From positions 1 through 42,873 of the IMG/VR virus record IMGVR_UViG_3300046817_000418: a DNA stretch of 42,873 bases; one strand, 5' to 3'. This DNA is from a virus. Numbering within the stretch: the first letter of the stretch is position 1; each line of letters begins with the position of its first letter. The translations under genes were made by a program, and so were the position numbers. Of this stretch, positions 1 to 42,873 are shown in pieces. A model generated the notes under the pieces. It ran no database searches. It was given only the letters and a program-made list of their open reading frames with translations, and had not been told where the DNA came from.

Positions 1-127
1 TCATTTCACGATCTGACGAACGAAACGGCGCGCGGCTTCGGCCAGTTGCAGCAGCAGCTTACCCGCCACGAGAAGCGGTTTGATGGCCTCGATGCCGCGC
101 TGGCGAAGCTGGGCACCGATCTGGCGG
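1..127. repeat. 127-bp exact duplicate of 41159-41285 (contig-end repeat)
   Basis: Every base from 1 to 127 matches 41159-41285, and the next base differs (g at 128, a at 41286). The duplicate begins at the first base of the window. An exact match of 127 at a sequence end is what an assembler using k=127 leaves when a graph node is used twice, so this probably marks genome circularity with a strain branch rather than a biological repeat. Confidence 0.85.
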
Positions 128-174
128 GAAACACCGAGCGCATTATTCGCGAGATAAGGGTGAACGGCCGATGA
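1..174 (+). CDS. C-terminal part of a coiled-coil accessory protein (truncated by the window edge)
   Basis: The reading frame is open from base 1 and stops at 172-174. It encodes 57 residues rich in Gln, Glu and Leu heptads (ETARGFGQLQQQL...), typical of a short alpha-helical coiled coil. It is the same as the last 57 residues of the complete gene at 41018-41332 apart from five substitutions near the end (for example GNTERI against ENTERL). If the genome is circular with a 41,158-bp period, the missing N-terminus is 41018-41158. The stop overlaps the start of the next gene (ATGA at 171-174), so the two are probably translationally coupled. Function is unknown; no enzymatic motif is visible. 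Confidence 0.75.
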   Translation, partial: SFHDLTNETARGFGQLQQQLTRHEKRFDGLDAALAKLGTDLAGNTERIIREIRVNGR

Positions 175-404
175 ACCTGTGCATCGACTGCCGCTGGTTT
201 CAGAAATCTCTCGGTAGCGCGCCTCATGCCACCTGCGGACACCCGTCCACGATCGGTAAACCTGAGATCAGCCCCGTGACCGGAGAACCGATAGAGCCGT
301 ATCCCGTCGCCTGCTCGACGCACCGGCTGCAACACATCAGCGACGACCCGTGCGGGCCTGACGGCAAGTACTGGGAGGCCGCCGAGCCCAGGGGGTTCGC
401 ATGA
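171..404 (+). CDS. Small Cys-rich phage protein (77 aa), allele 1
   Basis: The protein begins MNLCIDCRWF and ends with the block CGPDGKYWEAAE. Cys residues occur as CxxC near residues 4-7, then CGH near 23, a Cys near 44 and a final Cys near 61, a spacing that fits a small zinc-binding fold. The start overlaps the preceding stop (ATGA). A diverged copy lies at 41329-41562: both ends are conserved while the middle third differs strongly. Function unknown. The conserved Cys positions in both alleles argue that it is a real folded protein. Confidence 0.75.
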   Translation: MNLCIDCRWFQKSLGSAPHATCGHPSTIGKPEISPVTGEPIEPYPVACSTHRLQHISDDPCGPDGKYWEAAEPRGFA

Positions 405-796
405 CCAGCACCGACCGCCGCCGCCTCGCCGCCATCCTCGGGATGCTGGGCTCCGAGTTCGACGGCGAGCGCGCCGCCGCCGGACTTCAGGCCGAGGCGT
501 TCCGCAAAAAGCACGGGCTGACGTGGGAGCAGATGCTCACGTCGCCATCCCCGTCATGGGCACGGCCATGGGAGCCGGAGCAAGAGGCCCCGCAGCCGCC
601 GCCTGCTCCACCACCTTCGCCGCCCAGGCCCAAGGCCCCGCCAACGCCTGATCCCTACGCGCATGCTCCGTCCTGGGCGAAGCCGGACACGCGGCCGCCT
701 GACCCCGCTTGGACACGCTACATGCCGGAACAGATGAAGGCGGCCATTTACGTTATTGGGCTTATCGGCGGTACGGTGCTGATTAATTTGCTCTAG
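401..796 (+). CDS. Proline-rich protein with C-terminal membrane tail (131 aa)
   Basis: Residues 1-45 form a helical head (MTSTDRRRLAAILGM..., ending in KKHGLTWEQML). Residues 50-100 are a Pro-rich linker with runs such as PPPAPPPSPPRP. The last 15-18 residues (IYVIGLIGGTVLINLL) are a hydrophobic segment that could anchor the protein in the membrane with the head in the cytoplasm. The start overlaps the 77-aa gene by ATGA, and the stop overlaps the end of the convergent transglycosylase gene by 4 bp. The first 15 codons are repeated exactly at 41948-41992, where the rest of the gene is missing. A role in lysis or host interaction is possible but unproven. Confidence 0.7.
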   Translation: MTSTDRRRLAAILGMLGSEFDGERAAAGLQAEAFRKKHGLTWEQMLTSPSPSWARPWEPEQEAPQPPPAPPPSPPRPKAPPTPDPYAHAPSWAKPDTRPPDPAWTRYMPEQMKAAIYVIGLIGGTVLINLL

Positions 797-3330
797 GGGG
801 ACTGAAGCGGATTTCTGTCGATGGGCGGCACGAACCGGCCGGTGGGGGTGGGCGACGGCGTGATTCTGGGGTCCGCCGAGGGCGGGTAGTTCAGCGACTG
901 ATCCACCAGTTTGTTCAGGCGCATATTGGCGGACATCCGTTGCAGCGCGCTCACCCCCACTTGCACACCGATGTTCCCGACCGGCCCCAGGCCAGCCGCC
1001 AGGGAATGCGCGCCGGCGATGCCGAGGCCCTTCGCCAGTTCAAAATAGAGGTTGGTGGGAGAACCGCGCGGCTTGCCGAGGTCGATCCGGCCCGCGCGCT
1101 TCAGGTCGTCATCGATGTCCATCAGATTGCTCATGACCTCGTCGGGGATGTCCATCGCCGGATCGATGCCGGGCTTGCCGCGGCGCACCGCGAGATCAGT
1201 CACGAAACGATGGAACCGGTTGCCATCGATCGTCCCTGTTTTCGGATTGACCATCTTCGTCCGGAAGTCCCGCAGGATGGTCGCCGCGTTCTTGGATTTG
1301 AAGAACTCGGCCTGATTGTCGAGGAAGTTCTGGAACGCGCCGTCGCTCGCCTTGTCCATGGCGCCATCAACCGCCTTCTTGGCGTCCACCAGTTGATTGA
1401 ACGCGAACTTTTCAGATGATGAAGCCTGCAACGGGTCTTTCGCCTTGGCGAGTTTGGTCATCAGGTTATCATGCATACCCCAATAAGATTGAATGTCCGT
1501 CTTCAGATTTCCATCAGCGTCATAAAGCGCATCGTGTATTGGTTGCAACACCTTAACAATATCCGGCTGCTCTTTGATGCGCGGATCGTCAAGCAGTCCC
1601 TTCAGTTGCGCGGCCACCGGCGCACCGTTCACCGGGCCGGCCTTCGCGATGACGGTGGCGGTATCTTTTCTGGCCTGTTTGGCCTGATCCTCGTTCAGCG
1701 TCTCGATCTGCGGGTCGCTCAAGGTCTGGTCGTCATAGAGCCGGGTGCGCGCGGCGTCGTTCTGGGTCAGGCGGCCTTGCGGCCCCTCGAACGCTTCCGG
1801 CCGCCGCTGCCGTGTCATGACCTCCTTTTGCGAGGTGACCGGGTCGCCTTTCGCTTCGGCCTCGGTCGGGATCGAGCCGGGAACCTTGATGCTCGTGTCC
1901 TCGCCTTCGATCGGGGTGACGACGCGGTTGACCTCGGCCATGCGGCGGTAGGCTTTGGCCATCTGCGGCGACATAGCGGCCAGTTCCTGGGGCGTGGCCG
2001 CCGCGCTCAGATCCTGGGGGCCTCCGGCGGCGGCGTTCTCTTTGACCAGGCTCTCGATCTGGCCGACCGTGTCGCCGACCCACGCCCTGTGCGGTTCGCC
2101 TTCCGCGACACCGGCCGTGGTGGCTGGTATCTCAGGCGGTGGTGGGGGTGGCGGTTCTTTCCCCGTCATCTCGGCGGTGTCATGCGCGATCAGTTGGTTG
2201 ATGCGCCCCATGTCCGACATCCCAGGCGGCCTGGGTGGCGCCGGAGCGACGGGTATTTCGCTGGAGAAGCGAGGCGAGGGCGGCGGCGTCACATCGGGTA
2301 CCACACGCGGTACGCCGGTCCCGATGCCCGCCATGGGCGCGACGGCGGCAAGGGCGTTGATATCCTGACCGACGCGGGGGATGCCCGCCGCTTCCGTTCC
2401 CGCCCCTATCGCGCCCGTCGCACCCTGGATCAGCGCATTAACGCCACCGTGCGCGATGTCGGCCAGATGCACGAGCGGGATTGTGATCTGCCGACTGATT
2501 GGTCCCGTGGCCGCGAGTTGGTTCTCAGCGTAAGGCGTCAGGTACGGCTGCGTGGTTTGCCACCCTTGCGTGGCACCCTGGAGGAACCCCGAACCAGCGC
2601 CCTCAACGCCGCGCACGATCGGCGCGACCGTGCCCTCCGCGACGGGCTTGCCCTGTGCCCACGGCTGCGCCGAGAGGTCGCCATACTCGCTGTATGGTCC
2701 CGGCGGCGCGGCGGTCTCCGCCGTCTTCGCCTCCCCGGCTTTCGGCGCCGTGCGCGCGAGGAACTGCTCCGGCGTTTCCTGCCCCGTGTCCTTCGTGGTG
2801 TTACCGCCATTGCCGCTCCCGCGCCCCGTGGTGCGCTTCAGGAACTCGTCCGGGGTTTCATCCGCCATCTTGGTTTCGCCTGCCTGTGGGGTCTCAGGGG
2901 CCACCTCCGGCGGCTTTGGCGCGGACGGCGGCGGCGCGGGAGGGGTGCGACCGGCGGCCAGGGCCTGATAGTGCGCCGACACCGCCGGCACATAGGCCGC
3001 GCTCTCGGGACCATACTTGTTTCGCCAGTCCGGGCCGCCGTGGTAATAGAGCAGCGCACCCGCCGGGTTGCCTTCCTTGTCCAGTCCTTCGCTCAGATAC
3101 TTGGCGCCCGCGAAGATCGACTGCACCGGGTCGTTTGGATCGGTCACGCCGAGATATCGCTGCGTCTCTGGAATGATCTGCATCAGACCCTGCGCGCCGG
3201 CTTTGCTGACCGCGTTCGCCCTGCCACCGCTTTCCTGCTTCGCGATCGACCTGAGCAACAGCGGATCGACGTTCCACGCACGGCCCGCGTCCTCGAATAC
3301 CTGATCGTAGGCGGAAAGCGAATCAGCCAC
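793..3330 (-). CDS. Virion lytic transglycosylase / DNA-ejection protein (845 aa)
   Basis: The N-terminal 130 residues are a soluble lytic transglycosylase (SLT, goose-lysozyme-like) domain: AKQESGG carries the catalytic Glu, followed by AQGLMQIIP and a LLYYHGGP block, which is the family order. The rest is a long low-complexity and helical region (Pro-rich near 130-400, charged helices near 480-780) ending in a glycine-rich hydrophobic stretch. This layout is typical of podovirus internal virion proteins that open peptidoglycan during DNA ejection. The GTG start overlaps the upstream ejection gene (GTGGCTGA). It is the last gene of the late operon. A different C-terminal allele of a protein in this position appears at 42248-42873. 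Confidence 0.85.
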   Translation of the reverse strand: MADSLSAYDQVFEDAGRAWNVDPLLLRSIAKQESGGRANAVSKAGAQGLMQIIPETQRYLGVTDPNDPVQSIFAGAKYLSEGLDKEGNPAGALLYYHGGPDWRNKYGPESAAYVPAVSAHYQALAAGRTPPAPPPSAPKPPEVAPETPQAGETKMADETPDEFLKRTTGRGSGNGGNTTKDTGQETPEQFLARTAPKAGEAKTAETAAPPGPYSEYGDLSAQPWAQGKPVAEGTVAPIVRGVEGAGSGFLQGATQGWQTTQPYLTPYAENQLAATGPISRQITIPLVHLADIAHGGVNALIQGATGAIGAGTEAAGIPRVGQDINALAAVAPMAGIGTGVPRVVPDVTPPPSPRFSSEIPVAPAPPRPPGMSDMGRINQLIAHDTAEMTGKEPPPPPPPEIPATTAGVAEGEPHRAWVGDTVGQIESLVKENAAAGGPQDLSAAATPQELAAMSPQMAKAYRRMAEVNRVVTPIEGEDTSIKVPGSIPTEAEAKGDPVTSQKEVMTRQRRPEAFEGPQGRLTQNDAARTRLYDDQTLSDPQIETLNEDQAKQARKDTATVIAKAGPVNGAPVAAQLKGLLDDPRIKEQPDIVKVLQPIHDALYDADGNLKTDIQSYWGMHDNLMTKLAKAKDPLQASSSEKFAFNQLVDAKKAVDGAMDKASDGAFQNFLDNQAEFFKSKNAATILRDFRTKMVNPKTGTIDGNRFHRFVTDLAVRRGKPGIDPAMDIPDEVMSNLMDIDDDLKRAGRIDLGKPRGSPTNLYFELAKGLGIAGAHSLAAGLGPVGNIGVQVGVSALQRMSANMRLNKLVDQSLNYPPSADPRITPSPTPTGRFVPPIDRNPLQSP

Positions 3331-4951
3331 CGGGGATCAGCTTGTTTCCTTCGGCCCATTTGTGCGCCTGCATGAAGGCCTTTTGATCCTTCGGGTCCAT
3401 CGCCGTGAACCAGTCCTTGCGCTGGCCGTCCGTCATTCGTTCATACTGGAACACGCGCGGATCGAGTGGGCGGGTGCTGTCCACGAAGCCGTTATAATCG
3501 GACTTCGCCGGCCATTGCTGCGCGAGTTTCTGCCGCGCCTGGATGTAGTCCGAGTTGCCCTGAAGCTGGCGCAGGATCAGGTCGATTGACGCGGGCGAAA
3601 TGCCACCGTGCGGATTCGCGGCCTGGGTCACGCTGAACCGTGAGTCACTCCCGGCGCCCACCGACCCGGCTTGCTGCAAGGCGAGTTGCGCGGCGAGTTT
3701 CTCGAAGCTGTCGTGGGCGGCCAGCGCCTTTTCGTCGGCGCCGAAGACCGGCGCCAGCCGCGCCCGAATGGCGGCGAGCGTGTTGGCGTAAGGGCCGGGC
3801 ATGAATTGCTTTGTGTCGCCGAGCATGTTGGCCAAGATCGCCTGCTGCCCCTGCGCGTTCGTACCGGCGGCGGCCTCGGCGTCGAACTTGGCTCCGGCCG
3901 CTCGCATCTGCTCCTGATCGGCGGGAGACGCTTTCGAGATCGGACGCTGCGGAGGTGGGATCGGCACTTTGCCGTTGGGGTTCGTCCCCGGTTGCCCCGC
4001 TGGCTCCGGCGTACCGGGGGGTTGTGCGCCGGATGGTTGTGCGCCCCCAGGCCCCTGAAGCGCGGGTGGCACCGGGTATCTGCCTGGGCCAAGATTGGGC
4101 GACGCGCCGGGCTGTCCCGGCTGGCCGGCTTTCACGACCTGGCCATTGGGCAGGACCGTGAAACCCATTTGCTCAAGTTGCTCTTTTTTGGTGACTGGCT
4201 GTTCCGTGCCATAGTTTGGATTAGGCGTGCCGTCCGGCAACGTCTTCCGCAGATCCGGTTGATTGACCGTCTCGTTCTGTTCCGCCGGTGACAGTGTCAT
4301 CATAACCCCAGGGCCAGTCTGGGTGGTGCGGCCGGTCCTTGGATCGGTCATAGTGGGTTGATAGGCGCCGCCCTGATTAACCCCGCTCGGCGTACCGTAG
4401 ATGACCTGTTGGCGTTGATCCGGCGGCAGCGTCCCCACCCGCACCGTCTCCAGTTGCTGCCGCAGTTGCGCGGGATCGGAGGACAGGTGCAGGAGTGACC
4501 CGTCTATACGGTCGGATGGGAACCCGGCGGCGCGCAGCCGTTGCGCCTGCTCCAGCACCGACTGCTTCAGATTGGCGTCGGGCGAGGCGAGCGCCGCTGT
4601 GACCGAGTCATTGAGCAGCGACTGCATCTTGGCGTTTTGCGCGAGTTGGGCACCCTGCAATTCCTGCGAACTCTCGACGCCGCCTTTCGCCGCCAGGGCG
4701 CCGGTCGCGCCGGTCGCGGCCAGGAGGTTGTTGAACTTCAGCGGATCGAAGCGTCCGGTCTCCGGGTCGATCGCCTGTTGATACGCCTGCCCGGCGGCCT
4801 GCTTCGCCTGCCAGTCGCGCGTCTTGAACACCTCCTGCGCCGCCTGGTTGCCGGCCATCGTCGCGGCCAGCGGGTTGACAAGCACCTGATCGCCCGCCGT
4901 CAGCGTCGGCACTCCGCCCAGCTTTTGCAACAGCGCGTTGGTTTCGGACAT
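3323..4951 (-). CDS. Ejection-type internal virion protein (542 aa), gp20/gp16-like by position
   Basis: The protein has an N-terminal helical region (1-170) rich in Gln and Ala, a central Gly/Pro linker (about 265-340, with repeated GQPG and PPGTPEP motifs) and a helical C-terminal third. No catalytic motif is visible. It lies between the gp7-like ejection protein and the transglycosylase, the place where P22-like phages keep gp20/gp16. Assignment rests on position and composition, not on a recognised domain. The downstream GTG start overlaps its stop. Confidence 0.65.
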   Translation of the reverse strand: MSETNALLQKLGGVPTLTAGDQVLVNPLAATMAGNQAAQEVFKTRDWQAKQAAGQAYQQAIDPETGRFDPLKFNNLLAATGATGALAAKGGVESSQELQGAQLAQNAKMQSLLNDSVTAALASPDANLKQSVLEQAQRLRAAGFPSDRIDGSLLHLSSDPAQLRQQLETVRVGTLPPDQRQQVIYGTPSGVNQGGAYQPTMTDPRTGRTTQTGPGVMMTLSPAEQNETVNQPDLRKTLPDGTPNPNYGTEQPVTKKEQLEQMGFTVLPNGQVVKAGQPGQPGASPNLGPGRYPVPPALQGPGGAQPSGAQPPGTPEPAGQPGTNPNGKVPIPPPQRPISKASPADQEQMRAAGAKFDAEAAAGTNAQGQQAILANMLGDTKQFMPGPYANTLAAIRARLAPVFGADEKALAAHDSFEKLAAQLALQQAGSVGAGSDSRFSVTQAANPHGGISPASIDLILRQLQGNSDYIQARQKLAQQWPAKSDYNGFVDSTRPLDPRVFQYERMTDGQRKDWFTAMDPKDQKAFMQAHKWAEGNKLIPGG

Positions 4952-4970
4952 GGCGCGATCCTTTCTCGGG

Positions 4971-5774
4971 TCAGGCTGTTTTCGCGAAGACGCCCATCGG
5001 ATCGTACTGGGGATTAACGGCGTTGCTTGGTCCCGTGTAGCCGGTCAACCCGGTCTGCGGATTGAGCGCCTGTTGCAACGCGTTGTACCCGAGGTAGCTG
5101 TTCACCCCGCTCGACAGCGCGTTGGTGGCGTTCTTGACCCCCGCCGCCTGATCGAGGCCGGACGCGTTGATGTAGCCGCCCGCCTGATTGGCCAGCGCCG
5201 CGCCCTGCGTGCCCAACCCGGCGGCGGCGTTTGCCCCGAGCGTGGCGATGGAGTTGAACCTGTTGAATTGGTTCGTCAGGTTGCCCTGCTGCCCCGTATT
5301 GAGATTGAGGTAATCCCCAAACCGTTGCTGCTGGACATTGAACTGATCGAGGTAGGTTTTGTTCGCCAACCCGGTGGCATACTCCGCCGCGCCCTTCATC
5401 GACGCTCCGCTGACGCCCAACCCGCGCGCCGCCGCCGCTGATTGAACGGACTTCAATCCTTGGTTCAGCGTGAACTGGTAGCCCGGCGTTTGCTCAAGCT
5501 GGGCCTGCGTCATCTGCCCGGGGATGTGCGCCGCCGCCTGCGCCACGTAATCCGGGCCGCCGCCCGTGGGGCCGCTCTGGGCAAGCGACAGCGCGTTGCC
5601 CACCGCCGTGGTGCCGGGGCCGAAATACGGTTGCAGGTCCGCGCGCGTCTGCTGGTATTGCTGCTGATTGAGCGCCGCCGCCTTATCGGCTGACGACGAC
5701 GCTTTGCTGCTGCCGTACAGCGACGCCCCCGCGCCGAGGACGGCACTCCCGGCGATCGCGGCGCCCACGCCCAT
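4971..5774 (-). CDS. gp7-like DNA-ejection protein (267 aa)
   Basis: Residues 1-20 form a Gly/Ala-rich hydrophobic start (MGVGAAIAGSAVLGAG). This is followed by QQQYQQTRADLQPYFGPGTTAV, and then the block TPGYQFTLNQGLKSVQ with AAARGLGVSGASMKGAAEYATGLA and repeated QFN motifs. These blocks are characteristic of gp7-type injection proteins of P22-like podoviruses, carried in the virion and ejected with the DNA. The chosen ATG has a GGAGA Shine-Dalgarno inside the end of the GNAT gene. An upstream in-frame ATG (5786) would add four residues but lacks that spacing. Confidence 0.75.
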   Translation of the reverse strand: MGVGAAIAGSAVLGAGASLYGSSKASSSADKAAALNQQQYQQTRADLQPYFGPGTTAVGNALSLAQSGPTGGGPDYVAQAAAHIPGQMTQAQLEQTPGYQFTLNQGLKSVQSAAAARGLGVSGASMKGAAEYATGLANKTYLDQFNVQQQRFGDYLNLNTGQQGNLTNQFNRFNSIATLGANAAAGLGTQGAALANQAGGYINASGLDQAAGVKNATNALSSGVNSYLGYNALQQALNPQTGLTGYTGPSNAVNPQYDPMGVFAKTA

Positions 5775-5775
5775 G

Positions 5776-6231
5776 TCAGTCTCCAATCCATTTGCTATAG
5801 ACGATGTCGGTTTTCGTGAAGCCGAGACGCTCGAAGATGCGTCCCATGTCGAGCGCGGCCTTGGTCATGAAGAACACCTTTCGCACGCCCGCCGCCTTCA
5901 TGTGCCGGACGGCCTCGCGGATCAGGTTGACGCCGGTCATGCCGCGGCGGTGCGGCTTCGTCAGGAAATAGGCGTCCTCGTAACCGGTCAGCACGTCGGC
6001 ATAGTGCAGGTGCGGGCGGATCACGCTGAGAATGTAGCCGATCATGCGCCCGTCATCGCGAGCGACGACGATCTGAAGTTGCCCGCGCGCTTCCAGCGCC
6101 CGATATGTCGCGATGTCGGGCCGCATCGGCATACGGTCCTTGTCCACCGCGATTTCCGCGTAGTGTTCTTCCCACAGCGCCTGACACTCGCGGAAATACT
6201 GTTCCCACGGCTCCAGCGCATACGTGATCAC
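5776..6231 (-). CDS. GNAT-family N-acetyltransferase (151 aa)
   Basis: The protein fits the GNAT fold: a beta strand LQIVVARDDGRMIGYIL, then the acetyl-CoA loop HRRGMTGVNLIREAV (R-x-x-G-x-T/G type), and a C-terminal RKVFFMTKAALDMGRIFERLGF segment typical of motif B. It transfers an acyl group from acyl-CoA to an unknown amine. The GTG start overlaps the stop of the 2-oxoglutarate oxygenase (GTGA), and the gp7-like gene starts one base after its stop, so it is made with virion proteins late in infection. A virion or host protein is the likely substrate; this is inference. Confidence 0.8.
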   Translation of the reverse strand: MITYALEPWEQYFRECQALWEEHYAEIAVDKDRMPMRPDIATYRALEARGQLQIVVARDDGRMIGYILSVIRPHLHYADVLTGYEDAYFLTKPHRRGMTGVNLIREAVRHMKAAGVRKVFFMTKAALDMGRIFERLGFTKTDIVYSKWIGD

Positions 6232-6821
6232 GGACGGAACGGTCGGATATCAACGACCATGCTGATACGATCGTCACGCGAGTTGTTCAAAACCTCATGC
6301 TCGACCTCGTTGTTGAACCACCAGATTGATCCCGGCTCCATGAACACTTCCTCGTCGTCGGCGCGAAACACCACGCCGGGCGAGGCTTTCAGCGCGATCT
6401 GATATCGATCGTAATACACAGCCGGCGGGACTTTACCGGGGAACAGCGCCTCGGCCTCGGCGATGCGGTCGGTGTGCGGCGGAATGCACACGCCCGGCGC
6501 CATGCGGCTGATGAACACGCGGCCGAGGTGTTCGCCCATCACGCGGGCCATCAGGCCGAACACGACCGACACCGCCTGCGGCAACGCGGCGAACGCCGGC
6601 ATGTTCACGGCGCCGAGGTCGCTGCATACCCGCTCAACGAAGTCGTCACCCCGTGCCGCGTCGAAATCGTTGTAGCGAAGCAAGATGTCATCGATGACGC
6701 GGTGCGCGGATTGCGGATGCCAGGTGCGGGTTCGATTGGAGTTCCAGAGGTCCGGCCGCAGGGTAACCGCGTGCAGCAGCGGCAGCGGGTCGATCGTGGC
6801 GATGAACTGGAAGTTTCGCAT
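6228..6821 (-). CDS. 2-oxoglutarate/Fe(II) oxygenase, aspartyl/asparaginyl beta-hydroxylase-like (197 aa)
   Basis: The iron-binding facial triad is visible as H116-x-D118 in PPHTD and H175 in NEVEHEV, with R185 in the following SRDDRIS block as the probable 2-oxoglutarate ligand. Strands such as GSIWWFNNEVEH match the double-stranded beta-helix of aspartyl/asparaginyl hydroxylases. The ATG at 6821 overlaps the previous stop (TGATG); a GTG one codon upstream is also possible. It sits between tail-fibre genes and ejection genes and is coupled to a GNAT enzyme, which suggests hydroxylation of a late protein. The substrate cannot be read from the sequence. Confidence 0.82.
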   Translation of the reverse strand: MRNFQFIATIDPLPLLHAVTLRPDLWNSNRTRTWHPQSAHRVIDDILLRYNDFDAARGDDFVERVCSDLGAVNMPAFAALPQAVSVVFGLMARVMGEHLGRVFISRMAPGVCIPPHTDRIAEAEALFPGKVPPAVYYDRYQIALKASPGVVFRADDEEVFMEPGSIWWFNNEVEHEVLNNSRDDRISMVVDIRPFRP

Positions 6822-7228
6822 CACACCGTCCGCACCATCAGCACCGAGCCATTGCGATACACGCCCCTCACCGGCACACCCGCTGTCGCCGCCGCCGCGT
6901 CATTCGCCGCGTTGATCGGCAGCGCGGTGAATAGCAGCGAGGGCAGCGTCAGGCTGCCCGTCATGGCGTCCCCGCCCTTGCTGACGCGGGTGTTGTCGAA
7001 CGGGTGGACGTGGTCGCCCCGGCTGACGCTGGCCACCGTGCCGGCCGAGGCGATGCCCGGCGAGGTGGCGACCGCGACCTCGTAGGGCAGGCCGGTGTTG
7101 GTCCATGTCGCTATCTCGGCCATCGTCGCCGCGTAGGCGGTCGTGGACGCCGAACGGGCCATCGGCACCTTGTCGGTCGCGACGAGGGTGACCGGGTCCG
7201 CGGCGGCCGAGATCTTCAGATCAGGCAT
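6821..7228 (-). CDS. Tail-fibre-associated protein (135 aa)
   Basis: It contains the block SRGDHVHPFDNTRVSKGGDAMTG, a common motif in phage tail fibre and baseplate proteins (GDHVHP followed by GGDxMTGxL). The N-terminus is MPDLKISAAADPVTLV. It lies between two other fibre-type genes with almost no intergenic space. It probably encodes a short fibre subunit or fibre attachment piece. Confidence 0.65.
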   Translation of the reverse strand: MPDLKISAAADPVTLVATDKVPMARSASTTAYAATMAEIATWTNTGLPYEVAVATSPGIASAGTVASVSRGDHVHPFDNTRVSKGGDAMTGSLTLPSLLFTALPINAANDAAAATAGVPVRGVYRNGSVLMVRTV

Positions 7229-7231
7229 TGC

Positions 7232-7804
7232 TTATCCCCACAGCCAGTCCCCGCCGCCTTCCAAAGTCCACAAAAACCCGGAGCCGTCTTCCAGGCTGAT
7301 ATCGACCGGCACCAGCCCCGAGCCGATCGCCAGATGATTGCCGTCGATCCACGGCAGTCCGCTGCCCGGATCACTGGTCGGCAGGAACGACAGGTCACAG
7401 GCGCCCCACAGCGAACAGAGCGACGCGATCGGCACCAGCAGCGCCTCGGCGCCCGTCGCGCGGACGATCTCGTTGGCGAGCTGGTTGGCGGTGTTGGCCA
7501 GCGACGCGGCGAGGTTGGCGTCGCCGTTGATGCGCGCCTCGGCCTCGCCGTCGTCGGCCGCCTTCCGCGCCGCCGTCTCGGCGTCGAGCGCGATCTGTAG
7601 CCCCTGATCGGCCGCGATCCGCGCGCCGCGTTCGGCGGCCACGAGGGCGGCGTTGTCGCCCGTCGAGATGCCCGCGGTGCCGCCCGTGCGGCGTTGCAGC
7701 ACCAAAAAGAACGCCCGCCACGGGACGGTGATGTTGCCGTCGCCGTCCACCAGCGGCGTGACAGGCGCCGGGATGACGGCGGAGATGTTGCCCGTGCCGG
7801 ACAT
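7232..7804 (-). CDS. Coiled-coil tail-fibre subunit (190 aa)
   Basis: A short N-terminal head (PAPVTPLVDGDGNITVPWRAFFLVLQRRTGG) is followed by about 80 residues of Ala/Glu-rich heptads (AADQGLQIALDAETAARKAADDG) that should form a trimeric coiled coil. The C-terminal 50 residues are Gly/Trp-rich (SGLPWIDGNHLAIG...GFLWTLEGGGDWLWG). The heptad block resembles that of the neighbouring 256-aa fibre protein, so the two may have arisen by duplication or co-assemble. Confidence 0.6.
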   Translation of the reverse strand: MSGTGNISAVIPAPVTPLVDGDGNITVPWRAFFLVLQRRTGGTAGISTGDNAALVAAERGARIAADQGLQIALDAETAARKAADDGEAEARINGDANLAASLANTANQLANEIVRATGAEALLVPIASLCSLWGACDLSFLPTSDPGSGLPWIDGNHLAIGSGLVPVDISLEDGSGFLWTLEGGGDWLWG

Positions 7805-7807
7805 CAG

Positions 7808-8578
7808 CTAATGGCCGATCGCTATGAAGAAGAATCCCTGCGACCCGTTCCACGTGCCGCCGCCGTGCAGCGGGGACGAGGTGATGCCGGAGAAGCCGCC
7901 GGCCGAGCGGGTGCTGACGCCGGCCCACCAGTTGGGCGCCGACGTGCAGACGACGGTATCGCAACTGGTCGGGAATGGCGGGCTAAACGTGGCTGAGAAA
8001 TTGCCGCCGCTGTCGCTCGACCCGGCGCCGAAGCGGATGGAGTAGCCAGCCGGCAGCACGCCCGCCGGGGTGCCGGCGCCGGTGATGGCGTCGATCTGCG
8101 TCTGAAGGTTCGCGTCGCCCGCCGTCCGCGCCGTCACCTCGTTGTCGATGTTGGTCTGGAGCGTGGTATCGGCGCTCATCCGCGCGCTCTGCTCCGCGCT
8201 GTCCGCCGCCGCTCTGTCCGCCGCCTCGGTGGCGATCAGCCCGTCGATGCCGAGTTGGTGCACCGCGTCGGCGATCGTCGGGGCCGCGACGACAGGGGCC
8301 ATGGCGGCGCTGACGATGGTGGTTGCTTCTATGTCGGCAATTTCGTTGCCAATAGCGTCACGAATGATCAGGCGATAATCTCCTGACCCATACATTAACG
8401 TTCGACCCGCCGCATCCATGATAACCGGGTTAGTTGCGAGTGCGGTTAGTTCCGGATCGACATATACAGCCTTAGGCGTACTGGTCCCTGGTTCGAATGT
8501 AGCGATGGACCCACCGGCGTATGGTTGCCCATTCGCGTCGGACCATTGCAAAAGTGGGGTGATTACAGGCGCGCCCAT
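7808..8578 (-). CDS. Tail fibre / spike protein (256 aa)
   Basis: Residues 1-80 have the head-binding pattern of many podovirus fibres: QWSDANGQPYAGGSIATFEPGT, then VDPELTALATNPVIMDAAGR and a YRLIIRD strand. Residues 95-165 are an Ala-rich coiled coil. The C-terminal 80 residues (GYSIRFGAGSS...FFFIAIGH) resemble the gp53-like fibre tip with beta-strands ending in an aromatic-rich stretch. It probably contacts the host receptor. The start codon lies within the -35 region of the oppositely directed promoter of the HNH gene at 8676. Confidence 0.7.
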   Translation of the reverse strand: MGAPVITPLLQWSDANGQPYAGGSIATFEPGTSTPKAVYVDPELTALATNPVIMDAAGRTLMYGSGDYRLIIRDAIGNEIADIEATTIVSAAMAPVVAAPTIADAVHQLGIDGLIATEAADRAAADSAEQSARMSADTTLQTNIDNEVTARTAGDANLQTQIDAITGAGTPAGVLPAGYSIRFGAGSSDSGGNFSATFSPPFPTSCDTVVCTSAPNWWAGVSTRSAGGFSGITSSPLHGGGTWNGSQGFFFIAIGH

Positions 8579-8608
8579 TGCTTTCTACCCCACACTGTAT
8601 GGTATAAT
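8578..8608 (+). promoter_or_regulatory. Promoter for the HNH gene at 8676 (extended -10)
   Basis: TGGTATAAT at 8600-8608 is a perfect TATAAT with the TGn extension. A TTGCTT at 8578-8583 is a weak -35 with a long 19-bp spacer. It is the only good sigma70-type site between the fibre gene and the HNH gene and points toward the latter, giving the homing gene expression independent of the opposing late operon. Confidence 0.6.
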
Positions 8609-8675
8609 AACGGCCTGACGCGATGTTCTCAGCACCGCGCCAGACCTGACCAGAACGCTCAGCAAGGAGCTAATC

Positions 8676-9317
8676 ATGGCTAAAACCACCTTCTCACGGG
8701 GTCACATCCCCCACAACCGCGCCGAGGTTCCGGCGGGGACTGTATTCGGCCATCTGTCCGTGATCGAAGAAGTGGAAAAGCGCGCGAGACATCGGTATTT
8801 CAGGGTTCGCTGTGTCTGCGGCAGAACGTCTGTGGTTTGTTATCCCAACCTCACAAGCGGACATACGAAATCCTGTGGATGCGAGAAGGGATCGCGTAGT
8901 CACGGCATGGCCGGCACTCCGACCCATGACATCTGGCTTGGGATACGAACCCGTTGCGTCAATCCCAAAGACACAGCGTTTCGGAACTATGGCGGGCGCG
9001 GCATATCCGTCGATCCTCGTTGGGATGACTTCACCGCGTTTCTCGCTGACATGGGCGAGAAGCCGCCGGGAATGGACCTGGACCGGATCAACAATAACGG
9101 AAACTACGAACCGGGAAATTGCCGGTGGGCGACACGATCGACCAATCTCCGAAACACCAGACGGACCCGTGTCGTGCGATTGGATGGCGTTGAGATGTCT
9201 TTGTCCGAAGCCGTCACGGCGCTCGGCATCGCCTACGAGACGATCTACTTCCGGGTACATAAAGATGGGATTAGTCATCAGCAAGCCGTCGATTATTATG
9301 CCATGCGCCGCTCATGA
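8676..9317 (+). CDS. HNH homing endonuclease with N-terminal zinc module (213 aa)
   Basis: The first 70 residues (GTVFGHLSVIEE...VRCVCGRTSVV...SGHTKSCGC) form a Cys-based module common in phage HNH enzymes. The HNH region follows: THDIWLGIRTRCVNPKD, YGGRGISVDPRWDDFTAF, MDLDRINNNGNYEPGNCRWAT. The C-terminus (LSEAVTALGIAYETIYFRV) is a helix-turn-helix that should bind target DNA. It is expected to cut and spread into HNH-free relatives. It is transcribed against the late operon, has its own promoter, and its stop overlaps the end of the convergent lectin-like tail gene by 6 bp, so it sits exactly at a gene border. Confidence 0.88.
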   Translation: MAKTTFSRGHIPHNRAEVPAGTVFGHLSVIEEVEKRARHRYFRVRCVCGRTSVVCYPNLTSGHTKSCGCEKGSRSHGMAGTPTHDIWLGIRTRCVNPKDTAFRNYGGRGISVDPRWDDFTAFLADMGEKPPGMDLDRINNNGNYEPGNCRWATRSTNLRNTRRTRVVRLDGVEMSLSEAVTALGIAYETIYFRVHKDGISHQQAVDYYAMRRS

Positions 9318-10328
9318 CTGCGCCGGCGTGGCGTCCACGAAGCAGCCCATCAGCGCGGTGGGTAGCGGGACAGACCATGAGATTTCGAACACGCGAAAAC
9401 GTGACATGCCCAAACGCTGCCACTGGTGTGATGTCCGATACTCGCCCGCCTCGCCGATCGACTGCGACACCGGACTTCCCCACGAATGGCCACGATCATC
9501 GCTCCACCGCAGCGACACCAGGTTCTCGCTCAGCATGTCGGCCTCCGCCGTCACCACGAGGTCGTCCATCGCCAGCGTCACGGGTTCCGGCGGAGGCGGG
9601 GTCGCGGCGACGCAGACGCCAGCCGCCTGGAACGCCAGCGGCGGGGCGGTGATGGTAAAGGCGCCACCCGTGCCGTTATTGGCGCCGAAGTCGTTGGGGA
9701 CGCCGCCGGGGCGCACGGTAAGCCAGATTGGCGGAGCCGCGCCCAGCACGGCCGAGGCATTGGCGCCGAGATCGACGGGCGTGAGATCGCGGTTGATGAA
9801 CTTCCGCCGGTTGGCGACGACGCCCAGATCGAAGAACGCGGCGGGCGCGGCGATGAACAGGTCGGCGAGGCCGGAACCCGGCGCGGTGGAACCCGCCCCG
9901 CCTATGTTCCAGGCATTGAATCCGATATGAAACGGTCCTGATGCGATCCACCCAGGGCCGCCGGTTCCCAACAGTGTCGTGACCGGCGCGTCATTGACGT
10001 AGACCTGAAGGCGTTGCGTGGCCGGGTCGGCCGAGACGAGGATATGCGACAGAACATTACCGATCGGCGCGCTGAAGGTGCCGTTGAACAAATTGACGCT
10101 CGTGCCTCCCAGGAGTTGGACCTGCACGCTTGAATTGTTGCTCGTGACATTCATGAATGAAATGTTGTTATTGATGCCGGCGGAGCGCGGTTGCGCGCCC
10201 AGGCATACCCATTTACTGAACAACAGATAATTGAACGGCGCGGAGGGGAACCCGGTCGTTCCGCCGGTCGGCGTGGTGAGACCGACGCCGCCGTTCCGCA
10301 GGATGATCGGCTGTACGGAGTAAGGCAT
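9312..10328 (-). CDS. Lectin-like tail protein carrying the C-terminal module of gp10 (338 aa)
   Basis: Residues 1-210 look like a LamG/concanavalin-like beta-sandwich (ISFMNVTSNNSSVQVQLL...SHILVSADPATQRLQVYVND). After a Pro-rich linker (ATPPPPEPVT), the last 80 residues carry SLRWSDDRGHSWGSPVSQS and YRTSHQWQRLGMSRFRVFEI, a block that in related phages, as I recall, ends the gp10-like tail-needle-adaptor protein encoded just upstream. The start is the ATG overlapping the gp10-like stop (ATGA), so both products should be made together. I infer that lectin domains were inserted into, and split, an ancestral gp10. Confidence 0.65.
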   Translation of the reverse strand: MPYSVQPIILRNGGVGLTTPTGGTTGFPSAPFNYLLFSKWVCLGAQPRSAGINNNISFMNVTSNNSSVQVQLLGGTSVNLFNGTFSAPIGNVLSHILVSADPATQRLQVYVNDAPVTTLLGTGGPGWIASGPFHIGFNAWNIGGAGSTAPGSGLADLFIAAPAAFFDLGVVANRRKFINRDLTPVDLGANASAVLGAAPPIWLTVRPGGVPNDFGANNGTGGAFTITAPPLAFQAAGVCVAATPPPPEPVTLAMDDLVVTAEADMLSENLVSLRWSDDRGHSWGSPVSQSIGEAGEYRTSHQWQRLGMSRFRVFEISWSVPLPTALMGCFVDATPAQS

Positions 10329-12592
10329 CAGGCCCACTCCCCGCCGATCTGGACGGTGCCGGGCGCGATATATGTGGCGTCGGTGAACTGGACGGCGGCG
10401 GTGCCTGGGTTGGTCTGCCACGTCCCGTCGCCGCGCAGCCACAGCCCGTCCGCGCTTCGTTGCGCCTGCGCCGAGATCGTCGTCCCGCGCAGCCGCAGCC
10501 ACACCGTGTAAGCGCCGGACGCGATCGTCCCCATGGCGACGCTCACCGAAGTCCCCGATGGCAGCACGGCGAGGGCGAGGTTGTATTGCGTCCCGTCGCC
10601 GCTGATGGTCACGCGGTAGCCTGTGTCGGCACCGGAGGCCCGCCCGACGGCCCAGAGGGAAACGCCGCTCGGGACTGTGTCATATGCTGTCGGGATCGCG
10701 TTGAAGCGGAGCGCGTAATCCGGCGTCAGGATCAGCGCGGCGGACTGATATGTGCCGGTCCCCGTCGTTCCGGTCATCTGGTCCGCCTCGACCTCCGCCA
10801 CGTCGGAACCGCTGGCCAGCGTCCAGCCGCCGCCAACCTCCGATGTGTAGGCCGACAGCGCCGTCCCATCGGGCGCCGCGAACGTCGCGTTGAGCCGCGT
10901 CACGGTGCCCGCCAGCATCACCTCGGGCGTCGAACCGGTGTCCATGTCCGCCAAAAACTGGCGATAGAACACCCGTTTCCCATCAGCAACCAAATGCGGG
11001 AACGAACGAACCCGCTTGATCGGCTGCCCGTTGTCCGTGAACACGCGATGGTCGAGCGCATACAAATTGCCATTTTGCCAGTCGCCGATGACGGGCACGC
11101 CATTGATGGGCCAGTAGCAGTTGGCCCGGTGCCGGTGCTCGGCGCCGTTCGTGTCGATCCACAGCCACTCATGCCACAGGCCGGTCGTGATGTCGTAGGA
11201 CCACGTCTTGTCGTCATGCGGGAACGTCAGGACGTAGAACGAATGGCCGCCGATCTGGTAACAAAAGCCGATGGCGTCATCGATCTTGCCGTAACCCGCG
11301 ACCTCGTTCTCGATCGCATATGTCGAGATCCGTTTCGCCTGATACCCGCTGCCGTTGATGATGATGCCATGGCCTTGTCTGTCCGCCGACAGCCAGAACA
11401 CGCCGTTGTCATACTCCGCGACCGAATAAGGCGCGGCGATGCCGTGGTCGATGAAGATGTCCGGCGCGGACTGGAACTGGCTATCGGGCGCCGCGACGTT
11501 GTTCCAGATCTCAGTGGTCTTGTCCCCGAACAACCAGATATCACGCTTTACGACCATCAGCGTCCGCAACAGGTCGCTGTATGCTTCCTTGTTCGCGGAA
11601 TCCTGCGCGAACGGATCGAACTGCACCGCGTTCGACAGGCTCCAGTAAAACCTCGGCGTGTTGGGCTTGTTGAACAAAAAGAAGGTATCGAGGCAATCGA
11701 CGCGAGTCCCGCCTTCGAACAGCCCGCCGGGATCGCTCTCCACCGCCATCGAGCAGGCCACCGAAGTGGCGGCGATGACGGAGGGCGAATTGACCGGGAA
11801 GGCGGCGAAGGTGGTGTGGCTGTATCGGCCGATCGTGCCGGCGTCCACGCTCCACGCGCCCGCCGTCGTGTCGGAGACGAACCCCACCCAGTATTTCGTG
11901 CCGGCGGTGACGATGGCCGGCGCGGCGAAGGTGGCGCGGTTGGTACCGGTGATGGGGTTGAGGATGGGCGCGTCGGCGCGGGTGCTGGTGATCTCCGATC
12001 CCGGCGAACCGCTCGCGTCCTCGAAGATCGAGACTTTCAGGTTGCCGGAGAACCCCGTCGCCAGCGTGAATGTGACGACGCTGATCGAGCCGTCCCAGGT
12101 CGGCGCCAATGGCGTGTAGCGCGCGATATCGGCCTGCACCGGCTCCGTCGTCGTGCCGGTGGCCGGCGTCAGCGTGTTGGAAGTCTGAACGATCGGCGCG
12201 AACACATCACCCACCAGCGTGACCCGCCAGCCGTTCGCGGTGCCGTCCACCAGCACCATGTCGACGCCATTGTCGACCATCGAGACGGGCGTGATCAGCC
12301 CATGCGTCAGGTCGCCGAGGTGCGTGCCGACCCAGGTCGTGGGGTCGAGCTTGTAGACCCCATTTCCGCTGACGCAGTAGATTCCGCCGGTCGTGGCCTG
12401 CCGGATGCCCCTGATGGGGCCGGTGCCAACGGTCGAGAGCAGGCGGGTGCCGGGCGTGGGATAATGGGCCGCCGGCATCGGCTCGCCCTGCGCCTCGGGC
12501 AGCGGTTCGGAGAAAAGATTGACCGACCGCTGGGCCGCCGCCGCGACGCTGCGTGCCATATACGCCCCGCCGGTCAGCGGCACGCGGCTCAC
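10328..12592 (-). CDS. gp10-like packaged-DNA stabilisation / tail protein (754 aa)
   Basis: It starts at GTG overlapping the preceding stop (GTGA at 12589-12592), giving VSRVPLTGGAYMARSVAAAAQRSVNLF, which is the typical start of P22 gp10-type proteins. Beta-propeller-like blocks follow (YPTPGTRLLSTVG, GGIYCVSGNGVYKLD, DNGVFWLSADRQGHGI, GLWHEWLWIDTNG, RVFYRQFLADMDTG). A sandwich-like insertion lies at about 125-240. The last 200 residues are another beta-sandwich instead of the expected WSDD-type C-terminus, which is found in the next gene. It should close the portal channel below gp4. Confidence 0.78.
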   Translation of the reverse strand: MSRVPLTGGAYMARSVAAAAQRSVNLFSEPLPEAQGEPMPAAHYPTPGTRLLSTVGTGPIRGIRQATTGGIYCVSGNGVYKLDPTTWVGTHLGDLTHGLITPVSMVDNGVDMVLVDGTANGWRVTLVGDVFAPIVQTSNTLTPATGTTTEPVQADIARYTPLAPTWDGSISVVTFTLATGFSGNLKVSIFEDASGSPGSEITSTRADAPILNPITGTNRATFAAPAIVTAGTKYWVGFVSDTTAGAWSVDAGTIGRYSHTTFAAFPVNSPSVIAATSVACSMAVESDPGGLFEGGTRVDCLDTFFLFNKPNTPRFYWSLSNAVQFDPFAQDSANKEAYSDLLRTLMVVKRDIWLFGDKTTEIWNNVAAPDSQFQSAPDIFIDHGIAAPYSVAEYDNGVFWLSADRQGHGIIINGSGYQAKRISTYAIENEVAGYGKIDDAIGFCYQIGGHSFYVLTFPHDDKTWSYDITTGLWHEWLWIDTNGAEHRHRANCYWPINGVPVIGDWQNGNLYALDHRVFTDNGQPIKRVRSFPHLVADGKRVFYRQFLADMDTGSTPEVMLAGTVTRLNATFAAPDGTALSAYTSEVGGGWTLASGSDVAEVEADQMTGTTGTGTYQSAALILTPDYALRFNAIPTAYDTVPSGVSLWAVGRASGADTGYRVTISGDGTQYNLALAVLPSGTSVSVAMGTIASGAYTVWLRLRGTTISAQAQRSADGLWLRGDGTWQTNPGTAAVQFTDATYIAPGTVQIGGEWA

Positions 12593-13674
12593 GCCAGCAC
12601 CATCACGCGCGCGGTTTGCCCGCCGCCCACCACCGGCCCCGCCGCTGACGACCATGCCGAATATCCGGACGGCGGCGCATACTGCAAGGCGCCGGCCGTA
12701 TCGCGCAGGGTAAACGTGGCGGCGGTGCCCAAGGCCCCGGTGGCGACCGCGATCGTCTCCGGCCACGATGTCGTTCCGGTGGCCAGGCCGCCGGTCGGTG
12801 TGGACGGGTTGCCCGCTGTCGAACTGGCGCCAAACCAGCCACCGTTATTCTTGTTCCACCACAGGAAGTTATTTATTCCGTCGTAAGCGATCCCGATGAC
12901 ATCACCGGAAACGTATGACAGACCAAGGTTGGCGCCACTGAGGATGGCGCCGCCCGGCTGAAGAAAAGTCACGGCGCCCCTGGCGAAAGGATCGCCCTGG
13001 TTGGTACCCCAGGAGGCGCCCGCGAACCCCACGCCCACAGCGGCGTTGAGTGTCCCGCCCACGGCGACCTCGGCGTAGAATTTCCCATCGCCGGGAATGT
13101 GGGTAAAAACGCTCCTGGCGCCCAGATTGGCGGCGGAACCAAACGTCGCCACGGTGTTGGACGCCGACAACGTAACGCCGGACGCCTGATCAGGCCCGAA
13201 GCCATAGCCGGCCGATGTGGTCCCGTCGAGTTCCAACGCGAGCATGAGCGTTGAACCATTACTCGCGCCGCCCACCAATGGATTGGCGGGACTCGCCACG
13301 CTCTGGCCGGTGACCAGCCAGGACGCGGTCCCGCCCGATGCCTGGACGCCGACGTTGCAAACAGCGCTGCAAACGTAGCCCACATAGTATGTCGTGCCGG
13401 CGACGAGATTGAAATTCGCGGTCAGCGGCAACCGATTGTAATTCGCCACCAGCGCGGTAACCGTCGACCCCGTCGCCAACAGGGCGCTGTGGCTCCCATC
13501 ATAGATAAGCCCCTTAAGATTTATACTGCTGTTGGCGTTGAAGCTATCAAGCAGGATGGCAGTCGCCACGCCGTTTTGTTGCGCGACCAGTGGCGTCAGG
13601 AAAATGGCGTTCGCGCCGGCATTGCCGGTGGTCCTGGCGGTCGGCGTCAGTCCGAGGAACCCACCGGTCGGCAT
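12589..13674 (-). CDS. Tail protein with SPRY-like (concanavalin-like) domain (361 aa)
   Basis: The start is the ATG overlapping the previous stop (ATGA), giving [20 protein letters not shown]. The N-terminal 130 residues are a repetitive beta-rich region. Residues 160-330 look like a phage SPRY/B30.2-type sandwich: GKFYAEVAVGG, VGVGFAGASWG, then SGDVIGIAYDGINNFLWWNKNNGGW. Such domains bind glycans or proteins and are common on phage fibres. It is probably a receptor-binding accessory fibre in the same cluster as three other fibre genes. Confidence 0.65.
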   Translation of the reverse strand: MPTGGFLGLTPTARTTGNAGANAIFLTPLVAQQNGVATAILLDSFNANSSINLKGLIYDGSHSALLATGSTVTALVANYNRLPLTANFNLVAGTTYYVGYVCSAVCNVGVQASGGTASWLVTGQSVASPANPLVGGASNGSTLMLALELDGTTSAGYGFGPDQASGVTLSASNTVATFGSAANLGARSVFTHIPGDGKFYAEVAVGGTLNAAVGVGFAGASWGTNQGDPFARGAVTFLQPGGAILSGANLGLSYVSGDVIGIAYDGINNFLWWNKNNGGWFGASSTAGNPSTPTGGLATGTTSWPETIAVATGALGTAATFTLRDTAGALQYAPPSGYSAWSSAAGPVVGGGQTARVMVLA

Positions 13675-14696
13675 CAGACGCGCGACGCGAGGATAGTGAT
13701 GGAACAGTCGGCCAACGTAGCGTCCTGGGTCGGCGCCAAAACCTGCAAAACGTCGCCCACGGCCAGCGATCCGCCCGCCCCGCTCAGCGTGGCCGAGGTG
13801 TTCGACGCCGACGTGACCGTGACCGTGCCGATCGAGGTCGTGGTCCCGCCGCTGATCTTGTTGACGACGAAAGCCGCGCTCGCGGTGGCCTTGGTGCTGT
13901 CGAACACGACGGTCCCGGCGAGGCCGGAGGGAATCGTGACGGCCATGGCCATGGGCGCGTTGGCGATGGCGCCCGTGCTGGGTTTTCCCGCGAAGCCGAA
14001 CACGATGGGCACTAACGCTACCTCGGCCGGGAGTTGTCCGTACGTCGCGACCCCCGTGATCGTGCCGAAGCTGGCCGGCGGCGCGGTGATCGTCGCCACG
14101 CCCACGGTCGTGACCCGGCCCTTGGCGTCCACTGTCACGACCGGGACGTGCGTGGCGTCGCCGTAGACGCCCGCCGAGACGCCCGAGGCGGCCAGAGCGG
14201 GGTTCGGATACGTCCCCGCCAGATCCCCGCCCGCTGCCCCGCTCGGAGCGCCGCCGCCGGTGGCTGTCACGACCAGGGTGCCGCCAGCCGCCGACAGGCC
14301 GGTGCCGATCGCGTTGACCAGCGGGCCGTTCCACTGCACCGCGAGCGTGCCCGCCGTGGTGATGGGGCCGCCCGAGATCCCGCCGGTCGTGGCGATATTG
14401 GAGACCGTCCCGCCGCTCGATGGTCCGGGTGGTCCGGGTGGTCCGGGTGTCGCCGGACCAGGCGCGCCCGCCGGTCCTTTGATATTCGCCGTCTTGACGT
14501 AGATGCCAGACTGCTTCTGGTAGATGTCGCCGGCCGTCGTATCGAGATACATATCGCCGTTGACGCCCAGAGCGTCGGCGGGTGGCCCCGCGCCGTTGCG
14601 CCACTGGTTCGACTGGCCCATGGCGATGGCGGCGTTGAGCGCGGCGGCCGACAGCGTTTCCCCGGCGATGAAGGGGTAATACCCGTTGTCGCTCAT
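13674..14696 (-). CDS. Collagen-like tail fibre (340 aa)
   Basis: The ATG overlaps the gp4-like stop (ATGA). The N-terminal 70 residues ([38 protein letters not shown]) are followed by collagen-like Gly-X-Y triplets at about 75-100 ([19 protein letters not shown]). The fibre blocks [17 protein letters not shown] and [13 protein letters not shown] come next, and a beta-rich C-terminal domain of about 130 residues ends the protein. It is likely a trimeric fibre attached near the gp4/gp10 tail. The triplet block is encoded by a near-perfect DNA repeat (ggtccgggt units near 14424-14450), which can change length by slippage. Confidence 0.72.
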
Positions 14697-15466
14697 GTGA
14701 GGACACTCGGGCCGGAGATCGTCCACGCCTGATTGAGCCCGCGACCCGCCCAACTGCTCACATCACCGCCCCGATGCGTCAGCGCCGCCGGCATCGACAG
14801 CAGCCCGATCTGCGTGTTCGCCATCTCGATGACGTTGATCGCCTGCTTCATCGCGGCGGTATGGTCGGGACGCGCCGGCAATCCGTAGGACATCTGGAGC
14901 CGGACACAGAGGCTCCACATCATCGCTTCGATGTATTCGTCCGGCACGCCCAGTGGATCGGTCAGCGTCGTGTAGGTCGGCAGCGACGCCTTAACCACGA
15001 GATGCATCTCGTAATGAGCGGCGGACGGAACCGGCCAGAAATAAACACGCCCGACCGGAAAACTGCTGTCATAGAACACCGCCGCCGGAATGCTCTTGAG
15101 GTCTTTGATCGTGATCCCCGCCCAGTCCTCGTGCGCCTCGATGATCTGGAGCGGCAGGTCCACCGGGTTCGGGCCGCCGAACGGTTGCAGGCGGCAGAAC
15201 GCGGCGTGAATGCGGTCGGGCCGGGCGGAAACGAAGTCAGTCCCCGGTCCCGGCCCGATGGTGTAGCTGTTGGCGCCCGTGGCGACGGCGGCGACCTCCT
15301 GCTCGTTCCACACCAGCCAACGCTTGCGTTGCCATTGACTCAAAAGCATTTGAAGCAACGCCAACCCGGTGTTACTATCCTCCGCAAGTGGTGTCTGGCC
15401 GACACCATTAATTCCACTTGCGCGCAAAGTAAATGTGATCAAATCCCCGGTGGTCTGTAGCATCAT
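14693..15466 (-). CDS. gp4-like head-completion / tail accessory protein (257 aa)
   Basis: It begins [19 protein letters not shown], then [25 protein letters not shown], the helical start shared by P22 gp4-type proteins that bind the bottom of the portal. FDS-like blocks such as [22 protein letters not shown] and [19 protein letters not shown] follow. P22 gp4 is shorter (166 aa), but longer homologues are common in related podoviruses. It is coupled to the collagen-like fibre downstream by ATGA. Confidence 0.75.
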
Positions 15467-15524
15467 TGGATGTGCCCCCGCTCCGGGGAGACGCCGCCCA
15501 GAGTTGCCCCTGGACGGCGCCCTC

Positions 15525-15602
15525 CTACCGCCGGATAATGAGGTTGATCTTTACGCTGATCCGCACCACTATCCGAGGCAGGAACTTGTGATGAGTCACC
15601 AT
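15525..15602 (-). CDS. Candidate 25-aa basic/hydrophobic peptide with strong ribosome-binding site
   Basis: An AGGAG Shine-Dalgarno sits 6 bases before an ATG encoding 25 residues that contain KFLPRIVVRISVKINLIIRR, alternating hydrophobic and basic residues that could make an amphipathic strand or membrane-active helix. It lies alone in the 229-bp space between the 138-aa head protein and the gp4-like gene, where no longer gene is present. It was found by reading the minus strand; no homologue is named with certainty. Confidence 0.5.
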   Translation of the reverse strand: MVTHHKFLPRIVVRISVKINLIIRR

Positions 15603-15618
15603 CACATGCTCCTCGCGT

Positions 15619-15651
15619 TAGCCCGTTCCGGTCATTCGGGGCGGGCTTTCG
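15619..15651. terminator. Hairpin between head and tail genes
   Basis: AGCCCG and CGGGCT form a 6-bp stem around a 16-base loop, followed on the plus strand by TTT. On the transcribed leftward strand it has no U-tract after it, so it may be a weak terminator for rightward readthrough or an RNA stabiliser that adjusts head-to-tail expression. Confidence 0.35.
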
Positions 15652-15695
15652 CATTCTGAGGCACATGCGCGGATCAATCCAGACGTTCATGGCTC

Positions 15696-16112
15696 TCAGG
15701 CCGACAGCACCGCGAACCACACCCCCGGCGCGGGCGAGAAGTAAGACGCGGCCTTGCCCGCCGCCAACGCCACGCCGGTCGCCGCCACCACGCCGTTGAT
15801 GGTGTCCGAGGTGCTCGGGTCAGCGAACACCTGCGCCGAGGTCGCCCCCGCGTTCTGGACGTAAATCGCCTGTCCGCCCACGGCGGGGGGCAGCGCCACG
15901 CTGTCAGCCGCGGTGGCGCACACGCCGATCCGGTTGACCGCCGCCGTCAGCTTCGTGGCCGGGGGCCGCGTGCCCCCAGCCCTGGCCGTGACCGTTGAGT
16001 AGGTCCGTCCCCCACCCAACGCCGCGAGGGACGGGTCGAACAGACCCGGCCCGGTGCCGTAGGAGGACGTGGCGAGATTGTCCTGCGGGCCTCTGTTGGC
16101 AAAGCCGCTCAT
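15696..16112 (-). CDS. Small head-associated protein (138 aa), possible decoration protein
   Basis: The ATG has a GGAG Shine-Dalgarno. Residues 1-50 are Gly/Ser-rich (MSGFANRGPQDNLATSSYGTG), and the rest is a beta-rich fold with VGGQAIYVQNAGATSAQVFADPST and PAPGVWFAVLSA, resembling small capsid or tail-attached beta-sandwiches. It lies downstream of the coat gene, separated only by the HNH gene. The function is inferred from position; no named family is recognised. Confidence 0.6.
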   Translation of the reverse strand: MSGFANRGPQDNLATSSYGTGPGLFDPSLAALGGGRTYSTVTARAGGTRPPATKLTAAVNRIGVCATAADSVALPPAVGGQAIYVQNAGATSAQVFADPSTSDTINGVVAATGVALAAGKAASYFSPAPGVWFAVLSA

Positions 16113-16122
16113 TTCGTTGCTC

Positions 16123-16707
16123 CTATTCGATGTGTTTCCAGGTGCGGCGCTGCCTGACGCAATGAATCAAAGAGGTTGATACGCCATATCGATTCGCGAG
16201 AACCCTGGCGGTCGTTGGAGATGCTCGGATTTCCCGCACGATTGCCTCTGTGATTTTCGCGCCGCGGTTTTTGGTTCCCACCGCGCCGCGCTTGCGATCA
16301 CGGCCTTTATTGATCATATCGTCGACATTCGCTTGCTGGTCACCGCAGAACAAATGCCTGGGATTGACACATGATCTATTATCGCAGTGGTGCAAGATAA
16401 ACTGGCCCGCCGGAATTGGCCCCCGATGCTGTTCATAGGCAAAGCGGTGCGCGAGTATTGATTGTTTAGGCTCTGGATGAAACATCCCGTAGCCAGTGGC
16501 GATTTTCCCGCCCGTCCATTCCCAGCACGCCTTCGGTCCCGAACCTTTCTCGATAAAGGCCTGGAACCGCTCTTCCGCCGGCATTCCCTTATGATAGCGC
16601 CGCTCCTTATGAAGCGGATCGCCATGCCGGCGCCACTGTGTGTAATGCGGCGAGCAGTAGCCGTGCCCTCGCGCGATGCCAGCGCATCCTTCGATCACGC
16701 AAATCAT
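16123..16707 (-). CDS. HNH_3-type homing endonuclease (194 aa)
   Basis: The start at 16707 has an AGGAGGGA Shine-Dalgarno; longer in-frame starts do not. An N-terminal zinc knuckle (CVIEGCAGIARGHGYCSPHY) precedes a WEWTGGKIATGYGMF block. The HNH motif AHRFAYEQHRGPIPAGQFILHHCDNRSCVNPRHLF contains the paired His (HH) and the Asn-containing end. The C-terminus (KITEAIVREIRAS...LANRYGVSTSLIHCVRQRRTW) is a helix-turn-helix for target recognition. It is inserted between the coat gene and the 138-aa head gene on the same strand as the late operon. Confidence 0.88.
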   Translation of the reverse strand: MICVIEGCAGIARGHGYCSPHYTQWRRHGDPLHKERRYHKGMPAEERFQAFIEKGSGPKACWEWTGGKIATGYGMFHPEPKQSILAHRFAYEQHRGPIPAGQFILHHCDNRSCVNPRHLFCGDQQANVDDMINKGRDRKRGAVGTKNRGAKITEAIVREIRASPTTARVLANRYGVSTSLIHCVRQRRTWKHIE

Positions 16708-16784
16708 ACTCCCTCCTGTTTTCCAGACGGGAGTATGATAACTACGCTCGTAGCAAACAGCAAACATTATACGCTAGATGTGTG

Positions 16785-17978
16785 CTAATTTGCAACGAGT
16801 CGGCATGCGAGTTGGGGCCTCAAAGCCACGGCTCCCCACAACACATCAATCCTTATTGGCATGGTGTCATCTGATATGCTATATTGCCTGACTGCCCTCA
16901 TGGAGATACCGTCCTTGACCACCCGTGAGGCCATGTCAACACCGTTGGGCATGACAAGATCGGCTGTGGCGAATGTAAAAGCGTCGGGCATGTAAGCAAG
17001 CGACAAGCCCGTTGCCGTGCTGGCCGTGTTTGCAAACGTCAAGGTTGAAGTGGTGCCGTTCGGACTCGCGCTGACGTTCTGTTGCGGCCCTGACGTGACG
17101 ATGGCCGGCGCGATGCTCATGTTGCCAGCACCGCCCGCGTAGGCGGAGGTCAGCACGAACTGTTGCAGTACCCCGCTGTTGACTTTCGTTTCCGGGTGAA
17201 CCCTGAACACGCCAGCGATGGTAAAGACATCGCCCGCGTTGCCAGCGCCCGTGCCGGTGGTCACGGCGAGCGTGCTGCCCGTCTGGGCGGCCGGGGTGGC
17301 CAGATACGTGGCGGACTCCGCGCCGCGCGTCTGCGTCGTGAAATGCGTTGACTCCGCCCACTCGTAGCCGGCCGCCAAACCCATTACGCCATCGGTGTAT
17401 TGGCGGCTGATCTGCGTGCTCTGCTGGAACAGGCCCTTCAGGCTGTCCACCAGATCGACGTTATCCTGTGTGTTGATCCGCAGTTGCCACTGCTTGGACT
17501 GCGGCGTCAGGTTGTCGAGCAACAGCTTGCGAGACTGCAACACCGTCTTGAACACCTGTGCCGCACCCGCCGTGCCCACCTGGTTCCACACCGCCGGCCA
17601 CATCATGCCGATGCACGTCGCCTCGATCTGGGCCGCGAGAACGGCGATGGCGGGCTCGATGTAGCGCGCCGTGAAATCGTCAATGGACAGCGTCAGTTCG
17701 GCGCTGCTGAACGAGAAATCGACGTGGTACTGGTTGGAGATCGGCAGCGCGACCTGCGTCTCGATGGTGTTTTGCAGCGACAGCGCCGGGGTGGTGCTGA
17801 CGGTGTATTGCACCGGCAGGCGGATACGCAGCGTGCTGCCGATCTTGGCGCCTGAGTTGGCGAACGAATCATCGTACTGACGGTTGATCGATCCGATGAA
17901 GTTACATTTTTGGTGGAGGATCGCGAGCGCCTTGGCCGTGATCATGTTGATTGTGAGCAACGTATTTGTTGCTGGCAT
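16785..17978 (-). CDS. Major coat protein, P22 gp5-like (397 aa)
   Basis: It begins ATNTLLTINMITAKALAILHQ and continues with NRQYDDSFANSGAKIGSTLRIRLPVQY and VDFSFSSAELTLSIDDFTARYIEPA, the N-arm and early core of P22-type HK97-fold coat proteins. A Gly/Thr-rich beta segment at about 225-330 takes the place of the telokin-like inserted domain. P22 coat is 430 aa, so the size fits. It lies directly downstream of the scaffold, as expected. Its Shine-Dalgarno is inside a predicted RNA stem (see 17979-18062). Confidence 0.85.
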   Translation of the reverse strand: MPATNTLLTINMITAKALAILHQKCNFIGSINRQYDDSFANSGAKIGSTLRIRLPVQYTVSTTPALSLQNTIETQVALPISNQYHVDFSFSSAELTLSIDDFTARYIEPAIAVLAAQIEATCIGMMWPAVWNQVGTAGAAQVFKTVLQSRKLLLDNLTPQSKQWQLRINTQDNVDLVDSLKGLFQQSTQISRQYTDGVMGLAAGYEWAESTHFTTQTRGAESATYLATPAAQTGSTLAVTTGTGAGNAGDVFTIAGVFRVHPETKVNSGVLQQFVLTSAYAGGAGNMSIAPAIVTSGPQQNVSASPNGTTSTLTFANTASTATGLSLAYMPDAFTFATADLVMPNGVDMASRVVKDGISMRAVRQYSISDDTMPIRIDVLWGAVALRPQLACRLVAN

Positions 17979-18062
17979 TGTCTGTATCCTTCGTCACGAG
18001 CAGGAAAAAGGATCTCTCACCGGAACGGTTCTTGAGATCTCGATTGCCCGCTGTGACGAAGG
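17979..18062 (-). promoter_or_regulatory. Structured leader of the coat gene with sequestered Shine-Dalgarno
   Basis: CCTTCGTCAC (17988-17997) and GTGACGAAGG (18053-18062) are perfect 10-bp inverted repeats 55 bases apart. On the leftward mRNA the downstream arm contains GAAGG, the only Shine-Dalgarno for the coat ATG, nine bases before it. Paired, it would block ribosome access. The enclosed loop holds a second, terminator-like hairpin (18005-18039). Together they look like a control element for coat synthesis. The structure is read directly; its function is inferred. Confidence 0.6.
18005..18039 (-). terminator. Terminator-like hairpin upstream of coat gene
   Basis: On the leftward strand GATCTC pairs with GAGATC, with an inner ACCG/CGGT stem and a 3-base loop. 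The hairpin is followed by C and then TTTTT, which fits an intrinsic terminator or attenuator lying between scaffold and coat. Confidence 0.55.
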
Positions 18063-18087
18063 GGGTAGACGCAATCACAAACGGATC

Positions 18088-18160
18088 GGCACGACGCAAC
18101 GTCATTACCCGGACGCGGCGGGGGTGGGCACGATGCAACGCCATATACCGGGCGCGGCGG
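18088..18160. repeat. Two imperfect 34-bp direct repeats, 39-bp period
   Basis: Copy 1 begins at 18088 and copy 2 at 18127. They share GGCACGA-GCAACG and ACCGG/CCCGG-CGCGGCGG with a few substitutions, and a short third start (GGCACGGCT) follows near 18165. They occupy most of the remaining scaffold-coat gap. They could be protein or RNA binding sites, or a slipped duplication. Confidence 0.55.
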
Positions 18161-18187
18161 TTTCGGCACGGCTACTCGGTCAGGCGG

Positions 18188-18940
18188 TCAACGCCCCTGC
18201 TTCCGCTGTTCAAGATCCTGCTTCATCCAGCGGTCAACGAGCGTCTGAGCATCGGCGGTGTATTCGTTGAATACTGGCGAGGCGCGTCCCACGACGGGGC
18301 GGATCGGCGCCGGGGCGCGAGTAACAGGGGGCGCGAGGCGGTTGTCACCGTTCGCGGCGGTTCGTGGCGGCACCGGAGCGCCGTCGATCGTGGCGGCGTA
18401 TTTGCCCAATGCCACGGCCCGCGCCCGTTCGGTGCGCAGCCCGGCGATCCGCTCGACCTCCTCTGGATCGGCGGCCAGCGCGGCGGTGACTTTGACGCCA
18501 TCCGGCATCTCGACGAGCAGCGCGGCGAGGCCCGCGTCGGCGCCCATCTTCACCAGGTCGTCGCAACGCTGCTTCCAGTCGGAGAACTGCGCCGAACCCT
18601 GCTGGTGAAATGTTTCGGTTCTGACCTGCGCCTCGACCTCGCCGCGCATCTGCGCCCGCTCACGCATGTGGCGTTGCTCGGGCGTTTCGTCCTGCGGCGC
18701 GACCTGGGCAGCCTGTTGACGGTAAAACTTCAGTTCCCGTTCGCGCTCTTGATCTCGCCGCTCGGCAGCGGTCAGGCGAGCCGAGAGTTCGGCGAAACGG
18801 CGATCGCGTTTGCTTTGGCGTTCCTCTTGTTCCGTCCCGTCGCCACCGTCCGGCGTGGACTCTTGTGGCGGTGTCGGGGGATCTGGAACGGGCGGGATGA
18901 CATCGGGGATCGATGCGGGGTCTGTTGTTGATTCACTCAT
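18188..18940 (-). CDS. Scaffold protein (250 aa)
   Basis: The acidic, Pro-rich N-terminus (PDVIPPVPDPPTPP) leads to a long charged helix (KRDRRFAELSARLTAAERRDQERERELKFYRQQ) and a Gly/Pro linker. It ends with DRWMKQDLEQRKQGR, a basic helix like the coat-binding helix-turn-helix at the P22 scaffold C-terminus. P22 scaffold is 303 aa. It lies between the portal block and the coat gene, as in P22-like order. It guides coat assembly inside the procapsid and is expected to leave before packaging. Confidence 0.78.
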   Translation of the reverse strand: MSESTTDPASIPDVIPPVPDPPTPPQESTPDGGDGTEQEERQSKRDRRFAELSARLTAAERRDQERERELKFYRQQAAQVAPQDETPEQRHMRERAQMRGEVEAQVRTETFHQQGSAQFSDWKQRCDDLVKMGADAGLAALLVEMPDGVKVTAALAADPEEVERIAGLRTERARAVALGKYAATIDGAPVPPRTAANGDNRLAPPVTRAPAPIRPVVGRASPVFNEYTADAQTLVDRWMKQDLEQRKQGR

Positions 18941-18955
18941 GGGGATTACTCGGTA

Positions 18956-19189
18956 TTACCTCGGTGCGTTCGGCGTGCCTTCGATGAGCGTGACCGGCCC
19001 ATCGTCGGGTTCAGGTCGGGCCATGGTGCCGCGCAGCACGGCGATCTCGGCCTCCAGTTCGAGGACGCGGTAATGCAACCGGTCGCTCTCCTCGATCAGC
19101 CGGTCGCGCTCTGCGATAAATTCAGCCAACAAGCCGCGCAGGCGCAGGATCTCGACGGCCTGGATGGAGGCGACGGCGTCCTCGCTCAT
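18956..19189 (-). CDS. Short coiled-coil protein (77 aa)
   Basis: The chosen ATG gives MSEDAVASIQAVEILRLRGLL followed by AERDRLIEESDRLHYRVLELEAEIAVLRGTM, almost entirely heptads with Leu at a/d positions. The C-terminal 18 residues are Pro/Asp-rich. A weak ribosome-binding site and a position just ahead of the scaffold suggest a small assembly helper. Function unknown. Its start region overlaps the opposing extended -10 promoter at 19201. Confidence 0.55.
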   Translation of the reverse strand: MSEDAVASIQAVEILRLRGLLAEFIAERDRLIEESDRLHYRVLELEAEIAVLRGTMARPEPDDGPVTLIEGTPNAPR

Positions 19190-19200
19190 TGCTGTGGATC

Positions 19201-19209
19201 TGCTATAAT
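19201..19209 (+). promoter_or_regulatory. Extended -10 promoter facing right
   Basis: TGCTATAAT is a perfect extended -10 (TGn plus consensus TATAAT) 70 bases before the ATG of the 63-aa gene at 19280. No good -35 is present, as allowed for extended -10 promoters. It is the best rightward promoter in the head region. Confidence 0.6.
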
Positions 19210-19279
19210 GCGGGGCGGTTGGTACGTTCCCGCGTGCCAACCACCCCTGACCACGCCCTTGGTTGAGAAGGAACGAGGC

Positions 19280-19471
19280 ATGCCGACACTTGTAGCCCGC
19301 GAATACACCTGGAATGAGACGGAAGCTGGCGAGACGTTCGTTGAACGCGCCATCGCGAGCGGCGCCGACCCCGACACGATGCGAGCCATCGCGCGGCTTG
19401 CCGAGGACACCGACGAAGCGGTCGCGCTGTGGGAGTTCATCACCGATTATCGTCGGGTTGGAGGGCGTTAG
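19280..19471 (+). CDS. Small acidic helical protein transcribed against the late operon (63 aa)
   Basis: AAGGA lies just before the ATG. The protein MPTLVAREYTWNETEAGETF... is acidic, with ADPDTMRAIARLAEDTDEAVALWEFI forming two helices. It has its own promoter and overlaps the end of the convergent DUF-type gene by 32 bp. A small independently expressed cargo gene within a late structural block fits the idea of a moron, possibly active in a lysogen or early in infection. No family is recognised. Confidence 0.6.
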   Translation: MPTLVAREYTWNETEAGETFVERAIASGADPDTMRAIARLAEDTDEAVALWEFITDYRRVGGR

Positions 19472-21188
19472 CCGCGCCAGCGCCGACCGTCGCCGCGAGA
19501 GGCGTCAACAGCGGCTTCTTGCCGCGCACGAAGTCCAGCAGCGCCTTCGTGGGCGTACCACCACGCGCCGCCGCCGTGGTCTGAAGGCGGTTCTCGACCG
19601 CGCCCATGAATGAAGTCGGCAATGAGCGCAGCCCAGTCACGCGGCCACCTCCGACCCACAGCGCCGCCTGAAGCTGCGCCGGCGTGATGCCCATCTCACG
19701 CGCCAGATCCTGCTGGAATCCCTCCAGGGCGCCGTAATGGTTCGCCTCCGGCACGTCTTTCCACGCCTGCGGGATATCCAGCGCCTGGTCCATCGTGATC
19801 CGGCCCGATTTCACCGCGTCGCGCCAGTTGATCTTGTCACCCACCTTCACGCCGATGGACGGGTAGTTCACATCGGCCGTCTGCGTCGTATTGAGGAACT
19901 CCGGGTCTTTGGACAGCATGCCGATGAGCCGCAGGTTGTGCTTGTCCACCGTCACAGGCTGCTGATTGCCGCTCAGATTGGCGTCGAAACTGGCCCGCTT
20001 GGGGCGCATGGCCGGGTCCAGCGGGTCGCCGCCCGCGATGTCGGAGTAGGCGCCAAACTGAGTGTTCTGCATCTTGTGGCCGTAGGGCGAGATGAGATCG
20101 GCGACCGATTGGACCGGGTCGCCCTGGCGCTCCTTGATGTTGTAATAAGACGCGGTCCTGATGTTCTGGCCCACGTCGGAACCGGCGCTGACCGCCCCGA
20201 TCGTTCGCATATATTGCCCGAAAGTCGCATTGCCCTGCTCCGGACCCAATTCGGAGACGAACGCGAGGCGCAGCGGCTCGGCGTTGTACCAGTAGGCGCC
20301 GCCCGCCTTCAATCCCGCCTCCGCGACCGTTCTCAGTTTCGCGCGGATATCAGGGTCGGTGGTGGCGTCGATGATGTGCGGCGGCAACCCCTTCCTGCGT
20401 CCGGCGTCTGGGTCGATGCGGGCCAGATCCTCCTGCGGCACGTCGGGCACGCGCCAGGTGTCGGACAAGTCGAACACCTGACCAGGCCGCGCCGGGGAGC
20501 CCGACTGGATCATGCTTTCCGGAACTGGCCCCGTATTGGTTGACGGGACGATATCACCGTAAGCGGGCAATCCCAGGCTCTCCAACGTCGCGTCGGCGTT
20601 AGAGCCCATGCGGCCGGCCGTCGCCGTCGCCACGCCGCGGGTCGGCGGCGCGGCCCAAATGGCGCTCCGGACGGGCGCGTTGTTGTGACCGATCCCGAAG
20701 GCGGCCGGGATGTCCTCCACGGGCGCCGCGGCGGGGTCGATTGTCTCGTAGCCAGCACTGACACGGCGAAACGGCGCACGAACGCGGCCGACACTTCCTA
20801 CGACGGCCCCCATATCGGCTGTTCCGAAGCCCATGGCGGGATTGTCGAGGCGCGCCTGACCCTGCGTCGTCAACTCGCCCGTCGCCGGGTTCACATACTG
20901 CCCGACCGGGCCGGCGTAGTTGGTCGGCTGTGGCATTCCCATAGACTGAAGCGTCTCGGTGCCCACCGGATTATCGGGGTTCCAGATCGGCGCCGCGGGT
21001 CGGCTGCCCTGCATCTTGGCCAGCATCTGGCCCATCCACTGCCCGACCGCGTCCGCCCCGGCGCCGATGGAAGGCGCGCCGACGCTCGTATCCGCCCCGT
21101 CCGTGATCCAGGGAGCGGCGTAGGCGGCGGCGCGGGCCAGCGGGTTGTCGCTGTCCGTGTCACCGTAAGAGAGGGCGTTACGGGCCAC
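19440..21188 (-). CDS. Large phage protein of the YWYN-EPLR family (possibly DUF7178), 582 aa
   Basis: The GTG start lies in the end of the portal gene (VARNALSYGDTDSDNPLARAAAY). The first 240 residues are Gly/Pro-rich and loosely ordered. From about 255 a compact domain follows with ordered blocks: AGGAYWYNAEPLRLAFVSELG, YMRTIGAVSAGSDVGQNIRTASYY, ISPYGHKMQ, PKRASFDANLSGNQQPVTVDKHNLR, MGITPAQLQAALWVGGGRVTGLRS. I have seen this block order in phage proteins near portals and ejection genes, possibly listed as DUF7178. It is probably a virion protein; no catalytic residues can be named with confidence. Confidence 0.62.
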   Translation of the reverse strand: MARNALSYGDTDSDNPLARAAAYAAPWITDGADTSVGAPSIGAGADAVGQWMGQMLAKMQGSRPAAPIWNPDNPVGTETLQSMGMPQPTNYAGPVGQYVNPATGELTTQGQARLDNPAMGFGTADMGAVVGSVGRVRAPFRRVSAGYETIDPAAAPVEDIPAAFGIGHNNAPVRSAIWAAPPTRGVATATAGRMGSNADATLESLGLPAYGDIVPSTNTGPVPESMIQSGSPARPGQVFDLSDTWRVPDVPQEDLARIDPDAGRRKGLPPHIIDATTDPDIRAKLRTVAEAGLKAGGAYWYNAEPLRLAFVSELGPEQGNATFGQYMRTIGAVSAGSDVGQNIRTASYYNIKERQGDPVQSVADLISPYGHKMQNTQFGAYSDIAGGDPLDPAMRPKRASFDANLSGNQQPVTVDKHNLRLIGMLSKDPEFLNTTQTADVNYPSIGVKVGDKINWRDAVKSGRITMDQALDIPQAWKDVPEANHYGALEGFQQDLAREMGITPAQLQAALWVGGGRVTGLRSLPTSFMGAVENRLQTTAAARGGTPTKALLDFVRGKKPLLTPLAATVGAGAANALQPDDNR

Positions 21189-23358
21189 CGGAGGCCGCTC
21201 CGTTGGTCCCAGCCTGCGGCGGCATCGGGTTGACCTTGGCCTGTAGCACGCCCTCAAGCTCGGCGTGGTTATGAATGTGCGGCGTAATGTCCGTCTGCTG
21301 CATGTTCTCCCAAAGTTGGCGGGCAATCATCTGCACCAGCATCGGATCGACCGCCCCGATGGCCTTCAGCCGATCCGTTTCCGCTTTATAGCTGTCCGTC
21401 TCAAGTTCCTGGCTCTTGTCCTTGGCCATCTCCTCCGCGTGGACCAGCTGCGCCTTGAGGCTGGCGATCTCGGCGTCCGCCTTCTGGAGCAGCCCTTGCG
21501 CCTGCTGCTGCGCCTGTTGCGCCTGTTGCGCGATCTGCTGAACCTGTGGATCAGGCCCCGCGCGATACTGCGGCGGCAACCCGCGTTTCAGCCGGTCGGC
21601 GAGTTCGTCAGCGCCGGGAAAGTCCGAATTATCGGCCCAAAAGTCGCCGACGATCTGAAACGCCGCCGGATTCTGCTTCATGATCTCGGAGAACGCGTTT
21701 GCCGCTTCCTGCCGCTGCGTGCCGTAACTCGGTCCCACATCGGCCTCAACGTCATATGTCCCGACATTCGGATTAAATATCACGGTCGGATCGGGCTTCT
21801 CCGGGTCTTCGGTCTGCTGCTGCGCCTGCCCTGGCGTCAGCGGCACGGGGTTGCCGTCCGGCCCAGGTGCTATCTGCTGGTGCGCCTCGGGAGCCTTCGG
21901 ATCGACCACGACCTTGTTCTCGCTGCCGTCCTCGGCCAGCATCATCGTCACGCGGCGCACATCGTAGATTTTCGGGATCAGGTCGATCAGGATGCGGCCG
22001 ATCTGGCGGATCGCCTTCGCCTGATTGTCGATGTAATGGTAAGTCGCCGTATCGCCCTGGCGCTGCCGCTGCTGAATGGCTATGCCGCTGCGCTCGTTGG
22101 ACGGCATACCCAATTCGGCCTGATACTGGCCGGTGACGGACATCAGATCCTGCCGCGCGATGGTCATGCCGGTGATGTAAGCCTGGGCCATCGTCGGCGG
22201 CTCGACGCGGGCCGGCGCCGGGATTTCCTTTCCCGCCTCGTCCAGCCCGTTGTAGATCAGCACCGACCAGTTCTTGATGTTCGCCGTGGACCACTGTGGC
22301 TCGTGGCCCATGATCGCCTGCGCGGTGGCCACGTAGGGCGTCTTGGTTTGCAACGCGACCTGCTCGACAGCGGCGCTCGCCCAGTAATTATAGATACGTT
22401 GCGCGTCGATTTGCGCCCGTGTGTGCCCCTTGCGGTCGAGCACACCGTCAATCACCGTCTCCTCGCCAAGAAATGGCACGATCGGGATGTATTTGCCCGG
22501 CCACTCGCGGCGATCGATCACCTTGTCGCCCGACAGCTTGAACCACTCGATTTCCGGCACCGCGACTTCGCGGCTCTTGACGATGCGCGGCTTGATCTGC
22601 TCCCTCAACTCGTCCGGGATCTCGCTGTCGGGCACCACGGCGCCGTTGTCGAGCATGTGGATCGTCTCGTTCGCGACGTTCTTGCGCCAGTATTCGGCGA
22701 TCCTGACGTGGTCCTTGTCGTTCCACCCGTCCGAGTGATCGAGCGTGGCCGGCGCGGTGTTCTCGGCGTCCCCGAACTCCTCCTCATACCTGTCCCTCGG
22801 GATGTCCTCGAACACGAACGCGAAATTCATGTCCGATTTGTCGTACATCTTCGCATCCGGGTCCATGTAAATAGTGCGCGGATCAGCGACGCGGCGAATG
22901 AACAGGTCGAGGTCGAAACTTTCGTTGTCCACGTAATCCGTCTCGACGCGGACGTAGCCAATGCCGCTCTCGACCTGATGATACGTCGCCGTGGAATACG
23001 CATCGACGGCCTTGCTGGTGTATTCGATGCGGCGAATGATGCCGCTGAACACCTGCGCCGCTTCGTATGTGGCGCGACCGCCGACCGGGCTGATTTTAAT
23101 CTGTGCCTTATTTTGCCTCGCGTCGTTCACGACCTGAAGCACGTGTTGCCTCGTCTGATTGTATGTAAGACAAGGTCTATTGCCACGCTCGGATCTTACA
23201 TTCGTATCCCATTGCCAACCATTTTGCGCGTCTCCATTATTGAACTTCGTATCAAATAACGCTCTTTCCCTGGCCTGACTCTCCCACCCAACGCAACGCT
23301 CAAATCTGGCCTTGGCCTCCTTCAGTATTTCAGCATCCCCGAGTTTATTGCGTGCCAT
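21178..23358 (-). CDS. Portal protein, P22 gp1-like (726 aa)
   Basis: The size is almost the same as that of P22 portal (725 aa). Diagnostic blocks include WESQARERALFDTKFNNGD, LTYNQTRQHVLQVVNDARQNKAQIKI, DLDLFIRRVADPRTIYMDPDAK, WFKLSGDKVIDRREWPGKYIPIVPFLG and MSVTGQYQAELGMPSNERSGIAIQQRQ. The C-terminal 150 residues contain a Gln-rich helix (QQIAQQAQQAQQQAQGLLQKADAEI) resembling the portal barrel. It forms the dodecameric ring through which DNA is packaged and ejected. Confidence 0.92.
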   Translation of the reverse strand: MARNKLGDAEILKEAKARFERCVGWESQARERALFDTKFNNGDAQNGWQWDTNVRSERGNRPCLTYNQTRQHVLQVVNDARQNKAQIKISPVGGRATYEAAQVFSGIIRRIEYTSKAVDAYSTATYHQVESGIGYVRVETDYVDNESFDLDLFIRRVADPRTIYMDPDAKMYDKSDMNFAFVFEDIPRDRYEEEFGDAENTAPATLDHSDGWNDKDHVRIAEYWRKNVANETIHMLDNGAVVPDSEIPDELREQIKPRIVKSREVAVPEIEWFKLSGDKVIDRREWPGKYIPIVPFLGEETVIDGVLDRKGHTRAQIDAQRIYNYWASAAVEQVALQTKTPYVATAQAIMGHEPQWSTANIKNWSVLIYNGLDEAGKEIPAPARVEPPTMAQAYITGMTIARQDLMSVTGQYQAELGMPSNERSGIAIQQRQRQGDTATYHYIDNQAKAIRQIGRILIDLIPKIYDVRRVTMMLAEDGSENKVVVDPKAPEAHQQIAPGPDGNPVPLTPGQAQQQTEDPEKPDPTVIFNPNVGTYDVEADVGPSYGTQRQEAANAFSEIMKQNPAAFQIVGDFWADNSDFPGADELADRLKRGLPPQYRAGPDPQVQQIAQQAQQAQQQAQGLLQKADAEIASLKAQLVHAEEMAKDKSQELETDSYKAETDRLKAIGAVDPMLVQMIARQLWENMQQTDITPHIHNHAELEGVLQAKVNPMPPQAGTNGAASGGP

Positions 23359-23375
23359 CGCCTATTGATCCGCGC

Positions 23376-23403
23376 TTGAAAACAGCGCCGATAGCGATAT
23401 GAT
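23376..23403 (+). promoter_or_regulatory. Promoter for HNH/AP2 gene
   Basis: TTGAAA (23376-23381), a 16-bp spacer and TATGAT (23398-23403) match a sigma70-type promoter. It points away from the portal and toward the HNH gene at 23471. Confidence 0.6.
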
Positions 23404-23470
23404 GCGGACACCTGGAACCGCGACAACGGCTCCAGGCACCCTGACCACTGACCCTGTGACGAGGATCGAA

Positions 23471-24004
23471 ATGGCTGTCAAACCCCTACCATCGCGCGAA
23501 CTCGTGCGCCAGTTGCTCGACTACAACGCGGCTACCGGCGATTTCACATGGTTGCCAAGAGGGCCTGAGATGTTCTCGCATATCAAAGCGTTCCGTATTT
23601 GGAACGCCAGATATTCGGGCAAGTTGGCCGGACATATCACCGAGAATGGCTACCTTATCGTCCGTCTCTATCCGACCGTTTTCATGGCTCACCGTCTGGC
23701 GTGGCTGCTTGTGTATGGCGAGCCCGTCCCAGAGATCGACCATATCGACCGGGACAGGTCGAACAACCGCATCGCCAATCTGCGAGCCGCGACGCGCGGA
23801 CAGAACCGGGCCAACTCCGGCACATCCAAGAACAGCACCACTGGCGTCAAAGGCGTGAACGCTCACAAGAACAGGTTCCACGCTCGGATTATGCACAACG
23901 GTGACGCAATCCATTTGGGATCGTTCAGGACAGTCCAAGAGGCCGCCGAGGCACGCCGGAAGGCCGCTGAACGGCTGCACGGGGAGTTCACTCGTCACGA
24001 GTAG
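23471..24004 (+). CDS. HNH homing endonuclease with AP2-like C-terminus (177 aa)
   Basis: The N-terminal part (LLDYNAATGDFTWLPRG, AGHITENGYLIVRLYPTVFMAHRLAWLLVYGEPVPEIDHIDRDRSNNRIANLRAATRGQN) is a classic HNH_3/NUMOD-type motif with the EIDHIDRDRSNN core. The C-terminal TTGVKGVNAHKNRFHARIMHNGDAIHLGSFRTVQEAAEA is an AP2-type DNA-binding domain. It stands between the portal and the Ig-like gene, is opposite in direction, ends 3 bp from the convergent gene, and has its own promoter. Its homing site is expected in the uninterrupted junction of related phages. Confidence 0.9.
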   Translation: MAVKPLPSRELVRQLLDYNAATGDFTWLPRGPEMFSHIKAFRIWNARYSGKLAGHITENGYLIVRLYPTVFMAHRLAWLLVYGEPVPEIDHIDRDRSNNRIANLRAATRGQNRANSGTSKNSTTGVKGVNAHKNRFHARIMHNGDAIHLGSFRTVQEAAEARRKAAERLHGEFTRHE

Positions 24005-24007
24005 CGG

Positions 24008-24466
24008 CTACTCCACCGCCACCGCGTTGGACATCGGCGCGGCGGTCGTGCCGAGGGCGTTCGTGGCGCTGACGACGCATGCGAGGCTGTGGCCGCTGTC
24101 GTCGGGCTGCACCGTGTAGGTGGGGTCGGTGGCGCCGGCGACGGCCACGCCATCATTGTGCCAGGCGTAGGCGTAGGCCGTCGGCTCGCCCATCCAGTTG
24201 CCCATGGTGCATGAAAGCGTCGCGCCGGTCTGCGAGACAAATGGCACATCGACGTTGACCGGCGGCCCAACCGCGGCGACCTGCGCGGCGACGAGGGCCG
24301 CGATCTCGCGAGCGTGCGTGCGGTCGTTGTTGAGCCAGTCGCCGGCCAGCAGCAACAGCAGACGCGACTGATCGGCGGCGGCGTCTCGGGGCGTGGCGGC
24401 TCTGGTCGCCGGTTTGGCGAGCGCCGCCTTGTCGTCGTCGTCTTTGTGCGTCGGGTGCATGGCCAT
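24008..24466 (-). CDS. Ig-like domain protein (152 aa)
   Basis: The N-terminal 60 residues are charged and helical (HKDDDDKAALAKPATRAATPRD, then QSRLLLLLAGDWLNNDR). Residues 70-152 form an Ig-like sandwich: VDVPFVSQTGATLSCTMGNWMGEP, AYAWHNDGVAVAGATDPTYTVQPDDSG, LACVVSATNALGTT. Such domains on phage virions are thought to bind cell-surface sugars or mucus. The gene follows the membrane/coiled-coil gene with one base between. A surface decoration role is likely but not shown. Confidence 0.65.
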   Translation of the reverse strand: MAMHPTHKDDDDKAALAKPATRAATPRDAAADQSRLLLLLAGDWLNNDRTHAREIAALVAAQVAAVGPPVNVDVPFVSQTGATLSCTMGNWMGEPTAYAYAWHNDGVAVAGATDPTYTVQPDDSGHSLACVVSATNALGTTAAPMSNAVAVE

Positions 24467-24467
24467 G

Positions 24468-24782
24468 TTACTTCGCCTTTTCCATTGACTTCAGTCGTTC
24501 ATCGACGCGGCCGAGGCCCTCTTTCAGCGCCGCGTCGGTGGCCTCAAGCTGGCGCCTGACATCACCGACGACCTTGCGATTGTCTTCCATTATTGAGCGC
24601 ATCGTGTTCACATCTGTTCTCAGCACATCGACCCGCTTTTCGAGGTGATGCACCGAAGCGAGCCACGCGGTGGCCGCGACGACGCCGCCGATGATCGTGC
24701 CGACGAGGGCCATGATGGTGGCGGCGAGGCCGATGTTGGTTCTGACCCAACTGGCGACCGTTTCCGCCACGTCATTGACCAA
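24468..24782 (-). CDS. Holin-like membrane protein with C-terminal coiled coil (104 aa)
   Basis: One strong membrane segment (NIGLAATIMALVGTIIGGVVAATAWLA) is followed by a charged helix with heptads (HHLEKRVDVLRTDVNTMRSIMEDN...LGRVDERLKSMEKAK). This size and layout occur in phage holins and spanins but are not specific. The first codon is TTG at 24782 (another start at GTG 24770 is possible). It lies between the terminase-side membrane genes and the Ig-like gene, a usual place for lysis genes. No endolysin is nearby, so the holin label is provisional. Confidence 0.45.
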   Translation of the reverse strand: MVNDVAETVASWVRTNIGLAATIMALVGTIIGGVVAATAWLASVHHLEKRVDVLRTDVNTMRSIMEDNRKVVGDVRRQLEATDAALKEGLGRVDERLKSMEKAK

Positions 24783-24907
24783 AACTCATGATATCAATCG
24801 AAATATCGCGGATTTCCGCCCGATCCTGCATCTCGGGAACGCGATAAAACGTCTGTTTGCGGACGCATCCGAGGATTGTACGAGCGTTAGGTTCGCGTGA
24901 AACGGCG
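24783..24907. other. Gap of 125 bp with no clear gene
   Basis: The leftward frame stays open through this gap as an extension past the 74-aa gene but has no ribosome-binding site. The sequence is less GC-rich than its surroundings (ATATCAATCGAAATATCG). It may hold an RNA control element; I see no named signal. Confidence 0.3.
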
Positions 24908-25132
24908 CTAACAACCGCCCATCCTTTTGATCTGCACCCCCAACAAAGTCGGATGATCACGATGTTCGCCTGGAAAGCCCCAGATCCTGACAGCCTCTGA
25001 AAGCAGGCAATCGTAGGTCTCGTCCGCCAGTGTCATTTCCTCGATCGGCGACAGTCCCTGTTTATATCGTTCCTCATTCCGATGAAGAATCGCCCGCATC
25101 ACCAAGGGTAGGGTTAGTTTATCGTCATCCAT
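24908..25132 (-). CDS. Small protein of unknown function (74 aa)
   Basis: MDDDKLTLPLVMRAILHRNEERYKQGLSPIEEM is a soluble helical protein with a C-terminal GVQIKRMGGC. The start overlaps the stop of the upstream membrane protein (ATGA), which supports it as a real gene. No family is recognised. Confidence 0.6.
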   Translation of the reverse strand: MDDDKLTLPLVMRAILHRNEERYKQGLSPIEEMTLADETYDCLLSEAVRIWGFPGEHRDHPTLLGVQIKRMGGC

Positions 25133-25365
25133 CACCGCACCCTCGGCATGCCGCCCGCACAGGTCAGCAGATCCCAACAGAACCAAATCAAAACGATCAG
25201 CACGAACGCTATCAGAACGATATTGAGCACCTGCATCACCACGCTACCCGCGACGCCGAGCCAGCCGAGGACGGTGGGCAGGATGAGGCGCACGATCGCC
25301 ACGACGGCGGCGATGACGATCAGCCAGATCAGCAATGACACGAACCATGCGGCGCTAAAGCACAT
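25132..25365 (-). CDS. Two-helix membrane protein (77 aa), possible holin
   Basis: Two hydrophobic segments are visible: WFVSLLIWLIVIAAVVAIVRLIL (about 7-29) and VVMQVLNIVLIAFVLIVLIWFCW (about 42-64), joined by a short TVLGWLG loop, with a short CAGGMPRVR tail. Class II holins have this form. The start overlaps the TerL stop by one base (TGATG). Lysis is the first guess, but any small inner-membrane function is possible. Confidence 0.6.
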   Translation of the reverse strand: MCFSAAWFVSLLIWLIVIAAVVAIVRLILPTVLGWLGVAGSVVMQVLNIVLIAFVLIVLIWFCWDLLTCAGGMPRVR

Positions 25366-26687
25366 CACACGCCCATCCACGCCGAGTTGTTGCCGAGGCC
25401 CTCGTACATCGTGACCGGCTCGCGGAGCGGGCGCGTCAGGATGCTGTCGATGCTCTCGGGGCGGGCCTCGCGCAGACCCATCGCCAACGTCCTGGCGGCG
25501 TCGGCCGCGTGGCTCGACCAATCATGCACCGGCGCGTCCTTGAACACGCCCATGCGGTCGTTGAAATCGCGGTGGTAATGCACGAGGCACTCGCGCAACC
25601 GCTCCGTCCTGACCCGGTCGAACCAGCAGCGCGGCAACAGCATCTTCACCGCGTTGATACCGTCATCGATGTCCTGGCGCGGCAACACGCGGACCTTGCG
25701 GCCATTGGCGCGCAGCAGTTCCTCGCGCGTCTTGCCGGTGCCGAGTTCACGCGCGCCCGCGTCGTGCGGCAACAGATCCGTCGAGTAGCGGTATGGCCTG
25801 CTGTCGAGCCATTGCACGTAATGCGTCAGCGGCTCGCCGGTGGCCTCGTAGTAGTCGATGATGTGAACCTCGCGGCCGACAAGCTGCGCGCAGATGATCG
25901 AGGTGGCATCGCCGATGCCGAGGTCCCAGGCGGTCCATACTGGCACCGCCGGGTCGTATGGCACCCCGCACAGCCGCCCGTCAGCGTCCAGCGCGGTCAG
26001 TTCGTTGCGATAGATTGAGCCTCGGATCGCCGCGTCGAACGAAACCAGCATCTCTTGTGCATACTGGTCCTCAGTCAGCATCTTTCGGATGTCCGCCAAC
26101 TCATCTGGGTCCAATATGCCGGTCTGGTCAGCCCGCAGCACGAGCGAATACCAGTCGGGGCTGCTCTCCGACAGTTTGAAGATGTCGTGGAAATGATTGC
26201 GGCCTTTGGGTGTTCCTATGAACACCGCCCAACCCTGCCGATCGGAAAGCGACGGGCGCAACACTTCAGGCCACGCGCGCGGGTCCATATCGCCGAACTC
26301 ATCCAATACCATGCCGTCATGATAAGTGCCGCGTAGCCGATCATAATTGTCGCACCCATAAAGCCGCACCCGCGCTCCGTTGTTGAACGTCACCATCAAA
26401 TCGCTCTCACGCTGTTCCACTCCCGGAATGCCGGCTGTGAAGCGTTTAAGATACGACCACGCAATATCTTTGGCTTGTGCATATGTCGGAGTTATGTAAG
26501 CGTATCGACCCGCGTCCCTTGAGCATCGAAGCGCGGCGTCGATCAGATCCATCACGCAGGCCACCGTCTTTCCGGCGCGGCGGTGGGCGACGATACATGC
26601 CCAGCGTTGCTTGCGTTTGTGAAACCCGGCGAATTGCGGACGCGCGACGTAGCCGAGTTTTAGTTTAGGAACTCTCGCGGTCGCCAC
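25365..26687 (-). CDS. Terminase large subunit (440 aa)
   Basis: The ATPase part has Walker A AHRRAGKT (about 34-41), Walker B GMVLDE (about 124-129) and a coupling-type GTPKGR at about 157-162. The nuclease part has AWDLGIGDATS (Asp about 254), LLPHDAG (about 308) and a late Asp in VHDWSSHAADAARTLA, which fits the RNase-H-like three-acid set. Starting at GTG 26687 it overlaps TerS by 23 bp. It cuts concatemers and pumps DNA into the procapsid through the portal. Its length is near the usual 450-500. Confidence 0.93.
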   Translation of the reverse strand: MATARVPKLKLGYVARPQFAGFHKRKQRWACIVAHRRAGKTVACVMDLIDAALRCSRDAGRYAYITPTYAQAKDIAWSYLKRFTAGIPGVEQRESDLMVTFNNGARVRLYGCDNYDRLRGTYHDGMVLDEFGDMDPRAWPEVLRPSLSDRQGWAVFIGTPKGRNHFHDIFKLSESSPDWYSLVLRADQTGILDPDELADIRKMLTEDQYAQEMLVSFDAAIRGSIYRNELTALDADGRLCGVPYDPAVPVWTAWDLGIGDATSIICAQLVGREVHIIDYYEATGEPLTHYVQWLDSRPYRYSTDLLPHDAGARELGTGKTREELLRANGRKVRVLPRQDIDDGINAVKMLLPRCWFDRVRTERLRECLVHYHRDFNDRMGVFKDAPVHDWSSHAADAARTLAMGLREARPESIDSILTRPLREPVTMYEGLGNNSAWMGV

Positions 26688-26940
26688 GATCTACGCCTGT
26701 TATGATCATGACCGGCCCGCCATCGGCGCCGGTATGTTGAGTAACGGCGAGATCGGGAATCGTCTTGCGGAGCAGCCCGAGCGCCGCCCTGACCTGATCT
26801 GACGACATTTCCAGCTTCTTGTCCGGGTAGCACGGATCATTTTGACCTAATGCAAAGGTATTTAACCGTTTTACAAGCTGGGTAGTCTGGATCGCGGCCC
26901 TCGACATATCATCGTTCCGCTTCAACAGTCTCGCGGCCAT
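26665..26940 (-). CDS. Small terminase-like protein (91 aa)
   Basis: The protein MAARLLKRNDDMSRAAIQTTQLVKRLNTFALGQND... has QVRAALGLLRKTIPDLAVTQHTG and a beta-strand end (GPVMIITGV). It lies directly upstream of TerL and overlaps it, the usual location of the DNA-recognition subunit. It is short for a TerS, so an accessory packaging role is also possible. Confidence 0.6.
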   Translation of the reverse strand: MAARLLKRNDDMSRAAIQTTQLVKRLNTFALGQNDPCYPDKKLEMSSDQVRAALGLLRKTIPDLAVTQHTGADGGPVMIITGVDRGDRESS

Positions 26941-26943
26941 CGA

Positions 26944-27516
26944 TCAGTCCCGCCTCACCGCGAGAGACGCCGCGTCCACGGTGACGGCGCGCAGTTCTCC
27001 CAACATTAGCACATGCACGACGGCGACCTCGCCCGCGATCGTCGCGACCACGGCGTCGAGTCCGGCGAGCGAGCCGCCGTTGAGCCTGCACGGGGCGCCG
27101 GGGCGCCACACGCTATCGGCTGCGGGAAGGTGCTGGCGGAACGCGTCACCCGCCTGGAGCGCCTCGACGCCGCCCGTGGCGACGTAGGTGGGATGATCTC
27201 CCGCCATGCACAGCCGATGCACGCCTCGCGTGTAGCGAGCGGCGACCCAGCCCTGGCCGGGCTGGAGGGCGACGAACAGGTAGCCGCTGAACAATGGGGA
27301 ATGAACGATATCGGCGCGGCGTGGGCCGTTGCCGCCGCGGCGGCGGGCGTAGCGCGGGAGGTATGTGTCGTATCCCGCGAGGCGCAGGCCGACGCTGGCG
27401 ATCGGCTCGGCTTTGGGGTGCGTCTGGGCGACGGTCCAGCGGATTCCGCCGACATCATCCATCGCCTCGGCATTGCGTCCGCACGGCAGCGCGCCGGTCG
27501 TGACCGTGTCAGGCAT
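26944..27516 (-). CDS. NusG/RfaH-like transcription factor (190 aa), first gene of the late operon
   Basis: The NGN domain is seen from RWTVAQTHPKAEPIASVGLRLAGYDTYLP to HSPLFSGYLFVALQPGQGW and TRGVHRLC. The KOW-type C-terminus is WRPGAPCRLNGGSLAGLDAVV and VHVLMLGELRAVTV. Start ATG 27516 has GGGAA ahead; earlier in-frame starts do not. NusG-type proteins bind RNA polymerase and change pausing or termination. Lying at the head of a long leftward operon of about 26 kb, it is well placed to act as a specialised antiterminator for it. That role is inferred. Confidence 0.8.
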   Translation of the reverse strand: MPDTVTTGALPCGRNAEAMDDVGGIRWTVAQTHPKAEPIASVGLRLAGYDTYLPRYARRRGGNGPRRADIVHSPLFSGYLFVALQPGQGWVAARYTRGVHRLCMAGDHPTYVATGGVEALQAGDAFRQHLPAADSVWRPGAPCRLNGGSLAGLDAVVATIAGEVAVVHVLMLGELRAVTVDAASLAVRRD

Positions 27517-27644
27517 GGATTCCCGCCATATTTTGGACACTGCCCAGAAAAGCGTCTCGTAGTCAAACGCCTATCGTGGCGCCTACGGGCTGACGTTCGG
27601 CGGCCGCCGCCCGAAAATAATCTCCCCCACCCCCACATTTCCCA
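27517..27644. other. Late-operon / small-operon divergent gap
   Basis: This is the left part of the 197-bp space between the NusG-like gene and the rightward genes. A TTGACT is present on the leftward strand near 27567-27572, but no matching -10 was found, so the late promoter may need a phage or host activator. Pyrimidine runs (ctccccc acccccac) sit near 27622. Confidence 0.3.
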
Positions 27645-27673
27645 TTGACGGACTTCGCGCCAGATCGTATATC
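27645..27673 (+). promoter_or_regulatory. Sigma70-type promoter for the 27714-28548 operon
   Basis: TTGACG (27645-27650), exactly 17 bp, then TATATC (27668-27673). It points to the 96-aa gene whose ATG is 40 bases further on. This is one of the best matches to consensus in the window. Confidence 0.7.
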
Positions 27674-27713
27674 CCTGTCACCAACACAGACGAACAGACA
27701 GGAACACAGAGAC

Positions 27714-28004
27714 ATGGCCAACTTTCGCTTCTTCGCTGACCTCTCCGACGGCACCATCATCCAGTCCAACAACAACGCCGATTACGACCAGGGCAGCCGC
27801 AAGATGCCTCGCATCTTCGACCGTGACAGCCAGACCTGGGTTCGGGTGACGCGCGTTGTGATCCGCAAGCAGCTTCCATCCAACCACGAGTGTGACGCGC
27901 GCTGCATGAACGCGACGGGGCGGACGATGCAGTGTGAATGCCAGTGTGGCGGCAAGAACCACGGCAAGGGCAGCCGGATCGTCTGCGAAGCCCTCGCCGC
28001 CTGA
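27714..28004 (+). CDS. Small protein with C-terminal zinc-like CGGKNHG motif (96 aa)
   Basis: The N-terminal half (ANFRFFADLSDGTIIQSNN, RVTRVVIRKQ) looks like a small beta-rich domain. The C-terminal part has Cys and His as CDARCMNATGRTMQCECQCGGKNHGKGS, four to five Cys and one His, a recurrent zinc-binding pattern in alphaproteobacterial phages and plasmids. It is the first gene after a strong promoter, suggesting early expression. Function unknown. Confidence 0.68.
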   Translation: MANFRFFADLSDGTIIQSNNNADYDQGSRKMPRIFDRDSQTWVRVTRVVIRKQLPSNHECDARCMNATGRTMQCECQCGGKNHGKGSRIVCEALAA

Positions 28005-28010
28005 CCCCCT

Positions 28011-28024
28011 GGGGCTTCGGCCCC
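28011..28024 (+). terminator. GGGGC-TTCG-GCCCC tetraloop hairpin
   Basis: A perfect 5-bp stem with a UUCG loop begins 7 bases after the stop of the 96-aa gene. No U-run follows, so it is more likely an mRNA-stabilising or partial-termination hairpin that lowers expression of the next two genes. Confidence 0.5.
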
Positions 28025-28054
28025 GCTTCCCCTGAACGAACGAAGGAACAGACC

Positions 28055-28267
28055 ATGGACGACGAGACGAAGGCGGCCTTCACCACGTTGGAGGCGCACA
28101 TGAACGCGCGGTTCGACGCGCTAATGACACGGATGAATGACCAGTTCGAGCGGGTCATCGACACGATGGGTTTGCTGGAAGACGCGATCGTGCTCGGACG
28201 GCGGGTGGCCAGTATCGAGGACAGGCTCGACAAGCTGGAACGCAAGCGGCCGGGAGACGCCCTGTGA
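28055..28267 (+). CDS. Short coiled-coil protein (70 aa)
   Basis: ATG with AAGGA ahead. MDDETKAAFTTLEAHMNARFDALMTRM...LLEDAIVLGRRVASIEDRLDKLERK is a continuous amphipathic helix with Leu/Ile/Met heptads. Its stop overlaps the next start (GTGA). Its layout is like the coiled-coil gene at 41018, but the sequences are not similar enough to claim common origin. Confidence 0.6.
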   Translation: MDDETKAAFTTLEAHMNARFDALMTRMNDQFERVIDTMGLLEDAIVLGRRVASIEDRLDKLERKRPGDAL

Positions 28268-28548
28268 GCGCCGTACACGCCGCCGAGGCTCCCGCCGCCC
28301 TCACCCACTGGATCGCGGCTGGCGCGTCCCCTGGCGCCCGTCTGAGCGCCGCGCTACGCATCATCCGCTGGACGGCGGGCACCCTCGCCGTGGAACTCGG
28401 CCTCAGCCCGAGCACGACGCGCAACTGGACGCTGGGCCGGCAGCCGTTGCCCGAGGCTATCCTGGACTGGGTGGAAGGTCTCGCGTCGCACCGGCTCGCG
28501 AATCCGCCGCCTCCGGTGCCGGACGGTCGGGTGCCTCGGGCGGGGTAG
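28264..28548 (+). CDS. Helix-turn-helix regulator (94 aa)
   Basis: The GTG start overlaps the previous stop. The central part (GARLSAALRIIRWTAGTLAVELGLSPSTTRNWTLGRQPLPEAILDWVEGLA) is a compact HTH of the XRE/Cro type with a recognisable turn at LGLSPSTTRNW. The Pro-rich tail overlaps the convergent 97-aa gene by 92 bp. It may regulate the nearby leftward promoters; the target is unknown. Confidence 0.65.
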   Translation: MSAVHAAEAPAALTHWIAAGASPGARLSAALRIIRWTAGTLAVELGLSPSTTRNWTLGRQPLPEAILDWVEGLASHRLANPPPPVPDGRVPRAG

Positions 28549-28750
28549 CGTCCTGGGGCGGGAATGACGGGTCTCGCCCGAGCCGCCAGAGCCGGTGCTC
28601 GGGGTATGCGCCGACGCCGTGCATGGCGCCCTGGATCGTCCCGCTGAGCCACAGGCGTTCGAGCAGGGCGCGGGTGGATCGGACCTCGGTTTCGTCATGC
28701 CATTCGCCATCGGCGAGCAGGGCAAGCACGCGGCGCTCGGCGCGGGTCAT
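28457..28750 (-). CDS. Winged-helix-like small protein (97 aa)
   Basis: The start overlaps the upstream stop (ATGA). MTRAERRVLALLADGEWHDETEVRSTRALLERLWLSGTIQGAMHG is a typical winged-helix start (helix, turn, helix then beta). The C-terminal 35 residues are Pro/Arg-rich. It is the last gene of the replication operon. The convergent overlap with the HTH gene suggests mutual antisense effects on the two mRNAs. Confidence 0.55.
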   Translation of the reverse strand: MTRAERRVLALLADGEWHDETEVRSTRALLERLWLSGTIQGAMHGVGAYPEHRLWRLGRDPSFPPQDATPPEAPDRPAPEAADSRAGATRDLPPSPG

Positions 28751-29046
28751 GGCGTTCCGATCCTGAACCCGCCCTCCGGCACCGGGTAGCGCCTCGCTGG
28801 CTTCCTGACCGCCTCCAGGCGCGCTGGCGGGGCATACCAGCGCATGAGCGCGGCCAGTTGGCGGCGTTCCTCGCGGGCGTGCGGGTTGGCGCTGTTGAGG
28901 CGGACGAGGCCGCGTCGGGCGGCTGTCTCCTGCGGGTCGATGATCTCGATGGCCAGTTCGCGGCGCATGTGCTCGCGGATGGCGTCGGCCGAGAGGGGCG
29001 TGCGGCACCAGAGGTACTCGAACCGCTCCCACGCGGCAGCCGTCAT
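28747..29046 (-). CDS. Small protein of unknown function (99 aa)
   Basis: MTAAAWERFEYLWCRTPLSADAIREHMRRELAIEI has HTH-like helices (SADAIREHMRRELAIEI), then a charged helix (RLNSANPHAREERRQLAALMRW) and a basic tail. A TTG overlapping the upstream stop near 29069 would add eight residues by translational coupling. The ATG is used here because the TTG lacks other support. No family is recognised. Confidence 0.5.
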   Translation of the reverse strand: MTAAAWERFEYLWCRTPLSADAIREHMRRELAIEIIDPQETAARRGLVRLNSANPHAREERRQLAALMRWYAPPARLEAVRKPARRYPVPEGGFRIGTP

Positions 29047-29066
29047 GAACGGGGCGCGGTGGCGGG

Positions 29067-29726
29067 TCAAAACGCCAGCACGACATCGGCGGCGATCGGC
29101 GCCGGCAGTGGGTAGCCCGAGCGGACCAGATCCGCCGCCGCGCCTTCCTCCATCACGCGCCCCGACTCCGCCGGCGTGCCTTCCCAGACGGTGCCCCACA
29201 GCCCGGTCTCCTGGGCTCGCAGCAGGCGGGCGATCTCCGCCATCGTCACGACGACCAGCGCCCTCCCCTCGTGTTGGTCGCGAACGGTGATCGCGAGATC
29301 CGGCGGCAGCGTCGTCTCGAACGCCTGGTGGCCGTTGCCGACCACTCTGGACGAGCGCAGGACGGCCGACGCCTCCGCCCCGGTCCTGACCACCACCAGC
29401 GTCACGCCGTTGCCCAGCGCGTGCTCCCAGGTGTCCGGAGCGAGCGGCTTGTGGCCCGCCGCCGATGCCTCGCGGTCCATCACCGCCAAAGCCGCCACCA
29501 TCTTGGGGCCGACAGCTTCGACCGCCGCCGCGTCGCTGGCTTCGATCGCCGCGCGGTAGAGATCCCAGCCGCGACGGTATGACGCCAGGGTGGCCGGTGA
29601 GACCAGCCTTTCGAGGCGGCCGACCCCCCATCGCTGTTCAGAATCCCACATGGCGGTATCGACGGGAACAATGGCCAGGCGGAATCGCTCGCCGGCGCTC
29701 CCCGGCTTCACGAGTGTACCCCCCAT
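29067..29726 (-). CDS. Phage protein of unknown function (219 aa), replication operon
   Basis: The ATG at 29726 has GGGGGT ahead. The protein has a beta-strand RFRLAIVPVDTAMWDSEQRWGVG, a helical middle (RGWDLYRAAIEASDAAAVEAVG), a possible Rossmann-like NGVTLVVVRTGAEASAVLR and GRALVVVTMAEIARLL. It is directly downstream of the AT-rich iteron region and the prim-pol/helicase, so it may belong to replication. I do not recognise the family. Confidence 0.55.
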   Translation of the reverse strand: MGGTLVKPGSAGERFRLAIVPVDTAMWDSEQRWGVGRLERLVSPATLASYRRGWDLYRAAIEASDAAAVEAVGPKMVAALAVMDREASAAGHKPLAPDTWEHALGNGVTLVVVRTGAEASAVLRSSRVVGNGHQAFETTLPPDLAITVRDQHEGRALVVVTMAEIARLLRAQETGLWGTVWEGTPAESGRVMEEGAAADLVRSGYPLPAPIAADVVLAF

Positions 29727-29743
29727 ACCCCCAGTAAAAGGGG

Positions 29744-29859
29744 TGATACGATACACCCCTTTTCTGGGGGGCGTATCACGTCTTTTGTATCACGTATCAC
29801 CCTACTCGAAGCTGGCGTTTTCATCTGATTTCTTTCATAACGTATCATCAACTGTATCA
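29744..29859. repeat. Iteron cluster GTATCA(C/T) in AT-rich gap: candidate replication origin
   Basis: Within 116 bp the motif GTATCA occurs at 29773, 29787, 29794 (tandem with the previous one), 29842 and 29854, and once inverted as TGATAC at 29744. The gap between the prim-pol/helicase gene and the 219-aa gene is much more AT-rich than the rest. Repeated short motifs next to a replication initiator gene are usual for theta-type origins. Further GTATC units sit inside the prim-pol gene near 30950-30968. Confidence 0.6.
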
Positions 29860-29882
29860 TTTGGTACAGGGTTCGTGACGTA

Positions 29883-31976
29883 TTACGAACTTTCTCCCCC
29901 TCCGGACCCGGCCAGTTCGGCCTCGCCGGCGGGCGTGATTTTCCATTTGCCACGCCACTTGCGGGCCAGTTTCAGGTGATTGAGGCTGGCCAGCAGCCGC
30001 TGGACCTTGCCGATGTTCGGTTTCCCGGCCTCGTTCAGCCAGCCGGCGTTGGTGGCGATGTCACGGACGCTGATGCCGGGGTGCCGCCGCAGCCACTCCA
30101 GCACGACGTTCTCGTTCGTGAAGGCGGTCTTGATGGAAATGTCGGCCTGTTCGGCGGTCTGGAGCACGGCCACGACGGAGACCAGCGCCCTTCCCTTGGC
30201 GTCCACCTTGTCGGTCAGGGTGACCGGCGTCAGGGCGAAGGTGACGGGTTGGAAGTCGGCGCCGCGGATCTTGCCCTGCCAGTGCAGCGCCGTCGTTTCC
30301 CGCTCGCCCTCGGCCCACAGCACGAGGTTGGCGTCGATCTCGGCCAGGAACGCGCCACCACCCCGAGGAAGCAGGGTATCGCGCGTGGCGGCCTTGATGG
30401 GGTGAGCGAGGGCCATGACGGCGGGTCGCCCGGCGCATGTCGTCAGCACCCGCCAGTTGCGGGCGTAGTTGCCCATCTGGACGTTGTGGTTCTCGTCATC
30501 GCCGGGGAAGTAGGCCGCGAGCGAATCCCCGATGATCAGGCTGAACTCCACGCCCGATCCGTCGATCTTCCGCTTCAGTTCCTCGGCCGCCTCCGGCGTG
30601 ACGGGGAAATTCCCCGGCATCACATAGACAGGCAGCATCCCCGGCATGATGCCGTAGGCCCGGCAGGCCGCGTGCAGGCGGACGCACAGGTCGTCGGGGT
30701 TCTCGCCGCCCATGAACAGGACGTTGCCCTGGGTGACCTCCAGCGCGCCGATATTGCGTCCCATGCCCATCATGCAGGCCAGGAACAGGGCGACGGCGGT
30801 CTTGCCGTGGCCGGTGGGCGAGGTGAGGGCGTGCAGGCGCCCGCGTTGAATGACCCCGTCCACCAGGTAGTCCGGCATCGTGAACGTGGCCAGGAACGCC
30901 GCCGCGTCGAGGATCGGCGGCAGCTTGCCCGTACCGCCTCCTGTATCGCTCCGCGTATCGCCCGTATCAGGCCCGTCACGGGCGCTCGCGGCGCCCTTGG
31001 TAAAAGGGTCCACCTTCCACTTCCCCGAGGCGGCGCGCCGCAGCATGTGGCCGGCGCGTTGGCGCATCAGGCCGATGCCGCGTCCGTCCGCTTCCAGCGA
31101 ATCCCCACGCGCCCTGGTTGTTCGTTCGTAGGATGGCCAGGCCTCGGCGATCACGGTCTCGACGGTTGGCAGCGCGCCGTTCTGGCGCGCCAGTTCAGCG
31201 ATGACGGCGCAGACGATGCCGACCATGTGCCGCTCGCGGCCGTCCGTCACTTTGCCCCACGCGTCGCGGATGATCTCGCCGGTGCCGCCGTCCGGTGCTC
31301 GCCTGGGCGCCGCCGTTCCGGTGACATCGGGCGGTTCGCCCGAGGCCATTTCCACGACCCACGGGGGCGCCGCGGCGATCGGCGTGGTGCGCGGGTGGGC
31401 GGCTTCGTCCCACAGGTAGAAGGCGCCGGATTCGTGCAGCGACGGCGAGGCGACGATGAAGCCGCCATCGCCGCGCACATCGAGGCCGGGACCGAGGACG
31501 TTGCGTCCGGTCGTCACCCACACGTCGCGCGGGTGGCGATAGATCATGTGACGGCCGCCGCCGCCGGTGCGCGCCTGCACGGTGAACGACAGGTCGCCGT
31601 TGAGCGTTTGCAGGTTCAGCAGCGTGTCGGCGCCTTGCTTGCCGGGGCCTTCGTCAGCGTCGAGCACGAAGATATTGGAAACGGCCCCGGTGATGACGCC
31701 GACGCCGTAGGAGGCGAACGCGCCGCCGGGTCCGAACCAGACGCGTAGCTGCCCCTCGTCCGCCGCCTCGGTCTGGTATCGGGTCCAGGCGACCGCCGGG
31801 TGCTTGCCTTTCGACGCGCAGGCCGACCCGGCGGGGCACGAACAGAACGCGGCCCCGCCGCCGGCCGGCCGGGTGACCTTGTGCGTGGGCACCACCGACC
31901 AGCCGAGCGACAGGTAAAACAACGCCGCCCCGAGTTGGGGCGACGGTGCTTCCCCTGTATCCTGGCGCGTGGACAC
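29883..31976 (-). CDS. Bifunctional primase-polymerase / RepA-like helicase (697 aa)
   Basis: The N-terminal prim-pol domain has CSCPAGSACASKGKHP (about 45-60), the two-metal DxD in FVLDADEG (D106, D108) and GGRHMIYRHP (about 140-149). A Gly/Asp-rich linker at about 325-350 leads to a RecA-like ATPase with Walker A SPTGHGKTA (about 386-394) and Walker B LIIGDS (D484). The C-terminus ends in a winged-helix-like RRHPGISVRDIATNAGWLN. It makes primers and unwinds DNA at the fork. The GTG start lies 4 bases after the nuclease stop. Confidence 0.88.
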   Translation of the reverse strand: MSTRQDTGEAPSPQLGAALFYLSLGWSVVPTHKVTRPAGGGAAFCSCPAGSACASKGKHPAVAWTRYQTEAADEGQLRVWFGPGGAFASYGVGVITGAVSNIFVLDADEGPGKQGADTLLNLQTLNGDLSFTVQARTGGGGRHMIYRHPRDVWVTTGRNVLGPGLDVRGDGGFIVASPSLHESGAFYLWDEAAHPRTTPIAAAPPWVVEMASGEPPDVTGTAAPRRAPDGGTGEIIRDAWGKVTDGRERHMVGIVCAVIAELARQNGALPTVETVIAEAWPSYERTTRARGDSLEADGRGIGLMRQRAGHMLRRAASGKWKVDPFTKGAASARDGPDTGDTRSDTGGGTGKLPPILDAAAFLATFTMPDYLVDGVIQRGRLHALTSPTGHGKTAVALFLACMMGMGRNIGALEVTQGNVLFMGGENPDDLCVRLHAACRAYGIMPGMLPVYVMPGNFPVTPEAAEELKRKIDGSGVEFSLIIGDSLAAYFPGDDENHNVQMGNYARNWRVLTTCAGRPAVMALAHPIKAATRDTLLPRGGGAFLAEIDANLVLWAEGERETTALHWQGKIRGADFQPVTFALTPVTLTDKVDAKGRALVSVVAVLQTAEQADISIKTAFTNENVVLEWLRRHPGISVRDIATNAGWLNEAGKPNIGKVQRLLASLNHLKLARKWRGKWKITPAGEAELAGSGGGESS

Positions 31977-31980
31977 CGGC

Positions 31981-32607
31981 TCAGCGCCGTCGAGGCCAGC
32001 CGCCCCGATGCCACTGGACCTTGTCGCCGGCGGCGTTCCACCGGTCTTTCAGGCTATATTTTTGTTCCAGATACCAGCGGTCATGGTGGCCTTTGACGCC
32101 ATGCATCACCCCGATCTCGGATGGCACGCCGCCGCGGGTATGTTTGTAATAACACATAATGCCGATATCAGGCCGTTCGCGGCTGAAACTTTCCGCCTGA
32201 ACGAACCATGGCATGGTCCGGATCTCCGGCGAAAATCCCGCGCGTTCGTTGCTTCTGACTGAAACGTCGGGGCTTTCATCCGAACACAGCCACCCGACGC
32301 ACTGGTTGGTCACGCCGGCCCCCAAAAGTAGCAGGTCGCCCTTGAATCCGCTTTCCTTGGCGGCGGTGTGCATTTTCCAGATCGTCGGCACATCGATTTT
32401 GGTGACCGGTTTCACCTCGACCAATATTTCGTTTTGTTGTCCTCTGATCAGGAAATCAGGTGACCAGAGGCCGAGGTCGTAGGGTTCGTAATCGGCGTGC
32501 CATCCGCACAGGTCGAAAAAGGCCGCCCACCGGGCTTCCAGGCGGCTCCGATAGAGCCGCCCGGCGTACTCGGTTGCGATGGACGCGATCGTGTATTCGA
32601 TGGTCAC
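31981..32607 (-). CDS. PD-(D/E)XK nuclease-like protein (208 aa)
   Basis: The fold signature is RSRLEARWAAFFD with a Glu, then WSPDFLIR (PD) and ILVEVKP (E-x-K), at about 20, 50 and 62, in the usual order and spacing. The GTG start has an AAAGGAG ribosome-binding site. It lies between an SSB-like gene and the prim-pol, so a role in recombination or in trimming DNA is likely. The family name is unknown to me. A restriction or degradation role cannot be excluded. Confidence 0.7.
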   Translation of the reverse strand: MTIEYTIASIATEYAGRLYRSRLEARWAAFFDLCGWHADYEPYDLGLWSPDFLIRGQQNEILVEVKPVTKIDVPTIWKMHTAAKESGFKGDLLLLGAGVTNQCVGWLCSDESPDVSVRSNERAGFSPEIRTMPWFVQAESFSRERPDIGIMCYYKHTRGGVPSEIGVMHGVKGHHDRWYLEQKYSLKDRWNAAGDKVQWHRGGWPRRR

Positions 32608-32625
32608 GATACGCTCCTTTCGTTC

Positions 32626-33309
32626 TCAAAATGGCATTTCGTCGGCCATCGCCATCTGGCGCCGATCCGCCCGCTGCTCGGTCACGGGAGCGGCCTGAAC
32701 CGGCTGAACAACGGGCGCCGCGGCGGGAGGCGCCACGGTGCGCGGCCCCAGCAGGTCGGGCCGTTCGACCCACGCCTGGATCGCGAACACGGGTTGGAAG
32801 TTGGTCGATTGTCCCGTCTTCACCGGCAGGGTGTTGACCAGTTTGACGACCGGGATCTTGCCCATCGCGGCCTCCGGCGCCGCCTCGTAGAGCGTGTGCA
32901 ACTCGTTCATGCCGGTGATCAGCGCGGCGCTGTTTCCCGCCAGTTCGCGGATGCCGCCGATGGCGTTGCCCGCCACCGGCACCTTGAAGCCCTGCCGGTA
33001 GTTGAGTTGCTTGCCGAGGTCGTCATTGCCCGGCGAGGCGGGCCGTTCCGGCACCGGCCGCCCGTAAGGCACCATGTTCCACAGCGGGGCGGCGCCGCGA
33101 ACGAAGTGGCACCAGCCCACCTCAAGGCGCCCGAAATCGACGGCGAAGGCGGGTTGCGCCTGCGTCACCTCGGTCTCGGTGGTGTCCCACTGTCCGTTGA
33201 TGTCCTGCGCCCGGTCGCGGACGTAGAGCCGTCCCTGGTTCGCCTTGTAGGCGAGCACCGGCATGAAGTCGCCGGACGCGGCGGAGGGCGGCGGTTGCAT
33301 GAAAGCCAT
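32626..33309 (-). CDS. SSB-like protein with acidic C-terminal tip (227 aa)
   Basis: The core is a beta-rich domain (ASGDFMPVLAYKANQGRLYVRDR, FAVDFGRLEVGWCHFV, NTLPVKTGQSTNFQPVFAIQAWV). A Pro/Ala-rich linker follows and the protein ends in MADEMPF. That tip matches the DDDIPF-type end through which bacterial SSB recruits partners. It is placed beside nuclease, prim-pol and resolvase genes. I infer a phage single-strand DNA-binding protein; the core has no detectable similarity by eye to OB-fold SSBs. Confidence 0.55.
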   Translation of the reverse strand: MAFMQPPPSAASGDFMPVLAYKANQGRLYVRDRAQDINGQWDTTETEVTQAQPAFAVDFGRLEVGWCHFVRGAAPLWNMVPYGRPVPERPASPGNDDLGKQLNYRQGFKVPVAGNAIGGIRELAGNSAALITGMNELHTLYEAAPEAAMGKIPVVKLVNTLPVKTGQSTNFQPVFAIQAWVERPDLLGPRTVAPPAAAPVVQPVQAAPVTEQRADRRQMAMADEMPF

Positions 33310-33377
33310 GATATTCGTTCCTTTGTCATTAGTTTCGAGCGGTCGTGAGCGCGGCCCGTTGAAGGCGGCCGCTTCCC

Positions 33378-34379
33378 TTATCGAACGAACGCCTTAGCAT
33401 CGTTCCATATTCGCAATCCCGGCACATGCCGCGCGCCTTGTTTGATGAACAGGCGGACGGCGGCGTCGTTGATCTGCAACAGGTGCGCCGGCACCAGTGC
33501 TATGTCCTTCACTTCGTAAACGAAATTATCGCGCAGCCCGGCCAGCGCGCCGGTGGCCGAGCGGGTGCGCGTCAGGTCCGGCGTTGACGCGGTGGCGAGC
33601 GCCTCGGCCTCGGCGGCCTCCTTCAACGCCGCGATGGCTTCCTCCGGCTCCGCGTCCCGCATGGCCTCGGCCGCCGCCGCGGCTAACCTTTGCGCCTCCA
33701 TCTCCGCCGCCCGACGCGCCGCCTCGGCCTTCCCGGTCAGGTACGTGGCGATACGGTTCTCGATGGTGAGCGCCTGCGCCCGCAGCGGCGTCGTCAGCCC
33801 GTTCCCCGCCCCGTCGATCAGCCTCTGGGCGTGCAGCACCGGCTCCTTGATCCGCTTGCGCGTGGCGTCGATCGCCGAAATCTCCGCCTTGTGCATCTTC
33901 GCGAAGTCGGTCGCGCGGCCGGTCGCCGTGTCGTCGGCGATGCCGCCCGCCGTGGCGACCAGAAACCGCTCGTAGGCGGCCCCTAACTCGGCGCACCGGG
34001 CGGCGTGCTCCGCCATCTCGTGCTCCAGCCACGCGCCCAACGCCTCGGGCTCCAGCGCCGCCGCGAGATCCACGACCGGCCTGTTCGGCCGCGCTCTGTC
34101 CCTCTCCGCGCGCCCCATCGCCCGGTAATCCACGGCCTTCGTCGGATCGGCGGGCGGCGCCTCGATCAACCCTCGGTATTCCGCCTCGGAGATGGCCTCG
34201 CCCGAGGTCCAGACCGCGTCCACGTCCGCCTCGGCGCCGTTGATTTCCGCGACCAACTGGCCGAGGCGGGTATAAATACGCGCGCCCACCGGGGGCGCGG
34301 CACGAGCGAGGCGGAGGCGGAACCACCCCGGCTCGGGCGCGTCGATGCGGCGGGATGGCTGGCGGGCTCGTTCGCTCAT
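33378..34379 (-). CDS. Coiled-coil phage recombination-operon protein (333 aa)
   Basis: The start at 34379 has AAGGA at good spacing. A loose N-terminal domain (to about 100) is followed by a long helix with Ala/Glu repeats (DFAKMHKAEISAIDATRKRIKEPV, IATYLTGKAEAARRAAEMEAQRLAAAAA). The end block FVYEVKDIALVPAHLLQINDAAVRLFIKQGARHVPGLRIW is shared by proteins beside phage single-strand annealing or SSB genes. It is first in the leftward recombination/replication operon, under an ACGCAATGCGT-controlled promoter. Confidence 0.6.
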   Translation of the reverse strand: MSERARQPSRRIDAPEPGWFRLRLARAAPPVGARIYTRLGQLVAEINGAEADVDAVWTSGEAISEAEYRGLIEAPPADPTKAVDYRAMGRAERDRARPNRPVVDLAAALEPEALGAWLEHEMAEHAARCAELGAAYERFLVATAGGIADDTATGRATDFAKMHKAEISAIDATRKRIKEPVLHAQRLIDGAGNGLTTPLRAQALTIENRIATYLTGKAEAARRAAEMEAQRLAAAAAEAMRDAEPEEAIAALKEAAEAEALATASTPDLTRTRSATGALAGLRDNFVYEVKDIALVPAHLLQINDAAVRLFIKQGARHVPGLRIWNDAKAFVR

Positions 34380-34398
34380 GGTGGTTGTCCTTGACATT

Positions 34399-34443
34399 TC
34401 ACGCAACGAGTATTACGCCTTTGTGACATCAAACGCAATGCGT
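34399..34443 (-). promoter_or_regulatory. Leftward promoter with ACGCA-A-TGCGT operator
   Basis: On the leftward strand TTGCGT (34433-34438) and TAATAC (34410-34415) are 17 bp apart. An 11-bp perfect palindrome at 34433-34443 covers the -35, and a second half-site (ACGCAA, 34401-34406) lies 32 bp away near the start of transcription, about three helical turns. TCACGCA/TGCGTGA arms at 34399-34405 and 34439-34445 form a wider inverted repeat. This fits a looped or paired dimer repressor such as the adjacent RHH protein. Confidence 0.55.
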
Positions 34444-34454
34444 GAGAAGCCTGA

Positions 34455-34643
34455 ATGAGTGCGAAAAAGACGTTTTCCCTACGGCTACCTGAGAAGCTGC
34501 GGGCCGAATCGGAGCGCCTGGCGGACGAGGAAAGCCGCACGCTCACGTCGTTGATCACCCACCTGCTCACGCGCGAGGTGGCCCGTCGCAGAGCGGAAAA
34601 GGCACGCGAGACGGTCGCGCCGGACCAGCATCGGGCAGCCTGA
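34455..34643 (+). CDS. Arc-like ribbon-helix-helix regulator (62 aa)
   Basis: The protein begins MSAKKTFSLRLPEKLRAESERLA and continues EESRTLTSLITHLLTREVARRRAEK: a beta-strand FSLRL followed by two helices, the RHH/Arc-MetJ fold with the expected length. It is divergent from the recombination operon, and the 75-bp gap holds an operator-like palindrome. It most likely represses that operon, as Arc does in P22. The stop is 8 bp from the convergent 110-aa gene. Confidence 0.7.
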   Translation: MSAKKTFSLRLPEKLRAESERLADEESRTLTSLITHLLTREVARRRAEKARETVAPDQHRAA

Positions 34644-34650
34644 CGCGCGC

Positions 34651-34983
34651 TCACCAGAACAGGTCCTCCATTCTGCTTTGCTCACGCCGGCGCATGGCCT
34701 CGTCGCGGACACGGACGGAGATCCAAACGACGGCGTTGCGCCCGCTGCGCGTCTTGCGTCGCTGTCCGCTGTCCGCCACCAGGCCGCCGTCGCACAGTTC
34801 GACGCGCCTCGGCCGTTCGGTGTTCCCGGCCATGCGGAGCGTGTCGGCGGTTTCCTCGTCGGTCGCGCCATACAGTCCACAGCGGACGATCCACGAGTAA
34901 ACTTCGGCCCGCAGCGTATCGGCGGCCGGCTCGATGGATTCCGCCGCGGCGTGCGATGTCCCGCTGTGACGCTGATATTTCAT
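34651..34983 (-). CDS. Winged-helix protein (110 aa)
   Basis: RHSGTSHAAAESIEPAADTLRAEVYSWIVRCG is followed by LYGATDEETADTLRMAGNTERPRRVELCDGGLVADSGQ. The block with NTERPRRVEL-GLV-DSG is a common phage module for an ordered helix-turn-helix acting on DNA. It lies 7 bases after the RusA-like gene in the early leftward operon. The role is likely regulatory or replicative; not known. Confidence 0.6.
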   Translation of the reverse strand: MKYQRHSGTSHAAAESIEPAADTLRAEVYSWIVRCGLYGATDEETADTLRMAGNTERPRRVELCDGGLVADSGQRRKTRSGRNAVVWISVRVRDEAMRRREQSRMEDLFW

Positions 34984-34990
34984 CCGGGCG

Positions 34991-35497
34991 TCACCGCCTG
35001 ACCGCTGGCGCCAGCCACGTCAGGCCCGGCTTCGTCCGCGTCACCGTCCGCCCGTTTCCGGCCCCACTGGCCCCCTTGGCCGCGCGTGGCTTCGCCGCCC
35101 GTCGCACCGCGCCCATTTCCGGCAGGCACCAGATCGCCACCATCACGTCCTCGCGTTGCGTGGGGCGGATGTTGATTTCGTGTGCGTTACCATCATTCGT
35201 TACCAATCCGACGGTTTCGCACAAATCCATTGTCGCCTTCTCGAAATTCCCGCTGTCGCGCCGCGAGATCGGCACCTCGATGACGACGTTGAAGCGGCAG
35301 TCGATGGGCGGGATGCCGACAAGCTGACGCCGCACCTCCCAGCCCGCTGAGAAGATCCAGGCGCGGTATTCCGGGCTGCGAACGCGTGGCTTGCCGGGCG
35401 CGCGTATCCACAGCCGGTTTGTTGATGGCGGCCGCGGCATCGTCACCACACGATCGGGCGTGGCGGCTGACCAGTGCGCCGGGCCGCCGCCGCTCAC
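34991..35497 (-). CDS. RusA-like Holliday junction resolvase (168 aa)
   Basis: The RusA layout is visible: PRPPSTNRLW at the start, SPEYRAWIF, then a strand VVIEVPISRRDSGNFEKATMDLCETVGLVTNDGNAHEINI with the conserved acidic residues of RusA (RRD...D...ND). The C-terminal 35 residues are Ala/Arg-rich. The GTG start overlaps the upstream stop (GTGA). It cuts four-way junctions made during recombination and helps debranch packaging substrates. Confidence 0.75.
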   Translation of the reverse strand: MSGGGPAHWSAATPDRVVTMPRPPSTNRLWIRAPGKPRVRSPEYRAWIFSAGWEVRRQLVGIPPIDCRFNVVIEVPISRRDSGNFEKATMDLCETVGLVTNDGNAHEINIRPTQREDVMVAIWCLPEMGAVRRAAKPRAAKGASGAGNGRTVTRTKPGLTWLAPAVRR

Positions 35498-35751
35498 GAA
35501 AAGACCCCGGCGCCTGGGGAGGATGTCGCGCGGCGCCGGGGAGGTTGCACGTCGGCGGGCATCGCGCCGCCCTTACGCGACCGGCCGGGGGGAGGACTCA
35601 ACGTCCCGGCCAATTCCGTTTCAATCATTTCGCGCAGCGCCTTGGCGCAATATGTCGGTTCGTCACCGATCGGGCCGTGCGCCCGCATCACGGCGGCGAG
35701 CGCGTCTCGCAGCGCCCGCAAGCGGATTTCACGCGCCTCGCTGACATTCAC
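35494..35751 (-). CDS. Small protein (85 aa), unknown
   Basis: The GTG start overlaps the stop of the 28-aa peptide (GTGA), and the stop overlaps the RusA-like start, so it sits in a tightly coupled operon. VNVSEAREIRLRALRDALAAVMRAHGP is a helix; after about residue 40 it becomes basic and Pro-rich. No family is recognised. Confidence 0.55.
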   Translation of the reverse strand: MNVSEAREIRLRALRDALAAVMRAHGPIGDEPTYCAKALREMIETELAGTLSPPPGRSRKGGAMPADVQPPRRRATSSPGAGVFS

Positions 35752-35834
35752 TGGACCAGCGCCCACAGCGCCCAGGCCCACACGCCGACCACGGCGGCGG
35801 CGGCGGCGCGCGCGGCGATGGAAAGGTGGCTCAC
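35748..35834 (-). CDS. Single-pass membrane peptide (28 aa), too short for standard calls
   Basis: GTG at 35834 overlaps the upstream stop (GTGA), and the peptide stop overlaps the next GTG (GTGA), so both borders are coupled. The peptide is VSHLSIAARAAAAAVVGVWA then WALWALVQ: one hydrophobic Ala/Trp helix, enough to cross the membrane. The two-sided overlap supports a real gene; function unknown. Confidence 0.5.
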   Translation of the reverse strand: MSHLSIAARAAAAAVVGVWAWALWALVQ

Positions 35835-36574
35835 GCGGCCAGATCCTGTGACGCCAACTGGCAAAGAAAGTCGCAGGCCGGCGCCGTGGGGTTGAGCGTT
35901 GGCCAGTCGGGCGGGATCTCGTCGATGAACAGCCGGACGCCCGCGATGCGCGTCAGCCGCGCGCCGAGACGCCGCGACAGTTCCGCCATGCGATCGAACT
36001 TCTCAGGAAAATGCAATCTGATCGCGGACCAGTAGTTTGGCGACGTTGCTTTCCCACAGGGCAGACAATTATTATTTGGCATCCCGAGACCGTAAAGAAC
36101 CGGCAACGCGATCCCGGCGCCCTCGACCATCGCGAGGCACGCCGCCTTATCGAGCCCGGCCACGATCAGCGGGTTCTCGATCTCCAGTTCGAAGAACGTC
36201 TCCGCGAGCCGTCGCGACCGCGCCTGATCGTTAGCGTCACAGGTGTAGCCGAACACATGCACATCGTCGGGCCGCTGGAACATCAGCCGCGGCGCGACCT
36301 TGAGGATGCCGGTGCAGGGCGCTCCGTCCGGCCCCGCGATGAAGCGGCGCCGCTCCCACACGTCCCAGGTGTCGGCGTATTCGTCCGACCGCAGGCGGAG
36401 GACGGACGCGCCCCACCAGCGTTCGCAGTCGGCGAGGAAGCGTTCGTTGTCCGGGTGCTCGGCGCCGGTCTCGCAGTAGGCCACCACGCCGCCTGGATGG
36501 GCGCGCAGATCGAGCGCGATGGCGACGGCGGACGCCGCCCCGCAGCCGAACCAGCGGACCCGCCGCCCGCTCAT
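35831..36574 (-). CDS. PP-loop/PAPS-reductase-like enzyme (247 aa)
   Basis: The N-terminal VRWFGCGAASAVAIALDL is a PP-loop (canonical SGGxDS here FGCGAAS), followed by VVAYCETGAEHPDN, the adenine/sulfate-binding strand of the phosphoadenosine phosphosulfate reductase family. GAPCTGILKVAPR (about 85-96) and GYTCDANDQARSRR match the later core. Phages carry such enzymes; suggested uses include sulfur chemistry on nucleotides or DNA. The unusual Cys11 in the PP-loop is worth noting. It is coupled on both sides by overlap. Confidence 0.75.
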   Translation of the reverse strand: MSGRRVRWFGCGAASAVAIALDLRAHPGGVVAYCETGAEHPDNERFLADCERWWGASVLRLRSDEYADTWDVWERRRFIAGPDGAPCTGILKVAPRLMFQRPDDVHVFGYTCDANDQARSRRLAETFFELEIENPLIVAGLDKAACLAMVEGAGIALPVLYGLGMPNNNCLPCGKATSPNYWSAIRLHFPEKFDRMAELSRRLGARLTRIAGVRLFIDEIPPDWPTLNPTAPACDFLCQLASQDLAA

Positions 36575-36828
36575 CGCCAGCCGGCCGGGTGATCGATCGG
36601 CGCCCCGGACTTTCCGCGTCCTCGCTGCGCGGCGTTTTCGGTTTTGCTCTGGCTTTGCCGCCTCGTCGGGGCATAGTCTTCGGCATCTTCGATGGCGTAA
36701 AGATAGCTCGAACGGGGACGCAAGCCGCCAGGAGCCGCCCCTCCTACTCGTCGGGAAATCAGGTTGGACCCCACTACCAGGTAGACGAGCGGGGGTGACA
36801 AGCCGGGAGAGACCGGCACCACGCTCAC
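36571..36828 (-). CDS. Small basic protein (85 aa), unknown
   Basis: The GTG start overlaps the upstream stop, and the stop overlaps the PAPS-like ATG. VSVVPVSPGLSPPLVYLVVGSNLISRRVGG has one hydrophobic stretch, then a long basic tail (RRQSQSKTENAAQRGRGKSG) that suggests nucleic-acid contact. No family recognised. Confidence 0.5.
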   Translation of the reverse strand: MSVVPVSPGLSPPLVYLVVGSNLISRRVGGAAPGGLRPRSSYLYAIEDAEDYAPTRRQSQSKTENAAQRGRGKSGAPIDHPAGWR

Positions 36829-37094
36829 GCCCCGATCTCCGGCTCGGCGAACGCGCGTGCCGCCGTCTCGCCGTCCGTCTTTATTTGGTTGGCCTGTGCG
36901 TCTGCCTGCTGCCGCCGAACGAACGCGGTCATGCACTCGTTGAAGGCGTATTTACGTTGGCACGGTACTGGCGCCTCGCTGGGGTGGCATGTGCAGGGCC
37001 GTTCCCGCTGCCTACGCATGACGCGCCCGACGACGCGGGCGATCGCCTCGGAAATCGGGATGAAGTCGCGGAGCGGGGGGAGGGCCACGCTCAA
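36825..37094 (-). CDS. Cys-containing small protein (89 aa)
   Basis: A TTG start overlaps the upstream stop (TTGA). SEAIARVVGRVMRRQRERPCTCHPSEAPVPCQRKYAFNECMTAFV contains CTCHP and further Cys, which may be a zinc site. The tail is charged. It lies in the same coupled operon. Function unknown. Confidence 0.5.
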   Translation of the reverse strand: MSVALPPLRDFIPISEAIARVVGRVMRRQRERPCTCHPSEAPVPCQRKYAFNECMTAFVRRQQADAQANQIKTDGETAARAFAEPEIGA

Positions 37095-37297
37095 TCAGCC
37101 AGCGCGGCGGCGATGAACGCGCGGATGCGTGCCCTCGTGGCCCGCCGCGGCTCGCGGCCGTTCCTCAGATCCAGCACGAGGACGGGGTCGCCCATGACGG
37201 CGATGCCGAACGTCGAGGCGGACATACCGGTCGCGCGGAGGAACAACTCGACGCTGGCCAGGATAGGATCGGTATCGCTGTCGAGGGCTGGGCACAT
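37091..37297 (-). CDS. Small HTH-like regulator (68 aa), first early leftward gene
   Basis: MCPALDSDTDPILASVELFLRATGMSASTFGIAVMGDP, then VLVLDLRNGREPRRATRARIRAFIAA: a helix-turn-helix of a type used by small alphaproteobacterial phage regulators (helix, SASTFG turn, LRNGRxPRxxT). Its promoter and operator lie at 37304-37332, and the expected start of transcription falls at or next to the ATG, so it may be a leaderless mRNA. A Cro- or CII-like role is likely. Confidence 0.55.
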   Translation of the reverse strand: MCPALDSDTDPILASVELFLRATGMSASTFGIAVMGDPVLVLDLRNGREPRRATRARIRAFIAAALAD

Positions 37298-37303
37298 CGC
37301 CCT

Positions 37304-37332
37304 ATTTCATAGGATTCAGCCTATGGCGTCAA
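37304..37332 (-). promoter_or_regulatory. Leftward early promoter with operator in its spacer
   Basis: TTGACG (rc of 37327-37332), 17 bp, then TGAAAT (rc of 37304-37309). The spacer holds the perfect palindrome CATAGG-attcag-CCTATG (37308-37325). The first base of the ATG is only about six bases from the -10, so the transcript would start near 37297. Confidence 0.55.
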
Positions 37333-37350
37333 CCCAGGCGATCATCCTAC

Positions 37351-37402
37351 GGCAATCCCTCGGGCAATCCCTCGGGCAATCCCTCTTGGCAATTTCCTAT
37401 GG
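37351..37402. repeat. 12-bp tandem repeat GCAATCCCTCGG, three copies plus one degenerate
   Basis: Copies begin at 37352, 37364 and 37376, with a decayed fourth (GCAATTTCCTAT) at 37389. One helical turn is about 10.5 bp, so a 12-bp period would place repeated sites on a slowly rotating face. It lies between two divergent promoters and may be a regulator binding array or a slippage product. Confidence 0.55.
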
Positions 37403-37415
37403 GACGGATTAGGAT
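37386..37415 (+). promoter_or_regulatory. Rightward promoter for the HTH repressor gene
   Basis: TTGGCA (37386-37391), 18 bp and TAGGAT (37410-37415). Transcription would start at about 37422, next to the chosen ATG (37423). Inverted TCCTA/TAGGA half-sites (37395-37399 and 37410-37414) overlap it, suggesting control by the same regulator as the neighbouring operators. Confidence 0.5.
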
Positions 37416-37422
37416 GCCCGCG

Positions 37423-37864
37423 ATGGCCGATCCTGACAGCGCGAGGGAATACCTCCTGGCGTCCGTCCCTGCCCATTGGGCTGTGGACGGAGGCGTCGCG
37501 CGCGTTGAGCCGCAACCCGACTTACGTGCAGCAGTACATCAGGCGGGGCAAGCCACAATATCTGTCCGACGCCGACCGGCGCATCCTTGTCCGGCTGTAT
37601 AAGCTTGACGCGGCGCGGCTACGCCCCCCTCTCAAGCGACCTCGCCGCCTCGGCCGCCCGCCGGAGAATGTCGGCGGCCAGCATCTCATAGATGCCAACC
37701 TCGCGCAGATATTGCTCGATACCCCGCAGGCGGCGCCGCTGCTCCGCGCTTTCGCCGGCATGTCCCCCAGCGACCGGCGCGCCATTCTTCAGCTTGCCAG
37801 ATCCATCCCGCGCGCCGCCCCCGATACGCCGGAGATCGTCAAACCGGCCGCGGTGACCGTCTAA
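37423..37864 (+). pseudogene. Frameshifted HTH repressor-like gene
   Basis: Frame 1 from ATG 37423 gives MADPDSAREYLLASVPAHW; the next frame gives LWTEASRALSRNPTYVQQYIRRG and YLSDADRRILVRLYKLD, a typical phage HTH repressor module. The join needs one base fewer at the GGG run near 37478-37480. Neither frame alone makes a full DNA-binding domain: frame 1 stops near 37602, and the second frame has only a TTG start in the middle of the HTH. Downstream the second frame ends with LLRAFAGMSPSDRRAILQLARSI (helices) and stops at 37864. It could be a real mutation, a sequencing error or programmed frameshifting. Confidence 0.6.
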
Positions 37865-37930
37865 AGACCAGATTTCTCCCAAGGCGAACTCCCCTTCACT
37901 ATGATCGGAGCCGACAAATTTCGTCCCGTG

Positions 37931-37984
37931 CGTAGGATTTGGCCTACGCGCCGCTTGACCTTTATATAGGCAAAGTCCTACGAT
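37931..37984 (+). promoter_or_regulatory. Rightward promoter with two TAGG-N6-CCTA operators
   Basis: CGTAGG-atttgg-CCTACG (37931-37948) is a perfect palindrome just upstream of the -35. TATAGG-caaagt-CCTACG (37965-37982) sits in the spacer and -10. The promoter is TTGACC (37955-37960), 18 bp, then TACGAT (37979-37984). It drives the 38014 gene series. The palindromes match the operator at 37308-37325 in arm sequence and spacing. Confidence 0.62.
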
Positions 37985-38013
37985 GCCTCGAGCAACACGG
38001 CTTGAGGCCTCCC

Positions 38014-38463
38014 ATGTCATCCACGACGAGACTGTCCCCGTCCCCGCCGGTCGGTCATTTATCCGACATAGTAGGTAACCTTACCCCCCTCACGTCGCCT
38101 GGCAAGTTGAGTCTTGTCACGGTTCCGATACAATTACGCTGCGATTGCGAAGACGGGTGGGTGTGGCAAGGCCGTCGCGGCCCCAACGATCCTGACGGCG
38201 ACATGGGCAAATGCGAAGCGCCCGGCTGCGAAGATGGTGTCATACACCTAAGCTGCGACACGCCCGGTTGCGTTGGTTATGCAACCGCCGTCGAGGACGG
38301 GCAATATTTGTGCGGGCATTGCGCGGCCCATCTGCGGGCGGAGGCGGACCTCGCCGCCATCGAGGCTCTGACCGACCATTGCCGGGCGCGCGAGCATCAG
38401 ATCCCATTCGGCCTGCTTTACACCGCCGTGGCCGCGGTCCAGCGCCTACGGGGGCGGGCGTGA
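38014..38463 (+). CDS. Cys-rich zinc-ribbon-like protein (149 aa)
   Basis: The start has GAGG ahead and lies under the operator-controlled promoter. The middle carries pairs LRCDCEDGW, KCEAPGCEDG, SCDTPGCVGY and YLCGHCAAHL: eight or nine Cys in CxC and CxxC-like pairs, enough for two zinc sites. The C-terminal helix (EADLAAIEALTDHCRAREHQ) may form an oligomer. It is probably an early regulator or host-takeover protein; no family named. Confidence 0.6.
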   Translation: MSSTTRLSPSPPVGHLSDIVGNLTPLTSPGKLSLVTVPIQLRCDCEDGWVWQGRRGPNDPDGDMGKCEAPGCEDGVIHLSCDTPGCVGYATAVEDGQYLCGHCAAHLRAEADLAAIEALTDHCRAREHQIPFGLLYTAVAAVQRLRGRA

Positions 38464-38651
38464 GCGGCGTGGGAACTTGCGTTGAGTTCGTCTGCGCCGA
38501 CTGCGGGCATCACGTCATCGGCTGCGCGTTGTCCCCGCCGGACGGCCCACCCCTGTGCGCCTCGTGCAACTGGATCACGCGGCACCTGGCGCCTGAACAC
38601 CACACGGAGGTACGCGAGCGGCTTGGCGTGCCGCTCAAGAGGTTGGCATGA
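38460..38651 (+). CDS. Zinc-ribbon protein (63 aa)
   Basis: GTG overlaps the previous stop (GTGA). CVEFVCADCGHHVIGCALSPPDGPPLCASCNWI gives CxxC...CxxC with a knuckle-like spacing, then a helical tail. It may bind zinc and nucleic acid or RNA polymerase, as small phage zinc ribbons do. Function unknown. Confidence 0.6.
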   Translation: MSGVGTCVEFVCADCGHHVIGCALSPPDGPPLCASCNWITRHLAPEHHTEVRERLGVPLKRLA

Positions 38652-38854
38652 CGACCAGCGCCGAGGACATCGAGCGGATCGCGGACGAGGTGTCGCCGTG
38701 GTCCGCCGCCATCGCGACCCGCCTGCGCGCCGTCGCGTGGCGCGTGGGGCGGCTGGAGCGCGCGGCCGATGAGATAGTCGATGACGCCCGCGTGACCGAG
38801 CGCCGGGCCGCCTGGAACGCGCGCAAGCGGCTGCCGATGGGGCATGTGGGGTGA
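38648..38854 (+). CDS. Small helical protein (68 aa)
   Basis: ATGA overlap with the previous gene. TSAEDIERIADEVSPWSAAIATRLRAVAWRVGRLERAADEI is a continuous amphipathic helical protein with a basic end (ARKRLPMGHVG). No family recognised; the coupling shows it belongs to the early operon. Confidence 0.55.
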   Translation: MTTSAEDIERIADEVSPWSAAIATRLRAVAWRVGRLERAADEIVDDARVTERRAAWNARKRLPMGHVG

Positions 38855-39123
38855 AGGGCATGACCCCCGAAGACAAGGTGGACCTGTACGAAGAGGCGCT
38901 GCACCAGATAGCGTCCTGGGCCGCCGCCTATCCGCTCGCCGTGTTCCCGGAACCGGACAAGGCTTATTACAAGCGGGCGCATGAGGTGTTGACGGCCAAC
39001 GGCATGACGCTGGACCGGCTCTCGGCGGCCGCCATGCGCCATGTCGTCGAAGGCGTTGGCCGGATCGCGCGGCAAGCCCTGGAGACCGGCGTGGCGGGCG
39101 ATGCCCAGGACGAACGGCGGTAA
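38851..39123 (+). CDS. Small helical protein (90 aa)
   Basis: GTGA overlap with the previous gene. MKGMTPEDKVDLYEEALHQIASWAAAYPLAVFPEPD followed by YYKRAHEVLTANGMTLDRLSAAAMRHVVEGVGRIARQAL: an all-helical, soluble protein. The next start lies inside its end (39101). Function unknown. Confidence 0.55.
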   Translation: MKGMTPEDKVDLYEEALHQIASWAAAYPLAVFPEPDKAYYKRAHEVLTANGMTLDRLSAAAMRHVVEGVGRIARQALETGVAGDAQDERR

Positions 39124-39382
39124 CGGCCGGGCCGCCCAGTACCACCCGCTCGACGCGCGGGCGATGGAGCGGGCGTGCCGCAAGCTGGCGGCTGATCTCA
39201 GGCGGGAATACGCCGAGGGCTGGGGGCCGGTGCCGTTGAGCCGGACGCTGGACGATCCGCCCCAGTCCATCAGCCGCCTGGAGGCCGCCGATTCCCTCGA
39301 GGCGCAGGGTGATCGGTGGGCGGCAGAGGCCAATGGTGGCCCGCGCAATATCCGCGACCGCGCCGCCCTCGGTGAACCGTGA
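39101..39382 (+). CDS. Small charged helical protein (93 aa)
   Basis: The ATG lies 20 bases before the previous stop. MPRTNGGNGRAAQYHPLDARAMERACRKLAADLRREYAEGWGPVPLSRTLDDPP, then QSISRLEAADSLEAQGDRWAA: helices with mixed charge. Last gene before the 264-bp gap. Unknown function. Confidence 0.5.
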   Translation: MPRTNGGNGRAAQYHPLDARAMERACRKLAADLRREYAEGWGPVPLSRTLDDPPQSISRLEAADSLEAQGDRWAAEANGGPRNIRDRAALGEP

Positions 39383-39646
39383 TCATCACAACGTACGGTA
39401 ACGGCTTGCCGACTCAGCGAAAATCGGTCATGGCGGAGTAACGGAGTTATCAAATGACGTAGAAATGCGAGAGGCGGCCACAAAGGACCGCCCCACCCAA
39501 GTCTGATGTTCAAGGCAGTTGGACGCTGCCCGAGCTACCTAACCGGTTGCTCCGAACATCCTACATCCGAGATTCGGAATCAAGTGGCTTTCGCTTGGTC
39601 GTGGTGGTGCGCGTCCCGCCGGTCAGCCTCCCGCGAAGGGGGATGG
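39383..39646. other. 264-bp gap upstream of the HTH replication gene
   Basis: It contains an 11-bp palindrome GATTC-G-GAATC (39571-39581), AACCGGTT (39541-39548), a GGCGG/CCGCC hairpin near 39473-39492 and TAACGG twice. No good -35/-10 pair was found. The gene frame after it is open upstream to 39506 but lacks a ribosome-binding site there. It may hold a promoter or origin signals for the next gene. Confidence 0.4.
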
Positions 39647-40345
39647 ATGGATCGCGCACAACAGGACGCGCTACAGGCATGGATCAACGAAGCCCGCCGG
39701 ACGCGGCTCATCACGCCGCTTTGCCGGGACATCGCCGAGGCGATGATATGGAAATGCCGCAAGCGCGAGGACGGTCGCTTCATGACCGGCTACAAGGCGC
39801 TCGCCGGGATGGCGCGCGGCTGCTGCCGGGATACCGCCATCGCCGCCGTCACCGTTCTTCAGCGAATCGGGTTCCTGGCGAAAGAGCACACGCGAGCGTG
39901 GTGCGGCCGGTTCAAGGTTCAGGGTAAGAACATCTACCGGCTGGTATTGCCGCCCCGACCAGAGTCGGAAAACCCGACGCCAGACTCCTCTCAGAATCTT
40001 GATTCTTTCTTACTGGAAAAGGAAGTTGCTCATGAACAAGAAGCAGCCGACCCCCAGCACGATCCGGCGGTTGGACCAGAAATGGGGGCTCTGTCACCTG
40101 ATGGGACCGGAACACGAGGACTTGCTGATGGGGGAGAACCTCAGCGACCTGCGGAAAGCCGATCTGGACGCATTGGTGGAACTGGTGTTTGGCCAGGCCC
40201 TGCCGGACCCGCCAGGTTATTCGCCGAGGGGATGATGACTTTGGCCACCGTGCTTGCCGAAAGGCAAAGGAAGATTGCTCAGGAATGGCGCGATCGAAAA
40301 AGGAGCGGTGATGGCAGTCTGGATTTGCCAGTGTCTCTGCCCTGA
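39647..40345 (+). CDS. HTH replication initiator-like protein (232 aa), with overlapping downstream frame
   Basis: ATG at 39647 with GAAGGGGG ahead. AQQDALQAWINEARRTRLITPLCRDIAEAMIWKCRKREDGRFMTGYKALAGMARGCCRDTAIAAVTVLQRIGFL, then AWCGRFKVQGKNIYRLV is a winged-helix/HTH_36-type module found in phage and plasmid replication proteins. After about residue 130 the protein becomes Pro/Gly-rich and runs in a different frame over the whole 67-aa gene at 40032-40235, which suggests loss of an ancestral stop. Its last 37 residues are a natural small ORF starting at ATG 40232. Confidence 0.55.
   Translation: MDRAQQDALQAWINEARRTRLITPLCRDIAEAMIWKCRKREDGRFMTGYKALAGMARGCCRDTAIAAVTVLQRIGFLAKEHTRAWCGRFKVQGKNIYRLVLPPRPESENPTPDSSQNLDSFLLEKEVAHEQEAADPQHDPAVGPEMGALSPDGTGTRGLADGGEPQRPAESRSGRIGGTGVWPGPAGPARLFAEGMMTLATVLAERQRKIAQEWRDRKRSGDGSLDLPVSLP
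40032..40235 (+). CDS. Small protein (67 aa) nested in the previous gene, other frame
   Basis: The ATG gives MNKKQPTPSTIRRLDQKWGL then CHLMGPEHEDLLMGENLSDLRKADLDALVELVFGQ, a natural helical sequence with balanced codon choice. The stop overlaps ATG 40232 of the 37-aa tail frame (ATGA). Both this frame and the long frame are open, but this one looks more protein-like. Function unknown. Confidence 0.55.
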   Translation: MNKKQPTPSTIRRLDQKWGLCHLMGPEHEDLLMGENLSDLRKADLDALVELVFGQALPDPPGYSPRG

Positions 40346-40631
40346 TCGGCACTGCATTCTCGCCACGGCGGATGAAGCCGAGAACGAAGATGAAGCCATG
40401 CGGCTTGTCCGCGCACCGCTGCGCCGGAAGGTTATCGAACTGCTCAGAGACGGCACTCTGAACCCCTGGTGCGCGCTCTGCGACGCGAACCGCGCGACGT
40501 GGCGCTATGAATTGCGCCGGACGAAATTCGCCACGATGGACGAGGCGATGCCGACGCTGCGCGAAGCCGAGGCGGAAAACGTCGCGACGAACCGGGTCTG
40601 GGGCGATTTGCACAAGACGAGGCCGAATTGA
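40311..40631 (+). CDS. Cys-containing phage protein (106 aa)
   Basis: AAAAAGGAG stands six bases before the ATG. MAVWICQCLCPDRHCILATADE carries CxC and CPDRHC; a second pair (WCALCDAN) lies at about 50. Two Cys pairs suggest one zinc site. It occurs near the end of the early rightward operon. A phage-specific family with this CQCLCPxRHC start is known to me only as hypothetical. Confidence 0.62.
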   Translation: MAVWICQCLCPDRHCILATADEAENEDEAMRLVRAPLRRKVIELLRDGTLNPWCALCDANRATWRYELRRTKFATMDEAMPTLREAEAENVATNRVWGDLHKTRPN

Positions 40632-40639
40632 GCGGAGCC

Positions 40640-40843
40640 TTACCAGAAGCCGCCGCCCTTGTGCCCCACCGCTGCCCAAAACGCGCGCGATGCGTCGGTC
40701 AATGACAGACCTTCCGGGATCTCAACCTCACCTGACCGCATGTCGATCCGTATGCCGCAGGGGCGCAGGGTCAGGTAAGGGTTCATCTCCATCATCGACA
40801 GCGATGAGGAAAAGATCGGGGGAACGTCTTTGTCATCCGCCAT
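40640..40843 (-). CDS. Small phage protein (67 aa), convergent
   Basis: GGGGAA precedes the ATG. MADDKDVPPIFSSSLSMMEMNPYLTLRPCG, then IRIDMRSGEVEIPEGLSLTDASRAFWAAVGH: short strands and one helix. Convergent to the 106-aa gene (8-bp gap) and divergent from the coiled-coil gene. Unknown function. Confidence 0.55.
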   Translation of the reverse strand: MADDKDVPPIFSSSLSMMEMNPYLTLRPCGIRIDMRSGEVEIPEGLSLTDASRAFWAAVGHKGGGFW

Positions 40844-40964
40844 GTGGTTCCCCGACGAAATTGTTGAGAAGTGAGCGCGATTGGCGCAATAGGGCGCGGG
40901 CCGGGCGGCGCTGCTAACGCCGGACCCGACCCTGTCCATCAACGTCTGGCAAAGGTTTCCGTTA

Positions 40965-41021
40965 ATGGCTTCCCAACACATAATCCCGCCGTCCGCCTCC
41001 GTCACCGGGGCGCGGCCATGA
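40965..41021 (+). CDS. Possible 18-aa leader peptide
   Basis: ATG 40965 encodes MASQHIIPPSASVTGARP and stops at TGA 41019-41021, overlapping the ATG of the coiled-coil gene (ATGA at 41018-41021). No strong ribosome-binding site. The overlap suggests coupling, but chance cannot be excluded. Confidence 0.3.
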   Translation: MASQHIIPPSASVTGARP

Positions 41022-41332
41022 GCGACGTGCTCGACCTCGGTCTTATCTCCGGATCCTTGCAGGAGATGACACGCACCGTGGGCCTGATGCGCCTGCAACT
41101 GGACGCCATGGTGGCGCGGTTTGGCGGCATCGAGGGTCGTCTGGCATCGCTGGAGCAGTCATTTCACGATCTGACGAACGAAACGGCGCGCGGCTTCGGC
41201 CAGTTGCAGCAGCAGCTTACCCGCCACGAGAAGCGGTTTGATGGCCTCGATGCCGCGCTGGCGAAGCTGGGCACCGATCTGGCGGAAAACACCGAACGTC
41301 TTGTTCGCGAAATCCGGGCGAATGGCCGATGA
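41018..41332 (+). CDS. Coiled-coil accessory protein (104 aa), complete copy
   Basis: MSDVLDLGLISGSLQEMTRTVGLMRLQLDAMVARFGGIEGRLASLEQSFHD, then heptads through TARGFGQLQQQLTRHEKRFDGLDAALAKLGTDL: an almost continuous coiled coil. From 41159 it equals the start of the window base by base for 127 bases. Stop overlaps the Cys-rich gene start (ATGA). It may be a virion-independent early or accessory factor; no known function. Confidence 0.7.
   Translation: MSDVLDLGLISGSLQEMTRTVGLMRLQLDAMVARFGGIEGRLASLEQSFHDLTNETARGFGQLQQQLTRHEKRFDGLDAALAKLGTDLAENTERLVREIRANGR
41159..41285. repeat. Second copy of the 127-bp contig-end repeat
   Basis: Identical to 1-127. After 41285 the sequence differs from 128 on: substitutions at once, a diverged 77-aa gene, then unrelated genes. 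This marks the point where one assembled path returns to its start and leaves by a different branch. Confidence 0.85.
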
Positions 41333-41562
41333 ACCTGTGCATCGACTGCCGCTGGTTTTTGAAAAACTTCGGCCCCGCTGAAGAGTCTGGCGTGTGTGGA
41401 CACTCATCGGCTCTGACCGCGCGAGCGCCGTCACCGGTCACCGGCGAACCACAAGAGCCGGTTCGCGAACTTTGCCGATTCCATCGGAACCGGAATTGGA
41501 GCGACGATCCGTGCGGGCCTGACGGTAAGTACTGGGAGGCCGCCGAGCGCGGGTTCTCGTGA
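41329..41562 (+). CDS. Small Cys-rich phage protein (77 aa), allele 2
   Basis: MNLCIDCRWFLKNFGPAEES..., with PSPVTGEP, and ending CGPDGKYWEAAE. The ends match the allele at 171-404; the middle third is different. The conserved CxxC, CGH, RELC and PCGP Cys are retained, as expected for a zinc site. Next gene overlaps by GTGA. Confidence 0.72.
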   Translation: MNLCIDCRWFLKNFGPAEESGVCGHSSALTARAPSPVTGEPQEPVRELCRFHRNRNWSDDPCGPDGKYWEAAERGFS

Positions 41563-41951
41563 ACCCCGCCGTGGTTTTCCTGCTCTGCTGGGCGGCCTGT
41601 TGCGCGGGCATCGTCGGCGTTATCGCCGCCTGCATGAACCACGACCGGCTCGCGGTCCTGTTCCTGACGCTCATCAATGCCCCGGTCTACGAAGAGGCTC
41701 GGCGTATCGCGTTCCTGCTGATGGCGCACCCCGAGCAGTGGACGGCGACGATTTACAGGCTGTCGCACCCCAGGGTCGGCGAGATCAGCGGAAGTTCCGT
41801 CAACACTGTCAGCGTAACCGGCAAGGACTACGGCGAGTGGAACCCCACGGCGATCGAGCGCCGGATCATCTGGAACGCGGTGGCCTGGTATCGCCGCGTT
41901 TACATCAGGAGCCTGCTGATGCGGACCATGACCGCCGGGAGCACGCCATGA
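41559..41951 (+). CDS. Membrane protein (130 aa) present only in allele 2
   Basis: GTG overlaps the previous stop. The first 25 residues (NPAVVFLLCWAACCAGIVGVIAACM) are one membrane helix; a second hydrophobic stretch is AVLFLTLINAPVY. The rest is soluble, with NPTAIERRIIWNAVAWYRRVYIRSLL. It lies exactly between the 77-aa gene and the 45-bp anchor, where allele 1 has nothing. Candidate superinfection, lysis or signalling function; unproved. Confidence 0.6.
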   Translation: MNPAVVFLLCWAACCAGIVGVIAACMNHDRLAVLFLTLINAPVYEEARRIAFLLMAHPEQWTATIYRLSHPRVGEISGSSVNTVSVTGKDYGEWNPTAIERRIIWNAVAWYRRVYIRSLLMRTMTAGSTP

Positions 41952-42004
41952 CCAGCACCGACCGCCGCCGCCTCGCCGCCATCCTCGGGATGACGCCATG
42001 TTGA
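41948..42004 (+). pseudogene. 18-codon remnant of the 131-aa Pro-rich gene
   Basis: The first 45 bases equal 401-445 exactly, coding MTSTDRRRLAAILGM, then the frame ends after TPC. The ATG overlaps the previous stop (ATGA), and the next gene starts inside it (41998). It is either the relic of a gene replaced by recombination or a kept translational-coupling leader. Confidence 0.6.
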
Positions 42005-42261
42005 GTATTCTGATCGTCGGGCTCGCCATCGCCGCCCTGCTGTATTTTTGGCTGCGGGGCCACTCATTCGCGCGTGTGCTGGCGTTCGCGGCTCTGGCTG
42101 TCATGGTAGCCGGCGGCACCCTGCTTTTCGGAGCACCAGACCGCCCTCACGAAACCTTTTCGGTGCCTGTCGCGATTGGCGGCCTCTGCGCGCTCGCCCT
42201 CGCATGGCCGGTTTCCGGCATCCCGGCCAGGTTCCGCCGCCGCCAGATCAATACTGGCTGA
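41998..42261 (+). CDS. Membrane protein (87 aa) present only in allele 2
   Basis: Three hydrophobic segments: LSILIVGLAIAALLYFWL, VLAFAALAVMVAGGTLLFGA and VPVAIGGLCALALAWPV. The ending RFRRRQINTG is basic, which fits a cytoplasmic end. It replaces the Pro-rich tail-anchored protein of allele 1 in the same place. Stop overlaps the convergent virion gene by 14 bp. Function unknown. Confidence 0.6.
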   Translation: MLSILIVGLAIAALLYFWLRGHSFARVLAFAALAVMVAGGTLLFGAPDRPHETFSVPVAIGGLCALALAWPVSGIPARFRRRQINTG

Positions 42262-42873
42262 GCGGATTGACCGGGTCTTGCGACAGCAATTTCTGTTTCA
42301 GCGCGTTGGTCCCGGCGTCGATCTTCGCCTGCGCCCGCGCTTCGCGCCTCGCCGTACGGTAGGGGAACGTCGCGCTGTAAACCCCCATGGGAACGTTCAG
42401 GAACGGCAAGCCGTGCATATGAGCGTAGATGCCCGTGCCATGCGCGACGGCCTCGGCGCCCGCTCTGACTGACTGCGCGAGCGGCCCGGTGCCACGCTTC
42501 GCCGCCTGATTGAGTAGCTGCGCGGTGGGCGATCCAGGCACCTTGGCCTGCTCGTCACGCAGCGTTCGGGTCGCCAGTTCATTCCGCGTGTTGACGATGT
42601 TCTGGATCTGCTCGTCGGTCAGCGACTGCGCCAGATTGAACTTCGTATCCGTCAGGCCCTTGTGGATGTCCTCCAGCATCCGATTCACTTTGGCGAGTTG
42701 CAGGTTGCCCTCGCCATCGGTGATCTTTTTGGCGCCACCCTGGTATTGTTGCAGGAACCGCTGCTGGTTCACGGGTTGCGACGCCTCGCGGTAGGCCTGC
42801 CGATACGCCTTGTATTTGTCGGCCCCGCTTTGAATCAGGTCATCGACCTGGGGCAGCAGATCACGCAACTGGT
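42248..42873 (-). CDS. C-terminal part of an internal virion protein, allele 2 (truncated by window end)
   Basis: The frame is open to the last base. The 208 visible residues (KYKAYRQAYREASQPVNQQRF, GNLQLAKVNRMLEDIHKGL, LTDEQIQNIVNTRNELATR, then LLNQAAKRGTGPL) have the same general order as the end of the transglycosylase at 793-3330: a helix, a block like DGxxRxxxF, an acidic helix and a hydrophobic glycine-rich tail. The sequences are otherwise different. It is in the same place relative to the accessory genes, so it is probably the alternative C-terminus or alternative ejection protein. Confidence 0.65.
   Translation of the reverse strand, partial: QLRDLLPQVDDLIQSGADKYKAYRQAYREASQPVNQQRFLQQYQGGAKKITDGEGNLQLAKVNRMLEDIHKGLTDTKFNLAQSLTDEQIQNIVNTRNELATRTLRDEQAKVPGSPTAQLLNQAAKRGTGPLAQSVRAGAEAVAHGTGIYAHMHGLPFLNVPMGVYSATFPYRTARREARAQAKIDAGTNALKQKLLSQDPVNPLSQY

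Follow-up and report, generated by a model that had tools for sequence, protein, structure and literature searches.

Pairing of the Shine-Dalgarno (SD) sequence lowers translation initiation, and the balance between coat and scaffold proteins in tailed phages is an old question. Several described RNAs offer points of comparison for a structured leader at this position. In phage T4, a pseudoknot in the leader of the gene 32 mRNA is the nucleation site for autogenous translational repression by gp32 (PMC535899, PMC3014915). Two or more pseudoknots in tandem characterize the STAXI motif (RF01728), which is known from comparative genomics (PMC2864571). In addition, the flaviviral exoribonuclease-resistant RNAs are compact pseudoknotted viral RNAs, often in tandem, that can block the bacterial 5'-3' nuclease RNase J1 (PMC5760640).

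The window analysed here is a stretch of 42,873 nucleotides (IMG/VR record IMGVR_UViG_3300046817_000418). It is a contig of a P22-like phage in which profile searches place the coat, scaffold and portal genes all on the minus strand (Table 1). The gap between the scaffold and coat genes is 209 nt long, as measured on a locus (L001) that is identical to the window in this region, and it is taken up by a conserved leader spanning about 17979-18171 on the minus strand. We estimate a probability of roughly 60% that this gap encodes a cis-acting structured mRNA leader controlling translation of the coat gene, where it is the regulation of translation that we infer. An RNA switch probably sets the timing and amount of shell protein in this group of uncultured, mostly soil, viruses. 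The conserved RNA sits in exactly the scaffold-coat gap, and its parts are separable.

Table 1. Positions of genes and leader features in the window, with the evidence for each.
Feature	Position	Strand	Evidence
Coat gene, P22 type, served by the leader	16785..17978	-	PF11651 E 3e-24; PHROG 283 major head protein
Scaffolding protein gene, 5' of the leader	18188..18940	-	PHROG 8865 head scaffolding protein, E 5e-14
Portal gene	23358-21178	-	PF16510
CCGUGCC linker motif, 5' end of pseudoknot array	18165..18171	-	Each relative's unit ends with the same motif
H-type pseudoknot unit 1, ACCG-CC-GCGCC-CGGU-AUAU-GGCGU, tail ends GUGCC	18127..18161	-	Pairing; unit type enriched at leader anchors
H-type pseudoknot unit 2, CCCG-CC-GCGUC-CGGG-UAAU-GACGU, tail ends GUGCC	18088..18122	-	Pairing
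Arm 1 (CCGUUUGUGAU), able to pair with arm 2	18074..18084	-	Swap test p 0.00015; U-A to C-G double change in 4/11 sequences
GYGNCU motif, conserved (GCGUCU in the window)	18067..18072	-	Present in leaders listed
P1 5' strand with anti-SD (CCUUCGUCAC)	18053..18062	-	Complementarity, covariation, swap test
Arm 2 (GUCACAGCGG), common to P1 and arm 1 helix	18048..18057	-	Double changes, swap test
Inner hairpin: stem GAUCUC/GAGAUC, internal loop AAGA(A)/(U)GA, stem ACCG/CGGU	18011..18039	-	Covariation
U run 3' of inner hairpin, CTTTTTCCTG = CUUUUUCCUG	18010-18001	-	Seen in sequence; not conserved
P1 3' strand (arm 3) carrying coat SD GAAGG (17988-17992)	17988..17997	-	Complementarity, covariation, accessibility

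Pairing of the coat SD

The initial annotation of this region described perfect 10-bp inverted arms, the downstream one containing the coat ribosome-binding site (RBS). Both statements hold, as the two P1 strands are 100% complementary over 10 nt and the GAAGG carried by arm 3 is the coat SD, 9 nt away from the start codon (ATG, 17978). The 75-nt element has a predicted folding energy of -38.8 kcal/mol. Dinucleotide shuffles reached -19.7 +/- 3.3 kcal/mol, which corresponds to z = -5.8, and none of the 200 shuffles was as stable. The arms and the hairpin they enclose are real and beyond chance. The extent originally given was too narrow, however. The element is only the 3' part of a conserved structure that reaches upstream to about 18171, and the tandem pseudoknots occupying the remainder of the gap had been missed.

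For comparative analysis, coat relatives were drawn from viral contigs and genomes, and the sequence just 5' of each coat start was extracted and de-duplicated. Conservation of the pairing among relatives was a check set out beforehand, and in P22-like relatives down to about 60% coat identity a fold that locks the SD was indeed retained at this position, its pairing preserved by compensatory changes. In the alignment of the window's class (A1, 11 sequences), 93.5% of hairpin cells are paired and changes on both sides occur at 10 of 25 pairs, while the outer stem of the inner hairpin covaries at four of its six pairs. Neither the pairing percentage nor the covariation score was matched by any of 500 shuffles, and the score of 0.28 dropped to 0.11 or less when pairing partners were slid by 1-3 columns. 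Across 41 leader clusters, matched anti-SD and SD strands have a pairing energy of -16.6 kcal/mol versus -11.5 kcal/mol for swapped strands (0 of 20,000 permutations), where, as for every permutation value given here, the relatedness of the sequences means that independence is overstated. In 37 of these 41 clusters, the strand's own partner is better than the median mismatch.

In other words, the SD lies in a conserved, covarying helix, as in SD-sequestering leaders, and the 3' domain of the leader is predicted to hide it. Specifically, the SD core has a median predicted unpaired probability of 0.07 at the coat starts, a set that takes in some sister loci lacking the leader, compared to 0.27 at 110 other SD-led starts from the same contigs with equal GC content (p 3e-5).

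Classes A and C share the internal loop AAGAA/UGA (18029-18033 with 18017-18019, minus strand) despite changes in the stems on either side of it, and the loop looks like a site of protein or tertiary contact. A K-turn was weighed for this loop from the sequence and was dropped, given a bulge of 2 nt rather than 3.

A fixed structure could by itself explain the pairing of the SD. Under such an arrangement the leader would be a passive insulator that uncouples translation of coat from that of scaffold and yields a constant initiation rate, whether low or high, with neither a switch nor a factor. Consistent with this idea, sister clades carry other, unrelated hairpins near the SD. However, an insulator accounts neither for the presence of one to three conserved units that share one topology and are linked by GUGCC nor for a matched arm that competes for the locking strand, and we regard it as quite unlikely.

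A possible competing upstream arm and a U run

Arm 1 is located upstream of the GYGNCU motif and is complementary to the strand that adjoins or overlaps the anti-SD. It usually takes the form of CCG, a bulge, CUG, sometimes a second bulge, and then about four further pairs. Examples of the partners are CCGUUUGUGAU with GUCACAGCGG in the window, CUGCGGC/GUCGCAG in L018, CCG(G)CUG(A)UCGC/GCGACAGCGG in L002 and ACCGCGUCGC/GCGAUGCCGGU in L066. In a swap test on 41 clusters, arms with their own partners form a more stable helix than arms with exchanged partners (Table 1), but in only 26 of these clusters does the matched pair surpass the median mismatch. At the position of the double change seen among the A1 sequences, the rival P1 pair becomes G-U in three sequences of that alignment. 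In class B the arm is nearly invariant, so its helix yields no covariation there, and a comparison of arm 1 energies with those of shuffled linkers gave no signal because GC-rich linkers can pair with almost anything.

In class A, arm 1 and the SD arm contest the same strand. In class B, the two overlap little, and a pseudoknot containing both helices is possible. Since arm 2 can also be paired by arm 1, the leader could form a pseudoknot (arm 1:arm 2 together with anti-SD:SD) or, in the window's class, may alternate between the pairing of arm 1 with arm 2 and that of arm 2 with arm 3.

The arrangement had originally been proposed to be a nested one, able to pass between termination, translation block and an open state. 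Part of this proposal is supported by the upstream arm, whose partner is a strand of the lock and whose helix is more stable when matched than when swapped. The termination state does not stand. As described earlier, the inner hairpin is indeed followed on the coat strand by CUUUUU, and this is the feature that would favour a transcription terminator or attenuator at this site. A stem and U run are present in the window, but the U run is not kept in relatives: four or more consecutive U nucleotides occur in only 6 of 29 leader-bearing lineages, and a consensus terminator scan calls none at this site. Because most leader-bearing relatives lack the U run and the scan made no call, the terminator reading was dropped, and we consider it highly improbable.

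Tandem pseudoknots in the 5' part of the leader

Upstream of the lock, the gap is made up of repeats, each ending in CGUGCC and each fitting an H-type pseudoknot. The layout of a unit comprises S1, a loop of 2-3 nt, S2, 0-2 nt, S1', an A-rich loop of 3-8 nt (56% A), S2', a short tail and GUGCC. Within the window, S1 and S2 of the two units differ from each other by compensatory pairs.

A program that seeks pairing will find it, and so only the enrichment over controls is informative. Using GUGC as an anchor chosen without regard to pairing, a knot was present at 60 of 103 distinct leader anchors. In the remainder of the same contigs, knots occurred at 270 of 4,967 anchors, and among shuffles the rate was 3.6%. 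Sister leaders that do not follow this plan carry a knot at 2 of 18 anchors. At least one unit was detected in 59 of 68 leaders in a larger set, where 37 leaders have one detected unit, 19 have two and three have three. The stems are rewritten between phages and yet remain paired, with 36 forms of S1 and about 18 of S2, the rarer of which might in some cases be chance occurrences at the control rate. Complete rewrites include GUUGC/GCAAC, CGAGC/GCUCG and CGGGG/CCCCG.

The number of units rises from 45 to 60 if G-U pairs are allowed and only to 49 if A-C pairs are allowed instead. This greater tolerance of G-U points to an RNA of the coat strand. It also bears on the idea that the region is an element of the DNA, such as a packaging site, an origin or a site for a repeat-bound regulator, which only resembles a structured RNA. 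The array is repetitive, and a role as single-stranded DNA was once considered for the STAXI knots (PMC2864571). Nevertheless, duplex DNA has no H-type knots, neighbouring repeats differ by compensatory pairs in a manner unlike that of protein-binding repeats, and both position and strand are fixed before the coat start. We therefore view a DNA-level element as very improbable.

Scans of 2.9 million viral contigs with two pseudoknot patterns returned many raw matches that are GC-rich coding sequence; among the matches listed, the units that looked genuine on inspection were confined to coat leaders. The loose pattern CCAAGAACN{4,16}GTGAGG matched too broadly to be informative.

Compact tandem knots immediately 3' of the scaffold stop codon could also serve in mRNA processing or stability. 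In that case the knots would block exonucleases, the long hairpin would be an RNase III-type site, and the scaffold and coat messages would differ in lifetime. Variants of this explanation have the knots behave like viral exoribonuclease-resistant RNAs or guard the 3' end of the scaffold mRNA. The ability of flavivirus knots to stop bacterial RNase J1 (PMC5760640) and the long, only lightly interrupted hairpin of the window are in line with such roles. On the other hand, a stability element does not predict the conserved, covarying SD pairing or the matched arm 1, class B lacks the long regular helix, and the units are two-helix knots rather than the three-way-junction ring of the RNAs cited. 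On balance, we find this explanation unlikely.

Under the preferred reading of the gap as a translational leader, a pyrimidine-rich strand in the 3' part would pair with the SD and so keep the coat RBS closed. Arm 2, which adjoins or overlaps the anti-SD strand, would alternatively pair with arm 1 upstream. The small H-type pseudoknots of the 5' array, which are connected through GUGCC linkers, would most likely dock a trans-acting factor, and the docked factor might then stabilise or open the lock, the direction of its action being a guess. Scaffolding protein or unassembled coat protein would be natural candidates for this factor, again as a guess. A tentative extension of this reading is an autogenous morphogenesis switch, in which one of these proteins binds the knots and toggles the arm 1/anti-SD lock such that procapsid assembly sets the rate of coat translation. 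If true, the head operon of a double-stranded DNA phage would here contain a translational operator built from several pseudoknots.

Distribution and relation to known RNAs

The leader is found in uncultured, mostly soil, bacterial viruses. The same plan is retained down to about 60% coat identity, and the leaders that follow it fall into three or more sequence classes. When run on 67 loci, a covariance model derived from A1 matched coat leaders, together with their palindromic reverse complements, and nothing else. No leader is present in six isolated or named P22-like phages (PAE2, P26218, PBR31, phiAX1, DSL-LC05 and one spring-water genome), which have 30-41% coat identity and scaffold-coat gaps of only 6-140 nt, so the leader is not required for P22-type heads. 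The nearest matches in cellular genomes, alphaproteobacterial contigs with 53-54% coat identity, likewise lack it, and a DNA similarity search of isolated phages gave just a short coat match. These comparisons make the leader a clade trait.

Other leader types are seen in the vicinity of this clade. In seven sister-clade loci with 68-77% coat identity (L050, L062, L452, L455, L466, L472 and L563), the array is absent upstream of coat and a different large hairpin of the GATCAGCACC-GGGCGGCG..CGCCGTTCGG-ACTGATC type is present, in several cases with ACTCC..GGAGT over the SD. Another type, in L071-L077 and L574, has a conserved GACAGCGYCGCGAGRCGCCGTGTCCTTCTCAATGGAG-like block 5' of coat.

Signs of mobile elements also occur near the coat gene. 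An HNH_3 endonuclease ORF lies directly 3' of coat in the window (16123-16767, minus strand) and is likely a homing endonuclease within the head operon. Group I introns (RF00028) are located in or just 5' of the matched coat exon in L046 (4212-4964), L056 (4750-4948), L062 (4205-4956) and L069 (4732-4950). In L046 and L048, the intron sits downstream of the leader and the first coat exon. Three further loci (L029, L244 and L169) have an apparent truncated copy of the 5' part of the coat gene between scaffold and leader, which stops just before the array and is perhaps a leftover of homing or recombination.

No Rfam family matched, either at the gathering cut-off or with the threshold relaxed to E 5 around the leader and to E 2 in eight relatives, and the hits to mir-750 and SorX fell far below the cut-off. 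A separate search with the STAXI model gave no match, and the control genomes were likewise silent. Searches of open-access papers turned up no account of such a leader.

The leader resembles both the T4 gene 32 operator and STAXI and is a member of neither. With the gene 32 operator of T4, T2 and RB69 it shares a compact H-type pseudoknot (about 28 nt there) located 5' of the RBS in a phage mRNA leader. However, that operator has one knot where the coat leader has one to three, and its RBS lies in an unstructured stretch rich in UUAAA/UAAA, whereas the coat SD is locked in a stem and window positions 17979-18087 are structured, GC-rich and free of UUAAA. The gene served also differs, being that of a single-stranded DNA-binding protein in T4 and the coat gene here.

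The tandem repetition typical of STAXI is seen in the two units of the window and in up to three units detected in relatives. In contrast, RF01728 does not match the coat leader, and the frequent UUCG tetraloops of STAXI (PMC2864571) have no counterpart in the loops of the coat-leader units. STAXI lies near genes for single-stranded DNA-binding proteins, topoisomerases, antirestriction proteins and integrases, whereas the genuine coat-leader units inspected precede coat genes, and STAXI is not known to include an SD lock of the kind present here. The flaviviral exoribonuclease-resistant RNAs, in turn, are three-way junctions with a ring fold, whereas the coat-leader units are modelled as two-helix H-type knots. 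With riboswitch-like or protein-controlled SD-sequestering leaders, the coat leader has in common the anti-SD:SD pairing and a possible competing upstream arm, and it differs from them in that the locking strand adjoins a pseudoknot array and lies in a phage head operon. It is best read as a structured translational leader of a known sort but with an unusual array, and this coat leader, with one to three pseudoknots and an SD lock, is a candidate for a new structured-RNA family in Rfam.
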